Assembly: GCF_900188335.1 (NCBI RefSeq)
Contig: NZ_FZOY01000006.1
Span: 124,001 to 188,000, forward strand
Length of the DNA stretch: 64,000 bases
Reading direction: 5' to 3'
DNA from: Tropicimonas sediminicola
Lineage (GTDB): Bacteria; Pseudomonadota; Alphaproteobacteria; Rhodobacterales; Rhodobacteraceae
Each line of letters starts with the position of its first letter. Within the stretch, counting starts at the first letter, position 1. The notes under the pieces are model-generated. The model saw only the letters and a program-made list of their open reading frames with translations. It had not been told where the DNA came from and searched no databases. Shown piece after piece: positions 1-64,000 of the stretch. A program made the position numbers and the translations under genes.

Positions 1-124
1 GAAGGCGCGCGGCCTCGACGAGGACGCGGCCTATGCGCTCCTGCGCAAGACCGCGATGGACCAGGGCAAGAAGGTCGCCGAGGTGGCCGAGGCGCTGGTG
101 ACGGCGGCAGGGCTTTTGTCGTGA
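1..124 (+). CDS. nasT: NasT, ANTAR-domain antiterminator (3' end only)
   Basis: The 3' end of a gene that begins before the window; the reading frame starts at base 2 and the visible 40 residues end in TGA. They contain the ANTAR pattern: a repeated hydrophobic helix with AYALLRKTAMDQGKKVAEVA, close to the family's usual ending (Y..LR..AM...KK..EVA). ANTAR proteins bind paired RNA hairpins and prevent termination. The stop codon overlaps the GTG start of the NasS-like gene (GTGA), so the two are translationally coupled. In alphaproteobacteria the NasT/NasS pair controls nitrate assimilation: NasS holds NasT inactive until nitrate binds. The receiver domain lies outside the window, so the assignment rests on the C-terminus and the neighbours. 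Confidence 0.85.
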   Translation, partial: KARGLDEDAAYALLRKTAMDQGKKVAEVAEALVTAAGLLS

Positions 125-1296
125 GTGTCGTGCGGCTGACCCTCGGCTACATCCCGCTCGTGGATGCGGCGCCGCTGATCGTCGCCCGCGAGATCGGCTT
201 TGCCGAACAGGAAGGGCTGTCGCTGGACCTGCGCCCCTCGCCGTCCTGGTCGACCCTGCGCGACCTGGTTGCGCTCGGGCAGATCGAGGCCGCGCATATG
301 CTGGCGCCGGTCCCGGTCGCGATGGCGCTCGGGCTCGGCGGCATGGCGACGCGGCTCGACGCGCTCTGTGTTCTCTCGGCCAATGGCAATGCCGTCGGCG
401 TCTCGCTTCCGCTGGCGGAGCGGATGCGGGCCGCGGGCCACCCGTTCGACTTCGCCGATGCCGAGAGCGCCGGGCGTGCCCTGATCGCCGCGGCGGGCGA
501 TCGGTTGCGGATCGGCGTGCCCTTCCCGTTCTCAATGCATGCCGAGCTGCTGTATTACTGGCTCGGTGCGCTCGGCCTGGAAGCACCGCAGGCGCTCGAC
601 GTCCACACCGTGCCGCCCCCCTTGATGGCCGAGGCGCTCGCTGCCGGCGACATCGATGCCTTCTGCGTCGGCGCCCCGTGGGGGGCCGCGGCCGTCGACG
701 ACGGCGTTGCCGAACTCCTGCTGCCCACCACCAGCATCTGGCGCTTCGCCCCTGAGAAGGTGCTGGCCGTGCGCCACGACTGGGCCGAAGCCAACCCCGA
801 CCTCGCCGCCCGGATGATCCGCACCATGTGGCGCGCCGGGCGCTGGCTGGCGGACCGGGACAACCACGTCACCGCCTCGGAGCTGCTTGCCCGGCCGGAA
901 TACCTCAACCTGAACGCCGAGCTTCTGGAGCGGTCGCTCACGGGCGTGCAGACGATCTCTCCCCGCGGCGAGATCCGCCGCACCGACGGCTTCCTGCTGT
1001 TCCATGCCGGCGCCGGCGGCTTTCCCTGGCGCAGCCAGGCCAGCTGGATCGCCGCCCGCCTTGCCGCGCGTACCGGGCTCGACCGCGCCGCCGCCGACCG
1101 CGCCGCCCGGCAGGTGTTCCGCACCGATCTCTACCGCGCCGCGCTGGCGGGCACCTCGGCCGATCTGCCCGGTGCGTCCGAGAAGCTGGAAGGCGCGCTC
1201 CATGTGCCGACCGAAGTCGCCTCGCAGACCGGCACGCTGATTCTGCCGCCAGACGGATTCTTCGACGGTCGCGTTTTTGACCCCTCGGCCGACTAG
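121..1296 (+). CDS. nasS: NasS, nitrate/nitrite-sensing partner of NasT
   Basis: A 391-residue protein of the CmpA/NrtA periplasmic-binding-protein fold. It opens with [20 protein letters not shown], the usual start of nitrate-binding proteins, but has no signal peptide, so it should be cytoplasmic. Other family features are the [17 protein letters not shown] segment and a [20 protein letters not shown] segment. A cytoplasmic NrtA-like protein encoded directly after NasT is the signature of NasS, which sequesters NasT without nitrate and releases it when nitrate or nitrite binds. The start is GTG and overlaps the nasT stop. The gene is followed by a 287-base untranslated stretch carrying a terminator hairpin, then nrtA. 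An alternative reading as a lone transporter subunit is unlikely because there is no export signal. Confidence 0.88.
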
Positions 1297-1371
1297 CGCC
1301 CAAAAAGCGTGCAGAACGCGCCCCCGAAACGGGTCGACCGAACCCGACAGCCACTTTTCTGCATCTGCACG

Positions 1372-1400
1372 TTGACCGACCTCGCAATCGCAGCATTACT
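1372..1400 (+). promoter_or_regulatory. Candidate promoter for the nrt-nir-nas operon
   Basis: TTGACC (1372-1377), a 17-base spacer, then ATTACT (1395-1400) resemble a sigma-70 type promoter with a good -35 and a weak -10. Initiation near 1407 would give a leader of about 175 bases that contains the terminator hairpin. The -35 also lies in an imperfect inverted repeat (GTTGAC at 1371-1376, GTCAAC at 1407-1412), so it could equally be part of an RNA stem. Inferred from spacing only. Confidence 0.3.
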
Positions 1401-1465
1401 GAGGCTGTCAACGGAACAAGGGCGTTCCCAGACATCGCACCCCGACGACGTGGGTCATCCGAGCA

Positions 1466-1523
1466 AAGCCGCTTGAATCGTTTCGTACCATCTTTGGTGC
1501 GGATCGGATCACGCGGCTTTTTT
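1466..1523 (+). terminator. Leader terminator hairpin, probable NasT antitermination target
   Basis: A long imperfect hairpin ends in six T residues. The outer stem AAGCCGC (1466-1472) pairs with GCGGCTT (1513-1519). A second stretch TGAATCG (1474-1480) pairs with CGGATCA (1505-1511) with one mismatch. The tip CGTACC (1484-1489) pairs with GGTGCG (1496-1501) around a six-base loop ATCTTT. It lies between nasS and nrtA, 60 bases before the nrtA start. ANTAR proteins bind paired stem-loops with six-base loops, the second overlapping a terminator, and this one fits the second position. The loop has A at position 1 but T, not the usual G, at position 4. A smaller stem at 1444-1459 (GACGAC/GTCATC) may be the partner. 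Confidence 0.75.
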
Positions 1524-1583
1524 GATTTCCGGCGCCCTTACTCTCCCAGAAACGCGCCACCGACAGACGAGGACGCAGACGCA

Positions 1584-2954
1584 ATGACACGTATCCTGAG
1601 CCTGGCCCTTGCCGCCACCACCGCCCTCACCACGCCCGCCCTGGCCGAGATGCTGGACGTGGAGAAGGACGAGCTGACCTTCGGCTTCATCAAGCTGACC
1701 GACATGGCGCCGCTCGCCGTGGCCTACGAGAAAGGGTATTTCGAGGACGAGGGCCTGTTCGTGACCCTCGAGGCCCAGGCCAACTGGAAGGTGCTGCTCG
1801 ACGGCGTGATCGACGGCCAGCTCGACGGCGCCCACATGCTCGCCGGCCAGCCGCTCGCCGCGACCATCGGCTTCGGCACCGAAGCCCACATCATCACCCC
1901 CTTCTCGATGGATCTGAACGGCAACGGCATCACCGTGTCGAACGAGATCTGGGCGATGATGAAGGAACATGTCGAGCACGACGCCGAGGGCAAGCCCGTC
2001 CACCCGATCCCGGCTTCCGCGCTGAAGCCGGTGGTCGAGCAATTCGCGGACCAGGGCAAGCCCTTCAACATGGGCATGGTCTTCCCGGTCTCCACCCACA
2101 ACTACGAGCTCCGCTACTGGCTCGCCGCCGGCGGCATCAAGCCGGGCTACTATTCCCCCGAGGACGTGACCGGGCAGATCGACGCCGAGGTGCTGCTCTC
2201 CGTGACGCCCCCGCCGCAGATGCCCGCCACGATGGAAGCCGGCACGATCTACGGCTACTGCGTCGGCGAGCCCTGGAACCAGCAGGCCGTGTTCAAGGGC
2301 ATCGGCGTGCCGGTCATCACCGATTACGAGCTGTGGAAGAACAACCCGGAAAAGGTCTTCGGCCTCTCCGCCGCCTTCCAGGAAGAGAACCCGAACACCA
2401 CCATCGCCATCACCAAGGCGCTGATCCGCGCCGCCATGTGGCTCGACGAGAACGACAACGCCAACCGCCCGGAGGCGGTGGAGATCCTGTCCCGCTCCGA
2501 ATATGTCGGCGCCGACTACGACGTGATCGCCAACTCCATGACCGGCACCTTCGAATACGAGAAGGGTGACAAGCGCGACGTCCCCGACTTCAACGTGTTC
2601 TTCCGCTACAACGCGACCTACCCCTACTATTCCGACGCCATCTGGTACCTGACCCAGATGCGCCGCTGGGGCCAGATCGCCGAGGCCAAGCCGGATAGCT
2701 GGTACGACGAGGTCGCCAAGTCGGTCTACAAGCCCGAGATCTACCTCGCCGCCGCGGAATCGCTGATCGATGACGGCCTCGCCACCCGCGACATGTTCGA
2801 CTTCGACACCGATGGCTACAAGGCCCCGACCCCGGCCGAGGACATCATCGACGGCATCCCCTACGACGGCCGACAGCCCAACGCCTATCTCGACAGCCTG
2901 CCGATCGGCCTGAAGGGCGAGCAGAAGGTCGTGGGCAACGAGGTCCAGGGCTGA
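1584..2954 (+). CDS. nrtA: NrtA, nitrate-binding protein of ABC importer
   Basis: A 456-residue exported substrate-binding protein of the NrtA/CmpA family. The ATG at 1584 begins a clear Sec signal peptide ([21 protein letters not shown]); the same frame is open upstream to 1473, but that part lies inside the terminator hairpin and reads as leader. The mature protein starts [20 protein letters not shown] and carries [13 protein letters not shown] and [13 protein letters not shown], typical of nitrate/bicarbonate binding proteins. It should capture nitrate in the periplasm and deliver it to NrtB. It is the first gene after the NasT-controlled terminator, so nitrate would switch the whole operon. 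The absence of a lipobox suggests a soluble periplasmic protein, unlike cyanobacterial NrtA lipoproteins. Confidence 0.92.
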
Positions 2955-2992
2955 CGACGGCTCCGCCGCCACGCACCAAGGCCCACCACTCA

Positions 2993-3046
2993 CGGGATGG
3001 CGGGCGGGGCGATGCTCGAAGAGCGAGCGCCGGACCCGCCATCCCG
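2993..3046 (+). other. Perfect 12-bp inverted repeat between nrtA and nrtB
   Basis: CGGGATGGCGGG (2993-3004) is followed by its exact reverse complement CCCGCCATCCCG (3035-3046). A small inner stem GCTC/GAGC lies in the loop, giving a branched hairpin. There is no T tract, so it is more likely an mRNA-stabilising or partial-attenuation element that keeps nrtA message above that of the permease and ATPase genes, as is common after binding-protein genes. Confidence 0.7.
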
Positions 3047-3076
3047 ACACCCAAATCATCCTGAGGACCGCTCGAC

Positions 3077-4162
3077 ATGACCGCCATCGACCCCGACAGC
3101 CTGAGCGCCGCCGAGGCACGGGAAGCCCGCAAGGCCAGGCTCTTCACCCGCATCAACAAGGCCGATTCCTGGTTCAAGGTCCTCGGCCTGTCCTTCATGA
3201 CACCGCTCCTCAAGGCCGCCGCCGGCGACAATCCGAAGGCGCAGCTCAAGGAAGTCTGGCTGCTGCTCGGCGTGCCGGTGCTCGCCATCTGCTGCTTCCT
3301 GGCCCTCTGGGCCAACCTCGCGCCGAAGGTCCAGACCTCGCTCGGCGCCGTGCCCGGCCCGGCCCAGGTCTGGGAGCAGGCCGAGAACCTGCATGCCGAT
3401 GCGCAGCGCGAGAACCAGAAGGAAGCCGATTTCTACCAACGCCAGGAAGAGCGCAACGCCAAGCTGGAAGCCAGCGGCAAGTCCGACAAGGTCAAGTGGC
3501 GCGACTATACCGGCAAGCCGACCTACTATGACCAGATCTGGACCTCGATCCAGACCGTCTTCTTCGGCTTCCTGCTGGCCACGGTGGTTGCGGTGCCCCT
3601 CGGCATCCTTGCCGGTCTCTCCCGGGTGGGCGACGCCGCGCTGAATCCGATCATCCAGATCTTCAAGCCGGTCTCGCCGCTGGCCTGGCTGCCGATCGTC
3701 ACCATGATCGTCTCGGCCACCTACACCACGAATGACGGGCTCTTCACCAAGTCCTTCCTGATCTCGGCGATCACCGTGACGCTCTGCTCGCTCTGGCCGA
3801 CGCTGATCAACACCGCCCTTGGCGTGGCCTCGATCGACAAGGACCTGATCAACGTCTCCAAGGTGCTCAAGATGAACACCTGGACCAAGATCACCAAGCT
3901 CGTGCTGCCCTCCGCCCTGCCGCTGATCTTCACCGGCCTGCGCCTGTCGCTCGGGGTCGGCTGGATGGTGCTGATCGCGGCCGAGATGCTCGCGCAGAAC
4001 CCGGGCCTCGGCAAGTTCGTCTGGGACGAGTTCCAGAACGGCTCCAGCCAGTCGCTCGCCAAGATCATGGTCGCGGTTTTCACCATCGGCATCATCGGCT
4101 TCCTGCTCGATCGCCTGATGTTCGCGCTCCAGTCGCTCTTCACCTTCTCCAACAACCGGTGA
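3077..4162 (+). CDS. nrtB: NrtB, nitrate ABC transporter permease
   Basis: A 361-residue inner-membrane permease of the NrtB/SsuC type. A first membrane helix lies near residues 62-80. It is followed by a charged, probably periplasmic segment of about 65 residues (near 85-150) rich in E, K and Q, and then by the usual five-helix permease core from about residue 155. The EAA-type coupling loop contains [25 protein letters not shown]. The N-terminal extension and extra hydrophilic loop make it longer than the 270-280 residue cyanobacterial NrtB. ATG 3077 is preceded by CTGAGGACCG as ribosome-binding site. It ends in TGA at 4160-4162, next to the ATPase gene. A similarly built taurine or bicarbonate permease cannot be excluded from sequence alone, but the locus points to nitrate. 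Confidence 0.9.
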
Positions 4163-4167
4163 TCCAG

Positions 4168-5886
4168 ATGAGCATTCTCAAGTTCGACAACGTCTCCAAG
4201 TCCTTCGGCGAAGGCACCGCGAAGACGGATGTTCTGAAGAACATCGATCTCGAGGTGGAGGATGGCGAGTTCCTCGTCCTCCTCGGCTTCTCCGGCACCG
4301 GCAAGACGACGCTGATCAACCTGATGGCGGGCCTCGAGCAGCCCACCAGCGGCGCGGTCACCTTCAAGGGCGCGCCGATCACCGGCCCGGGCCGCGAGCG
4401 TGGCGTGATCTTTCAGAACTACTCGCTGATGCCCTGGCTGACCGTCAACGGCAACGTGCGCCTGGCGGTCGACACGGTCTTTCCGAGAATGCCACGGGCC
4501 GAAAAGGAGGCGCTGGTCGACAAGTACGTGAAGATGGTCGGCCTCTCCCATGCCACCACGCGCCGGCCCGCCGAGCTGTCGGGGGGCATGCGCCAGCGGG
4601 TGAACGTGGCCCGCGCGCTCGCCATGTCGCCGGAGGTCCTGCTGCTCGACGAGCCGCTCTCGGCGCTCGACGCGCTGACCCGCGCCAACCTGGCCGACGA
4701 GATCGAGCACATCTGGGAAGCCGACCGCAAGACCTGCGTGCTGATCACCAACGACGTCGACGAGGCCATCGTGCTCGCCGACCGGATCATCGCGCTCAAC
4801 CCCGACGGGACGCTCGGCCAGGAATTCCGCGTCGACATCCCCCGCCCGCGCGAACGCGGCGAGATGAACCACCACGAGGGGTTCAAGCAACTGCGCGGCG
4901 CGATCACCAACTACCTGATGGACGTTGGCATCGAGGCCCGGGCCGAGGGGCTCAAGCTGCTGCCGAACGTCACCGCGATCCACAACGAGCCGCTGCCCAA
5001 GGCGCAGGCCGAGGCCGCCGGGTCGAGCCGGATCGACAAGTACCTGGAGTTCTCGCAGCTCCACAAGATCTACCCCACGCCCAAGGGACCACTGACAGTG
5101 GTGGAAGATTTCAACCTCAAGCTCGACAAGGGCGAGTTCATCTCGCTGATCGGGCATTCGGGTTGCGGCAAGTCCACGGTACTGACCATGGCGGCCGGGC
5201 TGAACGAGGTCTCCAAGGGGGTCATCAACCTCGACGGACGCGCCGTCGTGGGCGCCGACCCGGAGCGTGCGGTGGTGTTCCAGTCGCCCTCGCTCTTTCC
5301 CTGGCTGACCGCGCGGGAGAACTGCGCCGTGGGCGTGGACCGGGTCTATCCCCGCGCCTCGCGGGCCGAGCGTCAGGACATCGTGGATTACTACCTCGAA
5401 CGCGTGGGCCTCGCCGACAGCATGGACAAGCCCGCCCATGCGCTTTCCAACGGCATGAAGCAGCGCGTCGGCATCGCCCGCGCCTTCGCCCTCAGCCCCA
5501 AGCTGCTGCTGCTCGACGAGCCTTTCGGGATGCTCGACAGCCTCACCCGCTGGGAGTTGCAGGAGGTGCTCATGGAGGTCTGGTCCCGCACCAAGGTCAC
5601 CGCGATCTGCGTCACCCATGACGTCGACGAGGCGATCCTGCTGGCCGATCGCGTGGTGATGATGACCAACGGCCCGCAGGCGACCATCGGCAAGATCGTC
5701 GACGTGGACCTGCCCCGCCCGCGCACCCGCAAGGCGCTGCTGGAGCACCCCGACTACTACCTCTACCGCGAGCAGGTGCTGAACTTCCTCGAGGAGTACG
5801 AGCACGGCAAGCATGGCAAGACCGCCAAGGCGGAACCCGCCCCGGCACCCGCCCCTGCAACGCCCACCAAGAAGGAAGCCGCGTGA
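4168..5886 (+). CDS. nrtC: NrtC/NrtD-type nitrate ABC ATPase, two ATPase domains in one chain
   Basis: A 572-residue protein with two complete ABC ATPase domains. Domain 1 (about residues 1-260) has Walker A GFSGTGKTT, signature LSGGMRQRV and Walker B VLLLDEPLSALD. Domain 2 (about 290-550) has GHSGCGKST, signature LSNGMKQRV and LLLLDEPFGMLD. The H-loop of domain 1 reads ITNDVDEA, with Asn where the catalytic His is expected, while domain 2 has the normal VTHDVDEA. The two ATP sites are therefore probably unequal. The chain ends in a short Pro/Ala/Lys tail. In cyanobacteria these domains are two proteins, NrtC and NrtD; NrtC there carries a regulatory binding-protein-like domain, which is absent here. 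ATG 4168 is chosen; a GTG at 4159 overlapping the nrtB stop is possible. Confidence 0.88.
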   Translation: MSILKFDNVSKSFGEGTAKTDVLKNIDLEVEDGEFLVLLGFSGTGKTTLINLMAGLEQPTSGAVTFKGAPITGPGRERGVIFQNYSLMPWLTVNGNVRLAVDTVFPRMPRAEKEALVDKYVKMVGLSHATTRRPAELSGGMRQRVNVARALAMSPEVLLLDEPLSALDALTRANLADEIEHIWEADRKTCVLITNDVDEAIVLADRIIALNPDGTLGQEFRVDIPRPRERGEMNHHEGFKQLRGAITNYLMDVGIEARAEGLKLLPNVTAIHNEPLPKAQAEAAGSSRIDKYLEFSQLHKIYPTPKGPLTVVEDFNLKLDKGEFISLIGHSGCGKSTVLTMAAGLNEVSKGVINLDGRAVVGADPERAVVFQSPSLFPWLTARENCAVGVDRVYPRASRAERQDIVDYYLERVGLADSMDKPAHALSNGMKQRVGIARAFALSPKLLLLDEPFGMLDSLTRWELQEVLMEVWSRTKVTAICVTHDVDEAILLADRVVMMTNGPQATIGKIVDVDLPRPRTRKALLEHPDYYLYREQVLNFLEEYEHGKHGKTAKAEPAPAPAPATPTKKEAA

Positions 5887-6818
5887 TGGATCTCGTGGTC
5901 GACAGGCCCACGCGCACCTTCATCGAGGTGACGGAAGTCTGGGTGCCGGACGGCGACCGGCTTGTACTCGGCGCGGGCAATTACGGCGGGCTCGAGAGCT
6001 TCGCCCAGGCCTCCGAACCGGTCAGTTTCGGCAAGGGCGAGGGCCTGCCCGGTAAAGCCTGGGCCGAGGCGCGGCCGGTGGTGCTCAAGGGTTTCGAAGG
6101 CTCCTATTTCCAGCGCACCGAGGCCGCGCTGGCCGCCGGCCTGACCAGCGCCGTCGCGATCCCGGTGTTTGCCGGCGACACGCTCAAGGCGGTGCTCGTC
6201 ACGCTCTGCGCCGATGACGAGGTTCGCACCGGCGCGATCGAGGTCTGGCGGGCGAAGGACGAGGCCCTGATGCTCGACGATGGCTACTACGGCGCGGCGA
6301 AGCATTTCGAATGGGTCTCCAAGCACACCCACTTCCCGCGCGGCCAGGGGCTGCCGGGGGCAGTCTGGTCGTCGGAAACGCCGATCCTGATGCGCGACCT
6401 CGGCTCGGGCTACAAGTTCATCCGCTCGGAGAGCGCCGGCAAGGCCGGGTTGACCACGGGCCTCGGCCTTCCCGTTCCGGTGCCGGGCGGCGCGACCTTC
6501 GTGCTGACCCTCCTGTCCGCCCGCGGCACGCCGATCGCGCGGCGGTTCGAGATCTGGGACGCCCGCGCAGCCAGGGTCGGACGGGCCAACGAGGCCGTCC
6601 TGATCGACGGCATCTGCGCCCGCGAGGGCAAGCTCTGGAACGAGGACGCGCCCCGCCGCGCCACCGCCTGGCAGGGCCGCATCGGCCAGGTGCTCGGCAA
6701 TGGCGTTCCGCTTGTCGCCGGCAGCTCCGCCGGCCTGCCCGCGGGCTACGACAGCATGGTCGCCCTGCCGATCCACCAGCGCGGCGAGCTGTCCCACATC
6801 GTCGCCTGGTACAACTGA
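5886..6818 (+). CDS. GAF-repeat protein of the nitrate operon, function unknown
   Basis: A 310-residue cytoplasmic protein built of repeated GAF-like units. Two are clear: FGKGEGLPGKAWAEARPVVL...AGLTSAVAIPVF (about residues 45-105) and FPRGQGLPGAVWSSETPILM...AGLTTGLGLPVP (about 150-210). A shorter third unit ends the protein (WQGRIGQVLGNGVPLV...YDSMVALPI). No kinase, cyclase or DNA-binding domain is attached. GAF domains bind small ligands, haem or Fe-S, or serve as dimer scaffolds. ATG 5886 overlaps the ATPase stop (TGATG), so it is translated with the transporter, and a globin gene follows. A sensor or accessory role in nitrate/nitrite/NO handling is inferred from position only. I do not know a characterised homologue. 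Confidence 0.75.
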   Translation: MDLVVDRPTRTFIEVTEVWVPDGDRLVLGAGNYGGLESFAQASEPVSFGKGEGLPGKAWAEARPVVLKGFEGSYFQRTEAALAAGLTSAVAIPVFAGDTLKAVLVTLCADDEVRTGAIEVWRAKDEALMLDDGYYGAAKHFEWVSKHTHFPRGQGLPGAVWSSETPILMRDLGSGYKFIRSESAGKAGLTTGLGLPVPVPGGATFVLTLLSARGTPIARRFEIWDARAARVGRANEAVLIDGICAREGKLWNEDAPRRATAWQGRIGQVLGNGVPLVAGSSAGLPAGYDSMVALPIHQRGELSHIVAWYN

Positions 6819-6838
6819 AACCATCCGGGAGCCGCGCC

Positions 6839-7261
6839 ATGAACGACACCCAGATTTCCCTCATCCGAAACAGCTTCGCGCAGGTCCTGCCGATCCGGGA
6901 CGACGCCACACGCATCTTTTACAACCGCCTCTTCGAGATCGCCCCCGAGGTGAAACCGCTTTTCAAGGGCGACATGACCGAACAGGGCGCCAAGCTGATG
7001 GCGATGCTCGGCACGGTCGTGAACGGGCTGAACCATCTCGAGACCATCGTGCCCGCGGCGCAGAAACTCGCCGTGGATCACGTCGCCTACGGCGTCTCCG
7101 CGACCCATTACGAGCCGGTCGGCGCTGCCCTGCTCCAGACCCTGGAAGCCGGGCTCGGAGACGCATTCACCCTCGAAACCCGCGAGGCCTGGGAAGAGGC
7201 CTACGCGATCCTCTCCGGCGTGATGATCGATGCCGCCTATGGCGAAGGAGCCGCAGCATGA
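6839..7261 (+). CDS. Single-domain bacterial haemoglobin (flavohaemoglobin-type globin)
   Basis: A 140-residue globin of the Vitreoscilla/flavohaemoglobin type without a reductase domain. The CD1 Phe (EVKPLFKGDM), distal E7 Gln (DMTEQGAKLM) and proximal F8 His (LAVDHVAYGVSATHY, about residue 83) are all in place. Members of this family bind O2 and NO; in a nitrate/nitrite reduction operon the likely job is NO detoxification or oxygen handling near the reductases. It starts 20 bases after the GAF gene and its stop overlaps the nirB start (ATGA). Such globins are often auto-annotated as 'hemin receptor', but nothing here suggests a membrane receptor. No dedicated reductase is visible; NirB or a cellular flavoprotein would have to reduce it. 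Confidence 0.88.
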   Translation: MNDTQISLIRNSFAQVLPIRDDATRIFYNRLFEIAPEVKPLFKGDMTEQGAKLMAMLGTVVNGLNHLETIVPAAQKLAVDHVAYGVSATHYEPVGAALLQTLEAGLGDAFTLETREAWEEAYAILSGVMIDAAYGEGAAA

Positions 7262-9711
7262 GCCAGTCGCAGAAACACCTCGTCGTGATCGGGGCCGGCA
7301 TGGCCTCCGGACGAGCCCTGGAGCACCTCTTCGAGGCCGACCCGGACGCGTGGAAGGTCACGCTCTTCAACGCCGAACCGCGCGGCAACTACAACCGCAT
7401 CATGCTCTCGCCGGTGCTCTCGGGCGAGAAGACCTACGAGGAAATCGTCACTCATGACGATGCCTGGTACGCAGATCACGGCGTCACCTGCCGCTTCGGC
7501 GAGAAGGTCACCGCGATCGACACTGCCGCCAAGACCGTCTCCGGGGAGGATGGCGTGCCGGTGGCCTACGACAAGCTGCTCGTGGCCACCGGCTCTGCCC
7601 CCTTCATCATCCCGCTGCCCGGCCATGATCTCGACGGGGTGATCGCCTATCGCGACCTCGAGGACACCAACGCCATGATCGACGCCGCCGGAACGCCCGG
7701 CGCCCGCGCCGTGGTGATCGGCGGCGGACTGCTGGGGCTTGAGGCCGCCGCGGGTCTGCGGATGCGCGGCATGCAGGTGACGGTGGTGCACCTGATGGGC
7801 CACCTGATGGAGCGCCAGCTCGACGAGGCGGCCGGCTACCTACTGCGCAAGGCGCTGGTCGACCGCGGCATCGAGGTCCGCTGTTCTGCCAATTCCAGGG
7901 AGATCCTCGGGCAGGACGGCCGGGTCCGCGCGCTGCTGCTCGACGACGGCACCGAACTGCCCTGCGACCTGCTGGTGATGGCCGTGGGCATCCGCCCGAA
8001 CACCGCGCTGGCGAAGGAGGCCGGGCTGGCCATCGGGCGCGGCATCCACGTGGATGACCAGATGGTCACCTCCGACCCCGACGTGCTGGCCGTTGGCGAA
8101 TGCGTGGAGCATGACGGCGCGCTCTTCGGCCTCGTCGCGCCGCTTTACGACCAGGCCAAGGTGGTTGCAAAGACGCTCGCGGGCGCGCCCGCGCAATTCG
8201 TCAACAAGGAGGTTTCGACCAAGCTCAAGGTCACCGGCTGCGACCTGTTCTCGGCGGGCGACTTCGCCGCCGGCGAGGACCGCGAGGACATCGTCTTCCG
8301 CGATCCGGCCCGTGGCGTCTACAAGCGCCTGGTGCTGAAGGACAACCGCCTGATCGGCGCGGTCATGTACGGCGACACCGCCGACAGCAGCTGGTTCTTC
8401 GGCCTCATCAAGGACGCCGAGGACGTCTCGGAGATGCGCGAGACTCTCATTTTCGGGCCTGCCTTCCAGGGGGGCACCCCCCTGGACCCTATGGCGGCCG
8501 TTGCAGCCTTGCCGGATGACGCGGAAATCTGCGGCTGCAACGGCGTCTCCAAGGGCGACATCGTCGCCGCCATCGCGAACGGCGCAACCGACCTTGCCGC
8601 CGTGCGCGCCACCACCAAGGCCAGCGGTTCCTGCGGCACCTGCACCGGGCTCGTCGAGCAGGTGCTGGGCGTGACCCTCGGCGACGATTTCGTCATCCCT
8701 GCCGCGCAGTCGATCTGCGGCTGCACCGAGCACAGCCACGAGGACGTTCGCCGCCTGATCAAGAGCCAGGAACTCAAGAGCCAGGCCGCCGTCTGGCAGG
8801 AGCTTGGCTGGAAGACGAAGGACGGCTGCCATACCTGTCGTCCGGCGATCAACTACTACCTGCTTGCCCACTGGCCGCTGGAGTATCAGGACGACCCGCA
8901 GTCGCGGTTCATCAACGAACGCAAGCACGCCAACATCCAGAAGGACGGCACCTTCTCCGTCGTCCCGCGCATGTTCGGCGGCATGACGACCAGCGACGAG
9001 CTCCGCGCCATCGCGGATGCGGCGGACAAGTACAACGTGCCGACCATACACGTCACCGGCGGTCAGCGGATCGACCTGCTGGGTGTCCGTGGCGAGGACC
9101 TGCCGGCGATCTGGGCCGACCTGAACAAGGCCGGCATGGTCTCCGGTCACGCCTATTCCAAGGGCCTGCGTACGGTGAAGACCTGCGTCGGCAAGGACCA
9201 CTGCCGCTTCGGCACGCAGGACAGCTCCGGCCTCGGCATCAAGCTGGAGAAGAAGCTCTGGGGCGCCTGGTCGCCGCACAAGTTCAAGCTCGCCGTCTCC
9301 GGCTGCCCGCGCAACTGCGCCGAGGCCACTTGCAAGGACCTGGGCGTGGTCTGCGTCGACAGCGGCTACCAGATCGGCGTCGGCGGGGCGGCCGGGATGG
9401 ACGTGCGCCAGACCGATGCACTGGCGCAGGTGCCGACCGAGCAGGAGGCGATCGACATCACCGTCGCCTTCTACCAGCTCTACCGCGAGCACGCGAAATA
9501 CCTCGACCGGCCCTACAAGTGGATCGCCAAGGTCGGGCTGGACTGGGTCCGGGAACGCGTGATCGACGACCTGGAGAACCGCAAGGCCCTGATCGAGCGT
9601 TTCGAGCTCTCCCAGACGATCTACCAGAAGGACCCCTGGGCCGAGCACGCCAGGGAGCGCGCGGAAAGCTACCAGCCGATCGCCGACCTGAGCCTGCAGG
9701 CCGCCGAATGA
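7258..9711 (+). CDS. nirB: NirB, NADH-dependent assimilatory nitrite reductase large subunit
   Basis: An 817-residue multidomain enzyme that reduces nitrite to ammonium with NADH (called NasB in Paracoccus). The N-terminus is an FAD/NAD(P)-binding oxidoreductase (HLVVIGAGMASGRALEHL; second nucleotide site AVVIGGGLLGLEAAAG). Two BFD-like [2Fe-2S] modules follow (CGCNGVSKGD...CGTCTG and CGCTEHSHED...DGCHTC). The C-terminal half has the nitrite/sulphite reductase fold, with the sirohaem-[4Fe-4S] ligands TCVGKDHC and GCPRNCAEATC (C-x5-C and C-x3-C). ATG 7258 overlaps the globin stop. The length matches NirB. The small subunit NirD follows after 91 bases. Confidence 0.96.
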   Translation: MSQSQKHLVVIGAGMASGRALEHLFEADPDAWKVTLFNAEPRGNYNRIMLSPVLSGEKTYEEIVTHDDAWYADHGVTCRFGEKVTAIDTAAKTVSGEDGVPVAYDKLLVATGSAPFIIPLPGHDLDGVIAYRDLEDTNAMIDAAGTPGARAVVIGGGLLGLEAAAGLRMRGMQVTVVHLMGHLMERQLDEAAGYLLRKALVDRGIEVRCSANSREILGQDGRVRALLLDDGTELPCDLLVMAVGIRPNTALAKEAGLAIGRGIHVDDQMVTSDPDVLAVGECVEHDGALFGLVAPLYDQAKVVAKTLAGAPAQFVNKEVSTKLKVTGCDLFSAGDFAAGEDREDIVFRDPARGVYKRLVLKDNRLIGAVMYGDTADSSWFFGLIKDAEDVSEMRETLIFGPAFQGGTPLDPMAAVAALPDDAEICGCNGVSKGDIVAAIANGATDLAAVRATTKASGSCGTCTGLVEQVLGVTLGDDFVIPAAQSICGCTEHSHEDVRRLIKSQELKSQAAVWQELGWKTKDGCHTCRPAINYYLLAHWPLEYQDDPQSRFINERKHANIQKDGTFSVVPRMFGGMTTSDELRAIADAADKYNVPTIHVTGGQRIDLLGVRGEDLPAIWADLNKAGMVSGHAYSKGLRTVKTCVGKDHCRFGTQDSSGLGIKLEKKLWGAWSPHKFKLAVSGCPRNCAEATCKDLGVVCVDSGYQIGVGGAAGMDVRQTDALAQVPTEQEAIDITVAFYQLYREHAKYLDRPYKWIAKVGLDWVRERVIDDLENRKALIERFELSQTIYQKDPWAEHARERAESYQPIADLSLQAAE

Positions 9712-9759
9712 CCATCACCTGTTCGACACTATCCCCGGGGAGTTGCGGCCTGCCGCGAC

Positions 9760-9774
9760 GGGGGCCGCGCCCCC
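9760..9774 (+). other. GC-rich hairpin between nirB and nirD
   Basis: GGGGGC, a three-base loop CGC, then GCCCCC. There is no T run after it. It sits in the 91-base gap between nirB and nirD and could protect or attenuate the message. The rest of the gap contains only the nirD ribosome-binding site AAGGAA at 9790-9795. Confidence 0.4.
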
Positions 9775-9802
9775 TCCCCGCCCTCCACCAAGGAACCGCC
9801 CA

Positions 9803-10138
9803 ATGACCAACTGGATCGACATCGGCGCCCTCGAAGACATCCCCGCCCGCGGCGCCCGCGTGGTGCGCACGGCGCTCGGCTGCGTGGCGGTCTTCCGCAC
9901 CGGCAGCGACGAGGTCTTCGCGCTGGAAGACCGCTGCCCGCACAAGGGTGGCCCGCTCTCCGAAGGCATCGTGCACGGCCAGAGCGTGACCTGCCCGCTG
10001 CACAACTGGGTCTTCAGCCTCGAGACCGGACTCGCCCAGGGCGCCGACCAGGGCCAGGTGCCGACCTTCCCCGCGCGGGTCGAGGCCGGGCGCATCCTGC
10101 TCGACGCCACCCGCCTCGCCGAGCGGAGCGCCGCCTGA
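9803..10138 (+). CDS. nirD: NirD, Rieske-type small subunit of nitrite reductase
   Basis: A 111-residue Rieske [2Fe-2S] protein. Both ligand pairs are present: CPHKGG and, 17 residues on, CPLHNW, so unlike enterobacterial NirD it should carry a real cluster. In Paracoccus the equivalent protein, NasG, passes electrons from the NADH-oxidising nitrite reductase to the nitrate reductase. The gene order nirB-nirD-nasA here fits that shared electron route, and no separate flavoprotein for NasA is encoded nearby. ATG 9803 follows AAGGAACCGCCC, a strong ribosome-binding site; the frame is open for 20 further codons upstream but without a site. The stop overlaps the nasA start (TGATG). Confidence 0.92.
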   Translation: MTNWIDIGALEDIPARGARVVRTALGCVAVFRTGSDEVFALEDRCPHKGGPLSEGIVHGQSVTCPLHNWVFSLETGLAQGADQGQVPTFPARVEAGRILLDATRLAERSAA

Positions 10139-12849
10139 TGGACGGCTCGGCCGCCCCCTCCCGGACGGACCCGGCCGTCGCACGCACCACCGTGCGCACC
10201 ACCTGCCCCTATTGCGGGGTGGGCTGCGGGATCCGGGCCACGCCGACCGGTGATGGCGGCCTCACGGTCGCGGGCGACAGCGACCATCCGGCCAACCTCG
10301 GCCGGCTCTGCTCCAAGGGGTCTGCGCTGGCCGAGACCACCGATCTCGAAAACCGCCTGCTCGCACCGCGCATTGACGGCCGCGAGGCGGGCTGGGACGA
10401 GGCGCTCGATCTCGTCGCCGAACGGTTCCGCGAGGCGATCGACCGGCACGGCCCGGACAGCGTCGCCTTCTACGTCTCCGGCCAGCTGCTGACCGAGGAT
10501 TACTACGTCGCCAACAAGCTGATGAAGGGGTTCATCGGCTCAGCCAATATCGACACCAACTCGCGGCTCTGCATGGCCTCTTCCGTGGCAGGCCACCGCC
10601 GCGCCTTCGGCACTGACACCGTGCCCGGGCTCTATGAGGATCTCGAACAGGCCGAGCTGATCGTCCTCGTGGGCTCGAATCTCGCCTGGTGCCACCCGGT
10701 CCTGTTCCAGCGCATCGCGGCCGCGCGCAAGGCGAACCCCGCTCTGCGGATCATCAACATCGACCCGCGCCGCACCGCAACCTCCGACATCGCGGACCTG
10801 CACCTCGCCATCGCGCCCGGCGGCGACGTGGCGCTGTGGAACGCGCTCCTCGCCCATCTCGCCGACACCGGGGCCGTCAACGACAGCTACGTCGCGGCCC
10901 ATGTCGGCGGGTTCCAAGCCGCGCTGGACGCCGCCCGCGATACCGACCCCGCGCTCAGCGGCCTGTCGCCAGAGGAGATCGCCGAGTTCCTCGCCCTCTG
11001 GTCCGGCACCGAGAAGGTGGTGACGATCTATTCCCAGGGCGTGAACCAGTCCTCCGCCGGCACCGACAAGGTAAACGCCATCCTCAACTGCCACCTGGCG
11101 ACCGGCCGCATCGGCCGGCCCGGCATGGGGCCCTTCTCGGTCACCGGCCAGCCCAACGCGATGGGCGGGCGCGAGGTCGGCGGTCTGGCCAACATGCTCG
11201 CCTGCCACCTCGACCTGGAGAACGCCGAGCATCGCGCCGCCGTGCGGGCCTTCTGGGACGCCCCGGCGATGCCCGAAGCGCCCGGCCTGAAGGCGGTGGA
11301 CATGTTCCGCGCCGTGGCCGACGGCCGGATCAAGGCGCTCTGGATCATCTGCACCAACCCGGCCGTCTCGATGCCCGATGCCGACGCAGTCCGGGACGCC
11401 ATCGCCGGCTGCGCGTTTACCGTGGTCTCCGACATCACCGGCCAGACGGACACGGCCCGGCTCGCCGACGTGCTCCTGCCCGCCACCGGCTGGGCCGAGA
11501 AGGACGGCACCGTCACCAATTCCGAGCGGTGCATCAGCCGCCAGCGCGGGCTTCTGTCGGCCCCCGGGCAGGCCCGGCACGACTGGCAGATCCTAGCCGA
11601 TGTCGCCGCCCGCATGGGCTGGGCGCAGGCTTTCGACTACGCCAGCCCGGCAGAGATCTTTCGCGAATACGCCGCCCTGTCGGGGATTGCCGGTCAACTG
11701 GGCCGCGACTTCGACATCTCGGCCAAGGCCAGCCTGACCGATGCCGAATACGAGGGGCTGGAGCCTTTCCACTGGCCCCGCACCGCCAGCCGCAGCGGCG
11801 GGCGCTTCTTTGCCGAGGGCGACTTCTTCACCGGCGACCGGCGCGCGCAGATGCTGCCGGTCAGCCACCGTCCGCCGCAATCGCGGCCGGACGCAGAGTT
11901 CCCCTTCGTGCTCAACACCGGGCGGGTCCGGGACCATTGGCACACGATGACCCGAACCGGGAAGTCGCCGCGCCTGAGCCAGCACATCGGGGAGCCATTC
12001 CTCGAGGTTCATCCCGAGGACGCCGCACGCCTGGGCCTCGCGCCGGCCTCCGTGGCAGAGGTTACCAGCCGGCATGGCTCGGCGCTGCTCAGGGTCCTGA
12101 TCACCGACCGCGTGCGCAAGGGCGAGGTCTTCGCCCCGATGCATTGGACCGGGGAGACCGCACCCTCGGGCAGGATCGACGCCCTCGTCGCGCCCCAGAC
12201 CGACCCGGTCTCCGGCCAACCCGAGAGCAAGGCCAGCGTTGTCGCGATCCGCCCGATGGCGCCCGCGTGGCACGGCTTTGCCGTCTCGCTGTCCCGGATC
12301 GCCCCCGGCACCGCCTACTGGGCCCGCGCCCGCATCCGGGGCGGATGGCGCATGGAACTGGCCTCGCGGAGCCTGCCCGGGGATTGGGAGGCCGAGGCGC
12401 GTCGCCTGTTCGGATTGGAGTCACCCGGGATCGAGGCCGTCAGCATGATCGACCCGGCCCGCGGCGCAGCGCGCATCGCCTTCCTTGAACAGGGCCGCCT
12501 CGTCGCCGCGCTCTTCGCCGACTCCGGCCCGGTCGGCGTCTCGCGCAGCTACCTCGCGGGCGAGCTTGGCCAGACCGCGACAGCCGAGATCCTCTCGGGC
12601 CGCCCGGGCGCCGAGCGTCCGGACCCGGGAGCAACGGTCTGCGCCTGTTTCGACGTCGGCGTGAACACCATCCTCGCGGCGATCCGCGACCAGGGGCTGC
12701 GCAGCGTCGAGCAGATCGGCTTTGCCCTGCAAGCAGGCAGCAACTGCGGATCCTGCAAGCCGGAATTGCAGGCCTTGCTCGATTCCAGCGCCGCGGCTCC
12801 GGCAACCCAACCGGCGGATTTGCCGAAACGGGCTTTCGTGCTACCGTAA
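10138..12849 (+). CDS. nasA: NasA, assimilatory nitrate reductase catalytic subunit
   Basis: A 903-residue molybdopterin oxidoreductase reducing nitrate to nitrite in the cytoplasm (NasC in Paracoccus naming). Cys23, Cys26, Cys30 and Cys58 (CPYCGVGC, RLCSKG) bind the N-terminal [4Fe-4S] cluster. RLCMASSVAG carries the Cys expected to ligate molybdenum. TGQPNAMGGREVGG is the conserved bis-MGD-binding stretch, and the C-terminal molydopterin-binding domain runs to about residue 690. The protein ends in a BFD-like [2Fe-2S] module (VCACFDVG...GSNCGSCKPEL), seen in NasA but not in periplasmic NapA. No Tat signal is present. ATG 10138 overlaps the nirD stop. Confidence 0.95.
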   Translation: MDGSAAPSRTDPAVARTTVRTTCPYCGVGCGIRATPTGDGGLTVAGDSDHPANLGRLCSKGSALAETTDLENRLLAPRIDGREAGWDEALDLVAERFREAIDRHGPDSVAFYVSGQLLTEDYYVANKLMKGFIGSANIDTNSRLCMASSVAGHRRAFGTDTVPGLYEDLEQAELIVLVGSNLAWCHPVLFQRIAAARKANPALRIINIDPRRTATSDIADLHLAIAPGGDVALWNALLAHLADTGAVNDSYVAAHVGGFQAALDAARDTDPALSGLSPEEIAEFLALWSGTEKVVTIYSQGVNQSSAGTDKVNAILNCHLATGRIGRPGMGPFSVTGQPNAMGGREVGGLANMLACHLDLENAEHRAAVRAFWDAPAMPEAPGLKAVDMFRAVADGRIKALWIICTNPAVSMPDADAVRDAIAGCAFTVVSDITGQTDTARLADVLLPATGWAEKDGTVTNSERCISRQRGLLSAPGQARHDWQILADVAARMGWAQAFDYASPAEIFREYAALSGIAGQLGRDFDISAKASLTDAEYEGLEPFHWPRTASRSGGRFFAEGDFFTGDRRAQMLPVSHRPPQSRPDAEFPFVLNTGRVRDHWHTMTRTGKSPRLSQHIGEPFLEVHPEDAARLGLAPASVAEVTSRHGSALLRVLITDRVRKGEVFAPMHWTGETAPSGRIDALVAPQTDPVSGQPESKASVVAIRPMAPAWHGFAVSLSRIAPGTAYWARARIRGGWRMELASRSLPGDWEAEARRLFGLESPGIEAVSMIDPARGAARIAFLEQGRLVAALFADSGPVGVSRSYLAGELGQTATAEILSGRPGAERPDPGATVCACFDVGVNTILAAIRDQGLRSVEQIGFALQAGSNCGSCKPELQALLDSSAAAPATQPADLPKRAFVLP

Positions 12850-12875
12850 CGTCACGCACGAACAGGAGACACACC

Positions 12876-13040
12876 ATGCGACTGAAGACGACACTGGCCG
12901 CCCTCGCCCTTGCCGCCCTGCCCGCCGTGGCAGTGGCCGAATGCAGCTGGGACCATAGCAATAAAAGCGCCACGACCTGCCCCGAAGGCTCGGTGCTCGA
13001 CTCGACGACCGGAAGCTGCGTGAAGCAGACGACCAGCTGA
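12876..13040 (+). CDS. Small secreted Cys-containing protein, unknown
   Basis: A 54-residue protein with a typical signal peptide (LAALALAALPAVAVA, cleavage after about residue 21) leaving a mature peptide of about 33 residues. This holds three Cys (AECSW, TTCPEG, GSCVK) in a spacing reminiscent of small chitin-binding-like domains. It follows nasA by 26 bases with a good ribosome-binding site (AGGAG at 12862-12866). It may be the last cistron of the nitrate operon or have its own control. I cannot assign a function. Similar short proteins are sometimes misnamed in databases, so a name-based transfer should be distrusted. Confidence 0.6.
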   Translation: MRLKTTLAALALAALPAVAVAECSWDHSNKSATTCPEGSVLDSTTGSCVKQTTS

Positions 13041-13058
13041 CCCATCGATGCCGGCTTT

Positions 13059-13081
13059 CCCGGAGGCGGCGCGTCTCCGGG
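13059..13081 (+). terminator. Possible terminator hairpin after the nitrate operon
   Basis: CCCGGAG (13059-13065) and CTCCGGG (13075-13081) form a 7-bp stem with a nine-base loop, 19 bases after the small secreted protein gene. There is no T run, so termination is uncertain. It is placed where the operon should end, before the FliG-like gene. Confidence 0.4.
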
Positions 13082-13090
13082 TGATCCGCC

Positions 13091-13106
13091 GGTAACCGCG
13101 CCTTAA
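13091..13106 (+). promoter_or_regulatory. Candidate CtrA binding site upstream of the FliG-like gene
   Basis: GGTAA, seven bases, then TTAA; on the other strand TTAA-N7-TTACC, which differs at one position from the full CtrA consensus TTAA-N7-TTAAC. It is 48 bases before the FliG-like start codon. CtrA activates motility genes in Rhodobacterales, so position and target agree. The match is by eye only, and chance occurrence is possible. Confidence 0.4.
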
Positions 13107-13153
13107 GCGGATGTGCCTAGGCTCCGAACCGTCAGCGTTCAGGAGCCTTCTCT

Positions 13154-14281
13154 TTGGATACCGTCCCTCCCCCGATTCCCGCCCCGATCCCGGCGATGCT
13201 CCCGGCCATCGGCGCCAACGCCCCGGCGAAACTGCCGGCTGAGGCGCGCCCTGCCGCGATGGCGCCGCCTCCCGCGCCGCGGATGCGGCTCTCCCGCAGG
13301 CAGAAGGCAGCGGTGATCGTCCGGCTGCTGCTGTCGGAGGGCGCCCCGCCGCCGCTCGGGGACCTGCCGGAGGAGATACAGGCGGAGCTCACAACCCAGT
13401 TTGGCGAGCTTCGTTCGATCGACCGGGACACGCTGGCCGCCGTCGTCTCCGAATTCGTGGCCGAGATGGACTCCATCGGCCTGACCTTTCCAGGCGGGAT
13501 CGAGGGCGCGCTCGGCCTGCTCGACGGGCATATCAGCGCCGCGACCGCCGCGCGCCTCCGGCGGGAGGCTGGCGTCGCCGCTCGCGGCGATCCGTGGGAA
13601 CGCATCGCGGGCCTCGCGCAGGAGCGTCTGGTGAAGGTCCTGGAGGAGGAAAGCACCGAGGTCGGTGCCGTGCTGCTCTCGAAGCTCGAGGTCAGCCAGG
13701 CGGCGCAATTGCTCGGGCAATTGCCGGGGGACCGGGCCCGGGCGCTCTCTTACGCGATCTCCCGCACCGGCAAGGTCCAGCCCGCCACCGTCCGTCGCAT
13801 CGGCCTGTCGCTCGCCGCGCAACTCGACGCCGAACCGATCAGCGCCTTCGAGGCGGGTCCGGTGCAGCGCGTGGGCGCGATCCTCAACTACAGCCGCGCC
13901 GCCACCCGCGACGAGGTGCTCGAAGGGCTCGACGAAACCGATGCTGCCTTCGCAGCCGAGGTGCGCAAGGCGATCTTCACCTTCGCCAACGTCCCCACCC
14001 GGATCACACCCCGCGACATCCCTCGAATCGTCCGCTCGATCGATCAGCCGGTGCTCGTCGTCGCGCTGGCCCATGCCGCCAGCACCGAGGAGATGGCCGC
14101 CGCGCGCGACTTCCTGCTCGAGAACATGTCGAAGCGGATGGCCGACGCCATCCGGGAGGAAATCACCGAAGCGGGAACCGTCCGGGCCGAGGACGGAGAG
14201 GAAGCGATGAACGCCCTGGTCGGCGAGATCCGCCGGATGGTGGAGGCCGGCGAACTGCTTCTGGTGGCAGAGGACGGATAA
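13154..14281 (+). CDS. FliG-like flagellar motor switch protein
   Basis: A 375-residue protein with a Pro/Ala-rich head of about 45 residues, then a FliG-type helical array. MRLSRRQKAAVIVRLLLSEG resembles the FliG N-domain start. LEVSQAAQLLGQLPGDRARA sits where FliG has its EHPQ-containing middle repeat, though the EHPQ motif itself is not kept. FTFANVPTRITPRDIPRIVR and LENMSKRMADAIREEI match the C-terminal domain that faces the stator. The start is TTG at 13154, supported by AGGAG eight bases upstream; no ATG fits. No other flagellar gene is in the window, so it is an orphan copy. It may be the motor's FliG or a divergent paralogue. Confidence 0.72.
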   Translation: MDTVPPPIPAPIPAMLPAIGANAPAKLPAEARPAAMAPPPAPRMRLSRRQKAAVIVRLLLSEGAPPPLGDLPEEIQAELTTQFGELRSIDRDTLAAVVSEFVAEMDSIGLTFPGGIEGALGLLDGHISAATAARLRREAGVAARGDPWERIAGLAQERLVKVLEEESTEVGAVLLSKLEVSQAAQLLGQLPGDRARALSYAISRTGKVQPATVRRIGLSLAAQLDAEPISAFEAGPVQRVGAILNYSRAATRDEVLEGLDETDAAFAAEVRKAIFTFANVPTRITPRDIPRIVRSIDQPVLVVALAHAASTEEMAAARDFLLENMSKRMADAIREEITEAGTVRAEDGEEAMNALVGEIRRMVEAGELLLVAEDG

Positions 14282-14636
14282 GGCATCACACAGGAGGCTT
14301 TCCGGCTGGGCTCCCTTCCGATGCGACGAAGCGCTGGCGTGGCCTGGAGAGACCTCCGGGTGGGCAGAAATTCCCGGGACGCTGCGGCAATGACTCGTTG
14401 CCGGTCCGTCGCCTCGTCGAAGGGACAGACCAAGGCAGTCCCTCCGCCGGGGCAAGGCGATGCCGCGATGTCTCACGGCGCATCGCGTGCCATGCAGCGC
14501 CTGAGGCTGGAGGCCGTCTGCCACCGCCCGCATCCTTCGGACGGCGATCACCCACCCGGCAACGGACCCGCGCTGCGCCCCTCTCTCTTGTGAACCCCGC
14601 CCCGCCCGCCTATTTGTTCGCGGCGCGAGGGCCGTG
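14282..14636 (+). other. 355-base stretch without a recognisable gene
   Basis: The stretch lies between the FliG-like gene and the acyltransferase gene. It holds short open frames on both strands with Arg/Pro-rich, low-complexity products and no ribosome-binding sites. I find no tRNA, no riboswitch core (cobalamin, SAM-II and SAH consensus elements were looked for) and no repeat. It may hold a promoter or a structured leader for the downstream gene. Confidence 0.4.
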
Positions 14637-15599
14637 ATGCAGACAAGTTCAACCACAGATGCGCCGGACACCGGCACCACCGCCGAGTGGATGCAGGACC
14701 GTGCGCTGCGTGCGGCCGTCTGGACTGCGCGGCGCCTGCCCTACGAACGGCGGGTGCCCGTCTTTGGCGCGTTCGCGCGCCGCGCCGCCGGGCGTTTCAC
14801 CCCGTTTCACCGGCGAATGCTGGAGAATCTCGACTATGTCTGGCCGGACATGGACCTGGACCGCCGGCGCGAGATCGCAGCCCAGGCCGGGGACAATTTC
14901 GGCCGGGCACTGATCGAGCATTACTCCATGGCCGAACTGGCGGAGCGCATGTCCAAGGTCGTGCCTTCCGGTCCGGGGGCCGACGCCTTGCTCCAGATGC
15001 GCCAGGACGGCCGCCCCATCGTCTTGCTGACCGGCCACTACGGGAACTACGAAGCGGCGCGGCTGAGTCTGATCGCGAGCGGACTGCCGCTCGGCGGCCT
15101 CTACCGGCCGATGGCCAACCCCTACATGAACCGCCATTACGTCGACTCGGTCGAAGGGCTCGGCAGCGGGCCGCTGTTCGCGCAAGGCCGTCAGGGCATG
15201 GCCCGGATGCTGCGCCACCTCAAGGGCGGCGGTGCGGCGATGATCCTGAACGATCTCTATGTCGGCAGCGGCGAGGAGATGGATTTCCTTGGCAAGCCGG
15301 CGATGACCGGACTTTCCGCGGCGGAGCTCGCCCTGAAACTCGATGCCGCGCTGATCCCCTTCTACGGCATCCGCAACCCCGACGGGCTGAGCTTTCGCGT
15401 CGAGATCGAGCCCGAGATCCCGCCGTCCGACGCCCGGACCATGACGGAAGCCTTCAACCGATCCCTCGAAGCGCGCATCGAGGAGGATCCGGGCCAATGG
15501 TTCTGGATTCACCGGCGCTGGAAGAGAAAATGGAACCGTGGCAAGGGGATGGCGCCCGGACTTCACCCGGCTGCCCTGCCTCGGCGCAAATCCGACTGA
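14637..15599 (+). CDS. LpxL/HtrB-family lipid acyltransferase
   Basis: A 320-residue membrane-associated acyltransferase of the lipid A late-acylation (LpxL/HtrB) family. The catalytic HX4E motif is LLTGHYGNYEAARLSL at about residue 133. GGLYRPMANPYMNRHY and a distal VGSGEEMDFLGKPA block follow, as in the family. The end is basic (RRWKRKWNRG), typical of HtrB proteins. It would transfer an acyl chain to Kdo-lipid A or a related lysolipid at the inner membrane. Some family members in alphaproteobacteria act on ornithine lipids or phospholipids, so the substrate is open. ATG 14637 is taken; GTG 14634 directly before it is the alternative. It converges on the DUF1223 gene with a three-base gap. 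Confidence 0.85.
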   Translation: MQTSSTTDAPDTGTTAEWMQDRALRAAVWTARRLPYERRVPVFGAFARRAAGRFTPFHRRMLENLDYVWPDMDLDRRREIAAQAGDNFGRALIEHYSMAELAERMSKVVPSGPGADALLQMRQDGRPIVLLTGHYGNYEAARLSLIASGLPLGGLYRPMANPYMNRHYVDSVEGLGSGPLFAQGRQGMARMLRHLKGGGAAMILNDLYVGSGEEMDFLGKPAMTGLSAAELALKLDAALIPFYGIRNPDGLSFRVEIEPEIPPSDARTMTEAFNRSLEARIEEDPGQWFWIHRRWKRKWNRGKGMAPGLHPAALPRRKSD

Positions 15600-15601
15600 G
15601 C

Positions 15602-16312
15602 TCAGCGCAGATCGGCCGCCGCGAGGATGCGCCCGTTGCCGGCCTTCTGGACGATCACCGCCACGGCATCCGGGCCCGGCACCTCGGCGCTCAGGTCCAG
15701 CGGCTCGGCGCCGGTCCATTCCGCCAGGATCGACCATTCGGTGACGATGTTGGTGTAGGTCAGCGTGCGGCCCGCGTTCTCGCCGCGGCCGATCTCGACC
15801 ACCTGATGGGGCATGTACCGCACAAGCTGAACCAGAAGCGGGCCCCTGGCGGTTGCAGGGGTATCGGACATGATCCGCAACGTATCCCCGTCGCGCTCCA
15901 CGTCGAGGTCGATCGCCGGCCCCTGCTGAACGTGGCGCATCACGGCATCGGCCACTTCCATCGGCCGCGTTCCAACGATCTGCTCGACGCCGCCAATGAT
16001 CATCTGAGGGGTATAGATCGACCGGCTGCCCGCGATCCTCGCATAGGCCTTCTGCCGCCGCGTGTGCTCCGGACGCGCGAAGCTGTCGGCCCAACCGATG
16101 TAGTCCCAGTAGTCGACATGCAGCGCGAGCGGCAGCACATCGTCCCGCTCGGCCAGCCGTTCCAGCAGTTCGTCCGCCGGCGGACAGGAGGAACACCCCT
16201 GCGAGGTGAACAGCTCGATCACCACGCGGTTTTCGTCGGCTTGAGCGGTCGCGGACAGGCAGACAATCGGAAGGCCCGCCGCCAGACCAGCGGCCAGAGC
16301 AAAGAGTTTCAT
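15602..16312 (-). CDS. DUF1223 exported thioredoxin-fold protein
   Basis: A 236-residue protein with a signal peptide (MKLFALAAGLAAGLPIVCLSATAQA) and the DUF1223 hallmark VVIELFTSQGCSSCPPADELL. The CSSC pair is in a thioredoxin-like fold, followed by LALHVDYWDYIGWADSFA. It is a predicted periplasmic redox protein of unknown substrate, widespread in alphaproteobacteria. The start at 16312 was chosen for the signal peptide; the frame continues 19 codons upstream without a site. It faces the acyltransferase gene tail to tail with only two bases between stops, and no shared terminator hairpin is evident. Confidence 0.85.
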   Translation of the reverse strand: MKLFALAAGLAAGLPIVCLSATAQADENRVVIELFTSQGCSSCPPADELLERLAERDDVLPLALHVDYWDYIGWADSFARPEHTRRQKAYARIAGSRSIYTPQMIIGGVEQIVGTRPMEVADAVMRHVQQGPAIDLDVERDGDTLRIMSDTPATARGPLLVQLVRYMPHQVVEIGRGENAGRTLTYTNIVTEWSILAEWTGAEPLDLSAEVPGPDAVAVIVQKAGNGRILAAADLR

Positions 16313-16417
16313 ACGGCGTCTTTCGTTTCCCCTACAGGAAAATGTCATACCCCCGGCCACTTGCAACAACCAATCAAGACTCTGTGGGAACTGCGTCAGC
16401 GCTTCGTGTGCCTGAGG

Positions 16418-16891
16418 TCACTCCGGCCTGTAGATGCGGCGGAACGGGTCCGGAATGCCGCCGACGCCGTATTTGTCGTTCCAGTCCTTGGGGATGCCGC
16501 CGCTCGCCTTCTCATATTCCGCGGCCGGGATCTTGGCCAGCACCGGGGTCATCAGCTGGCGCAGGTCGCGCCTCTGGCCGACCTCGAGCTTGCGCAGCAT
16601 CGAGTCGACCCAGGCCTTCACCTCGGCCTCGTCGACCTCCAGGCAGACGGCGATCTCGTGGTTCGAGCGGTTGTCGAGCACCATCTGCAACGCCACATGC
16701 TCGGCCGGCGTCATGGCGTGCAGGGCCGAGACCATGCGCGGCGGCACGCCGGCGGCAATGCTGCCCAGGGCGTCGTAGAGACCGAGCAGCCGGTCGACCT
16801 TGGCATCGACCTTGCGCAATTGCGTGGTCAACTCCCTGAGCGTCGATTCGATGCTGTCCAACTCGCCGTCGGTGTTGCTGCTGTCTGTCAT
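16418..16891 (-). CDS. Small protein with LuxR-type HTH-like region
   Basis: A 157-residue protein. The N-terminal third (STLRELTTQLRKVDAKVDRLLGLYDAL) is a likely coiled coil. The middle (MTPAEHVALQMVLDNRSNHEIAVCLEVDEAEVKAWVDSMLRKLEV) follows the LuxR/GerE helix-turn-helix pattern (T.E...L.....SN.EIA..L.V....VK..V..ML.KL.V). The end, YEKASGGIPKDWNDKYGVGG, is of unknown role. The start at 16891 is preceded by GGGGAGG on the minus strand. It is divergent from aconitase across 286 bases and is probably a DNA-binding regulator. Whether it controls acnA is not shown by the sequence. Confidence 0.65.
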   Translation of the reverse strand: MTDSSNTDGELDSIESTLRELTTQLRKVDAKVDRLLGLYDALGSIAAGVPPRMVSALHAMTPAEHVALQMVLDNRSNHEIAVCLEVDEAEVKAWVDSMLRKLEVGQRRDLRQLMTPVLAKIPAAEYEKASGGIPKDWNDKYGVGGIPDPFRRIYRPE

Positions 16892-17177
16892 GGCAATGCC
16901 TCCCCTCCCCGGTGCCCCGCCACGCGCGGCTGCCGGAACTGTACGGCCCGTGTTGTCTCCCATGCTGGGCGCGCGGGCAATCCCCATGCGCATTCGGCAG
17001 CCGTCGAAATGGCCGCAGGAACGCCTCTCCGAAGCCGCGCAGGACCCTGGATCGCCTGCTTGGTGTGCAATGGTATACAAAAAATTGCCGCACCCCCCGA
17101 TCTTCGCTTGATTGCGCAGGATTCCTCAGGCACATGCACGGTCAGCGAACCCCTGGACACGAAAGGGAGGCCATCTC

Positions 17178-19868
<2,691 letters not shown>

Positions 19869-19894
19869 GAGCCGCGCGACGCACCGCAAGGACG

Positions 19895-19929
19895 AACGCC
19901 CCGGCCGGGTCTACCGGCCGGGGCGTTTT
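19895..19929 (+). terminator. Intrinsic terminator of acnA
   Basis: CGCCCCGGCCGG (19897-19908), a five-base loop GTCTA and the exact complement CCGGCCGGGGCG (19914-19925) are followed by TTTT. The flanking AA can pair with the first two T's. It is 26 bases after the acnA stop. Confidence 0.92.
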
Positions 19930-20011
19930 CATTTGGGACCTGTCGGACCAACGGCGGTGGCTGGGGCTCCGCCCCAGACCCCGGGGTATTTCCGCCAAGA
20001 AGAGTGGGCGA

Positions 20012-20764
20012 TCAGCCCAGCATCGCAAGGCTCGGGAAGGTTTCGAGCAGCCAGTAGGAGAATTGCGAGAAGCCGCCGGTGAGCATCAGCAAGCCGATCG
20101 TCCAGAGCAGCAGGCCCATGACCCGTTCGATACGGTCCATGTGGCGCTTCATCCAGGCCATCACGCCGCTGAGGCTTGGGAAGAACGCGGCAACCAGCAG
20201 GAAAGGCACGCCGAGACCGATCGCGTAGACCGCGAGCAGCAGCGTACCGCGCGCCATGTCGGCCTCGGACGCCGCGAGCGACAGGATCGCGCCGAGCTGC
20301 GGGCCGATGCAGGGGGTCCAGCCGAAGGCGAAGGCCAGGCCGAGCACGTAGGCTCCAAAAGCCGAGCCGCCACGGTCGCCGGCATCCAGACGCGCCTCCC
20401 GCTCAAGGAACGGAATGCGGAAGATGCCGAGGAAATGCATCCCGAAGACCATCACCAGCAATCCCGCAAGCGCGTTGAAAACACCCTGGTTCTGCAGGAA
20501 GAACGCGCCGAAGGCCGAGGCGGTGAAGCCGAGAAATAGGAAGACGGTCGACAGCCCGAGCACGAAGAACAGCGCCGTGAGGATCACCCGACCGCGCCCC
20601 GAGCCGCTGGAGGACATGTCGGTCATCGAGACGCCGCCCATGTAGGCCAGGTACGGCGGCACGATAGGAAGCACGCAGGGGCTGAGGAAGCTGATCAGCC
20701 CCGCGACGAGGGCGATGGCCATGGCCGGCATCAGGCCGGCGTCGATGATGTCCAGTCCGGGCAT
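20012..20764 (-). CDS. ccdA: CcdA, thiol-reductant membrane transporter for cytochrome c biogenesis
   Basis: A 250-residue inner-membrane protein with six predicted helices, the DsbD-transmembrane/CcdA family. The two redox Cys lie in ISFLSPCVLPIVPPY (helix 1) and FGWTPCIGPQLGAIL (helix 4), the family signature. It moves electrons from cytoplasmic thioredoxin to periplasmic thiol proteins that keep apocytochrome c reduced. ATG 20764 is preceded by AAAGGAG on the minus strand. It is divergent from tusA across 128 bases that must hold both promoters. Confidence 0.93.
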   Translation of the reverse strand: MPGLDIIDAGLMPAMAIALVAGLISFLSPCVLPIVPPYLAYMGGVSMTDMSSSGSGRGRVILTALFFVLGLSTVFLFLGFTASAFGAFFLQNQGVFNALAGLLVMVFGMHFLGIFRIPFLEREARLDAGDRGGSAFGAYVLGLAFAFGWTPCIGPQLGAILSLAASEADMARGTLLLAVYAIGLGVPFLLVAAFFPSLSGVMAWMKRHMDRIERVMGLLLWTIGLLMLTGGFSQFSYWLLETFPSLAMLG

Positions 20765-20892
20765 TGGAGCTCCTTTTTTCCCCACCTATCAAGCGGCTTC
20801 GAGCACGTCACGGGGGCGTCGCGTCACATTGCCGTGGTTGCGGTGCCGCTGGGGTGTGGACGCCACGTCGCGGGCAGCATACATCCTCGGAT

Positions 20893-21123
20893 ATGGACGA
20901 GCCGACGACACTTGATGCACGCGGGCTGCTCTGCCCGCTTCCGGTGCTGCGCGCCCGCAAGGCGCTTGGCGCGCTGGCGGCAGGCGAATGCCTGCGGGTG
21001 CTGACCGATGATCCGGCAGCGCTGATCGACATGCCGCATTTCTGCGCGGAATCCGGGCACCTGCTGCTGGAACATGCCGATGCCGGCGATCACCAGGTTT
21101 TCACCCTGAAAAAGAAGGGCTGA
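20893..21123 (+). CDS. tusA: TusA-family sulfurtransferase
   Basis: A 76-residue SirA/TusA-like protein. The family motif is LDARGLLCPLPVLRARKAL with the CPxP Cys at residue 14. The rest, LRVLTDDPAALIDMPHFC, is the usual two-layer alpha/beta fold. TusA proteins relay persulphide sulphur, for tRNA 2-thiouridine or for molybdenum cofactor enzymes. The locus does not show which relay partner it serves. The ATG at 20893 was chosen because the fold starts there; the frame is open further upstream but without family sequence. Confidence 0.88.
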   Translation: MDEPTTLDARGLLCPLPVLRARKALGALAAGECLRVLTDDPAALIDMPHFCAESGHLLLEHADAGDHQVFTLKKKG

Positions 21124-21135
21124 GCCAGAAACGTA

Positions 21136-21163
21136 AACGGGCGGCCGATGAGGGCCGCCCGTT
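21136..21163. terminator. Bidirectional terminator between tusA and rne
   Basis: AACGGGCGGCC (21136-21146), a six-base loop and GGCCGCCCGTT (21153-21163) form an 11-bp perfect stem between two convergent genes. On the minus strand it is followed by TTTACGTTT, a better T run than on the plus strand. It probably serves both. Confidence 0.8.
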
Positions 21164-21184
21164 CCTTGTCCATTTTCCTTCCGC

Positions 21185-24100
21185 TCAGCGGCCGACAGAC
21201 CACCAGCCGCGACGCTTGGGCTTGGAATCGTCCTCCTCCACCGCTTGCGGGGCTTCTTCGACCAGCGCCTCGGCCATCTCGGGCTCCGGTTCGGCGGGAG
21301 CGGCCTCGGTCGCTTCGGCTTCCGCGACGGGCTCCGGCTCGGGCGCCGCTTCCGGGGTCTCGGCCGGCGCTTCCTCGGCGATCTCCGCCACGGCTTCCGG
21401 CTGGGCTTCCTCGACCGGCGCAGGCTCCGGCGCGGCTTCCGGCTCTGCCTGCGCCTCTTCGATGGCGGCAGGTGCTTCGGCGGCTTCCTCGGCGACAGGC
21501 TCGGCCGGTTCGCTTACCTCGGCGTCCGCTTGCTCGGACGAGACCGCGGCCTCTTCCGAGGCGGTGGCATCGGCGCCAGCCTCGTCCGTCGTGGCGTCTG
21601 CCGTTTCGTCGGACGACTTGGACCGCGAGCGCGACCGGCGGCGACGGCGCGAGCGGGACGACTTCTGCTGCTCGTCTCCATCCTCGCCGGAGGCTTCGGA
21701 GGATTGAGCATCGCCCTCGGAGGTCTCGTCACCGGCATCCGAAGCATCGGTATCCTGCTCCGTGGTCTCGGAATCCGCGGTCTGGGCCTCGCCATTCTCC
21801 TGGCCGGAGGACGAGCCCTTCCGGCGGCGACGGCGGCGGCGCTTCTTCTTGGTGCCTCCGTCCTCGGAAGACGCCTCCGGGGTGGTGGCTTCCTCCTGGA
21901 CCTCGACCGCGTCCTCGGCCTCCTCGTCGATCTCCGGCATGTCGGAGGTGTCGATGGAGATCACCGGCGCGGAGACTTCCGGCACCCAGCGGGTCGCCGT
22001 CTTGAACTTCTCGATCGAGAAGTCCGGGGGGATCAGCGCGGGATCGGATTCGATCCGCACCGCCATTCCGTACTGGCTCTCGATATGCGCAATGTGCTCG
22101 CGCTTCTGGTTGATCAGGAAGTTGCAGATCGAGGGCGGCACCTTGACCAGCACCTCACGCGACCGGCGACGTCCGCCTTCCTCTTCCAGCTGGCGCAGGA
22201 TCTGCAGGCCGATGCTGTCGGACGAGCGCAGCAGGCCGGTGCCGTGGCAATGCGGGCACGGCTGCGTGGTCGCTTCCAGCATGCCGGGGCGCAGGCGCTG
22301 CCGGGACATCTCCAAGAGGCCAAAGCCCGAGATGCGGCCGACCTGGATGCGCGCGCGGTCGGTCTTGAGCTTGTCCTTGAAGCGCTTCTCGACGGCGGCG
22401 TTGTTCTTGCGCTCTTCCATGTCGATGAAGTCGATCACGATCAGACCGGCCAGGTCGCGCAGGCGGAGCTGGCGAGCCACCTCCTCGGCAGCCTCCAGGT
22501 TGGTCTTGAGCGCCGTCTCCTCGATCGAGCCTTCCTTGGTGGCCCGGCCGGAGTTCACGTCGATCGCCACCAGCGCCTCGGTGACGCCAATCACGATGTA
22601 GCCGCCGGACTTGAGCTGGACCGTCGGGTTGAACATCGCCGCGAGGTAGCTCTCCACCTGGTAGCGGGCGAAAAGCGGCATGGTGTCGGTGTACTGGCGC
22701 ACGTTCTTGGCGTGGGACGGCATGATCATCTTCATGAAGTCCTTGGCCACGCGGTAGCCGTGTTCGCCCTCGACCAGCACCTCGTCGATGTCGCGGTTAT
22801 AGAGGTCGCGGATCGAGCGCTTGATCAGGTTGCCTTCCTCGTAGATCGGCGCGGGCGCGATCGACTTGAGGGTCAGCTCGCGGATCTGCTCCCAGAGCCG
22901 CTTGAGGTATTCGTAGTCGCGCTTGATCTCCGCCTTGGTGCGCTTGGCGCCCGCGGTGCGGATGATCAGGCCCGCGCCCTCGGGCACATCGATCTCGCCG
23001 GCGATCTCCTTGAGTTTCTTGCGGTCGCTGGCATTGGTGATCTTGCGGGAGATGCCGCCGCCACGCGCGGTGTTGGGCATCAGCACGCAGTAGCGGCCTG
23101 CAAGGCTGAGATAGGTCGTCAGCGCGGCGCCCTTGTTGCCACGCTCTTCCTTGACCACCTGCACCAGCATGATCTGCCGGACCTTGATGACCTCCTGGAT
23201 CTTGTAGCGACGCATCCGCGGCTTGCGCGGACGGCGGATCTCTTCCTGGACGTCCTCTTCGGCGACGGATTCGATCTCGGCTTTCGGATCGGGGCCGTCC
23301 TGGGCCTCGTCCTCCTCGTCGTCTTCGTCCTCGGCCTGCTCGGCGTCGGCGTTCTCCGCTGCGGCATCCTCCGGTTCAGCCTCGGCAGCAGGCGCATCCG
23401 CCTCGGCAGCCGTTTCCGGCTCGGCGGGTGCTTCCGCCTCCACGGGGGCTTGTTCTTCCGTAGGCGCGTCCGCGGTCTCGGCGCCTTCGTCTTCGACAGC
23501 CGGCGCCTCTTCGGCTTCGGCGGTCTCCGGCTCGGTGGAGGCATCGCCCTCGGCATCGACCTCGCCCGAGGTCACGACATCGTCCTCGTCGTCCTCGATG
23601 CGGGCGGCGATGGTGCCGCTGCGCGGCGTTTCGGGCTCGTCCGACTCTGCGTCCTCGGCCGAAGCGACCTCGTTCTCGGCGACCTCAGGCTCGGCCTCTG
23701 TCTCGGCTTCCGCCGTGACAACCGCTTCCTCTGCAGGCGCAGATTCGGTTTCCGCCGTGGCGCCAGCCTCCGCGCTCTCGGCCTGAGCGGCGTCCTCGGC
23801 GACTTCCGTCGCCTCGGCGGCTTCCGCCTGTTCAGAATCGCCGGCCTCGGGCTTCGACGCCTCGGCCTTGGCTTTCTTCCGCGTCTGCTTCGGCCGCGGC
23901 GCCTCGTCCTCGATCAGCTGAAGCGGATCGGAATCCTCGGCCTCGTTCTCGGCATCGTCGAACTCGACGACGTCCATGCCCTCCACGCTGGGGCGCGTCT
24001 CGGTTGTGGCCTCGGTCGACTTTTCCTTGTCCTTGTCGCGGGAGCGCGAGGACCGCCGGCGGGAGCGCGAGCGGCTGCTCTTCTTGCTCTCCTCGGCTTC

Positions 24101-24409
24101 TTCTTCTTCCTCGGCCTCCGCATAGGCGCGTTCCTCGGCCAGCAGGGCCTGCCGGTCCGCGACCGGGATCTGGTAGTAATCCGGGTGGATTTCAGAGAAG
24201 GCCAGGAAGCCGTGGCGGTTTCCGCCGTAATCGACGAAGGCCGCCTGGAGCGAGGGCTCTACGCGGGTGACTTTTGCGAGGTAGATATTGCCAGCGAGCT
24301 GGCGCTTGTTGACGGATTCGAAATCGAACTCGTCAACCTTGTTTCCGTCGACCACCACAACGCGGGTCTCTTCCGCGTGGGTGGCGTCGATGAGCATCTT
24401 CTTTGCCAT
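21185..24409 (-). CDS. rne: Ribonuclease E/G
   Basis: A 1074-residue endoribonuclease, core of RNA decay and rRNA/tRNA processing. It opens MAKKMLIDATHAEETRVVVV. The S1 RNA-binding domain begins at about residue 40 and is interrupted from about 97 to 390 by a very acidic, low-complexity insert (mostly E, A, D, P) with an Arg/Ser block at 111-124. S1 resumes at YKIQEVIKVRQIMLVQVVKEE. The catalytic DNase-I-like site shows Asp617 (VAIDVNSGR) and Asp660 (VIDFIDMEE). The zinc-link CPHCHGTG (Cys718, Cys721) sets tetramer assembly. The C-terminal region is again acidic with basic Arg/Ser blocks, fitting a degradosome scaffold. It ends WWSVGR. Confidence 0.97.
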   Translation of the reverse strand: MAKKMLIDATHAEETRVVVVDGNKVDEFDFESVNKRQLAGNIYLAKVTRVEPSLQAAFVDYGGNRHGFLAFSEIHPDYYQIPVADRQALLAEERAYAEAEEEEEAEESKKSSRSRSRRRSSRSRDKDKEKSTEATTETRPSVEGMDVVEFDDAENEAEDSDPLQLIEDEAPRPKQTRKKAKAEASKPEAGDSEQAEAAEATEVAEDAAQAESAEAGATAETESAPAEEAVVTAEAETEAEPEVAENEVASAEDAESDEPETPRSGTIAARIEDDEDDVVTSGEVDAEGDASTEPETAEAEEAPAVEDEGAETADAPTEEQAPVEAEAPAEPETAAEADAPAAEAEPEDAAAENADAEQAEDEDDEEDEAQDGPDPKAEIESVAEEDVQEEIRRPRKPRMRRYKIQEVIKVRQIMLVQVVKEERGNKGAALTTYLSLAGRYCVLMPNTARGGGISRKITNASDRKKLKEIAGEIDVPEGAGLIIRTAGAKRTKAEIKRDYEYLKRLWEQIRELTLKSIAPAPIYEEGNLIKRSIRDLYNRDIDEVLVEGEHGYRVAKDFMKMIMPSHAKNVRQYTDTMPLFARYQVESYLAAMFNPTVQLKSGGYIVIGVTEALVAIDVNSGRATKEGSIEETALKTNLEAAEEVARQLRLRDLAGLIVIDFIDMEERKNNAAVEKRFKDKLKTDRARIQVGRISGFGLLEMSRQRLRPGMLEATTQPCPHCHGTGLLRSSDSIGLQILRQLEEEGGRRRSREVLVKVPPSICNFLINQKREHIAHIESQYGMAVRIESDPALIPPDFSIEKFKTATRWVPEVSAPVISIDTSDMPEIDEEAEDAVEVQEEATTPEASSEDGGTKKKRRRRRRRKGSSSGQENGEAQTADSETTEQDTDASDAGDETSEGDAQSSEASGEDGDEQQKSSRSRRRRRSRSRSKSSDETADATTDEAGADATASEEAAVSSEQADAEVSEPAEPVAEEAAEAPAAIEEAQAEPEAAPEPAPVEEAQPEAVAEIAEEAPAETPEAAPEPEPVAEAEATEAAPAEPEPEMAEALVEEAPQAVEEDDSKPKRRGWWSVGR

Positions 24410-24870
24410 GTAAGACTTTCGCACCCCGGTGGCGTCCGCGTCCGGTCAGGCGCGGGAAGGGGATCGGGGCGTATGTTTGAGGCGGGAAAGGCGGGCATTG
24501 CAACAGCGGCACGGGCCGCTTGACGCGTCCTGCCTGTTCTGTTGTGTCGCCTCGCGCGTTCCATCGCGGTTCTTGTCTCCGATGCCGTCGCGGTCGAGCG
24601 CGCGGCACCAATTCAGGATTTCGCCCGGGCTGCGCCGCGAGCATATGGCCTGTTATGACCGGTTTACCCTGTCCCCGACCGCCAGCAGATGGCCGGCAAA
24701 TTACGGGTACAGTGAAATTTCTAGGTCCGCGAGACGCGACAAATGCGCTCGGAGGGACCGGTATACAGACCTTATCGACAGATTGTGGATGAATACAATC
24801 GCAAAGTGCGCGGGCGACGGTCGGAGCGACCGCCGGACAGTGCATTCGCAGCATTTTCGCGGGACTGGGG
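24410..24870 (-). other. 461-base stretch upstream of rne, probable long leader
   Basis: No convincing gene lies between the rne start and the 3' end of the HAD gene, both on the minus strand. Open frames on either strand are short, Arg-rich and lack ribosome-binding sites. A long 5' untranslated leader is expected if rne is autoregulated through its own mRNA, as in enterobacteria, but I cannot identify a conserved element. The part near 24,700-24,800 is less G+C-rich than its surroundings and may hold the promoter. Confidence 0.4.
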
Positions 24871-25542
24871 CTACACGAGCAGGCCGGCGGCGGCGACGGC
24901 GTCGGTCAGGGTCCGGTGCACCGCCTGCCCGCGCTGCGGAACCGGGCGGTCGGGCGGACGGATGTCGGGGATCTGGTGCACCTCGCAGCCCGCCGCGAGC
25001 GCCGAGGCAACACCGGCGTCGCTGTCCTCGAAGGCAAGGCAGTCGCGGCTGTGCGCGCCCGCCCGTTCCGCGCCGATCAGATACGGTGCCGGGTCCGGCT
25101 TGTTGGCCGGCACCGCGTCGCCGCCGACCACGTCGAGGAAATGGTCGAGCAGCCCCGCCTCGCCCAGGTGGCTGCGGGCCGTGACGGTCCGGGTGGAGGT
25201 GACGACCACCATCGACCACCCTGCCCCGGTCAATCGCTCCAGCACCTCGGCGACGCCCGGCTTGAGCGGAATCCCCCCGGCAAGCCGCGCGCGGACGCCG
25301 GCATCCCAGCGTTCCCGGAAGCGCTCCAGCCCGATCTCCGCGGGCAGGTAGTCGCGCAGAAGCCTCTGGCAGATCGACGAACTCAGGCCCACCATCGACA
25401 GGCCGAAGGACTCCGCGTCTTCCAGACCAAGGGCGCGCGCCTCCTCCACGAAAACCTCGAAGACCGGGCGTTCGGTGTCGAGCAGCAGCCCGTCCATGTC
25501 GAAGAGCAGCGCGGCGCCCGCGCCCGGCCTCGGTCGGCTCAC
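24871..25542 (-). CDS. HAD-family phosphatase (beta-phosphoglucomutase-like)
   Basis: A 223-residue haloacid-dehalogenase superfamily hydrolase, subfamily IA. Motif I is LLFDMDGLLLDTE (nucleophile and acid Asp), motif II MVVVTSTRT, motif III around NKPDPAPY, and motif IV CLAFEDSDAGVASALAAG. A helical cap lies between motifs I and II. Such enzymes dephosphorylate sugar phosphates or related metabolites; the substrate cannot be read from sequence. The GTG start at 25542 overlaps the dctD stop (GTGA), so it is the third gene of a dctB-dctD-HAD unit. A link to C4-dicarboxylate sensing is not expected from its family. Confidence 0.85.
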   Translation of the reverse strand: MSRPRPGAGAALLFDMDGLLLDTERPVFEVFVEEARALGLEDAESFGLSMVGLSSSICQRLLRDYLPAEIGLERFRERWDAGVRARLAGGIPLKPGVAEVLERLTGAGWSMVVVTSTRTVTARSHLGEAGLLDHFLDVVGGDAVPANKPDPAPYLIGAERAGAHSRDCLAFEDSDAGVASALAAGCEVHQIPDIRPPDRPVPQRGQAVHRTLTDAVAAAGLLV

Positions 25543-26870
25543 AGGTAGTCGGACCTCTGCAACCCGTACTTCGCCATCTTCTCGTTGAGCGTCCGGCGCG
25601 GCAGGCAGAGCTCGTCCATCACCGCCACGATCGAGCCCTTGTGGCGGCGCATCGTGTTGTCGATCAGCATCCGCTCGAACGCTTCGACGTATTCCTTGAG
25701 CGGCTTGCCCTCGGTGGTCATCACCGGCTCCACCGTCTCGCTCTCGGCCATCAGCAGCGAGGCGATGGTGCCCGAGCCGCGCCGCGACTGAAGCACCGCC
25801 CGCTCGGCCACGTTGATGAGCTGGCGCACGTTGCCCGGCCACGGCGCCTGGAGAAGCTGCGCCGCTTCCTGCGCGCCGACCTGCGGCGCGTCGCAGCCGT
25901 ATTCCTCGGCAAATTGCTCGGTGAACCGGGTGAAGAGCTGCAGGATGTCCTCGCCACGCTGGCGCAGCGGCGGCAGGGTGATCCGCATCGCGGCAAGCCG
26001 GTAGAACAGGTCGGGCCGCAGCATGTCCTCGCAGGTCTTGCCCTGCTCCTGCAGGTTCGACACCGCAACGATGCGGGTCTCGGCGGGCGTGCCCTGGTCG
26101 TTGATGAAGGTCAGCAGCCGGGCCTGCACGGCGGGGCTGAGCGCCTCGATGTCCTCGAGGCAGAGCGTGCCGCCGCGGGCCTGCTCCACCAGCGGCAGGA
26201 CGCCGGCATCGGGCTCGCCCTCGAACAACTCGCGGCCCGCGACCTCGTCGGGGTAGGCACCGCATTGCAGAAGGACGAAGGGCTTGGATGCCCGCGAGCC
26301 CACGGCATGCAACGCGTGGGCCGCCAGCGTCTTGCCGGTGCCCGTCTCGCCGTCGATCAGCACGTGGCCGTCGGCCTGGCCGAGATCCAGGATATCCTCG
26401 CGCAGCCGCTCCATCGCCGGGCTGGCGCCGATCAGCTTGTCCATGATCTGGGTGCCGCCCGACAGGTCACGCCGCAGCGCCCGCGCGTCGAGCGCCAGCC
26501 GGCGCTTCTGGGTCGCGCGCTTGGCGAGCTCGGTCATCTTGTCGGGGTTGAAGGGCTTCTCGAGGAAATCGAAGGCGCCGAGCTGCATCGCCTCCACCGC
26601 CATCGGCACGTCTCCGTGACCGGTGATGATGATCACCGGCATCGCGCTGTCCTGGCTCATCAGCCGCTTCAGGAAGGCGATCCCGTCCATCCCCGGCATC
26701 CGCACGTCGGAGACGACCACGCCGGGATAATCCGGCCCGATCCGCTTCAGCGCGTCCTCCGCCGTGGCGAAACTCTCGGTGTCGAACCCGCTCAGCGCCA
26801 GCCACTGGCTGATCGACTGCCGCATGTCCTGCTCGTCATCGACAATCGCGATCTTCATTGCCTTGGCCAT
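25539..26870 (-). CDS. dctD: DctD-like response regulator lacking the sigma-54 contact motif
   Basis: A 443-residue NtrC-family regulator. The receiver domain (residues 1-120) has the phospho-acceptor Asp55 (VVVSDVRMPG). The AAA+ domain has Walker A GETGTGKT and a Walker B-like GGTLCLEDIEAL. The C-terminal helix-turn-helix is GSIVAVMDELCLPRRTLNEKM, of the Fis type. Where sigma-54 activators carry GAFTGA, this protein reads ELFEGEPDAGVLPLV, so the sigma-54 loop is gone. It is therefore probably a sigma-54-independent activator or repressor that kept the fold. It lies 31 bases after dctB, its likely kinase. No dctPQM transporter is adjacent; the nearest TRAP operon is about 35 kb away. Confidence 0.85.
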   Translation of the reverse strand: MAKAMKIAIVDDEQDMRQSISQWLALSGFDTESFATAEDALKRIGPDYPGVVVSDVRMPGMDGIAFLKRLMSQDSAMPVIIITGHGDVPMAVEAMQLGAFDFLEKPFNPDKMTELAKRATQKRRLALDARALRRDLSGGTQIMDKLIGASPAMERLREDILDLGQADGHVLIDGETGTGKTLAAHALHAVGSRASKPFVLLQCGAYPDEVAGRELFEGEPDAGVLPLVEQARGGTLCLEDIEALSPAVQARLLTFINDQGTPAETRIVAVSNLQEQGKTCEDMLRPDLFYRLAAMRITLPPLRQRGEDILQLFTRFTEQFAEEYGCDAPQVGAQEAAQLLQAPWPGNVRQLINVAERAVLQSRRGSGTIASLLMAESETVEPVMTTEGKPLKEYVEAFERMLIDNTMRRHKGSIVAVMDELCLPRRTLNEKMAKYGLQRSDYL

Positions 26871-26901
26871 CGACTTACCTCCCGGAGAAAGTCACTCTCA
26901 C

Positions 26902-28668
26902 TTATTCTGCAGCGCGCGCGCCGCTTGGCGTCCTGCGGTAGATCGGCAACCGCACCTCGAAGACTGCGCCGCCGCCCGGCGCGTTGCGCGCCGTCAGGCG
27001 ACCGCCGAAGTCGTTCACGATCCCCGAGGAAATGGCAAGCCCGAGCCCGACGCCGTCGCCCGGCTGCTTGGTGGTGTAGAACGGCTCGAACAGGGAATCG
27101 AGGTCGGCAATTCCATGCCCGTTGTCGCGCACGCTCAGCGTCGCCGTCTCGCCCGACCAGAGCGTCAGCTCGATCGTCGGCTCGGGCGACTGCTTGGTGG
27201 CGTCGAGCGCGTTGCGGAACAGGTTGATGAAGACCTGCTCCAGCCGCAAACGGTCGGCCAGCACCATCACCGGCTCGGCCGGCATCGTCCGGATGATCGC
27301 CACGTGCCGGGTCTTGAGCTGCGGCTCCATCATGGTCAGCGCCGAGGATACCGCCTCGCGCACGTCGAGCGGCTCGAAGGCCTCTTCGCCCTTGCGGGCA
27401 TAGGATTTGAGCTGCCGGGTGATCGCGCCCATCCGGCCGATCAGGTCGTCGATCCGCTGGAACGAGCTCAGCGCCTCTTCCGGCCGTCGGCGCTGCAGCA
27501 GCAGGCGCGCGCCGGCGAGATAAGTCTTCATCGCGGCGAGCGGCTGGTTCAGCTCGTGGCTCACCGCCGCCGACATCTCGCCGAGCGCGGCGAGCTTTGA
27601 GCTTTGCGCCAGCGTCTGCTCGGCGACCTCGAGGCTTTTTTCCGCCCGTTCCCGCTCCGCGATCTCGCGTTGCAGCCGCTGGTTCAGCTGCCGCAGTTCG
27701 GCGGATTCCCGCTGGAACAGGATCGAACGGGACTGCGCCTTCCGGCTCATGAAGTAGAACGCCGCCGCGAGCAGCAGCGCGAAGCCCATGATCTCGAGCG
27801 CCAGCACCCCGTTCACCCGCTCCCGGATCGAGCTGTAGGTGGTGAAGCTGCTGATCCGCCAGCCCTGGAACGGGATGCGCCCGTCTGAGCGCAGCACCGC
27901 CTCCCCGAGTATGTAGGCATCGGGCATGGTCAGCGACCAGTCGGTCGTGGCGTGCAGCGCCCGGGCGATGGCCGAGGGCGGCGAGGTCTGCGCCAGCGCC
28001 TCCTCGATGGTGCGCCCCCGCCAGCGCGGCTCGGTGGCCAGGATGATCGTGCCGGCGCTGTCGGTCACCAGCACCGCATCGGCGATCCCGGCCCAGCTGG
28101 TCTCGAACTTGTGAAGATCGACCTCGACCGCGATGACGCCGATCACCTGCCGTTCCGAGGTGATCTTGCGCGCATAGGTGAAGCGCTTGGCCCCGCTTTC
28201 ATGATCGAAGACGGAAAAGATCGTGTCATTGGCCCGGAGCGCCTCGACGAAGAAGGTCTCCTGCCGGTTCTGGCTGCCGATCTTGTTGCGGTCTGTCGCG
28301 GCCACGGCCCGCCCGTCCCGGTCGAGCAGCAGCAGCGACGCGGCGCCGATCTCGTCGCGGAACGAGATCAGGCGCTGCGAGCTTTGCGAGAAATCTCCGG
28401 AATTCAGCGCGTTGATCAGCGCAGGGTCCTGCGCGAGCAGCAGCGGCACCACCGAGTTCCGCTGCAACTCGCTGATCACGTTGCCCGAGTAGAGCGCCAG
28501 CCGAAGCTCGGCCCGGTTGCGCGTGGTCTCGGTGAAACGGTCGGTGAGCCAGATGTTCGTCCCGTAGAGCGTCACCCCGGCCAGCAGAACGATCACCAGA
28601 GCCACGACGCGCAGGCGCCACGGGTCCGGGAGCTCGGCATTGTCCGGCGGAGACTGGGTTTCTGACAT
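26902..28668 (-). CDS. dctB: DctB-like C4-dicarboxylate sensor histidine kinase
   Basis: A 588-residue membrane kinase. A first helix at about residues 20-40, a periplasmic double-PDC/Cache sensor of about 240 residues (LLLDRDGRAVAATDRNKIGS) and a second helix near residue 290 are followed by a coiled coil (RELNQRLQREIAERERAEKS). The phosphorylation box AAVSHELNQPLAAMKTYLAG and ATPase boxes DNGHGIADL and GVGLGLAIS follow. The HELNQPLA H-box and the PDC sensor are typical of DctB, which detects succinate, fumarate or malate. It would phosphorylate the DctD-like protein encoded next. The start ATG 28668 is divergent from nothing; the gene follows purQ on the same strand after 95 bases. Confidence 0.88.
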   Translation of the reverse strand: MSETQSPPDNAELPDPWRLRVVALVIVLLAGVTLYGTNIWLTDRFTETTRNRAELRLALYSGNVISELQRNSVVPLLLAQDPALINALNSGDFSQSSQRLISFRDEIGAASLLLLDRDGRAVAATDRNKIGSQNRQETFFVEALRANDTIFSVFDHESGAKRFTYARKITSERQVIGVIAVEVDLHKFETSWAGIADAVLVTDSAGTIILATEPRWRGRTIEEALAQTSPPSAIARALHATTDWSLTMPDAYILGEAVLRSDGRIPFQGWRISSFTTYSSIRERVNGVLALEIMGFALLLAAAFYFMSRKAQSRSILFQRESAELRQLNQRLQREIAERERAEKSLEVAEQTLAQSSKLAALGEMSAAVSHELNQPLAAMKTYLAGARLLLQRRRPEEALSSFQRIDDLIGRMGAITRQLKSYARKGEEAFEPLDVREAVSSALTMMEPQLKTRHVAIIRTMPAEPVMVLADRLRLEQVFINLFRNALDATKQSPEPTIELTLWSGETATLSVRDNGHGIADLDSLFEPFYTTKQPGDGVGLGLAISSGIVNDFGGRLTARNAPGGGAVFEVRLPIYRRTPSGARAAE

Positions 28669-28763
28669 GGTTGAAAGTTAAGCGAAAACGCCGGCAAACC
28701 CAAGAGGCGCGTGACGCAGGGGCAGCGCCGCCGGGGAAATGCAATTGGCCGCTCTCATGGCCG

Positions 28764-29432
28764 TCAGGCGGCGACCAGCGCCTCGGTCAGCCCGGCGAAG
28801 AGCGCCGCGCCATCGGTGCCGCCATGCAGCGGGTCCACCGCGCGCTCCGGATGCGGCATCATGCCTAGCACCCGGCGGTTGGGCGAGAGCACGCCCGCGA
28901 TGTCGGCAGCCGATCCGTTGGGGTTGTCGAGATAGCGGAAGGCCACCTGCCCTTCGCCGTCGAGCCGCGCCAGCGTCTCGGCATCGGCCTGGTAGTTGCC
29001 GTCGTGATGCGCGATCGGGATCGTGATCTCGGCACCGGCCGTGTACTTCGAGGTATAGGCGGAGTCCGCCGTTTCCACCCGCAGACCCACGGGCTTGCAG
29101 ACGAAATGCAGGCTGGCGTTGCGCATCAGCGCGCCGGGCAGCAGCCCGGTTTCCAGCAGGATCTGGAAGCCGTTGCAGATCCCCAGCACATGCCCGCCCT
29201 TCTCGGCAAAGGCTTTCACCTCGCGGCAGATCGGTGCGTTGGCGGCAATCGCGCCGCAACGCAGGTAGTCACCAAAGGAGAAGCCGCCGGGAAGGCCGAT
29301 CACGTCAAGCCGCTCGGGCAGCGCGGTATCCTTGTGCCAGACGCGATGAACCTCGAAGCCGGCCGCTTCGAACGCCACCGCGAGATCGCGGTCGCAGTTG
29401 GAACCGGGGAAGGTGACGACGGCTGCGCGCAT
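28764..29432 (-). CDS. purQ: PurQ, glutaminase subunit of FGAM synthase
   Basis: A 222-residue class I glutamine amidotransferase that supplies ammonia for formylglycinamidine ribonucleotide synthesis. It has [14 protein letters not shown] at the start, the nucleophile Cys86 in [12 protein letters not shown] and the His-Glu pair in [11 protein letters not shown]. The small PurQ needs PurS and the large PurL; purS lies upstream at 30.5 kb but is separated by a sorting-signal protein gene. PurL is not in the window. Confidence 0.97.
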
Positions 29433-29576
29433 GGGGATCTCCTGTCCTGCTCGATGCGGGCGCGCCCGGATACCCGAGTGCGCTGCCCGCGATCAGGGCA
29501 ATAAAGCACCCTTCGCAGGCGTCAAGCCCGGGCGGACCTGCCGCGCGGGCTCTTGCCGGATCGATCCCGGGTCTGT

Positions 29577-30227
29577 TCAGGCCGCGCGGCGCCTGCGCGC
29601 CATCCAGCCCGCCCCGAGCAGCGCGCCGCCCAGCAAGGACAGCGAGCCCGGCAGCGGCACCTGGGAGGCCACGAGGTAGCTCAGGTCGTCGAAGGCGGTT
29701 TCCGGTCCGCTGAGCAGGATCGAGCCGATGGTGACGCTCGACAGGAAGCTGAATTGCACCATCGTCCCGTTGCCCGGGCCGAAGCCCCCGGTCTCGGTGA
29801 ATGTGCCGATCGAGTTGCCGCTCAGGTCGAAGAACTCGAGAACGTCGTTGCCCGAACCGGCAGCGGACGCCCAGCCGCCAAACCCGAGGATCCCGCCGAT
29901 CCCGGTGAAATCGAGCTCGAACCCGCCGAAGCCGGCGATGGTGCCGAACCTGGTGCCGGAATTCGGTACGATCGGGGAGCCACCGCGGAAATCCGACCAG
30001 TTCCCGGCATCCACGGACCACAGGCTGTCGGGGCTCGGCGTGACAGCGACATCGCCGCCGAAAATCGTGCTAAGGACAGCTCTTCCGCCGGCCGTCCCCT
30101 CGAAATCCTCCACGGCATCGGGCGTGAACCCGCCGGGATTGACGACAGCCGCCTCGGCCGCTCCGCCAGACGCCAGCGCAAGGAGTGCCAGCGAAAACAC
30201 TGCTGTCGAAAGTTGTCCGGAATTCAT
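29577..30227 (-). CDS. VPLP-CTERM (PEP-CTERM-like) sorted surface protein
   Basis: A 216-residue exported protein with an N-terminal signal peptide (STAVFSLALLALASGGAAEA) and a Gly/Asp/Phe-rich, Cys-free body of beta-sandwich character. The tail, VPLPGSLSLLGGALLGAGWM followed by ARRRR, is a motif, a membrane helix and an Arg cluster. This is the VPLPA-CTERM type of exosortase signal common in Rhodobacterales, here with Gly-Ser after VPLP. The protein should be cleaved and attached or released by an exosortase encoded elsewhere. The function of the body is unknown. It sits between purS and purQ, which are normally adjacent, so it looks inserted into the purine group. Confidence 0.82.
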   Translation of the reverse strand: MNSGQLSTAVFSLALLALASGGAAEAAVVNPGGFTPDAVEDFEGTAGGRAVLSTIFGGDVAVTPSPDSLWSVDAGNWSDFRGGSPIVPNSGTRFGTIAGFGGFELDFTGIGGILGFGGWASAAGSGNDVLEFFDLSGNSIGTFTETGGFGPGNGTMVQFSFLSSVTIGSILLSGPETAFDDLSYLVASQVPLPGSLSLLGGALLGAGWMARRRRAA

Positions 30228-30359
30228 GTCCTGCTCGGCTCCTCATTGCCCGTCGCACGGTCGTACCGCCGTGCTTCATCGCGTGCCGCAACGTTAGCCG
30301 ACTTGCGCGACATGGGAAGAGGAAATTTTCAACCGGGAGAAGAATTTGGTGCTTGGATG

Positions 30360-30380
30360 GGGCGCCTGCCACAGGCGCCC
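30360..30380 (-). terminator. Hairpin between purS and the sorting-signal gene
   Basis: GGGCGCCTG, a three-base loop CCA and the exact complement CAGGCGCCC. It lies 87 bases downstream of purS on the minus strand and 133 bases before the VPLP-CTERM gene. There is no T run, so it may be a Rho-assisted end point or a processing signal. Confidence 0.45.
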
Positions 30381-30466
30381 GATACAGACCGCATCAATGA
30401 GAACAATCTTGCGAAGGAGCAAGGATTGTCTCGGGAACTGATCTCGAAGCCCACCGGGCCTCGCGG

Positions 30467-30706
30467 TCAGAGGATCTCGACGCCGTAGCTCTCGATCACC
30501 GTGTTGGCGAGGAGCTTCTCGCACATCTCGCGGACGGTCGCCTCGGCCGCGGCGGCATCGGTCTCGGCCAGGTCCAGCTCGATCACCTTGCCCTGACGCA
30601 CGGCGTCCACACCCTCGAAACCAAGCGCGCCAAGCGCCGATTTCACGGCCTCGCCCTGCGGATCCAGAACCCCGTTCTTGAGCATGACGGTCACTTTCGC
30701 GCGCAT
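30467..30706 (-). CDS. purS: PurS, small subunit of FGAM synthase complex
   Basis: A 79-residue protein with the PurS fold: MRAKVTVMLKNGVLDPQGEA, then VKSALGALGFEGVDAVRQGK and a C-terminal EKLLANTVIESYGVEIL. PurS bridges PurQ and PurL in organisms with the small PurL. The start was set at 30706 because the family begins there; upstream sequence in frame is not family-like and covers the hairpin after purC. A weak ribosome-binding site (AAGGGGAAG) precedes it. Confidence 0.95.
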   Translation of the reverse strand: MRAKVTVMLKNGVLDPQGEAVKSALGALGFEGVDAVRQGKVIELDLAETDAAAAEATVREMCEKLLANTVIESYGVEIL

Positions 30707-30780
30707 CGGCTTCCCCTTTTCAACTTTCCCCGCTCCCTTCGCGCGCGGGCCGATTGGTGTCAAGCACCCTCGCCACATGC

Positions 30781-30812
30781 AAACGGCCGGCCCCCTTTCG
30801 GGATCCGGCCGT
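30781..30812 (-). terminator. Hairpin between purC and purS
   Basis: On the minus strand, CGGCCGG then CCC with a GAAA tetraloop pairs back through GGG and CCGGCCG, followed by TTTG. The stem is strong and the T run short. It may partly terminate purC message before purS or serve as a stabiliser. Confidence 0.6.
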
Positions 30813-30835
30813 GAATGCATTGCGGATCCGCCCGA

Positions 30836-31597
30836 TCAGTTGATCAGGGTCGGCTTTCCGAGAGGCGCGCCGTTCTGCGGCAGCACGCCCAGCCGCCGGG
30901 CGACCTCGGTGTAGGCGTCCGCAAGGTTGCCCAGATCGCGGCGGAACACGTCCTTGTCGAGCTTCTGGCCCGTCTGGACATCCCACAGCCGGCAGCTGTC
31001 CGGGCTGATCTCGTCGGCGACCACGAGGCGCATGTAATCGCCGTCCCAGATCCGTCCGATCTCGATCTTGAAGTCGATCAGCTTGATGCCGACGCCCATC
31101 ATGATTCCGGAGAGGAAATCGTTCACCCGCAGCGCCAGCGCCACGATGTCGTCGAGGTCCTGCTGCGCGGCCCAGCCAAAGGCGATGATGTGCTCCTCGG
31201 TGACCATCGGGTCGCCGAGCGCGTCGTCCTTGTAGTAGAATTCGACGATCGGGCGCGGCAGCGGCGTGCCCTCGTCGATGCCGAGGCGCTTCGAGATCGA
31301 GCCGGCGGCAACGTTGCGAACCACGACCTCGAGCGGGATAATCTCAACCGCACGAACCAGTTGCTCGCGCATGTTGATGCGCTTGATGAAGTGCGTGGGC
31401 ACCCCGATATTGTTCAGGCCGGTCATGAAGTACTCGGACAGGCGGTTGTTCAGAACCCCCTTGCCCTCGATCACGTCCTTCTTCTCGGCGTTGAAGGCGG
31501 TGGCGTCATCCTTGAAGTACTGAACCAGCGTTCCGGGCTCCGGTCCTTCGTAGAGAATCTTGGCCTTCCCTTCGTAAATCTTCTTGCGGCGTGCCAT
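30836..31597 (-). CDS. purC: PurC, SAICAR synthetase
   Basis: A 253-residue phosphoribosylaminoimidazole-succinocarboxamide synthase, joining CAIR and aspartate in purine synthesis. It has the N-terminal [29 protein letters not shown], the substrate-binding [10 protein letters not shown] and [10 protein letters not shown]. The length is normal. A promoter-like sequence lies about 55 bases upstream. The first gene of the purC-purS-purQ group on the minus strand. Confidence 0.97.
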
Positions 31598-31650
31598 GGA
31601 ATCCTTTCATCGGCCCCTCTGGGAACTTCCCGGAGCCGGTTTCGAAATGC

Positions 31651-31679
31651 CCTATACGTCAAGCCTGACCTTGCCGCAA
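31651..31679 (-). promoter_or_regulatory. Candidate purC promoter
   Basis: On the minus strand, TTGCGG (31679-31674), a 17-base spacer and TATAGG (31656-31651) match the sigma-70 pattern at two-thirds of positions in each box. The expected start would be near 31645, giving a leader of about 45 bases for purC. Confidence 0.4.
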
Positions 31680-31817
31680 GCTTCCGCCTCTTTAGGCACT
31701 TGACGCAGGGCCGCTGACCGGTTGACACCACAGGACGTCGTGCATGACCTTGCGAAGGCGCAGGGATCGCCAGCGACGCGGGTTCTCGGCCGTCGGGCCG
31801 CAGGGAGACAGGTGACC

Positions 31818-32948
31818 ATGACCGAGGATTTCGCCCTCATCGACTTTGCCGTATCCGCACGGTCCCCGGCGGAGATCGCGGCCGCGCTCGGCCAGATCCG
31901 CACCGGCGAGACGGGAGACCGCGGCGCCGCGGCGGGATCCCGCGTTGGATTCCTGTCGAAGCTGCTGGGCCGCGGGCGCGCCAAGACCTCTCGCGCCGAG
32001 CGCAAACCACGCGGCAAGCCCCTGATGATCCAACCTGACGGCACGCTTGGCCCGGGGCCGCTCACGCGGCTCATGCTGACGGACATGGGCTTCGGCTCGG
32101 CCCGCAGCCCGGTGCGGCTCACCGCGCCGATCGGCGCCGGCGGGCTGACGCTGATCGAGTTCCGCGAGGCCGACGGCGAGATCTCGTCGCTCTGCCTCGA
32201 GTTGAGCGAAGCGCTGCGCGGAGACGAGCTGTTCTACTTCCGCTATTCCGGCGGCCGACACCCCGGCGCCCATTTCGCCTTTCACGTCTACCAGGACGGA
32301 CGCGCCACCCGTCAGGCCGTGTCACGCAGCGCCGACGGCACGGCGCCCGAGGCCGACTGGATCGGAATCGATTCAGGCATGCCGCATCCGCTGGAGACCG
32401 ACAGCCTGCCGCCGCCGGGCACGCCGGCCTTCGAAGTGATGACGCCGGTGCGCCAGGCCGCGATTCTCGAGGCGCTCGGCATCGATCCGGAGAGCCTGTT
32501 CGACGAGCCGGAGCCGGGAACCCTGACGCTGGAGCTCTCCGACGCCCCGGGCGGGCTGCCGCTCTCCTCGGCGGAAACCGTTCTGGCGGCGAAACGCAAG
32601 GCGCTGATGACCGGTGGCTCGGCCCAGGTTCCGGAGGAGGTCGAGGCGCCCGCGCCTGCGCGCCCCACTCCCCCGCCGCCACGGCCCGAACCCGCCCCGG
32701 CGAAGCCGAGCCAAGCCCCCACCTGGGAAGAAGAGGTCACCCAGCTTCTCGTGGAAGCGGTCGAGGCCGCGCTGCCGCCGGAGCAGCAGGTGGGCTGGCT
32801 GGATGAGCTGACCGCCAAGCTGGTGGCCGGCGATGTCGACGCCGCGCTGGAGGAGGCCCGCCAGATGATCGCCGCCGGCAACCGCCCGCTGTCGGTCAAG
32901 CACTCCGCGGCTGCGCGGCTGGCGGAATTGTTCGGTCGCGGCGCCTAG
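31818..32948 (+). CDS. Hypothetical protein with Pro-rich linker
   Basis: A 376-residue protein that I do not recognise. The N-terminal 30 residues (ALIDFAVSARSPAEIAAAL) are followed by a basic stretch (GFLSKLLGRGRAKTSRAERK). A beta-rich central part follows (LIEFREADGEISSLCLELS, ELFYFRYSGGRHPGAHFAFH). Residues about 280-310 form a Pro/Ala-rich linker, and a helical end contains two negatively charged helices (EEVTQLLVEAVEAALPPE). No signal peptide or membrane helix is seen. ATG 31818 with AGGGAG upstream is chosen; an in-frame TTG at 31722 would add 32 residues. It is divergent from purC and followed by the ATP synthase zeta gene. Confidence 0.6.
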   Translation: MTEDFALIDFAVSARSPAEIAAALGQIRTGETGDRGAAAGSRVGFLSKLLGRGRAKTSRAERKPRGKPLMIQPDGTLGPGPLTRLMLTDMGFGSARSPVRLTAPIGAGGLTLIEFREADGEISSLCLELSEALRGDELFYFRYSGGRHPGAHFAFHVYQDGRATRQAVSRSADGTAPEADWIGIDSGMPHPLETDSLPPPGTPAFEVMTPVRQAAILEALGIDPESLFDEPEPGTLTLELSDAPGGLPLSSAETVLAAKRKALMTGGSAQVPEEVEAPAPARPTPPPPRPEPAPAKPSQAPTWEEEVTQLLVEAVEAALPPEQQVGWLDELTAKLVAGDVDAALEEARQMIAAGNRPLSVKHSAAARLAELFGRGA

Positions 32949-33031
32949 GGCGGCGGGTCGCACTAGGCAAGATCGCATCCGATACATACATTGGAATCGA
33001 AAGAAGATTTCGGACGGGAGGCCAAATCACC

Positions 33032-33361
33032 ATGACCACATTCGACGAACGGGAACATGCCTACGAGGCGAAGTTCGTGCACGACGCCGAGCTGGAGTTC
33101 CTGGCCCAGGCGTATCGCAACAAGCAGATCGGCTTCTGGGCCGCTGCGCTGATGGGCATGACCGCCGAGGAGGCGGTGCGCTATGCCAAGGACATCATCG
33201 CCGTCGACCTGCAGACAGCCGGGCATGAGGATGTGGTCGCGAAACTGAAGAAGGATCTCGGCGAGCTTCGGCCGGAGGACCGGATCCGCGAGCGGATGGC
33301 CGAATTCCTGGCTGCGGGGCGCGAAAAGGCGCGCTCCGGTGAACTCAAGACCATGCTCTGA
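33032..33361 (+). CDS. ATP synthase zeta subunit (DUF1476), F1 inhibitor
   Basis: A 109-residue helical protein of the DUF1476 family. The N-terminus MTTFDEREHAYEAKFVHDAE is the part that in Paracoccus denitrificans blocks F1-ATPase rotation. The rest, RNKQIGFWAAALMGMTAEEA and DVVAKLKKDLGELRPEDRIR, is the conserved four-helix core. It prevents wasteful ATP hydrolysis when the proton gradient falls. The gene stands alone here, far from any atp operon, as usual in the group. A ribosome-binding site GGGAGG lies upstream. Confidence 0.9.
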   Translation: MTTFDEREHAYEAKFVHDAELEFLAQAYRNKQIGFWAAALMGMTAEEAVRYAKDIIAVDLQTAGHEDVVAKLKKDLGELRPEDRIRERMAEFLAAGREKARSGELKTML

Positions 33362-33384
33362 CACCTCGCGGATCAACGATCTTC

Positions 33385-33408
33385 GGCGCGCTCCTTGCGG
33401 GGCGCGCC
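33385..33408 (+). terminator. Hairpin after the zeta subunit gene
   Basis: GGCGCGCTCC, a TTGC loop and GGGGCGCGCC form a 10-bp stem with one G-T pair. It is 23 bases after the stop. No T run follows. Confidence 0.45.
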
Positions 33409-33523
33409 CTGCGTTCGGGCACCGTGGGCCCACGGCAATCGGATTTGCCTCGCGGGCCGGATCGTGACAAGAGCGCGACACCGGGCCGTCTCGGGCGGCC
33501 GCACAGAGAACGGACCTGCCGCC

Positions 33524-34531
33524 ATGACTGACGCCCTTTCCCGACTGCTTGCCTCCCGCGACTGGCTGATGGCCGACGGCGCCACCGGCACGACCCTGTT
33601 CAACATGGGGCTGCAGTCCGGCGATGCGCCGGAGCTGTGGAACGCCGACCATCCGGACCGGATCCGTGCGCTCTATCGCGGCGCGGTCGAGGCCGGCAGC
33701 GACATCTTCCTGACCAACACCTTCGGCGGCACCGCCGCGCGGCTCAAGCTGCACGAGGCGCAAGGCCGGGTGCGCGAACTGAACCGTCTGGGCGCGGAAC
33801 TCGGCCGCGAGGTCGCCGACGCTGCAGGCCGCCCGGTGGTCGTCGCGGGCTCGATGGGTCCGACAGGCGAGATCATGGCGCCGATGGGCCCGCTGACCCA
33901 CGACGCCGCGGTGGAGATGTTCCACGAGCAGGCCGAGGGCCTGAAGGAAGGTGGCGCCGATGTGCTCTGGGTCGAGACGATCTCGGCGCCGGAGGAGTAC
34001 CGCGCCGCCGCCGAGGCCGCGAAGCGCGCCGGCATGCCCTGGGTCGGCACGATGAGCTTCGACACCGCCGGGCGCACGATGATGGGCGTGACCTCGGCCA
34101 ACATGGTGACGCTGGTGGGCCAGCTCGATCACCCGCCGCTGGCCTTCGGCGCGAACTGCGGGGTGGGTGCGTCGGACCTGATGCGCACGGTGCTGGGCTT
34201 TACCGCCATGGCGCCGGAGATCCCGGTCGTGGCCAAGGGCAACGCCGGCATCCCGAAATACGTCGACGGGCACATCCACTACGACGGCACGCCGGAGCTG
34301 ATGGCCCGCTATGCGGTGCTGGCCCGCGATGCCGGGGCAAGGATCATCGGCGGTTGCTGTGGCACGACGCCGGAGCACCTGAAGGCGATGCGCGCGGCGC
34401 TGGAAAACACGCCGCCCGGCCCGCGCCCGACGCTGGAGCAGATCGCGGCCGAGCTCGGCGGGTTCTCCTCCGCCAGCGACGGCACCGGCGAGACCGCCGA
34501 GCCTCGCACACGGCGCCGCCGCAGGGGCTGA
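33524..34531 (+). CDS. bmt: Zinc-dependent homocysteine S-methyltransferase (BHMT/MetH-N type)
   Basis: A 335-residue protein of the homocysteine methyltransferase fold, the N-terminal module of MetH and of betaine-homocysteine methyltransferase. It starts WLMADGATGTTLFNMGLQSG. The zinc ligands are in AFGANCGVG and IIGGCCGTTP. Annotation pipelines call such proteins Bmt. However, the corrinoid protein encoded 1.3 kb downstream suggests it may be the homocysteine-binding part of a split, B12-dependent methionine synthase, as I recall reported for Phaeobacter inhibens from mutant-fitness data. The tail is a basic TRRRRRG. ATG 33524 was chosen at the start of the fold. Confidence 0.88.
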   Translation: MTDALSRLLASRDWLMADGATGTTLFNMGLQSGDAPELWNADHPDRIRALYRGAVEAGSDIFLTNTFGGTAARLKLHEAQGRVRELNRLGAELGREVADAAGRPVVVAGSMGPTGEIMAPMGPLTHDAAVEMFHEQAEGLKEGGADVLWVETISAPEEYRAAAEAAKRAGMPWVGTMSFDTAGRTMMGVTSANMVTLVGQLDHPPLAFGANCGVGASDLMRTVLGFTAMAPEIPVVAKGNAGIPKYVDGHIHYDGTPELMARYAVLARDAGARIIGGCCGTTPEHLKAMRAALENTPPGPRPTLEQIAAELGGFSSASDGTGETAEPRTRRRRRG

Positions 34532-34550
34532 TCGCCGCTGGTCGCCAACT

Positions 34551-35642
34551 TCAGAACAGATTGAGCTGGTCGCCCGGTTGCGGCGGCACATGGAACAGGT
34601 CTGTCCGCAAGTCGGGGGCCGGTCCTTCCAGACCGAGGCGCCGGGCGGCCAAACGGAACCGCTGCTGCAGCAGGGCGGCATAGGTCCCCTGCCCGGTCAT
34701 CCGCGTGCCCCAGTCCGACCGGTAATCCGCCCCGCCGTGCGTCTCGCGCACTCGGGCCATGACCCGCGCCGCCCGCTCCGGGTGGGCCTCGGCCAGCCAC
34801 TCGCGGAACAGCTCCGACACCTCCAGCGGCAGGCGCAGCAGGATCATGCTGGCATGGCTCGCGCCCGCGTCCCGCGCCGCGGCCAGGATCGCCTCGATCT
34901 CGTGATCGGTGAGTCCCGGGACGATCGGCGAAACCGAGACGGACACGGGGCAGCCCGCGCGCGACAGCGCTTCGACGGTGCGGAGCCTGTGCGCGGGGGA
35001 CGGCACCCTCGGCTCCATCGACCGGGCAAGCGCAGGATCGAGCGTGGTGATCGACAGAGCCACCCGCGCCAGCCCCGCCTGCCCCATCTCGCCCAGCAGA
35101 TCGGCGTCGCGCTCGACCAACGAGCCCTTGGTGGTCACCGTCACCGGATGGCGAAAGGCGCTCAGCACCTCCAGGCAGCCCCGCGTGATGCGACGCTCCC
35201 GCTCGATCGGCTGATAGGGGTCCGTGTTGGTTCCGAAGGCAATGGGCGCGGGTCGGTAGCGCGGGCGCGATATCTGCCGCCGCAGGATCTCCGGCGCGTC
35301 GGGCTTGGCGATGAGCCGGGATTCGAAATCGAGGCCGGGAGACAGGCCGAGAAAGGCGTGGGTCGGCCGGGCGAAGCAATAGATGCAGCCGTGTTCGCAA
35401 CCGCGATAGGGATTGACCGAGCGGTCGAAGCCGATGTCGGGCGAGCTGTTCCGGCTCAGCACCGATTTCGGGTGCTCTACCGCGACTTCCGTGCGCAGCG
35501 GCGGCAGCGCCTCCAGATCGCCGATCCAGCCATCCTCTACCCGGTCGCGCCCGTGGCGTTCGAACCGGCCGGGGCGGTTCGAGCGGGCGGCACGGCCAGC
35601 AAGGCGGCGTTGCGGGAGATTTGCGGCGTCATCGGCGGACAT
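34551..35642 (-). CDS. PA0069-type radical SAM protein
   Basis: A 363-residue radical SAM protein. The cluster motif CEHGCIYC (C-x3-C-x2-C) is at about residue 81 in NPYRGCEHGCIYCFARPTHA, typical of the PA0069/SplB-like family. Other marks are FGTNTDPYQPIERERRITRG and VTVTTKGSLVERDADLL. The N-terminal 40 residues are Arg-rich and unfolded in appearance. The substrate is unknown. It lies on the opposite strand between the homocysteine methyltransferase and the corrinoid protein, so it is physically inside the presumed methionine group though transcribed against it. It ends 19 bases from the methyltransferase stop. Confidence 0.87.
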   Translation of the reverse strand: MSADDAANLPQRRLAGRAARSNRPGRFERHGRDRVEDGWIGDLEALPPLRTEVAVEHPKSVLSRNSSPDIGFDRSVNPYRGCEHGCIYCFARPTHAFLGLSPGLDFESRLIAKPDAPEILRRQISRPRYRPAPIAFGTNTDPYQPIERERRITRGCLEVLSAFRHPVTVTTKGSLVERDADLLGEMGQAGLARVALSITTLDPALARSMEPRVPSPAHRLRTVEALSRAGCPVSVSVSPIVPGLTDHEIEAILAAARDAGASHASMILLRLPLEVSELFREWLAEAHPERAARVMARVRETHGGADYRSDWGTRMTGQGTYAALLQQRFRLAARRLGLEGPAPDLRTDLFHVPPQPGDQLNLF

Positions 35643-35819
35643 GCGGCAAATCTAGAACATAAAGTGAACATTGAGCAAGGGGGACGGCCCGCTTACCGGT
35701 GCTCAGGTCGGTAGCGACGATGCGCATGTCGCAATCGGTCGCGTGCAAAGGCCAAGTTGCGTAGAATTCTAGGGATCAGCCCCCGCGGCCTTTCCGCCGC
35801 CCCTGCCTGGAGTGCCGAC

Positions 35820-36527
35820 ATGTCCGACGAGGAAGACGACGAGATCATCCTGTCCGAGCTGGAGACCGAAGACCTCGTGCTGCAGATGCACGACGACCTC
35901 TATGACGGCCTGCGCGAGGAGATCGAGGAAGGCGTCAACATCCTGCTGGAACGCGGCTGGCAGCCCTATGACGTGCTGACCAAGGCGCTGGTGGCCGGCA
36001 TGACCATCGTCGGCAATGACTTCCGGGACGGCATCCTCTTCGTGCCCGAGGTGCTGCTGGCGGCCAACGCGATGAAGGCCGGCATGGCGATCCTCAAGCC
36101 GCTCCTGGCCGAGACCGGGGCACCGCGGATGGGAAAGATGGTGATCGGCACCGTCAAGGGCGACATCCACGACATCGGCAAGAACCTCGTCTCGATGATG
36201 ATGGAGGGCGCCGGCTTCGAGGTGGTGGACCTCGGGATCAACAACCCGGTGGAAGCCTATATCGAGGCCGCCGCGCGGGAAGAGGCCGACATCGTCGGCA
36301 TGTCGGCGCTGCTGACCACGACGATGCCCTACATGAAGGTGGTGATCGACGCGATGGTGGCGCAGGGCATTCGCGACGATTACATCGTGCTGGTGGGCGG
36401 CGCGCCTCTGAACGAGGAATTCGGCCGGGCCATCGGCGCCGATGCCTATTGCCGCGATGCCGCCGTGGCGGTGGAGACAGCCAAGGATTTCATCGCGCGC
36501 AAGCACAACCAGATGGCCGCGGGCTGA
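35820..36527 (+). CDS. Corrinoid (B12-binding) methyltransferase partner
   Basis: A 235-residue protein made of a helical cap and a B12-binding Rossmann domain. Residues up to about 105 are the MetH-type cap (YDVLTKALVAGMTIVGNDF, FVPEVLLAANAMKAGM). GDIHDIGKNLVSMM carries the DxHxxG cobalt-ligand motif. MSALLTTTMPYMK and VGGAPLNEEFGRAIGADAY are the usual remaining corrinoid contacts. It holds the methyl carrier and needs a homocysteine methyltransferase, a methyl-donor protein and a reactivator. The first is at 33.5 kb; the others are not in the window. ATG 35820 starts the family sequence. Confidence 0.93.
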   Translation: MSDEEDDEIILSELETEDLVLQMHDDLYDGLREEIEEGVNILLERGWQPYDVLTKALVAGMTIVGNDFRDGILFVPEVLLAANAMKAGMAILKPLLAETGAPRMGKMVIGTVKGDIHDIGKNLVSMMMEGAGFEVVDLGINNPVEAYIEAAAREEADIVGMSALLTTTMPYMKVVIDAMVAQGIRDDYIVLVGGAPLNEEFGRAIGADAYCRDAAVAVETAKDFIARKHNQMAAG

Positions 36528-36570
36528 CAACCGGCCCACGGGCCCCTATCTCGGGAGCAAGGAGACGACC

Positions 36571-36753
36571 ATGCCCCCGAGACATTTCTTCACCCTGATC
36601 GCACTTGTCCTGCTGGCCGCAGCCCTGACGGTCGCCCTGCTCTTTACGGGCGCGGGCCAGGCCCCTGCCATGCTCGGGATCGCGGCGATCGTCGCGCTGG
36701 CGCTGCGGCTGGCGCTCTGGCTCCGGCAGCGGCGGGACGACAGCCTCCGATGA
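36571..36753 (+). CDS. Small two-helix membrane protein
   Basis: A 60-residue protein with two predicted membrane helices (FFTLIALVLLAAALTVALLF and LGIAAIVALALRLALWL) and a basic tail. A ribosome-binding site AAGGAG lies eight bases before ATG 36571. Its stop overlaps the DUF1638 start (ATGA), so the two are coupled. It may be a membrane partner. Unknown function. Confidence 0.65.
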   Translation: MPPRHFFTLIALVLLAAALTVALLFTGAGQAPAMLGIAAIVALALRLALWLRQRRDDSLR

Positions 36754-37409
36754 GTACGCCTGACGACTCCACGCTGACCCACGAGGGCATGGCAGCCGGC
36801 AATCCGGCAGGCGATGCGCGGCTGCTGGTGATCGGCTGCGGCGCCATCGCCCGAGAGATCCTTGCGCTCAAGGCCGCCAATGGGTGGGACCATATCGAAC
36901 TGACCTGCCTGCCGGCGATCCTGCACAACCATCCCGAACGGATCGCGCCTGCCGTGGAACAGGCGATCGTGAAACATCGGGCCGATTTCAACGCGATCTT
37001 CGTCGCCTATGCCGATTGCGGAACCGGCGGGCTGTTGCAGGAGGTCTGCGACCGCCACGGGGTTGAGATGATCGCCGGGCCGCATTGCTACAGCTTCTAC
37101 GAAGGCAATGCGCGCTTCGCAGAGACGTCCGCGGACGATATGACGACCTTCTACCTGACCGATTTCCTCGTCCGGCAGTTCGACGCCTTCGTCTGGCGCC
37201 CGCTCGGGCTCGACCGCCATCCGGAGCTGCGCGACACCTACTTCGCCCATTACACCCGGCTGGTGCACCAGGCCCAGACGGAGGACCCCGGCCTGACCGC
37301 AAAGGCTCGGGGCTGCGCCGCGCGGTTGGGGCTTGCCTATGAACGGCGGTTCACCGGCTATGGCGATCTCGAAACCGCCATCGGGGCGGCGACCGGCGCG
37401 GCCCGGTAG
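36750..37409 (+). CDS. DUF1638 protein linked to corrinoid metabolism
   Basis: A 219-residue protein with the DUF1638 marks: LLVIGCGAIAREILALKAAN near the start, FVAYADCGTGGLLQEVC and MIAGPHCYSFYEGNARF. Conserved Cys and His residues suggest a metal site. DUF1638 genes recur beside corrinoid methyltransferase genes in methanogens and Rhodobacterales, so a role in methyl transfer is inferred from association. It follows the corrinoid protein and the small membrane protein in one transcription unit. Biochemical activity is unknown to me. Confidence 0.8.
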   Translation: MSTPDDSTLTHEGMAAGNPAGDARLLVIGCGAIAREILALKAANGWDHIELTCLPAILHNHPERIAPAVEQAIVKHRADFNAIFVAYADCGTGGLLQEVCDRHGVEMIAGPHCYSFYEGNARFAETSADDMTTFYLTDFLVRQFDAFVWRPLGLDRHPELRDTYFAHYTRLVHQAQTEDPGLTAKARGCAARLGLAYERRFTGYGDLETAIGAATGAAR

Positions 37410-37488
37410 CGGCGCCAACCGCTGTTTGAGCAAGCTTCCGGCCGTGCTAGGCCTGAGCGCGACGTCACACCCCAGGGAGACCACCGCC

Positions 37489-38118
37489 ATGCACCGAAGC
37501 CTCGCGATATCCATCCCCCTTCTCGTCCTTGCCGCCGCGGGAGCGCCCGCGCAGGAGGGGCCGTCGTTCGATTGCAGCAAGGCCGAGACCACGGCGGAAG
37601 AACTGGTCTGCAACGATCCCGGGCTGGCCGCGCTCGACCGACGGGTGGCGGAGCGCTATGCGGCGGCGCTGGAGGCGGCGCGCGGGCTCGACGCCGGGGC
37701 GGCGGAAGCGGAGGCGGATCTCAAGGCCTACCAGCGCGGCTGGATCGGAGGGCGCGACGAGTGCTGGAAGGCGTCGGACGGGGATGTGCGGGCCTGCGTC
37801 GAGGCTTCCTACCTGCGGCGCGAGGTCGAGCTGGTGACGCAATGGATGCTGGAGCCGCCCCGGTCCACCGCCTTCTGGACCTGCGGCGGCAACCCGGCCA
37901 ACGAGGTCGTCACCATGTTCTTCGACACCGAACTGCCCAGCCTGCGCTTCGAGCGCGGCGATTCCATCGACACCGGGACGCTGGAGCGCACCGGTTCGGG
38001 CGCGCGCTATGCCGGGAGTTCCGGGCGGGAGATCTGGATCAAGGGCGAGGCCGCGACCTACCGGGAGCCCGACCCGGACGGCACCAGTTTCGAGTGCGAA
38101 CTGGCGCGGCAGGAATAG
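37489..38118 (+). CDS. Exported LprI-MliC two-domain lysozyme inhibitor
   Basis: A 209-residue protein with a signal peptide (HRSLAISIPLLVLAAAGAPA). Residues about 25-110 fit the LprI N-terminal domain: FDCSKAETTAEELVCNDPGL, then ERYAAAL and WIGGRDECW. The rest fits the MliC domain: FWTCGGNPANEVVTMFFDTE, YAGSSGREIWIKGEAA and TSFECELARQE. Both are lysozyme-inhibitor folds stabilised by disulphides; five Cys are visible in those segments. It would protect periplasmic peptidoglycan. The N-domain is also found with other partners, so inhibition is an inference. ATG 37489 is placed at the signal peptide. Confidence 0.8.
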   Translation: MHRSLAISIPLLVLAAAGAPAQEGPSFDCSKAETTAEELVCNDPGLAALDRRVAERYAAALEAARGLDAGAAEAEADLKAYQRGWIGGRDECWKASDGDVRACVEASYLRREVELVTQWMLEPPRSTAFWTCGGNPANEVVTMFFDTELPSLRFERGDSIDTGTLERTGSGARYAGSSGREIWIKGEAATYREPDPDGTSFECELARQE

Positions 38119-38131
38119 CGCCCCCGTCGGG

Positions 38132-38557
38132 TCAGGCCGCGGCCTTCTCCGCCAGCAGGCGAATGCGCTCGATCATCGCCCGAAGCCCGTTGGAGCGTTG
38201 CGAGGACAGGTGCTCGTCGAGCCCGAGCCGCTTGAGCTCGGCCGGCGCATCCACTTTCGTTACCTCGGCCACGCTGAGGCCGGAATACAGGCTGACGAGG
38301 ATCGCGATCAGGCCGCGCACGATCATCGCATCGCTGTCGCCGCGGAACCGGAACACCGCGCCCGGCCCCTCGCCCTCGATCTCCGGAACCAGCCAGACCT
38401 GGCTGGCGCAGCCCTCGACCTTGGTGGCCGGCACCCGGAAACTCTCCTCCAGCGGATCCATGGCCTTGCCCATGTCGATCACGTGGCGATACCGGTCTTC
38501 CCAGTCATCCAGGAATTCGAAGGTCTCGACGATGTCCTCGAAGGCGTCGCGGGCCAT
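38132..38557 (-). CDS. sufE: SufE, sulphur acceptor for Fe-S cluster assembly
   Basis: A 141-residue SufE. The reactive Cys50 is in ATKVEGCASQVWLVPE. GDSDAMIVRGLIAILVSLYSG and LGLDEHLSSQRSNGLRAMI are the other family blocks. It takes persulphide from the cysteine desulphurase SufS and passes it to SufB. The ATG at 38557 has AAAGGAG upstream on the minus strand. It is a single gene; no other suf genes are in the window. Confidence 0.95.
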   Translation of the reverse strand: MARDAFEDIVETFEFLDDWEDRYRHVIDMGKAMDPLEESFRVPATKVEGCASQVWLVPEIEGEGPGAVFRFRGDSDAMIVRGLIAILVSLYSGLSVAEVTKVDAPAELKRLGLDEHLSSQRSNGLRAMIERIRLLAEKAAA

Positions 38558-38700
38558 GGCGTGCTCCTTTGTCTCGCGCCAGAACCTAGGCTGACAGCGC
38601 AGCGGGGTCCAGTGGCGGGGACACCGCGACGCAGGCTTTTCATCTCCCTCGCTTTTCGGTAATCGGATAGCCAGATGAGCAGGCACGGCGAGGACCCATC

Positions 38701-39180
38701 ATGAAAGCGCAGATTGTTGCCGGCGTGATCGCCGCGCTGGTCCTTGCAGGGTGCCAAAGCCGCTACAACCCGGGCAACTGGGGCTGGTTCGGTGGCAGCC
38801 GCTCGGCTCCCACGCTGGAGCCGAGGGACGGCTACGAACAGAACGCCGACTTCCGGCCGCTGGTCGAGCAGGTGGTCTCCATGACTGTGGAGCAGACCCC
38901 GGGTGGCGCCATCGTCACCGCAACCGGCCTGCCCCCGACGCAAGGTTACTGGAAGGCCGACCTGGTCTCCACCTACCAGACCGTCACCGGCGAGGTCGCA
39001 GCCAAGGATGGCGAGATCCGGCTCGAATTCCGGATCGTGCCGCCGCCCACGCCGACCCCCGCCAGCACCGCGCGTTCGCGCGAGGTCACGACAGCACTGT
39101 TCCTCACAGATCAGACGTTGCGCAATGTCCGGCAGATCACGGTCGTCGGCCAGGCGAACGCGCGCAGCTCCCGCCGCTGA
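38701..39180 (+). CDS. Hypothetical lipoprotein
   Basis: A 159-residue protein with a lipoprotein signal ending in LVLAGCQS (lipobox Cys18). The rest is a beta-rich domain with ATGLPPTQGYWKADLVSTYQ and EIRLEFRIVPPPTPTPAST. It is divergent from sufE across 143 bases. I do not recognise the family. The second half could be an immunoglobulin-like fold, but this is a guess. Confidence 0.7.
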   Translation: MKAQIVAGVIAALVLAGCQSRYNPGNWGWFGGSRSAPTLEPRDGYEQNADFRPLVEQVVSMTVEQTPGGAIVTATGLPPTQGYWKADLVSTYQTVTGEVAAKDGEIRLEFRIVPPPTPTPASTARSREVTTALFLTDQTLRNVRQITVVGQANARSSRR

Positions 39181-39237
39181 CATTGCGCGCGCGCCTCTGC
39201 TCCAGCGCGGATGCAGGGGCGCTGCGCGAAGGTCGGA

Positions 39238-40395
39238 TCAGACGTCGATGATCGCAACCGCCTGACCGCGGGCGGCCAGAGCGATGGCGCCATTGCAGAG
39301 CCGCAGCGCATCGGCGCCGAACACCTCGTGCCGCCAGCCCTTGAGCGCCGCACCGTCGCGCTGTCCGGCGGCAATCGCGTCGAGTTCGGAGGCGGTGGCG
39401 ATCAGCTTCTGCGCCACGCCCGTTTCCTCGGACTTTGCCTTCAGCAGCACCCGCAGCAGGTCGGCCAGGGCCGGGTTGACCTGCAGCTTCTCGCGGCTGG
39501 TGTCCGCCACCGGCTGATCGGCCTGCGGCGTCTCCAGCCCGGCGGCGATGGCGGCCAGAATGCCGTCGGCAATCGGGCCCTTGCGACCCTCGCGGGTCAG
39601 CAGCCGCGAGCGGCCGAGGTCCTCGGACGTGCGCGGCTTGGTCGAGGCAAGCTCCAACAGGGCGTCGTCCTTGAACACCCGGTTGCGGGGAATGTTGCGC
39701 TGCTGCGCATAGGATTCCCGGAATGCGGCCAGCTCGCGCGCGATGGCGAGGAAACGGCCGGAATTCGTGCGGGTCTTGAGCCGCCGCCAGGCCTCGCGGG
39801 GTTCGATCAGGTAAGTGGCAGGATCGGTCAGGACCGCGAGTTCCTCCTCGACCCAACGCTGGCGGCCGGAACGCTCCAGATCGCGGGCAAGGTGCTCGTA
39901 GATCACCCGAAGATGCGTGACGTCGGCCAGCGCATAGGATTGCTGCGCCTCCGACAGCGGACGGCGCGACCAGTCGGTGAAGCGCGAGGACTTGTCGACG
40001 CTGGCCCGCGCGATGCGGCGCACGAGCGTCTCGTAGCCCACCTGCTCGCCGAACCCGCAGACCATCGCGGCGACCTGGGTATCGAAGAGCGGCTCGGGAA
40101 AGACGTTGCCCTCGTGGAAGAAGATCTCGAGATCCTGCCGCGCGGCGTGGAACACCTTCACCACCGACGTGTCGCGGAAGAGATCGTAGAGCGGTTCCAG
40201 CGACAGCGCGTCGCCCCCGGCGATCGGATCGACCAGCACCGCCTCGCCATCGTTCGGCAGGGCCATCTGCACGAGGCAGAGTTTGGAATAATAGGTGCGC
40301 TCCCGCAGGAACTCGGTATCGAGGGTAACGTATGGCTCGCTCCGAGCCGCCTCGCAAAAGGCCGCAAGCTCTTCGGTCGTTGTGAGTGTTCGCAT
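39238..40395 (-). CDS. rnd: Ribonuclease D
   Basis: A 385-residue 3'-5' exonuclease that trims tRNA precursors. The DEDDy nuclease motifs are VTLDTEFLRE, FHAARQDLEIFF and SYALADVTHLRVIYEHL. One HRDC domain follows around residues 200-285 (FLAIARELAAFRESYAQQRN) and the protein ends after a second, weaker helical domain. Length is normal. ATG 40395 begins the family sequence MRTLTTTEELAAF. It follows purN on the same strand with 91 bases between. Confidence 0.95.
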   Translation of the reverse strand: MRTLTTTEELAAFCEAARSEPYVTLDTEFLRERTYYSKLCLVQMALPNDGEAVLVDPIAGGDALSLEPLYDLFRDTSVVKVFHAARQDLEIFFHEGNVFPEPLFDTQVAAMVCGFGEQVGYETLVRRIARASVDKSSRFTDWSRRPLSEAQQSYALADVTHLRVIYEHLARDLERSGRQRWVEEELAVLTDPATYLIEPREAWRRLKTRTNSGRFLAIARELAAFRESYAQQRNIPRNRVFKDDALLELASTKPRTSEDLGRSRLLTREGRKGPIADGILAAIAAGLETPQADQPVADTSREKLQVNPALADLLRVLLKAKSEETGVAQKLIATASELDAIAAGQRDGAALKGWRHEVFGADALRLCNGAIALAARGQAVAIIDV

Positions 40396-40486
40396 TCAGA
40401 CGGTACTTGTTGTTTCGGGCCCGGAAAGGCGCTTCTTGATCCGCTCAAGCCCTCTTAGCCGCTATAACCGCGGAAGAAAAGCGCCC

Positions 40487-41080
40487 TCAGGGCAGCCAGA
40501 CCGGACGCCGGTCTCCCGCTGCGAAACGCCGCAGAACTGCCGGATAGAGCTTGTGTTCCATCTCGAGCACCCGCGCGGCGAGGATCTCGGGCGTGTCGCC
40601 GGGCTTCACCGGCACCCTTGCCTGGCCGAGGATCGGGCCGTCGTCGAGTTCGGGCGTGACCTCGTGCACCGTGCAGCCATGCTCGGCATCGCCGGCTTCC
40701 AGCGCGCGGGCATGGGTGTGCAGACCGCGGTATTTCGGCAGCAGCGAGGGGTGGATGTTGATCATCCGACCCGACCACGGGGTGACGAAACCGGCGGTCA
40801 GCACCCGCATGAAGCCCGCAAGACAGATCATGTCGGCGTCATGGGCTGCGATCAGCGCCTGAAGTTCCGCCTCGAAGGCAGCGCGGTCCTTGCCGAAGGG
40901 GCGGTGATCGACCGCGTCTGTGGCGACGCCGCGCGCCGCCGCGCGGGCCAGCCCCGCCGCCTCGGGGTCGTTCGACGCCACGAGGCAGGGCGTGGCCGGA
41001 TGGCCGGCTTCCGCCATGCTGTCGAGCAGCGCCAGCATGTTGGAGCCGCCGCCCGAGATCAGGATGGCGACACGCTTCAC
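40487..41080 (-). CDS. purN: PurN, GAR transformylase
   Basis: A 197-residue 10-formyl-tetrahydrofolate-dependent formyltransferase. The N-terminal [17 protein letters not shown] binds phosphate. The catalytic triad is in [14 protein letters not shown] and [14 protein letters not shown]. The GTG start at 41080 overlaps the purM stop (GTGA), which couples the two. The length is that of bacterial PurN. Confidence 0.96.
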
Positions 41081-42129
41081 GCCAGCGTCCCGCGGTAGCT
41101 CACACCCTCGCCCGAGACGACGCTGCCGAGACGGTGGACCCGCTCGCCCTGGCCTTCCAGCAGCGACGCAAGCGCCTCGGCGCGCTCGGCCTCGACGACC
41201 ACGACCATCCCGATGCCGGCGTTGAAGGTCTTGAGCAGCTCCGGCGTTTCTAGCCCGCCCGCCTCGCTGAGCCAGGCAAAGACCGGCGGCAGCTTCCAGG
41301 CGCCAAGATCGATCTCGGCGCCCAGCCCCTCGGGCAGCACCCGGGGCAGGTTCTCGGTCAGCCCGCCGCCGGTGATATGCGCCAGCCCGTGCACGCCGCC
41401 GGCCCGAATCGCGGCCAGCGCGGATTTCACGTAGATCCGGGTCGGCGCCAGCAGCGCTGCGCCGAGCGGCCCCTCGCCGAAGGGCGCCGGATCGTTCCAG
41501 CCCAGCCCCTGCAGCTCGACCACCTTGCGCACCAGCGAATAGCCGTTGGAATGCACGCCGTCCGAGGCCAGGCCGAGCAGCACGTCGCCCTCGCCCACAT
41601 CCGCCGGCAGCGCCGCGCCGCGCTCCATCGCGCCCACCGCGAAGCCCGCGAGGTCGAAATCCTTTGCCTCGTACATGCCCGGCATCTCGGCCGTTTCGCC
41701 GCCGATCAGCGCGCAGCCGGCCTGGCGGCAGCCATCGGCGATGCCTTCGACGACCTGCGCCGCGCGCTCCACGTCGAGCGCCCCGCAGGCGAAGTAATCG
41801 AGGAAGAACAGCGGCTCGGCGCCCTGGCAGACCAGATCGTTGACGCACATCGCCACGAGATCGATCCCGACGCCTTCGACGACGCCGGTGTCGATCGCGA
41901 TCCGCAGCTTGGTGCCGACGCCATCGGTGGCCGCCACGAGGACCGGATCGTCGTAGCCGGCCGCCCGCAGGTCGAAGAGCCCGCCGAAGCCGCCCAGCCC
42001 GGCCATCACGCCCGCGCGGTCGGTCGACTTTGCCGCCGGCTTGATCCGCTCGACGAGCGCGTTGCCCGCGTCGATATCCACGCCCGCCGCAGCATAGGTC
42101 AGTCCGTTCTTGCCTGCACTCACCGGCAT
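41077..42129 (-). CDS. purM: PurM, AIR synthetase
   Basis: A 350-residue phosphoribosylformylglycinamidine cyclo-ligase. It starts [20 protein letters not shown], and carries [25 protein letters not shown] and [19 protein letters not shown] 42129 is preferred because the family begins at [11 protein letters not shown]; the frame is open for another 13 codons upstream. It and purN form an operon. It is divergent from the tRNA gene. Confidence 0.96.
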
Positions 42130-42216
42130 GCCCTTTCCCGATTGGCCAATCCTGGCGCGGGTTAGCAAGCGCGGCCGTCCGAGTCCATGCCGCCCGTGCC
42201 GGGCGCATCATATGGC

Positions 42217-42244
42217 TTGACCCGGATTGCCAGCATGCTAGGCA
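42217..42244 (+). promoter_or_regulatory. Candidate promoter of the tRNA gene
   Basis: TTGACC (42217-42222), a 16-base spacer, then TAGGCA (42239-42244). The tRNA would begin 11 bases after the -10 box. The -35 is good and the -10 weak. Confidence 0.35.
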
Positions 42245-42254
42245 GTCGTCGCGT

Positions 42255-42331
42255 GGGCCTGTAGCTCAATTGGTTAGAGCAGAGCGCTCATAACGCTTTG
42301 GTTGCGGGTTCAAGTCCTGCCGGGCCTACCA
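42255..42331 (+). tRNA. tRNA with CAU anticodon, probably tRNA-Ile2 (lysidine type)
   Basis: A 77-base cloverleaf ending in an encoded CCA. The acceptor stem is GGGCCTG with CGGGCCT (first pair G-T), the D arm has AGCTCAATTGGTTAGAGC, the anticodon arm is GAGCG-CTCATAA-CGCTT, and the T arm is GCGGGTTCAAGTCCTGC. The anticodon CAT could be elongator Met or Ile2. The pairs C4-G69 and C5-G68 in the acceptor stem are the determinants used by the lysidine-forming enzyme TilS in E. coli, and elongator tRNA-Met lacks them. I therefore favour tRNA-Ile reading AUA, while automatic tools often call it Met. Confidence 0.8.
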
Positions 42332-42509
42332 CGACAATCGGGTCGCGCCGACAGGGGCAGACCCGGAGCCATCCCCCTCCCCAAAATCCTTGCTGGCAAG
42401 GGCCACGGCCCGTAGGATCGATGGTGCGACACTGCGCCCCGCCTTGGTGGCGAGATGCCACATGTGCGCTTTGGCTGCATTATTGGTGGCTGTGAAATCG
42501 ATTACATGA

Positions 42510-42530
42510 CCACCAGCTGACATTTGGTGG
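42510..42530 (+). promoter_or_regulatory. Inverted repeat over the ribosome-binding site of the PFOR-type gene
   Basis: CCACCA (42510-42515) and TGGTGG (42525-42530) can pair across a nine-base loop. The second arm overlaps the GGTGGAAG ribosome-binding region just before ATG 42536, so pairing would hide it. TTGGTGG occurs three times in the leader (42444, 42483, 42524), roughly 40 bases apart. The remainder of the 204-base gap after the tRNA shows nothing else. Confidence 0.4.
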
Positions 42531-42535
42531 AAGAA

Positions 42536-45500
42536 ATGAAAGACACCGCACAGACCCCCCCGGAGTTTCCGGGCGTATCGACAGTCATTCATGGCAACGG
42601 CGCAATCGCCCAGGTAATGGGCCAGGTCTGTGGAGGGGTGATCGGATATCCGATCACCCCTTCGACTGAGATAGCCGAGCTTTACGAGGCGTTCCGCGCC
42701 GGTGGCGGGATGAACATCTGGGGGCGGCATCCGTTCTTCTTCGAGCCAGAGGGCGAGCATTCGGCGCAATCGGGCGCGCTCGGCGCGGCGCTGACCGGCG
42801 GGCAGTACATCTCCAACGCGTCGTCGAGCCAGGGCATCCTCTACGGGATCGAGTCGCATTACGTGACCGTCGGCAAGAAGGTCGGCGGGTTCGTGCTCCA
42901 GGTCGCCGCACGCTCCGTCTCGCGCCATTCGCTCAACGTGATGGCCGGCCATGACGACGTCTATGCATTGCTGCCCTCCGGCTACACGATCCTGTTCGGC
43001 TCCAACCCGCAGGAGGCCGCCGACCTCGCCGCGATCTCCTACAAGGTCAGCGCGATGTCGATGATCCCGGTCGCCAACGCGATGGACGGCTTCGTCACCA
43101 GCCACATGATGAGCGAGGTGATGATGCCAGAGGACGCGCTGCTCGAGCGGTTCCTCGGCGATCCGACCGACCGTATCCCCTGCCCGACCGTGGCGCAGGA
43201 AATGCTCTATGGCGCCAAGGGCCGCGTCTTCCACCTCAAGCGTTACCTCGGCCGCCACAGCAGCGACATGGAGCAGGCCGACTACGCGGCGCTGATCGAC
43301 TTTCTCGACGCCAATGCCGACGCCGTGGAGGGCGATGCCTCGGGCGAGATGGTCGGCCAGACGCTCGACCGGCTGCCGCAGGAGCTGCATGCCCAGTGGC
43401 GGCGGCAATGGGTCAACGCCCATGCCAAGGGCACCCGGCAGCGGGTTCCGGCCCAGGTGGACGTGCACAACCCCGGCCTCACGGGCGGCGTGCAGAACCA
43501 GCCGGACTTCCAGGCCGGCGCGGTCGACCACCGCACCCACTTCGTCCGCGAGGTGCCGCGTTTCGTCCGCGAGGCGATGGAAGAATACTCGGCCCTGACC
43601 GGGCGCGACTACGCCCCCGTCATGACCTATGAATGCGACGACGCGGAAACCGTCCTCGTCGGGCTCGGCTCCGTCACCGACGACGCCGAGGCTGTGGCCG
43701 CCCACCTGCGCCGCCAGGGCCGCAAGGTCGGCGTGATCTCGATCAAGATGCTCCAGCCCTTCCCCGAGGCCGAGCTGGTGGCGGCCCTTGCCGGCAAGAA
43801 GGCGGTCACGGTGCTGGAACGCTCCGACGTCACCGCGCTGACTAGCCTCGTCAACCAGGCGCTGGTCAAGGCGGTCGAGAATGCCGATGGCGAGCGCTAC
43901 CCGGGCATCCCGGCACTCAGCAAGCTGCCGCGGCTGACCACGGCAATCTTCGGGCTCGGCGCGCACGACCTGCAGCCGCGCCACCTGATCGCGGCCTTCG
44001 ACAACATGGACGAGGCCAACGCGCCCTTCGTCTATCTCGGCAGCCAGTTCTTCGCCAAGGACCCGAGCCCGCAGCTCGCCGAGCTGCAGGACAGGCTGCG
44101 CGCGGCCTATCCCGAAACCGAGCTGATGGCGCTGGAGACCAAGCCCAACCCGCAGCTCCTGCCCGAGGGCGCGCTGCGCATCCGCTTCCACTCCGTCGGC
44201 GGCTACGGCACAATCGCCACCGGCAAGCTGCTGACCGACATCTTGGCCAATGCGCTCAGGCTGCATTCCAAGGCGGCGCCCAAGTACGGCTCCGAGAAGT
44301 CCGGCGCGCCGACCAACTACTACATCACCCTCAGCCCCGAGCCGGTGAAGATCACCAATGCCGATCTCGAGGATGTCGAGGTCGTGGTTTCGCCCGACCA
44401 CCGGGTGTTCCAGCACTCCAACCCGCTGCGCGGGCTGATCGAGGGCGGCACTTTCATTCTGCAGTCGAGCCTCTCGCCGCTCGAGGTCTGGAAGGACCTT
44501 CCGGCCGCGATGCGCGCCTACATCGTCCGCCGCAAGATCCGTTTCTTCGTGCTGGACGGTTTTGCCATCGCCCGCAAGCACGCCCCCTCGGCCGAGCTCG
44601 AGACGCGCATGATGGGCATTGCCTTCATCGGCGCGGTCTGCGGCAACGTGGAGCGCATCACCCAGGGCGCCGACCGCGAGGCCGTGCTGGACAAGATCCG
44701 CAGCCAGATCGCCAAGAAGTTCGGCGCCAAGGGCCAGGCCATCGTCGATGGCAACATGGCGGTGATCCGTGACGGGCTGGAGGCGACGGTGGCGCTCGAC
44801 TACACCGCACCCGAATTCGCCGCGGTGACCGAGGCGGCTGATTCCGAGCCGGCCTTCGCGCCGGCGATCTCGGCCTCGATGTGCCGCATCCAGCAGGACG
44901 CCTCGCCGACCGGCCTCTTCGACCACGAGTATTTCGAGGAAACCGTCGCCCGGCCCTTCCGCGAAGGCACCATCGGCGAGGCGCCGGTGCTGCCGGGGAC
45001 CGGCATGTTCATGCCGTCCGGCACCGCCGCCGCGCGCGACAAGGGCATGTTCCGCCGCGAGGTGCCTGTGTTCGACGCCAGCCTCTGCACCGGCTGTCTC
45101 GAATGCTCCATGGTCTGCCCGGACGCCGCGATCCCGGCCACGGTGATCGACATCGGCGACATGCTGGGCACCGCGCTCAAGGAGATCGACGTACCCTCCG
45201 GCCAGCGCGAGATCCTGCGTGGCCTGCTGCCGGGCATCGGCGCCGCTGTCCGCGCGGCCTATGCCGAGAGCAAGGAGACCAAGGCCTTCGGGATTCTGGT
45301 GGCCGAGGCCGTGCAGTCGCTCGACGTGGAGAGCCCTGTCGTCCGCAACAACCTGGAGAAACTGGCACAGGCGGCTTCCGCCCTGCCCGTCTCCCGCACC
45401 CGGCCCTTCTTCGACGCGATGGAGAAGGAACGCGCCGGCTCCGGCGGGCTGTTCACCGTGGTCGTGGACCCGTGGAAATGCTCCGGCTGCCTCGAATGCA

Positions 45501-47521
45501 TCGAGGTCTGCGGCCCCGGCGCGCTGACCAAGGCCGAACAGGACCAGCCGCTTCTTCAGAAGTTGCAATCCGAGTTCGAGTTCCTGTCGAAGACGCCGAA
45601 CACGCCATCGCGCTTCTTCGACTCCGCCTTCGAGCCCGAGGGCGACATCAAGCGCATCATGCTCGACCGCGATACCTACTATTCGACCACCGGCGGCCAC
45701 GGCGCCTGCCGCGGTTGTGGCGAGGTGACCGCGATCCGGCAGGTCGTCTCGGCCGGTCACGCGCTGCATGACCGCCGCCGCAAGAGCCACACGCGTGAAC
45801 TCGAACAGCTGATCGACGCGCTGCGCGCCAAGCTGGACGAGGTGGCAGAGGATGCCGCCCGCAGCGCCCGCATCGGCTCCGCGATCGACGTGCTCGAAAA
45901 GCGGCTGTTCCTGATGGAGGGCGGGCCGACCGGCAACGGGCCGGCCGCGATGGTGGTGGCCAACGCCACCGGCTGCAGCTCGGTCTACGCCTCGACCTTC
46001 CCCTACAACCCCTACAACGATCCCTGGGTGAACAGCCTGTTCCAGGACGGGCCCGCGCTCAGCAAGGGGATTTTCGAGGGGCTGACGGCCACCGCGGCGG
46101 TCGATTTCAAGGCGCTGCGCGTCGCCAGGCTGGAACTGGCCGACGCCTACGACCCGGCAACCGACGACGCCTATTTCCGCAACTTCGGCTGGAGCGACTT
46201 CGGCCCGGAGGAACGGGCGATCCTGCCGACGGTGCTCAACATCTCGGGCGATGGCGCGGCCTATGACATCGGCTTCGGCGCGCTGTCGCGGCTGCTGGCA
46301 TCAAACACGCCGGTCAAGGTGATGGTGCTCAACTCGGGCGTCTATTCCAACACCGGCGGCCAGACCTCCACCGCCAGCCTGTCCGGGCAGGACAGCGACC
46401 TGAGCCGCTTCGGCCCGGCGCTGGCCGGCAAGCAGGAGGACCGCAAGGAACTCGGCCTGATCGCCGCCTTCCACCCCGGCGTCTTCGTGGTGCAGAGCAC
46501 GACCTCGATGCCCGGCCACTTCCTGAAGAACCTGATCGCCTATCTGGAGCACAGCTCCTCGCCGGCGGTGCTCGACATCTACGCCCCCTGCCAGGCCGAA
46601 CACGGCATCGCCGACTCCGCGGCCAGCCAGCGGGCGCGCCTCGCGGTCGAGGCCCGGGTCAGCCCGGTCTTCGTCCACGACCCCGATGCCGGCGCCTCGC
46701 TCGAGGAACGGTTCTCGCTCGACGGCAACCCGGCGATGGATCGCGACTGGGCGATGACGACGCTGGAATACGTGGAGGACGGTGCGCTCAAGCTGATGGA
46801 CGTGCCGCTCACCCCGGCCAATTTCGCCTTCGAGGAGACCCGTTTCAAGAAGCAGTTCCGCCCGCTGCCGGATGGCGCGGACGCGGTGCCGGTCGAGGCC
46901 TATATCGACCTGCCGCCGGCCGAACGGATCGGCAAGTCGCCCTTCGTCTACGCCACCGACGCCCAGAAGCGGCTGGTGCGGCTGGAGGTGGGCACCACCG
47001 TCGTGCACCTCGTCGAGGAACGCCGCCGCAACTGGCGGACCCTGCAGCACCTTGCCGGGCTCGACGTGGAGCGGCTCGACGCCGACCACCATTCCGAGAT
47101 CGCGGCGCTCCAGCAGCGGTACGATGAGGCCGTGGCGGCGCAGGAAGAGACGATGGACAGCATCGCCCGCGGCATGAGCGAGCTGGCGGCGGCCTCCGGC
47201 GCGCCCGCGGCCATCGGCGCGGCCGGCGCACTGGCGCCTGTCGGCGGCACCTCCGCACCGGCGGCCGCCCCACCCCCGGCGGCGGGCGGATCGGAGATCC
47301 CGCATATCCACGAAGAGGATGTGCCGCTCTGCTCCGACTGCAAGACCTGCTACCAGGAGATCCCCGAGCTCTTCGCGAAGATCAAGATCGTTGTCGACGG
47401 TCAGGCGAAGGAGGTGGCGCACACCATCCCCGGCGCGCTCGAGAAGGTCGAGATGACCGACCAGCTCCGGGCACGGATCGCCAAGGTCGCGGCCAATTGC
47501 GACTCGGAGATCATCCGATGA
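42536..47521 (+). CDS. Giant pyruvate:ferredoxin oxidoreductase-type 2-oxoacid oxidoreductase
   Basis: A 1661-residue single-chain PFOR-type enzyme, larger than NifJ (about 1170). Domain I has GGVIGYPITPSTEIAELYEA and the Arg-containing VLQVAARSVSRHSLNV. The gamma domain follows near residue 540 (IRFHSVGGYGTIATGKLL). A two-cluster ferredoxin domain has CTGCLECSMVCP (about residue 850) and CSGCLECIEVCG (about 981). The thiamine-diphosphate domain has GGHGACRGCGE, NATGCSSVY, GDGAAYDIGFGALS, SNTGGQTS and the last cluster Cys in YAPCQAEHG. After it come about 400 extra residues, an Ala/Pro linker (about 1554-1587) and a CSDCKTCYQ motif. It oxidises a 2-oxoacid with CoA; the acceptor is probably the protein encoded next. 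ATG 42536 is chosen; TTG 42524 is less likely. Confidence 0.85.
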   Translation: MKDTAQTPPEFPGVSTVIHGNGAIAQVMGQVCGGVIGYPITPSTEIAELYEAFRAGGGMNIWGRHPFFFEPEGEHSAQSGALGAALTGGQYISNASSSQGILYGIESHYVTVGKKVGGFVLQVAARSVSRHSLNVMAGHDDVYALLPSGYTILFGSNPQEAADLAAISYKVSAMSMIPVANAMDGFVTSHMMSEVMMPEDALLERFLGDPTDRIPCPTVAQEMLYGAKGRVFHLKRYLGRHSSDMEQADYAALIDFLDANADAVEGDASGEMVGQTLDRLPQELHAQWRRQWVNAHAKGTRQRVPAQVDVHNPGLTGGVQNQPDFQAGAVDHRTHFVREVPRFVREAMEEYSALTGRDYAPVMTYECDDAETVLVGLGSVTDDAEAVAAHLRRQGRKVGVISIKMLQPFPEAELVAALAGKKAVTVLERSDVTALTSLVNQALVKAVENADGERYPGIPALSKLPRLTTAIFGLGAHDLQPRHLIAAFDNMDEANAPFVYLGSQFFAKDPSPQLAELQDRLRAAYPETELMALETKPNPQLLPEGALRIRFHSVGGYGTIATGKLLTDILANALRLHSKAAPKYGSEKSGAPTNYYITLSPEPVKITNADLEDVEVVVSPDHRVFQHSNPLRGLIEGGTFILQSSLSPLEVWKDLPAAMRAYIVRRKIRFFVLDGFAIARKHAPSAELETRMMGIAFIGAVCGNVERITQGADREAVLDKIRSQIAKKFGAKGQAIVDGNMAVIRDGLEATVALDYTAPEFAAVTEAADSEPAFAPAISASMCRIQQDASPTGLFDHEYFEETVARPFREGTIGEAPVLPGTGMFMPSGTAAARDKGMFRREVPVFDASLCTGCLECSMVCPDAAIPATVIDIGDMLGTALKEIDVPSGQREILRGLLPGIGAAVRAAYAESKETKAFGILVAEAVQSLDVESPVVRNNLEKLAQAASALPVSRTRPFFDAMEKERAGSGGLFTVVVDPWKCSGCLECIEVCGPGALTKAEQDQPLLQKLQSEFEFLSKTPNTPSRFFDSAFEPEGDIKRIMLDRDTYYSTTGGHGACRGCGEVTAIRQVVSAGHALHDRRRKSHTRELEQLIDALRAKLDEVAEDAARSARIGSAIDVLEKRLFLMEGGPTGNGPAAMVVANATGCSSVYASTFPYNPYNDPWVNSLFQDGPALSKGIFEGLTATAAVDFKALRVARLELADAYDPATDDAYFRNFGWSDFGPEERAILPTVLNISGDGAAYDIGFGALSRLLASNTPVKVMVLNSGVYSNTGGQTSTASLSGQDSDLSRFGPALAGKQEDRKELGLIAAFHPGVFVVQSTTSMPGHFLKNLIAYLEHSSSPAVLDIYAPCQAEHGIADSAASQRARLAVEARVSPVFVHDPDAGASLEERFSLDGNPAMDRDWAMTTLEYVEDGALKLMDVPLTPANFAFEETRFKKQFRPLPDGADAVPVEAYIDLPPAERIGKSPFVYATDAQKRLVRLEVGTTVVHLVEERRRNWRTLQHLAGLDVERLDADHHSEIAALQQRYDEAVAAQEETMDSIARGMSELAAASGAPAAIGAAGALAPVGGTSAPAAAPPPAAGGSEIPHIHEEDVPLCSDCKTCYQEIPELFAKIKIVVDGQAKEVAHTIPGALEKVEMTDQLRARIAKVAANCDSEIIR

Positions 47522-50277
47522 ACGCGCCCATCGTCGAACCGGGCGACGAGCTGTTCCAGCAGCAGCTCGAAGTCCTCAAGAAGCACCTCGCCGCCGACCC
47601 GCGCTCGCTGCGCAACGTCTTCATCGCCGACGGCACCCAGGCCATCGCCTGGGAGTTCCGCCAGGAGGAGATCGGCGAGAAGTTCATCGGCGTCCTGTGG
47701 AACCTGCTGCTGCGGGGCGATCAGATGAGCACGCTGCTGCAGCGGTTCATCTGGGACCTGCCGCTCAAGTACAAGCGGCGGTTCATCAAGGCGCTCGATA
47801 CCCACCTTTCCGGACGCTACCCGATGTTCAAGGGGCTGTCCGAGGGCTGGCCGGCGGAGAGCTACATCCCGCCCTACGTCCGCGCGCCCGAGGATCGCAG
47901 CGAGGATTTCGAGCTCGTGAACCAGGGGTACCTCGGCTATCGCAGCCTCGGCTACAGCCTGCGCGAGGTCGACCTGATCGTCTGGCTGGAAGCTCTGCGC
48001 GACAAGCAATGCGAGGACCGGCCCTGCGAACTGGGCGTGCTCAAGGAGAAGATCCGCGAGAAGGAGGCGAAGAAGCTCGGCGGCTGCCCGGTCAAGATCC
48101 ACATCCCCGAGATGCTGGACCTGATCGGCAACGGCAAGATCCGGCAGGCGCTGGAACTGATCGAGAGCTGCAACCCGCTGCCCAACGTCACAGGCCGCGT
48201 CTGCCCGCAGGAGCACCAGTGTCAGGGCGTCTGCAAGCACACCAAGCGGCCGATCGAGATCGGGCAGATCGAGTGGTACCTGCCCGAGCACGAAAAGCTC
48301 GCCGATCCCGACCGCCTGAAGCGCCTCGCGGGTCACGTCAGCCCCTGGGCCGTCGCCGCCAAGCCGCCGATCGCGGTCGTGGGCTCCGGCCCCTCGGGCC
48401 TGATCAACGCCTACCTGCTGGCGGCGGAGGGCTTCCCCGTCACCGTCTTCGAGGCGTTCCACGAGCTGGGCGGCGTTCTGCGCTACGGCATCCCGGAATT
48501 CCGCCTGCCCAACACGCTGATCGACGACGTGGTGCAGAAGATCGACGCGCTCGGCGGGCGCTTCGTGAAGAACTTCGTGGTCGGCAAGTCGGCCACGCTC
48601 GACGACCTCAAGGCCGCCGGGTTCTGGAAGATCTTCGTGGGCTCCGGCGCCGGCCTGCCGACCTTCATGAACGTGCCGGGCGAGCACCTGCTCGGCGTCA
48701 TGTCGGCCAACGAGTTCCTGACCCGCGTCAACCTGATGCGCGGGCGCGATCCGGCCTACGAGACGCCCCTGCCCGAGGTCGCCGGCAAGCACGTGCTGAT
48801 CGTCGGCGGCGGCAACACAGCGATGGACGCCGCTCGCACCGCGCGGCGGCTGGGCGGCAAGGTCACCATCGTCTACCGGCGCACCAAGGCCGAGATGCCG
48901 GCTCGGGTGGAAGAGCTGCACCACGCGCTGGAAGAAGGGATCGAGGTCGCCGAGCTGCGGGGGCCGCGCGAATTCGTGGGCGACAGCCACACCCATTTCG
49001 TGACCCACGCCATCGTCGACGTGAACGAGCTGGGCGAGCCCGACGCGTCCGGCCGTCGCCGGCCGGTTCCCACCGGCGAGACCATCGAGATGCCGGCGGA
49101 CCTTGTGATCATGGCGCTCGGCAACAAGTCGAACCCGATCATCCCCGAGTCCGAGCCCGGACTGAAGCTCAGCAAGTGGGGCACGATCGAGGTCGAGACC
49201 GGCAGCCAGGAGACCTCCATCCGCGACGTCTACACCGGCGGCGACGCGGCCCGCGGCGGCTCCACCGCGATCCTCGCGGCGGGCGACGGTCAGGCGGCGG
49301 CGCGCGAGATCGTGGGGGACATCCCCTTCTCGGCCGACGAGATCAGGGAGATGGTCGGCAAGGCCGCCCATTACACCGATCTCGGTCAGGAGCGGCAGTC
49401 CATCACGCGCCACGCCGAGCTTGCCGAGGGCATCGTCGAGATGACGGTGCGGGCGCCGGTGGTGGCCCAGGCCGCGAAGGCCGGGCAGTTCGTCCGGGTG
49501 CTGGCGAGCCAGGACGGCGAGCTGATCCCGCTCACGCTGGCCGACTGGGACGTCGAGGCGGGCACCATCGACCTGGTGATCCAGGGCATGGGCACCTCGA
49601 CCCGGCTGATGAACCGCATGGCGGTGGGCGATGCCTTTGCCGGGATCGCCGGCCCGCTCGGGCGGCCGAGCGCCGTGCACGGCTACGGGCCCGACCAGAC
49701 CGTCGTGTTCACCGCGGGCGGCGTTGGCCTGCCCGCGATCTACCCGATCGCCAAGGCGCATCTGCTGGCCGGAAACCACGTGACGATGATCGTCGGCTTC
49801 CGTTCCGCCGGACACCTGTTCTGGACCGGGGACGACGAGCGCATGGGGCAGCTCAAGGCCCGCTTCGGCGACCAGCTGAAGGTGATCTACACCTCCAACG
49901 ACGGCACCTTCGGGATCAAGGGCTTCGTCACCACGCCGCTCGAGGAAATGCTGAAGGCCGGCGCGTCGTCGAACGGCCGCAAGATCGCCGAAGTGATCTC
50001 GGTCGGCCCGCCGATGATGATGCGCGCGGTCAGCGACCTGACGCAGCCCTATGGCGTGCCCACGGTGGTCAGCCTCAACTCGATCATGGTCGACGCCACC
50101 GGCATGTGCGGCGCCTGCATGGTGCCGGTGGTCGAGGACGGCAAGCAGATCCGGCGCCACGCCTGTATCGACGGGCCGGAATTCGACGCGCATACCGTCG
50201 AATGGGACAAGTTCCTGCCCCGCTTCGGCCAGTTCAAGGCACAGGAAGTGCGCAGCCTCGAGGCGCACGGGCTCTGA
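47518..50277 (+). CDS. Fused NfnB-NfnA type FAD/NADPH oxidoreductase
   Basis: A 919-residue protein of three parts. Residues 1 to about 195 are unlike known domains, with IWDLPLKYKRRFIKALDTHL. Residues about 195-620 are an NfnB/GltD-type unit: CPVKIHIPEML and GRVCPQEHQCQGVC hold [4Fe-4S] clusters, and AVVGSGPSGL and VLIVGGGNTAMDAA bind FAD and NADPH. Residues about 640-919 are an NfnA/PyrK-type reductase: FTAGGVGLPAIYPIA, SVGPPMMMRAVSDL and a [2Fe-2S] site GMCGACMVPV...HACIDGPEFD. In anaerobes these are two subunits of an NADH-dependent ferredoxin:NADP oxidoreductase. Its start overlaps the PFOR stop (ATGA), so a single complex is likely. Confidence 0.85.
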   Translation: MNAPIVEPGDELFQQQLEVLKKHLAADPRSLRNVFIADGTQAIAWEFRQEEIGEKFIGVLWNLLLRGDQMSTLLQRFIWDLPLKYKRRFIKALDTHLSGRYPMFKGLSEGWPAESYIPPYVRAPEDRSEDFELVNQGYLGYRSLGYSLREVDLIVWLEALRDKQCEDRPCELGVLKEKIREKEAKKLGGCPVKIHIPEMLDLIGNGKIRQALELIESCNPLPNVTGRVCPQEHQCQGVCKHTKRPIEIGQIEWYLPEHEKLADPDRLKRLAGHVSPWAVAAKPPIAVVGSGPSGLINAYLLAAEGFPVTVFEAFHELGGVLRYGIPEFRLPNTLIDDVVQKIDALGGRFVKNFVVGKSATLDDLKAAGFWKIFVGSGAGLPTFMNVPGEHLLGVMSANEFLTRVNLMRGRDPAYETPLPEVAGKHVLIVGGGNTAMDAARTARRLGGKVTIVYRRTKAEMPARVEELHHALEEGIEVAELRGPREFVGDSHTHFVTHAIVDVNELGEPDASGRRRPVPTGETIEMPADLVIMALGNKSNPIIPESEPGLKLSKWGTIEVETGSQETSIRDVYTGGDAARGGSTAILAAGDGQAAAREIVGDIPFSADEIREMVGKAAHYTDLGQERQSITRHAELAEGIVEMTVRAPVVAQAAKAGQFVRVLASQDGELIPLTLADWDVEAGTIDLVIQGMGTSTRLMNRMAVGDAFAGIAGPLGRPSAVHGYGPDQTVVFTAGGVGLPAIYPIAKAHLLAGNHVTMIVGFRSAGHLFWTGDDERMGQLKARFGDQLKVIYTSNDGTFGIKGFVTTPLEEMLKAGASSNGRKIAEVISVGPPMMMRAVSDLTQPYGVPTVVSLNSIMVDATGMCGACMVPVVEDGKQIRRHACIDGPEFDAHTVEWDKFLPRFGQFKAQEVRSLEAHGL

Positions 50278-50286
50278 CGCGAAAAC

Positions 50287-50313
50287 CGGCGCCTGCGGAT
50301 TCCGCGGGCGCCG
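50287..50313. terminator. Terminator hairpin between convergent genes
   Basis: CGGCGCCTGCGG, loop ATT, CCGCGGGCGCCG: 12 pairs including one T-G. It is followed by CGTTTGC on the plus strand. It lies between the flavoprotein gene and the minus-strand TrhA gene and can serve both. Confidence 0.7.
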
Positions 50314-50322
50314 CGTTTGCAC

Positions 50323-50994
50323 TCAGGAAGCAGCCAGTGCCGCCTTTGCGAATACCTGGGTGGCGACTGCAGCGAAGAACAGGATGCTGCCGGCAAGCAC
50401 GAAGACGTGCCAGATCGTGTTGTGGAACACCATGCGGTCGCGCAGGTGGAAGACCACGCCCAGCGTATAGGTGATGCCCCCCGCGGCCATCAGGGCCACG
50501 ACCGGGCCCGGGAGCGCCTCCAGCATCGGACGCCCGGCAAAGACCGCCGCCCAGCCCATGCCGAGATAGAGCACCAGCGAGAGCCAGCGGAACCGCCCCG
50601 GCGCGAGGAACTTGAGGGCTGAGCCGAAGGTCGCCGTGCCCCAGAGGCCGGCCATCAGACCGACCGGCTGGCTCCCGGTCAACATGAGAAACGGCGTGTA
50701 GGTGCCTGCGATCTTGACGTAAATCCCGGTATGATCGAGCCGCCTGAGCAGCCCGGTCCAGCGCGCGCTTTCGATCATGTTGTAGAGCGCCGAGAAGGTC
50801 AGCATGACGATCAGCGCCGCGCCGTAGATGCTGACTCCGACGATCGCCGCACGGTCGAGCTCCAGCAGGACGGTCGCCCCGATCAGCATCGGCACCACGA
50901 TCACCGCAAGCCCGATGCCGACGACATGGACGACGCCGTCGCTGATGCGTTCGGCGCGGCTGTAGGCCGGACGGATGGTCGAGGCTGGTAGCAT
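50323..50994 (-). CDS. TrhA/hemolysin III-family membrane protein
   Basis: A 223-residue seven-helix membrane protein of the hemolysin III/YqfA/PAQR-like family. Marks are AERISDGVVHVVGIGLAV with a helix-1 His, FSALYNMIESARWTGLLRRL with DHTGIY, and the C-terminal FHNTIWHVFVLAGS with the conserved HxxxH-like pair. Family members regulate membrane energetics; 'haemolysin' is a historical name. ATG 50994 is taken; an earlier in-frame ATG exists at 51030. Confidence 0.88.
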   Translation of the reverse strand: MLPASTIRPAYSRAERISDGVVHVVGIGLAVIVVPMLIGATVLLELDRAAIVGVSIYGAALIVMLTFSALYNMIESARWTGLLRRLDHTGIYVKIAGTYTPFLMLTGSQPVGLMAGLWGTATFGSALKFLAPGRFRWLSLVLYLGMGWAAVFAGRPMLEALPGPVVALMAAGGITYTLGVVFHLRDRMVFHNTIWHVFVLAGSILFFAAVATQVFAKAALAAS

Positions 50995-51234
50995 GTCTCG
51001 AAGGGTACGGATGCGGCGGCCACCTGGCAATGCCGCAGCCGGCCTGCAGAGCCGACCTCACGGGATTGGGATTGACCTGCATGGCGACGAGGCGGGCTAA
51101 GCTTCCCTGCCATGGGTGCAGATGACGCTCCCGCCGCATTATACCGGTTTTCCGGATTGTCTTTCCCGATCTCGCCCGTTTTTCCCGCCAGGACGGGAAG
51201 TTATCTCGGCTCCAGTACCAGACAGGAGCCGCAG

Positions 51235-51375
51235 ATGCCCAACCTGACCATCGTCGCACAGATCCTCGCCAGGCCGGACCAGATCGAGTTCGTGAAGTCG
51301 GACCTGTTCGAGCTGATCCCCGCCACCCGCGCCGAAGCAGGTTGAGCCACCTACGGCCCGCATCGGGACACCTAA
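51235..51375 (+). pseudogene. Remnant of an antibiotic-biosynthesis-monooxygenase (ABM) domain protein
   Basis: The first 36 codons read MPNLTIVAQILARPDQIEFV and end in ELIPATRAEAG, then TGA at 51343. ABM proteins continue with Cys there (AEPGC...YDLHRD). The frame goes on as ATYGPHRDT to TAA at 51375, so the expected Cys codon TGC has become TGA and the rest of the fold is missing. It is a decayed gene, not a functional short ORF, although a ribosome-binding site (AGGAG) and ATG remain. The region 50,995-51,502 holds nothing else recognisable. Confidence 0.7.
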
Positions 51376-51502
51376 GACCCGCGCCGCATCTCCCCGCCTA
51401 CATGGCGGCAACGGAGCGCGCGGGTTTCGAATTCACCCGCAGCCTACCGCGCCGGATTGGCTGACCCCAACCGGCACGCAAGACACAAGGAAGACAGGAC
51501 AG

Positions 51503-52171
51503 ATGACCATCCACATCACCGATTTCGCCCGCAAGCGCCACACCGCCAAGGCTTATGCGCCGGACCGCCGGATCTCCGACGAGGACATGGAACAGGTGCG
51601 CGAACTGCTGCGCTTCTCCCCCTCCTCGACGAACCTGCAGCCCTGGCACTTCGTCATCGCCTCCACGCCCGAGGGCAAGGAGCGCGTCGCGCGATCGGCG
51701 GCGGAGAAATACCCGTTCAACCTGCCCGCGATCCGCAACGCCTCGCATGTCGTTGTTTTCGCGAGCCGTATCGAGGCCGACGAGGACTACCTTCTGCGCG
51801 TCCTGGCGCAGGAAGAGGCCGACGGCCGGTTTGCCGGCAACCCCGAAGAGTTCAAGCCCGCGATGCACAAGGGCCGCTCGATGTTCGTCGACATCCACCA
51901 GAAGCAACTCGACGACGGTGCCGAATGGATGGCGCGCCAGGTCTACATCAACCTCGGCCAGTTCCTGCTCGGCGTGGCGGCGCTCGGCATCGATGCGACC
52001 CCGATGGAAGGTGTCGACACCGACGTGCTCGACGCGGAATTCGGTTTGAAGGAAATGGGTTACCAGAGCCTCTTCGTGGTGCCGATCGGCTATTCCGACC
52101 CGGAAGGCGACTACAACGGCGCCCTGCCCAAGTCCCGCCTGACCTATGGAGACATCCTCACCGAGGTCTGA
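51503..52171 (+). CDS. NfsB-type oxygen-insensitive NAD(P)H nitroreductase
   Basis: A 222-residue flavoprotein of the nitroreductase family. RKRHTAKAYAPDRRISDED, LRFSPSSTNLQPWHFVIAST and AEWMARQVYINLGQFLLGVA are the FMN-binding and dimer blocks of NfsB/dihydropteridine reductase. The protein ends DYNGALPKSRLTYGDILTEV. It reduces nitroaromatics and quinones in two-electron steps. ATG 51503 has AAGACAGGACAG upstream. Confidence 0.9.
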   Translation: MTIHITDFARKRHTAKAYAPDRRISDEDMEQVRELLRFSPSSTNLQPWHFVIASTPEGKERVARSAAEKYPFNLPAIRNASHVVVFASRIEADEDYLLRVLAQEEADGRFAGNPEEFKPAMHKGRSMFVDIHQKQLDDGAEWMARQVYINLGQFLLGVAALGIDATPMEGVDTDVLDAEFGLKEMGYQSLFVVPIGYSDPEGDYNGALPKSRLTYGDILTEV

Positions 52172-52184
52172 CCCTCCACGAACC

Positions 52185-52210
52185 GGGATGCGCAGTCGGC
52201 TGCGCATCCC
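52185..52210. terminator. Hairpin between nitroreductase and LacI genes
   Basis: GGGATGCGCAG, loop TCGG, CTGCGCATCCC: 11 perfect pairs with a stable UUCG-like tetraloop. There is no T run. It lies between two convergent stops. Confidence 0.65.
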
Positions 52211-52228
52211 TCCGGGCTAGCGCGCATT

Positions 52229-53251
52229 TCAGCCACCAGGCCGCTCCGCCACCGGCGGGCCTGCAGTGTCGCGGACGATCAGCTCGGCCGAGATCTCGGA
52301 AACGGTCGGCGGCGTGCTCGGATCCTTGATCCGTTGCAACAGCACCCGCGCCAGCACCCGGCCGAGTTTTTTCGGCGAGACCGCCATCGTCGTCAGCGCC
52401 GGCGTGGCGACCGCCGCATCTTCGATGTCATCGAAGCCGACCACCGACACGTCGTGCCCCGGCCGCAGCCCTTCGCGCGCCAGGCCGAGGCATGCGCCGA
52501 GCGCGACCATGTCTCCATTGCACACGACTGCCGTGATCGCGGGATGCGCGCGCAAAAGCTCCGAAATGGCCTCCCGAGCAGCCTTTTTCGTGTCGGCCGA
52601 GGGCCAGACGATCACCGGCCCGAGCCCGCGCTCCTGCATCGTTCGCTCATAACCGGTAATCCGTTCCTGCCGGACATAGGTCATGTCGGTGCCACCGAGG
52701 TAGGCGATATGCCGATGCCCGAGATCGGCGAGGTAGCCGGTTGCGATGGCCGTGGCTTCGGCGTTGCGGATGCCCACATGATCGAGCTCCCGGCTCGCCG
52801 GACGCAGGAAGGTCACGGTCGGGACGGCATGAGCGGTGAGCAGGTCGAGCGTCCGCTCCGAGGTCGCCAGCGCCGGCACCCAGAGCAGCCCACCACGGCG
52901 GTTTCGGATGAAGGCCTCCAGCTGCCGGCCCTGGCGTTCGGCATCGTCGCGGGTATCGAGGATGGAGACGAGATACCCCTCCTCTTCCAGCAAATCGACG
53001 GCGCCGCTCACGACCTCCGCGTTGAACGGGTTGGCGAACTGGTTGATGACGAACCCGATCTCCCGGCTCTGGCCGGAGCGCATGGCCGCGGCGCGGGCAT
53101 CCGGAACGTAGTGGAGCTTCTTGGCCGCCTGCAGGACCTTCTTGCGGGTCTTTTCCGAGATCCGCCCGGTGCCGCGCATCACCTGGCTCACGGTGGGAAT
53201 GGAGACACCCGCCTCCTTGGCCACGGTTTCGAGGGTCGGCTTGTTCGCCAT
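52229..53251 (-). CDS. LacI-family transcriptional regulator
   Basis: A 340-residue regulator. The helix-turn-helix is PTLETVAKEAGVSIPTVSQV, with the hinge KKLHYVPDARAAAMRSG. The periplasmic-binding-like sensor follows (FANPFNAEVVSGAVDLLEEE, VVGFDDIEDAAVATPALTTM). It is divergent from the sugar ABC operon and the intergenic region holds two similar operator-like palindromes. It probably represses that operon until its ligand binds. ATG 53251 is set by the family start; the frame is open further upstream. Confidence 0.93.
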   Translation of the reverse strand: MANKPTLETVAKEAGVSIPTVSQVMRGTGRISEKTRKKVLQAAKKLHYVPDARAAAMRSGQSREIGFVINQFANPFNAEVVSGAVDLLEEEGYLVSILDTRDDAERQGRQLEAFIRNRRGGLLWVPALATSERTLDLLTAHAVPTVTFLRPASRELDHVGIRNAEATAIATGYLADLGHRHIAYLGGTDMTYVRQERITGYERTMQERGLGPVIVWPSADTKKAAREAISELLRAHPAITAVVCNGDMVALGACLGLAREGLRPGHDVSVVGFDDIEDAAVATPALTTMAVSPKKLGRVLARVLLQRIKDPSTPPTVSEISAELIVRDTAGPPVAERPGG

Positions 53252-53265
53252 GATGCAGCAGCCTT

Positions 53266-53281
53266 GATATAACGTTTCATC
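53266..53281. promoter_or_regulatory. Candidate LacI operator 1
   Basis: GATATAACGTTTCATC. Around the central AACGTT the halves GATATAAC and GATGAAAC agree at six of eight positions. It lies 15 bases upstream of the LacI start, where it could give autoregulation. Confidence 0.6.
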
Positions 53282-53384
53282 GGAAAATCTATCTTCTGAC
53301 CCATTTTCTGACAAGTCCACTCGGTCGGTTCGTTGCGATTCCAATAATTCTGCGCCGCAGCGACGAAGAGAATCATTGACCGGA

Positions 53385-53400
53385 GATATAACGTTGTAGC
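53385..53400. promoter_or_regulatory. Candidate LacI operator 2 in the sugar operon promoter
   Basis: GATATAACGTTGTAGC. It repeats the left eleven bases of operator 1 (GATATAACGTT) exactly, 119 bases away. TTGACC at 53376-53381 and TAGCAT at 53397-53402 flank it like a -35 and -10 (spacer 15), so a bound repressor would cover the promoter. The transcript leader to the binding-protein gene would be about 150 bases. Confidence 0.6.
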
Positions 53401-53559
53401 ATCGTGACGCCATCCGCACGGGGATCAGGCATCCGTCCATGCGCGATGCCCCGTCTCGCGGGGTGACGCAACGGGCCCGCCCAGACGAGAAACCCCGCCA
53501 GAAGGATCGGCAGCCGGAAGGAGGTCCGGCCGTCGCACAATGGAATTCGGGAGGAATAC

Positions 53560-54828
53560 ATGACCCTGAGACTCAATCTCGCAGGCGCCGTCTCCGGACT
53601 GGCCGTTCTCTGCACCGGCGTCGCCGCCCAGGCCGAGGTGCTGTTCTGGTCGACCCAGGCGCGTCCGGTCGAGGAAGCGCAGGCGATGCGCGAGAACGTG
53701 CTCGCCGGTTTCGCCGACGGCGTGGACTACCAGCCCAACGAGGAAGGCCCCTGGCTGACCCGCCTGCAGGCCGAGATTCAGGCCGGTTCCGGCTCGATCG
53801 GCGTTCTGGGCGCGCTCGAAGGCAACTTCGCGGCGATCGACCCCGAGACCCTTGTCGACCTCGACGAGCTCGGCGTGAAGTCGACCAGCGACACCTACAA
53901 CTCGCTGGCCATGCTCGGCACCGACAGCATGCAGTTCCTGCCCTGGATGCAGGCCAGCTACATCATGGCCGCCAACAAGGAAGCGCTGCAGTACCTGCCC
54001 GAGGGCGCCGATATCGACGCGCTGACCTATGACCAGCTGATCGAATGGGCCGCCAACGTGCACGAGGGCGTCGGCCAGCCCAAGTTCGGCTTCCCGGCCG
54101 GCCCCAAGGGGCTGAAGCACCGGTTCTTCCAGGGCTATCTCTATCCGTCCTTCACCAACGGCGTGGTCCGCACCTTCGCCTCGCCCGAGGCGGTGACGGC
54201 CTGGCAGAAGTTCCTGGAACTCTGGGAGCACACCAACCCGGCCTCGACCAACTTCTCCTTTATGCAGGAACAGCTGCTGTCGGGAGACGCCTGGATCGTG
54301 TTCGACCACACCTCGCGCCTTGCCCAGGCCTTCAATGACCGGCCCGACGATTTCGTCGCATTCCCGGCCCCCGCCGGCCCGACCGGCCGCGGCTTCATGC
54401 CGGTGCTGGCAGGCATCGCCATTCCGTCCACCGCGCCGGACATGGACGCCGCCAAGGAGCTGGTCAAATACCTGATGCAGCCCGAGACCCAGATCGCGAC
54501 GCTGCGGGCCACCAACTTCTTCCCGGTGGTCGAGGCGGAGCTGCCCGACGACATGCCCCCCTCGGTCAAGGCCGCCGGCGCCGCCGTCGCCAAGATGAGC
54601 GCCTCGCCCGATGCCAACCCGGGCATGCTGCCCTCCGGCCTCGGCGAAAAGAGCGGCGACTTCAGCCGGATCTACGTCGACACCTTCGAGCGCATCGTGC
54701 TGGCCGGCCAGCCGATCGAACAGGTCCTCGAGGACCAGAAGAAGCAGCTGATGGCGATCATGGAAGAGACCGGCGCGCCCTGCTGGGCCCCGGATGCGCC
54801 CTCCGACGGCGCCTGCCCGGTCGAGTAA
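53560..54828 (+). CDS. Carbohydrate ABC transporter substrate-binding protein
   Basis: A 422-residue exported protein with a signal peptide (LAGAVSGLAVLCTGVAAQA) and the family-1 solute-binding fold (VLFWSTQARPVEEAQAMREN, LPWMQASYIMAANKEALQYL, FMPVLAGIAIPSTAPDMDAA). It ends in a short Cys-containing tail (GAPCWAPD, DGACPVE). A strong ribosome-binding site GGGAGGAA precedes ATG 53560. It is the first gene of the LacI-regulated operon. The substrate is inferred from the hydrolase at the end: probably a glycosidic compatible solute. Confidence 0.9.
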   Translation: MTLRLNLAGAVSGLAVLCTGVAAQAEVLFWSTQARPVEEAQAMRENVLAGFADGVDYQPNEEGPWLTRLQAEIQAGSGSIGVLGALEGNFAAIDPETLVDLDELGVKSTSDTYNSLAMLGTDSMQFLPWMQASYIMAANKEALQYLPEGADIDALTYDQLIEWAANVHEGVGQPKFGFPAGPKGLKHRFFQGYLYPSFTNGVVRTFASPEAVTAWQKFLELWEHTNPASTNFSFMQEQLLSGDAWIVFDHTSRLAQAFNDRPDDFVAFPAPAGPTGRGFMPVLAGIAIPSTAPDMDAAKELVKYLMQPETQIATLRATNFFPVVEAELPDDMPPSVKAAGAAVAKMSASPDANPGMLPSGLGEKSGDFSRIYVDTFERIVLAGQPIEQVLEDQKKQLMAIMEETGAPCWAPDAPSDGACPVE

Positions 54829-54924
54829 CCACCGGCCCTTTTCCCCTCCGGACGGCCACGCGCCGTCCGGATCCCACCGAAAATTCCATCCGGCGCCTCG
54901 CGGCGTCAGAAAGGGAGCAGTTCG

Positions 54925-55770
54925 ATGTCGCCTCGGATTCTACCCTATCTGTTGATATTGCCAGTCACTCTCTTTCTCTGCCTGTTCTTCCTCTATCCCT
55001 TCGCGCTGGTCGCCCAGCAGGCCTTCAGCAACGGGGCCGGCTTCACGCTCGACAATTTCCGGGACGTGGTGACCTACTGGAAGTTTCCCATCTCCCTGCA
55101 GAACACGCTGCTGCTCGCCGCGGCCGTGGTGCCCGTGCAGCTCGCGCTTGCCTTGCTCATGGCGACCATGGTCAGCCGGATGGAGCGGGGCCGCGACCTG
55201 GTGCTCTATGTCTGGACCATCCCGCTGGGGATTTCCGATCTCGCCGCCGGCATCATCTGGCTTGCGATCTTCGAGCAGTCGGGTTTCCTGAACTCGATGA
55301 TGACCGGGCTCGGCCTTGTCGATCAGCCGGTGAACCTGCTCTCCTACCAGAACCCCGGCATGGTCTTCCTCGCCATCGCCCTGGCCGAGATCTGGCGGGC
55401 GACGGCCATCATGCTGGTCATCATCGTGGCCGGTATCGGCCTGATCCCCAAGGAATATTACGAGGCAGCCGAGGTCTTTGGCGCGTCGCCCTGGAAGCGC
55501 TTCCTGCGGATCACCCTGCCGCTGCTGCGGCCCTCGCTGCAGACCGCGCTGATCCTGCGCGTGGTGCTCGCCTTCGAGGTCTTTGCCGTGGTCGCCGCCC
55601 TGGGCGGAACGCTGTTCCCGGTCCTCATGGGTGAGATCTATGCCTACCAGTTCGACCTGCAGAACGGCCGCGCCGCCGCCGCGCTCGCGCTGATCGTGCT
55701 GGCCATCTCGATCGCCTTCACCCTCGTCATCCTGCGTGTCCTGCGCGTGCCGAAAGGAGCCACGATATGA
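54925..55770 (+). CDS. Sugar ABC permease 1 (MalF/UgpA type)
   Basis: A 281-residue inner-membrane permease with six helices. It begins PRILPYLLILPVTLFLCLFF. The coupling loop is YYEAAEVFGASPWKRFLRIT, followed by LPLLRP. It overlaps the next permease by four bases (ATGA). The family is the ABC carbohydrate permease group with MalF/UgpA. Confidence 0.93.
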   Translation: MSPRILPYLLILPVTLFLCLFFLYPFALVAQQAFSNGAGFTLDNFRDVVTYWKFPISLQNTLLLAAAVVPVQLALALLMATMVSRMERGRDLVLYVWTIPLGISDLAAGIIWLAIFEQSGFLNSMMTGLGLVDQPVNLLSYQNPGMVFLAIALAEIWRATAIMLVIIVAGIGLIPKEYYEAAEVFGASPWKRFLRITLPLLRPSLQTALILRVVLAFEVFAVVAALGGTLFPVLMGEIYAYQFDLQNGRAAAALALIVLAISIAFTLVILRVLRVPKGATI

Positions 55771-56609
55771 CCGCAACCGATACGCTTCCCGAAGCGGCCG
55801 CCGCGCCGCGCAAGGCCGGCCAGTACGTCTATGCCGCTTCGGTCGCGCTGCTCTGCGCCTGGGTGATCGTCCCGCTCTACCTGCTGCTGATCAACACGCT
55901 CTCCTCGCCGGAGACGGTCAACAGCTTCCCGAAGTCCTTCATCCCCGAGTTCGACCTCGGCAGCCTGCAGTTCTTTGCCGGGTTCGAGGGGATGCTGGTC
56001 GCGCTCAAGAACTCTGTCGTCGTCGCCGCGATGACGATGGTGCTCTCGATCACGATCGGCGCGCCGGCGGGCTATGCGCTGTCGCGGTTCGACTTCCGGG
56101 GCAAGGAGCTGTTCCGGCTGCTGATCCTGCTCACCCGGGCGTTTCCGCTGCCGCTCCTCGCGCTGCCGCTGGCGGTGCTGTTCATCCGCACCGGGCTCGA
56201 CGACACCGCCTTCGGGCTGGCGCTGGTGCATACTACGCTGGCGATCCCCTTCGCGGTGCTCATCACCTTCTCGCTGTTCTCCGGCATCCCCGTGGAACTG
56301 GAAGAAGCCGCCTGGACGCTCGGCTGCACGCGTTACACCGCCTTCACCAAGGTCGTGCTGCCGCTGATCCTGCCCGGCATCACCGCCTCGGCGATCTTCG
56401 CCTTCGTGATCTCGTGGAACGAAGTCTTCGCAGCGGCGGTGCTGACCATCGAGAACCGCACGCTCACCGCCTTCCTGCTTCAGACGCTCGGCGAAGCGCC
56501 GCTGCACCTGAAGTTCGCGGGTGGCTTCATCCTCGTCGTGCCGGCGCTGATCTTCATCTTCGCCGTGCGCAAATACCTCTTCGCCATGTGGGGCATCGCG
56601 AACCGCTGA
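55767..56609 (+). CDS. Sugar ABC permease 2 (MalG/UgpE type)
   Basis: A 280-residue permease. The N-terminal helix is VYAASVALLCAWVIVPLYLL, the coupling loop LEEAAWTLGCTRYTAFTKVV followed by LPLILPGI. It has six helices in the MalG arrangement and pairs with permease 1. It ends 31 bases before the ATPase gene. Confidence 0.93.
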   Translation: MTATDTLPEAAAAPRKAGQYVYAASVALLCAWVIVPLYLLLINTLSSPETVNSFPKSFIPEFDLGSLQFFAGFEGMLVALKNSVVVAAMTMVLSITIGAPAGYALSRFDFRGKELFRLLILLTRAFPLPLLALPLAVLFIRTGLDDTAFGLALVHTTLAIPFAVLITFSLFSGIPVELEEAAWTLGCTRYTAFTKVVLPLILPGITASAIFAFVISWNEVFAAAVLTIENRTLTAFLLQTLGEAPLHLKFAGGFILVVPALIFIFAVRKYLFAMWGIANR

Positions 56610-56640
56610 GCGGGACGCGACCGGACAAGGAACCTGAGAT

Positions 56641-57684
<1,044 letters not shown>

Positions 57685-57693
57685 GAAAGCACC

Positions 57694-58971
57694 ATGAGAC
57701 AGAAACTGATCGACCAGGCGGAGCAGGTGCTCCGCCGCAATGACCGTGGCAGCTACACGGTTCCCACCCACGGCCTCTACCCGTTCCAGTGGAACTGGGA
57801 CAGCGCCCTGAGCGCCCTCGGCTTCAAGCATTTCGACGAGGCCCGCGCCTGGACCGAGGTCGACACGCTCTTCGCCCACCAGTGGGACGACGGGATGGTG
57901 CCGCACATCATCTTCCACGAGCGCGACGAGGGCTATTTCCCCGGCCCCGACGTCTGGAGCACGGGCCGGCCGGTGCCGACCTCCGGCATCACGCAACCGC
58001 CCGTGGCAGGCTTCGCCATCCGCCGCATGGTCGACGAGGCCCGCGACGTGGACCTCGCCCTGTCGCGCGCCCGCGACCTGCTGCCAAAGGCCCACGCCTG
58101 GCATGAATGGTTCTATCGCACCCGCGATCCGCAGGGCACCGGGCTCGTCGCCATCATCCACCCCTGGGAATCCGGGCGCGACAATTCCGTCGACTGGGAC
58201 GCCGCGCTCGACCGGGTCTCGACCGAGGGCGTGCAGCCGTTCCAGCGCCGCGACATCACCCATGCCAACCCCGATCACCGGCCGACCCACGCGCAATACG
58301 AGCGCTACATCAAGCTGGTCCAGACCTTCCGGGAGCTCGACTGGGACACCAGCAAGCTGCACGACGGCTCGCCGTTCCAGGTGGTCGACCCCGGGTTCAA
58401 CGCGATCCTGATCCGCTCCTGCGAGGATCTGGCCGACCTCGCCGAACGGCTGGATCAACCCGAAATCGCCGCTGCCTCCCGCGCGATGGCGCTGCGCGGC
58501 GTCGCGGCGCTGGAGAGCCTCTGGAGCGACGACCTTGGCCAGTATCTCTGCTACGACCGCAAGATCGGCGCGCCGATCCTGAGCCCGTCCGTCGGCGGCC
58601 TGATCCCGGCCTTCGCCGCCATCCCCGAGCACCGCGCCGCCGGCATCGCCCGGCGCATCGAGGAACTGGGGAAATCCTGCGAATACCTGATCCCAAGCCA
58701 CGACCCCACCGCTCCGGATTACGACGGGCGCCGCTACTGGCGCGGGCCGGCCTGGCTGATCGTCAACTACATGATCGCCGACGGTCTCACCCGCGCCGGC
58801 CAGCCGGAGATCGTCGCCCGGATCATGGAAGACAGCCTGCGCCTGATCGAGCGCAGCGGCTTCGCCGAGTATTACGACCCGATCACCGCGGAACCCTGCG
58901 GCGGGGCGCATTTCACCTGGACAGCCGCGATGGTCCTCGAGATCCTTGACCAGGTAAGGGAGGCCGCCTGA
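57694..58971 (+). CDS. GH63-type hydrolase resembling glucosyl-/mannosylglycerate hydrolase
   Basis: A 425-residue (alpha/alpha)6-barrel enzyme. Motifs YPFQWNWDSALSALGF, HQWDDGMVPHI, IHPWESGRDNSVDWDAAL and RRYWRGPAWLIVNYMI are those of the mannosylglycerate/glucosylglycerate hydrolases in the GH63 clan. CGGAHFTWTAAMVLEI closes the barrel. It starts nine bases after the ATPase gene with no signal peptide, so it acts on an imported substrate. It would split the glycosidic bond of a compatible solute to sugar plus glycerate. Amylo-1,6-glucosidase or trehalase annotation is possible by distant similarity. Confidence 0.75.
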   Translation: MRQKLIDQAEQVLRRNDRGSYTVPTHGLYPFQWNWDSALSALGFKHFDEARAWTEVDTLFAHQWDDGMVPHIIFHERDEGYFPGPDVWSTGRPVPTSGITQPPVAGFAIRRMVDEARDVDLALSRARDLLPKAHAWHEWFYRTRDPQGTGLVAIIHPWESGRDNSVDWDAALDRVSTEGVQPFQRRDITHANPDHRPTHAQYERYIKLVQTFRELDWDTSKLHDGSPFQVVDPGFNAILIRSCEDLADLAERLDQPEIAAASRAMALRGVAALESLWSDDLGQYLCYDRKIGAPILSPSVGGLIPAFAAIPEHRAAGIARRIEELGKSCEYLIPSHDPTAPDYDGRRYWRGPAWLIVNYMIADGLTRAGQPEIVARIMEDSLRLIERSGFAEYYDPITAEPCGGAHFTWTAAMVLEILDQVREAA

Positions 58972-59007
58972 CAGGCGTCGCGGCTTCCCGCCCACGGAGC
59001 CACGGCA

Positions 59008-59040
59008 TCGACAAAATGGTAAAATTTGGCAAGTTGTCGA
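59008..59040. promoter_or_regulatory. Inverted repeat in the GntR promoter region
   Basis: TCGACAA (59008-59014) and its exact complement TTGTCGA (59034-59040), 19 A/T-rich bases apart. It lies 133 bases before the GntR-type gene and is followed by ATTTGTGACA. It may be that regulator's operator or a short terminator-like stem after the hydrolase gene. Confidence 0.4.
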
Positions 59041-59172
59041 ATTTGTGACAGATGCAGGTCGGCCGGTTTCTCTGGAACCGGCCGATATTTCATCCAAGGC
59101 TCCATCATTCCGCCCTTGATCCTTCCGCATCGAGCATTTGCCCCGACACAAAAAAACGATATTATCCCATCT

Positions 59173-59868
59173 ATGGAGAATGGAGCATCAAGAACGCCCG
59201 CCGAGGCGGCATCACAGGAATCCTCGGCGACGCATCGCGCCTATCTGGCGCTGCGCCGCATGATCGTCGTCGGCGAGTTGCAGCCAGGGGAAAAGCTGAA
59301 GATCGACCGCCTGCGGTCGGTCCTGGACACGGGCGCCTCTCCCGTTCGGGAGGCGTTGAGCCTTCTGACCTCGGATCTCCTGGTGGAGCGGCTGGATCAA
59401 CGCGGGTTCCGGGCGGCGGAAACGAGCCACGAGAATTTCGTGGAAATCCTGACCCTGCGCTGCGAGCTGGAGGAGATGGCCTTGCGCCAGAGCATCGCCC
59501 AGGCCGACGAGCAATGGGAGGACGCGCTGGTGCTCGCGCATCACAAGATGGTCCGCCAGGGGCGGAGCGATCTGGAGGCATTCGAGGCGCGGCACAAGGA
59601 TTTCCACATGGCGCTGCTGTCGAACTGCCGCTCGCCGATTCTGATGAAATTCTGCAGCCAGCTCTACGATCTGAACATCCGCTACCGGTATCTTGCCGGC
59701 AAGGCGCTGGACTACCAGAAGCGCGACGTCTCGGCCGAGCATCAGGCGATCCTCGACGCGGCGGTGGACCGGGACGCCGATCTCGCGGCGGAGCGGCTGC
59801 TGAGCCATTACCGTCAGACCGGGGCCTTCCTGAACGGTCTGTTCAGCAAGCAGGCCCCCGGGGACTGA
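59173..59868 (+). CDS. GntR-family (FCD-type) transcriptional regulator
   Basis: A 231-residue regulator. The winged helix is LKIDRLRSVLDTGASPVREA with LTSDLLVERLDQRGFRAAE. The C-terminal FCD ligand domain follows (LTLRCELEEMALRQSIAQAD, DFHMALLSNCRSPILMKFC, AEHQAILDAAVDRDADLAAE). His residues there usually bind a metal and a carboxylic acid. It is transcribed toward the amidohydrolase gene, so its target is not obvious. ATG 59173 was chosen at the family start. Confidence 0.92.
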   Translation: MENGASRTPAEAASQESSATHRAYLALRRMIVVGELQPGEKLKIDRLRSVLDTGASPVREALSLLTSDLLVERLDQRGFRAAETSHENFVEILTLRCELEEMALRQSIAQADEQWEDALVLAHHKMVRQGRSDLEAFEARHKDFHMALLSNCRSPILMKFCSQLYDLNIRYRYLAGKALDYQKRDVSAEHQAILDAAVDRDADLAAERLLSHYRQTGAFLNGLFSKQAPGD

Positions 59869-59970
59869 GCGCAGCTCCACCTCTTGCACCTGGGCCGCAG
59901 GCCCGCGCCGCGGATGCGGCGCCACCGCTGCACGGGCTCCGCCCGGCAGCAAGCCCCCCTGCCCGCGCGC

Positions 59971-60870
59971 TCAACGGGTGCCGATCTGCTCCATCGATAT
60001 CTCGCGGCCGAAGATGCGCTCGGCGTTGCGATAGGCGATCTTCTCGGCCACCTCGCGCGGCAGCTTCGACAGCCAGGCGCGGTTGGAGGCGATGATCGCC
60101 TCGTAATTGTCCCACTGGCCGTTGACCCAGGTGTCGCTGCCGACCATCAGCCTGTCCTGGAAGGTCAGCAGGATGCGTTCCCATTGCGGGTCCAGCCGGT
60201 CGCCGCTGCCGAGGATAGCACGCTCGCGCAGCGAGGTGTCGGCCAGCAGGGTCGGATGATCCGCCATCAGGGCGTAGACCGCGTCGGCCCTTTCGCCGAG
60301 CCCGGCATGAGCCCAGATGATCCGGACCTCTGGGTCGAGGCTGTAGAGCCAGCGCACGGGCTCGGCGCCGGAATGGACGTGGAGCGGGATGTCGCGCGCC
60401 TTCGCCATCGCGATCACCGCGCGGAAGAGCGCTTCGTCGGAGGTATCGAGCCGGTGGATGTGAAACTCGCCGATGCCCTCGTGCGGGTAGCGTTCGAGCC
60501 GCGCGCGGAGATAGTCCTCCATCCTCTCCGCCTTGGTCCAGTTGGAGGAGCCGGCGTCGCCGTGATAGGGGCGCAGCTCCGGCACGATGCGGTTGGGCGC
60601 GTGTTCCCAGAGCATGATCGTGCCTTCGTCCGGGGTCGAGGAGACCAGCGCCATCGCCACTCCGGAGCGGTCCATCAGCTCGATGACGCTCTCCACCGGA
60701 TAGGCTTCCCAGGCCGGCTCCTTGTAATGGACATGGGCGTCGAAGATCGGCAGCTCGGAGACCGCGTCGCCGATCGGCGGCGCCCCCGCGCCGTCTACGG
60801 GGTCGGCCGGGGCGCAGGCAGCGGCGAGGATGAGTGGCAGGGCCAGCCCTGCGAGGGATCGGAAGCGCAT
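59971..60870 (-). CDS. Exported lipoprotein-type amidohydrolase
   Basis: A 299-residue metal hydrolase of the amidohydrolase-2 family. It starts with a lipoprotein signal (LALPLILAAACAP, lipobox LAAAC). Metal ligands: FDAHVHYKEP (HxH), GEFHIHRLD, LHVHSG and IWAHAGLGE, with VGSDTWVNG supplying Asp. It should sit on the periplasmic face. The family includes aromatic-acid decarboxylases and lactonases. It is encoded with a ring-cleavage dioxygenase and a TRAP transporter, so a role in handling an aromatic or a derived lactone is inferred. Confidence 0.8.
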   Translation of the reverse strand: MRFRSLAGLALPLILAAACAPADPVDGAGAPPIGDAVSELPIFDAHVHYKEPAWEAYPVESVIELMDRSGVAMALVSSTPDEGTIMLWEHAPNRIVPELRPYHGDAGSSNWTKAERMEDYLRARLERYPHEGIGEFHIHRLDTSDEALFRAVIAMAKARDIPLHVHSGAEPVRWLYSLDPEVRIIWAHAGLGERADAVYALMADHPTLLADTSLRERAILGSGDRLDPQWERILLTFQDRLMVGSDTWVNGQWDNYEAIIASNRAWLSKLPREVAEKIAYRNAERIFGREISMEQIGTR

Positions 60871-60918
60871 GGGGTCGTCCTTTCCGTACGGGTCCGTGCG
60901 GGTCTCCTGCGATCCCTG

Positions 60919-61794
60919 TCAGGCTTCGTCCAGCGGGGTAAGGATCAGGTCGAAATCGACACGGGAATAACCGCCCTCAACCTGCCCGGAGAGCGCGAAG
61001 CCCTTGGGGAAGGAGCCTGCGGGCTGCGGGACATAAGTCATCACTAGGTCGTCGCGCACGCCGAACACGGTGTCTTGGTCGAGGTAGGGATCGTCGTCGG
61101 GGAAGACCTCGGTGACGAGCTGCCGGTGCCCTGGGGCGGAGACGATGTAATGCAGGTGCGAGGGCCGCCAAGGGTGGCGGCCGGCGGCGCGCAAGATCTC
61201 GCCCACCGGACCGTCGTCGGGCACGGTGTAGCTGACCGGCCGCACTGTGGTGAAGGCATAGCGCCCGGACGCATCGCAGGTCATCAGCCCGTGGAAGGAA
61301 TGGATGTCCTGGTCGGGGTCCTGGCTGGAATACATGCCGTTGGGCGCGGTCTGCCAGATGTCGATCGTGGCGCCCGGCAGCGGGTTGCCGGCAGTATCGC
61401 GCACATGGCCTTCGACCAGCAGCACCTCGCCCTCGAAGTCACGCTTCATGTCGCCGCCAATCTCCAGCACCGGCGGGTTGGAGACGTGGAACGGCCCGAG
61501 CACCGAGGAGGAGGTCGCCTCGGGCGTCGAATGCATCATGTCGACCAGCGAACTGAGGCCCAACACGTCCGACAGAAGCACGAACTCGTTGCGCTCCGGC
61601 GTGGTGATCCGGCCGGCCCATTCGAGGAATTCCAGCCCCTTGCGCCATTCGTCATGGCTCAGGTTTACCTCGCGGGCGAAGTCGTGGATGTGGCGCGCCA
61701 GCGCGATCAGCACCTCCCGGGTCCGCGGATCGGTGTCCTCGCCGAAATAGGCGGCGAAGACCTCGGTGATGTTGTCCTTGGTGACGTTGCGCAT
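60919..61794 (-). CDS. Intradiol ring-cleavage dioxygenase (hydroxyquinol/catechol 1,2-type)
   Basis: A 291-residue non-haem iron(III) dioxygenase. The N-terminal helical dimer domain is followed by SSSVLGPFHVSNPP, and the metal ligands are Tyr in APNGMYSSQD, Tyr in VRPVSYTVPDDGP and two His in RPSHLHYIVSAPG. The length and the DDDPYLDQDTVFGVRDDL segment are closer to hydroxyquinol 1,2-dioxygenase than to protocatechuate 3,4-dioxygenase. It opens an aromatic diol or triol to a muconate or maleylacetate. ATG 61794 is 13 bases past the dctM gene. Confidence 0.9.
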   Translation of the reverse strand: MRNVTKDNITEVFAAYFGEDTDPRTREVLIALARHIHDFAREVNLSHDEWRKGLEFLEWAGRITTPERNEFVLLSDVLGLSSLVDMMHSTPEATSSSVLGPFHVSNPPVLEIGGDMKRDFEGEVLLVEGHVRDTAGNPLPGATIDIWQTAPNGMYSSQDPDQDIHSFHGLMTCDASGRYAFTTVRPVSYTVPDDGPVGEILRAAGRHPWRPSHLHYIVSAPGHRQLVTEVFPDDDPYLDQDTVFGVRDDLVMTYVPQPAGSFPKGFALSGQVEGGYSRVDFDLILTPLDEA

Positions 61795-61807
61795 GGGGCT
61801 GGGCCTT

Positions 61808-63115
61808 CTAGTTCAGGATGGCGAGGCTGAGCGAGGGGAAGCGGATCAGCAGGATCAGGACGATCAGCATCACCACGGCAAAGGGAAATGCCCCGACGAA
61901 GACGTCCTTGAGAGAGATTCGTTCGTCGTTCAGCGTGGCCTTGATGACGAAACAGGAGATGCCGAGGGGCGGTGTCAGCAGGCCGATCTCGGCCCCCACG
62001 ACGGTGACGATGCCGAACCACACGAGGCTCAGCCCCATCGGTTCGATCAGCGGAAGGAACAGCGGCACCACGATCAGGATGATCGAGGAGGTATCCAGCA
62101 GCGTGCCGAGGAAGATCATCAGCACGACATAGAAGAACATCACCCAGAAAAAGCTGAACTGTGCCGTCTCCAGGTAGTCGCCGAGCGCGTTGGGCACGCC
62201 GGCCAGCCCCAGCATCCGGCTGTAGATCGAGGCGGCGGTGATCAGGAACAGGATCGCGGCGGTGATGTGCCCGGTCTCCAGCAGCGCGTGCCAGAAGCCT
62301 TTGAGCGTGATCCGGCGCCGTGCCACGGCGATGATCAGCCCGAGGGCCGAGCCGCTGGCGCCGGCCTCCACCGGGCTCAGCCAGCCGGTGTAGATCCCGC
62401 CCAGCACCACCACGATCAGCAGGGTGATCGGCAGGGTCTTGTCGGCGATCTCGCGCCAGCTCAGCCACTCGGTCTCCTCGAAGGGCCGGCCGCCGATATA
62501 GTCTGGCGCGAAGCGGCCCATCACCCAGATCCAGCCGACATAGGCCGCGGCCAGCATCAGGCCCGGCACGATCCCGGCCTGGAACATGTCGCCCACCGAC
62601 TGCTCGGCGACAAAGGAATAGATGATCAGCATCGCCGAGGGCGGAATGATCATGCCCAGCACCGAGGAGCCCGCCACCACCCCCACCGCGAAGCGGGGGT
62701 TGTAGTCGTAGGAGAGCATCTGCGGCACCGAGACCTTGGAGAAGACCGAGGCCGAGGCGATCGAGGAGCCGGTGACGGCTGCGAAGACCGCGTTGGCGCC
62801 GACCGTGGCCATGCCGATCCCGCCCTTCACCTTGCGGAAGCCCGAGTTCATCACCTCGTAGATGTCGCCCCCAAGCCCGGCCCGCGAGACGATCAGCCCC
62901 ATGAAGGTGAACAGCGGCACCGTGGCGAAGGTGTATTCCATCACGCTGTCGCCCACGGCGATCTTCAGCAGGTTCATCGCCAGATCGAAATTGTCCCGCA
63001 TCAGCCAGATAGAGATAAAAGAGACGACGCCGAGCGCGACGGGGATATAGACCCCGATATAGACCAGGACCACGATCGCTGCGACCGAGGCGAGGCCGAT
63101 CTCCATGGGGCTCAC
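61808..63115 (-). CDS. dctM: TRAP transporter large permease (DctM-type)
   Basis: A 435-residue inner-membrane protein with about 12 helices of the DctM family. ASAVFSKVSVPQMLSYDYNP, GIVPGLMLAAAYVGWIWVM and FFYVVLMIFLGTLLDTSSII are typical. It overlaps the small permease by four bases (ATGA). It moves its substrate by a sodium or proton gradient together with DctQ and a binding protein. Confidence 0.95.
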   Translation of the reverse strand: MSPMEIGLASVAAIVVLVYIGVYIPVALGVVSFISIWLMRDNFDLAMNLLKIAVGDSVMEYTFATVPLFTFMGLIVSRAGLGGDIYEVMNSGFRKVKGGIGMATVGANAVFAAVTGSSIASASVFSKVSVPQMLSYDYNPRFAVGVVAGSSVLGMIIPPSAMLIIYSFVAEQSVGDMFQAGIVPGLMLAAAYVGWIWVMGRFAPDYIGGRPFEETEWLSWREIADKTLPITLLIVVVLGGIYTGWLSPVEAGASGSALGLIIAVARRRITLKGFWHALLETGHITAAILFLITAASIYSRMLGLAGVPNALGDYLETAQFSFFWVMFFYVVLMIFLGTLLDTSSIILIVVPLFLPLIEPMGLSLVWFGIVTVVGAEIGLLTPPLGISCFVIKATLNDERISLKDVFVGAFPFAVVMLIVLILLIRFPSLSLAILN

Positions 63116-63678
63116 GAGCGATCCTCTTCTTCATGTTCGGGCATGCGCACCAGCTCGAAATTGTCCTCGCGCAGCGCGATCTTCAGCACCAGCACCAGCG
63201 CGCAGAGCACGGCGCTGAGAAAGATCACCAGCTTGATCGGCCACCAGGGCGCGGTGAACACGCCGGGGATGCCGAAGTAGTCCCGCGTCTCCAGCATCTC
63301 GGTGAACTCGGGCCAGATCGCGAAAGCGATCAGCGTCATGAACACCGCCGAGACCGCGTTGATCGCCTGGCGCAGGATGTTGTGGGTGCGCGGATAGCGG
63401 CTGCCCAGCACCGTCAGGAACCCGTCGGAGCGGGTCAGCCGGTTGACCCGGATCACGTCGGGCAATTGCAGGAACACGATCAGCACCATCGAGAATTGCA
63501 CCACCTCGACCGCGCCGAGGAAGGGCTTGTTGAAGACGCCGCGCGCGATCACGTCGAAATTGACCACCAGCACCAGCAGCAGCACCACAATGGTGCCAAC
63601 GGCATTCGCCGATATGGCGATGCCGCTGGCCAGTCTGGACAGGCCGGTCGCGAGGGTCTTGAAGGTCCCGTTCGTCAT
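63112..63678 (-). CDS. dctQ: TRAP transporter small permease (DctQ-type)
   Basis: A 188-residue four-helix membrane protein. The family marks are ARGVFNKPFLGAVEVVQFSM and a run of helices with basic loops. ATG 63678 follows the binding-protein gene by 25 bases. It pairs with DctM. Confidence 0.9.
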   Translation of the reverse strand: MTNGTFKTLATGLSRLASGIAISANAVGTIVVLLLVLVVNFDVIARGVFNKPFLGAVEVVQFSMVLIVFLQLPDVIRVNRLTRSDGFLTVLGSRYPRTHNILRQAINAVSAVFMTLIAFAIWPEFTEMLETRDYFGIPGVFTAPWWPIKLVIFLSAVLCALVLVLKIALREDNFELVRMPEHEEEDRS

Positions 63679-63703
63679 GGGAGTGGATCCGGCCTGTCAG
63701 GTA

Positions 63704-64000
63704 TCAGTTGGTCGGCTCGGCCGCCCAGTCGCGGACCGGCGCATAGCCTGCGTCCCGGAGCTTGCCGAGATAGGCGTTCAGCATCTCGGTGCCCGGCTCG
63801 CCGGCATCATCGAGCTCCTTGGCCCATTCCGCCGCGATGTTGGGCATCGCCTCGGCCCAGGCTACGCGGTCCTCGGGGCTCAGCTCGACGATGGTGCCGC
63901 CAGCGGCGACATAGGCGTCCAGGCTCTCGCCCGCCCGCTCCATCGCGATCCCGGCCACGTGGTCGCGATAGAGCACCGCCACCTCCCGCAGCACGCCCTT
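63704..64000 (-). CDS. dctP: TRAP transporter substrate-binding protein (C-terminal part)
   Basis: The last 98 residues of a gene whose beginning lies beyond the window. The visible part (VELSPEDRVAWAEAMPNIAA, WAKELDDAGEPGTEMLNAYL, GKLRDAGYAPVRDWAAEP) fits the C-terminal helices of DctP binding proteins. Order dctP-dctQ-dctM-dioxygenase-amidohydrolase on the minus strand suggests one operon. The ligand cannot be told from this end. Confidence 0.82.
   Translation of the reverse strand, partial: KGVLREVAVLYRDHVAGIAMERAGESLDAYVAAGGTIVELSPEDRVAWAEAMPNIAAEWAKELDDAGEPGTEMLNAYLGKLRDAGYAPVRDWAAEPTN

Follow-up and report, generated by a model that had tools for sequence, protein, structure and literature searches.

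A long PFOR-like enzyme with a putative ferredoxin arm encoded beside a fused Nfn flavoprotein in Tropicimonas sediminicola

The gene pair and the PFOR core

An ORF check found both genes of the pair in the window, the whole stretch of 64,000 nucleotides that was analysed, on contig NZ_FZOY01000006.1 of Tropicimonas sediminicola. All features of the pair lie on the forward (+) strand. The first gene (42536..47521) encodes a long PFOR-type 2-oxoacid oxidoreductase of 1661 aa when read from the ATG at 42536, as supported by Pfam and solved PFORs; an in-frame TTG at 42524 is a possible alternative start. The second gene (47518..50277) encodes a fused Nfn of 919 aa, the large half followed by the small half, which was assigned to 'Pattern C' by NF009415, matches to Nfn chains and a predicted model. 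The stop codon of the PFOR gene and the start ATG of the Nfn gene share 'ATGA', a 4-base overlap. ORFs, families and solved structures agree with the initial annotation, which had read the locus as two overlapping genes for a 1661-residue PFOR-type enzyme and a 919-residue fused Nfn.

A tRNA-Met (CAT) gene lies upstream of the PFOR gene (42255-42331). Integration linked to a tRNA was considered and rejected because eight of ten related loci scanned had no tRNA, and the tRNAs of the other two were separated from the gene pair by thousands of bases. In the window, an inverted site resembling those of CRP/FNR lies 45 bases ahead of the PFOR start; it was also rejected as it was not evident in the congener alignment, and a simple scan detected no sigma-70-like promoter. 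The gene upstream in the window, purM, is on a different contig from the pair in the relative G001. Genes for a TrhA family protein (50323-51030, -), an oxygen-insensitive nitroreductase (51503-52171, +) and a LacI-type regulator (52229-53440, -) are near the pair in the window, and none of them was found beside it in congeners.

The PFOR protein matched Pfam POR_N, PFOR_II, POR, Fer4 and TPP_enzyme_C as well as solved PFORs (best E 8.8e-82), and it contains the PFOR set of POR_N, PFOR_II, POR, two CxxCxxC..C motifs and TPP_C. The domain order, ThDP motifs, POR domains and three [4Fe-4S] motifs are shared with the NifJ-type PFORs (TIGR02176) of D. africanus and M. thermoacetica. The window PFOR differs in length, exceeding the compared PFORs by 430-490 residues (1171-1231 aa; 1178 and 1203 aa), owing to inserts, a C-terminal extension, a linker and a ferredoxin-like domain, and its score against TIGR02176, the NifJ equivalog, was 396 bits, under half of the cut-off of 911. 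Judged from its sequence, it is a PFOR-like protein of a separate long subfamily and not NifJ proper.

In a 49-row PFOR alignment, whose rows had been picked for carrying the four-Cys motif of the tail, the 12 core cluster cysteines, T41, E72, R126, D1239, G1240 and N1272 were invariant, and E70 was kept in 45 of 49; either Glu may be the one that serves ThDP. POR_N, the N-terminal ThDP domain with T41 and R126 (Pfam and alignment), spans 42623..43150, and the POR gamma-like domain (domain III; Pfam and family models) spans 44177..44782. Two [4Fe-4S] motifs, C851-C854-C857-C861 (45086..45118) and C982-C985-C988-C992 (45479..45511), are followed by the ligands of the third cluster, C1058, C1061, C1147 and C1352, which lie around the second ThDP domain (GDG 1238-1240 and N1272; 45707..46591); all of these occur in 49 of 49 rows. 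T41 and R126 align with T29 and R112 of the Moorella enzyme, which we take to have a role in pyruvate binding. The initial annotation had cautioned that the substrate may not be pyruvate. The presence of T41 and R126 in all 49 rows makes pyruvate likelier than this implied, and another 2-oxoacid is kept as an alternative below.

Residues 227-300 (43214..43435), recognised from the PFOR alignment and without a Pfam match, form an insertion that is present in the six Nfn-type PFORs aligned and missing from four deeper relatives; it is a possible docking part. A second non-classical insert relative to solved PFORs is located at about residues 879-954, between the first two cluster motifs.

The PFOR tail and the fused Nfn

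Beyond residue 1413 the PFOR no longer follows the Moorella enzyme. A C-terminal extension delimited by alignment and model (about residues 1414-1550; 46775..47185) ends in a long helix, and is followed by a linker of about 33 residues (1554-1586; 47195..47293), whose pLDDT in the predicted model is below 50, and by a ferredoxin-like domain with the motif C1599-x2-C1602-x2-C1605 ... C1655 (47294..47518), which was assigned by alignment, model and profile. The model of the PFOR C-part, covering 557 residues, had a mean pLDDT of 77.5, with about 63-82 per ten residues in the tail domain. This domain consists of about 75 residues, and its four Cys are found in 49 of 49 PFORs, rows that were selected by that motif; it is absent from two PFORs of NifJ length, L148 (annotated nifJ) and L149 (unannotated). 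A profile of 31 tails matched the solved ferredoxin 7m1o (E 2.5e-5) across all four cysteines. The window tail alone matched no Pfam family at E up to 5, and Foldseek with the whole C-part model returned PFOR cores. From the model, a flexible linker seems to join the PFOR to a terminal ferredoxin-like domain, and the two may behave as a moving arm. It had been proposed that the last 400 residues are atypical and may serve in docking. An atypical end does exist, but it comprises about 250 residues, with other inserts elsewhere in the protein, and the suggested contact part can be refined to the linker and the ferredoxin-like domain.

The Nfn protein matched NF009415/PRK12779 over almost its full length (1705 bits against a cut-off of 1519) and the Nfn chains of P. 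furiosus and T. maritima. In the predicted model (mean pLDDT 80.8; below 50 in the cluster region 165-193), the alignment with NfnI-L begins at residue 109 and that with NfnI-S at residue 625, and both the large and the small halves are predicted to have FAD/NAD(P) folds. The large half contains a GltD-like FAD and NADP(H) domain (48361..49317; Pfam, Nfn chains and model). The FNR-like domain of the small half (49390..50079; Nfn chains and model), whose counterpart in known Nfn carries FAD and NAD(H), is followed by a [2Fe-2S] motif, D859-x4-C864-x2-C867...C883 (50092..50166; alignment). These folds and cofactor regions are the same as in NfnAB/NfnSL of T. maritima and P. furiosus, which consist of two chains, whereas the window Nfn is a single chain with an extra N-terminus of about 108 residues (47518..47841), helical in the model and outside the aligned Nfn folds. 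This N-terminus is a possible docking part, and its fold and that of the PFOR tail may be already known ones. The first 195 or so residues of the flavoprotein had been described as atypical; its start is indeed unmatched, but only over residues 1 to about 108, since NfnL aligns from 109.

The region of the two [4Fe-4S] clusters contains D162, C165, C170, C190, C229, C235 and C239 (48001..48234; alignment). The listed Fe-S positions, including the Asp-Cys3 [2Fe-2S] motif, are invariant in 39 of 39 Nfns. Asp162 replaces the first Cys of the CxxCxxxxC motif in all 39, whereas the three classical NfnL aligned all have Cys there; the classical NfnL set of [4Fe-4S] cysteines is thus not complete in window-type Nfn. 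Asp162 is itself a possible cluster ligand. Since it sets the window Nfn apart from the studied Nfn, bifurcation is not to be assumed. By analogy with dihydropyrimidine dehydrogenase, the D162 site presumably belongs to the outer cluster. Because the predicted docking site of ferredoxin lies close to the distal cluster of Nfn (PMC6405883), D162 may mark the arrival point of the tethered ferredoxin.

Pattern C Nfn has been described as fused and about 200 aa longer, with the small half C-terminal and M. curtisii as the representative species (Liang 2019, PMC6405883). The window Nfn has all of these features in addition to its score above the NF009415 cut-off. The same paper gives the pattern and its distribution and calls fused Nfn forms uncharacterised, and the M. 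curtisii Nfn has been placed as the earliest-branching Nfn (PMC6085437; PMC6405883). AadN of R. palustris is likewise a fused Nfn in an alphaproteobacterium, but it is of Pattern B and was proposed to serve benzoyl-CoA reductase, not a PFOR (PMC9973337). The available text of PMC6405883 contains no discussion of a Pattern C partner, a tethered ferredoxin or an Asp at 162, and the legend of its Fig. 2 names a PFOR among nfn neighbours. Since Pattern C is in print and a PFOR is named in that legend, some record of the arrangement may already exist. The initial annotation knew of no description; the Nfn is published, and the literature found does not explain the pair. The text of open-access papers, which set the scope of the search, gave no account of a tethered ferredoxin arm or of a PFOR-Nfn pair. 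As far as sequence comparison goes, the Nfn half was already known (Pattern C, NF009415), and the new part would be the partner with its tethered ferredoxin.

Co-occurrence and distribution of the pair

A PFOR-based scan of named sequences yielded 80 loci, which were the top-ranking ones among at least 573 relatives, so that the sample favours close relatives. Two of these loci were of the Rnf type (L136, L137), 11 ran off the contig inside the PFOR, L129 had no single ORF, and 66 had a PFOR stop. Among these best 80 of at least 573 relatives, a fused Nfn lay immediately downstream in 60 of the 66 Nfn-type loci with a PFOR stop, 58 by ORF together with L072 and L123, in which the PFOR frame is broken and the tail lies in another frame (in L072 the last Cys is missing at an N). 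The 4-base overlap, with the start codon of the Nfn frame on the PFOR stop, occurred in 44 of the 58 loci within the same set.

The six loci without Nfn were L068, whose contig stops 278 bases further along, L110, and four whose PFOR has no tail (L076 and L114 from Pleomorphomonas, L082 from a Rhodospirillum bin, and L128 from Mobiluncus mulieris). These four loci represent at most three independent cases because two are from Pleomorphomonas. No Nfn was found in the 5.5-10 kb downstream of any of the four, the L128 stretch being partly masked, and whole-genome searches with NF009415 gave no match in three of these genomes and a partial match of 387 bits, under the cut-off, in that of L082. The Mobiluncus curtisii locus L092 carries both the tail and the Nfn. 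As the rows are related to one another, the association is expressed in counts, and a Fisher value of 1e-4, computed before L072 and L123 were reassigned, was given no weight. The coupling of the two proteins put forward in the initial annotation is supported by how often they occur together, by their gene order and by the loci that lack both tail and Nfn. No relative with the two genes widely separated was seen, but L110 keeps the PFOR tail with no adjoining Nfn, and NF009415 found nothing in its genome, a bin that is perhaps incomplete. The distance matrices of PFOR and Nfn were correlated with r 0.90 over 49 pairs.

In 398 Pseudomonadota genomes, the PFOR query matched 11 at 1e-100 and NF009415 was above cut-off in nine. 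These nine comprise the window genome plus eight from a single genus, and each has an Nfn-type PFOR adjacent on the same contig; the remaining two PFOR-positive genomes (G662, G745) are of the Rnf type. Since the nine paired genomes count as two independent cases by genus, the breadth of the pairing rests on the scan of named sequences. In a draw of 396 Actinomycetota genomes NF009415 was found in the draw's centre genome only, so that the pairing in this phylum rests on the loci of the same scan.

The long PFOR was present in seven of eight congeners with 81-83% identity. In 27 further genomes of the family, each from a separate genus, it was not found, the two weak matches (E 1e-25 or weaker) being other enzymes. 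Of 385 genomes drawn evenly from the class, the window genome alone passed E 1e-100, and the viral contigs searched gave no match. Since the named scan nevertheless finds other Alphaproteobacteria, the PFOR gene is patchily distributed. We clustered 467 ORFs from 39 loci that were less than 80% mutually identical and had been chosen for holding both genes. Apart from the flavoprotein cluster, which includes other flavoproteins too, no family occurred in more than six of the 39. In seven congeners and Aliiruegeria (20-25 kb each), the other window genes of at least 120 aa were unmatched at 1e-30 save for one match of 43% over 199 residues. As no further neighbour is conserved, the pair constitutes a two-gene unit. 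In a PFOR tree built by a quick method, Actinomycetes, Alphaproteobacteria and Betaproteobacteria each fall on one side of a branch, and Gammaproteobacteria need three changes. The tree thus follows classes, which suggests an old association rather than a recent joint spread, with some transfer possible.

The window genome (5.17 Mb) has a PDH E1 alpha above cut-off, so the PFOR is an addition to PDH. A survey confined to the heterodimeric type of PDH E1 found it above cut-off in six of 13 genomes, and was given no weight on account of that restriction. A general role in nitrogenase supply is unlikely, as nifH was above cut-off in four of the 14 genomes searched and was not found in the window genome.

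A possible relay to NADP+ and related systems

Judging by the sequences, a 2-oxoacid:NADP system, as the initial annotation had suggested, would be the best reading of the pair. We consider it fairly probable that the two proteins form a complex acting as a self-contained relay, whose genes, conserved ligands, tail with linker and near-strict pairing have been described above. In a CoA-dependent reaction the PFOR would oxidise a 2-oxoacid, most probably pyruvate, and electrons would pass through its three [4Fe-4S] clusters to its own C-terminal ferredoxin-like domain. The flexible arm would swing to the [4Fe-4S] end of the fused Nfn, where, if the expected cofactors are bound, the low-potential electrons would be merged with those of NADH to reduce NADP+ (confurcation). 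The net reaction would be pyruvate + CoA + NADH + 2 NADP+ -> acetyl-CoA + CO2 + NAD+ + 2 NADPH. The pyruvate:NADP+ oxidoreductase of Euglena, a PFOR fused to a P450-reductase-like flavoprotein, also couples PFOR to NADP+, whereas the window system consists of two proteins and uses an Nfn.

The direction of flow could be the opposite, with NADPH bifurcated to NAD+ and the tethered ferredoxin, and pyruvate made from acetyl-CoA and CO2. Both reactions are, by general knowledge, reversible in principle, and some hosts of the pair are presumably phototrophs, judged from their names, although several (Cellulomonas, Propionibacteriaceae, Mobiluncus) are on the same grounds presumably fermenters. The oxidation of pyruvate by ferredoxin is downhill. 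As the Nfn reaction also runs towards NADPH, with -20 kJ/mol (PMC6405883), the sum of the two steps favours NADPH, and reverse operation appears improbable. It is more conceivable, though still unlikely, that the relay operates as described with the Nfn serving as a plain ferredoxin:NADP+ reductase, with neither bifurcation nor use of NADH. Such a role fits the replacement of a cluster Cys by Asp162 in all 39 Nfns and the NAD-independent activity of P. furiosus NfnII (PMC6405883); the small half, for which a plain NADP reductase would have no use, nonetheless keeps its Asp-Cys3 motif in 39 of 39 and its predicted fold.

A change of substrate to another 2-oxoacid would leave the electron path as it is. 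The score far under the NifJ cut-off and two further 2-oxoacid oxidoreductase sets in the window genome leave some room for this, but T41 and R126 are present in 49 of 49 PFORs and the core aligns with the two PFORs of NifJ length, which makes a different substrate rather unlikely. The pairing might also reflect nothing but a co-inherited cassette, whose enzymes work separately with soluble ferredoxins. Differing surroundings of the pair among congeners, its patchy distribution and the tail of L110 without an Nfn would suit a cassette. The joint presence and absence across phyla, including the joint absence with the tail, argues against it, and a PFOR tree that follows classes indicates that the pairing is not mainly due to recent joint transfer; we regard mere co-inheritance as having little probability.

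If the relay to NADPH is correct, it would give a partner and a job to Pattern C Nfn, and a bacterial pyruvate-to-NADPH route to relatives of Accumulibacter, Tetrasphaera, Cellulomonas, Vibrio and Rhodopseudomonas, among others. Engineering could also draw on it as a module of two genes, and tethered and free ferredoxin could be compared in a natural test.

The deeper PFOR relatives, 37-39% identical to the window PFOR, adjoin rnf genes. RnfC was above cut-off beside the PFOR in L040, rnf genes of L136 and L137 were detected by tblastn with Rnf queries from Persicobacter and L040, and those of L031 (a Persicobacter megaplasmid) and L039 were recognised by reading of ORFs. The genomes of L136 and L137 had no NF009415 match at 1e-100. 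The tail in these relatives is more clearly a single-cluster ferredoxin, that of L040 matching Fer4_13, and a profile of nine tails (six long PFORs and three degenerate halves) resembles ferredoxin I. Window-type and Rnf-type tails occupy the same alignment position, and the hhalign match between them was weak (probability 37%, E 3.7e-4). A copy on a Gemmatirosa plasmid adjoins an OAFO alpha subunit. We tentatively suggest, with the balance tipping slightly towards doubt, that there is a 2-oxoacid oxidoreductase lineage with a private ferredoxin, its own arm, whose partner has been swapped: one branch serves Rnf membrane complexes and the other Pattern C Nfn, and the window genome holds a third arrangement, made of a degenerate half-PFOR with a ferredoxin tail, a KorAB-type enzyme and a split Nfn. 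This would keep low-potential electrons off free ferredoxin, and facultative and oxygen-exposed bacteria could make NADPH by PFOR chemistry. That oxygen exposure is the reason for a tethered carrier is a guess.

Several other gene sets were seen in the course of the analysis. The Rnf-type clusters contain a gene of about 290 aa (L136:10857-11723 and L137:19447-20343), and the L136 copy resembles ferredoxin--NADP reductase, under the curated cut-off. A second 2-oxoacid set lies beside a split Nfn in L054 (in the window genome, outside the window, at 86001-106000 of the same contig), L056 and L057, with an OAFO alpha in L054 and a KorB-like beta in L056 (in L057 by eye). It includes an ORF of 729-955 aa that resembles the C-terminal half of the long PFOR in degenerate form, with the GDG lost (by eye) and a ferredoxin tail of the Rnf type; this half-PFOR may be a ferredoxin adaptor. 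A third set in the window genome (L053, at 214001-233900 of another contig) comprises a PorA-like protein of 389 aa and a PRK12771/PorD-like flavoprotein of 615 aa, with beta and gamma parts matched nearby. In L148, on a Phenylobacterium zucineum plasmid typed as conjugative, nifJ is flanked by the gene of an NAD(P)-binding protein on one side and by a dihydroorotate dehydrogenase-like gene on the other.
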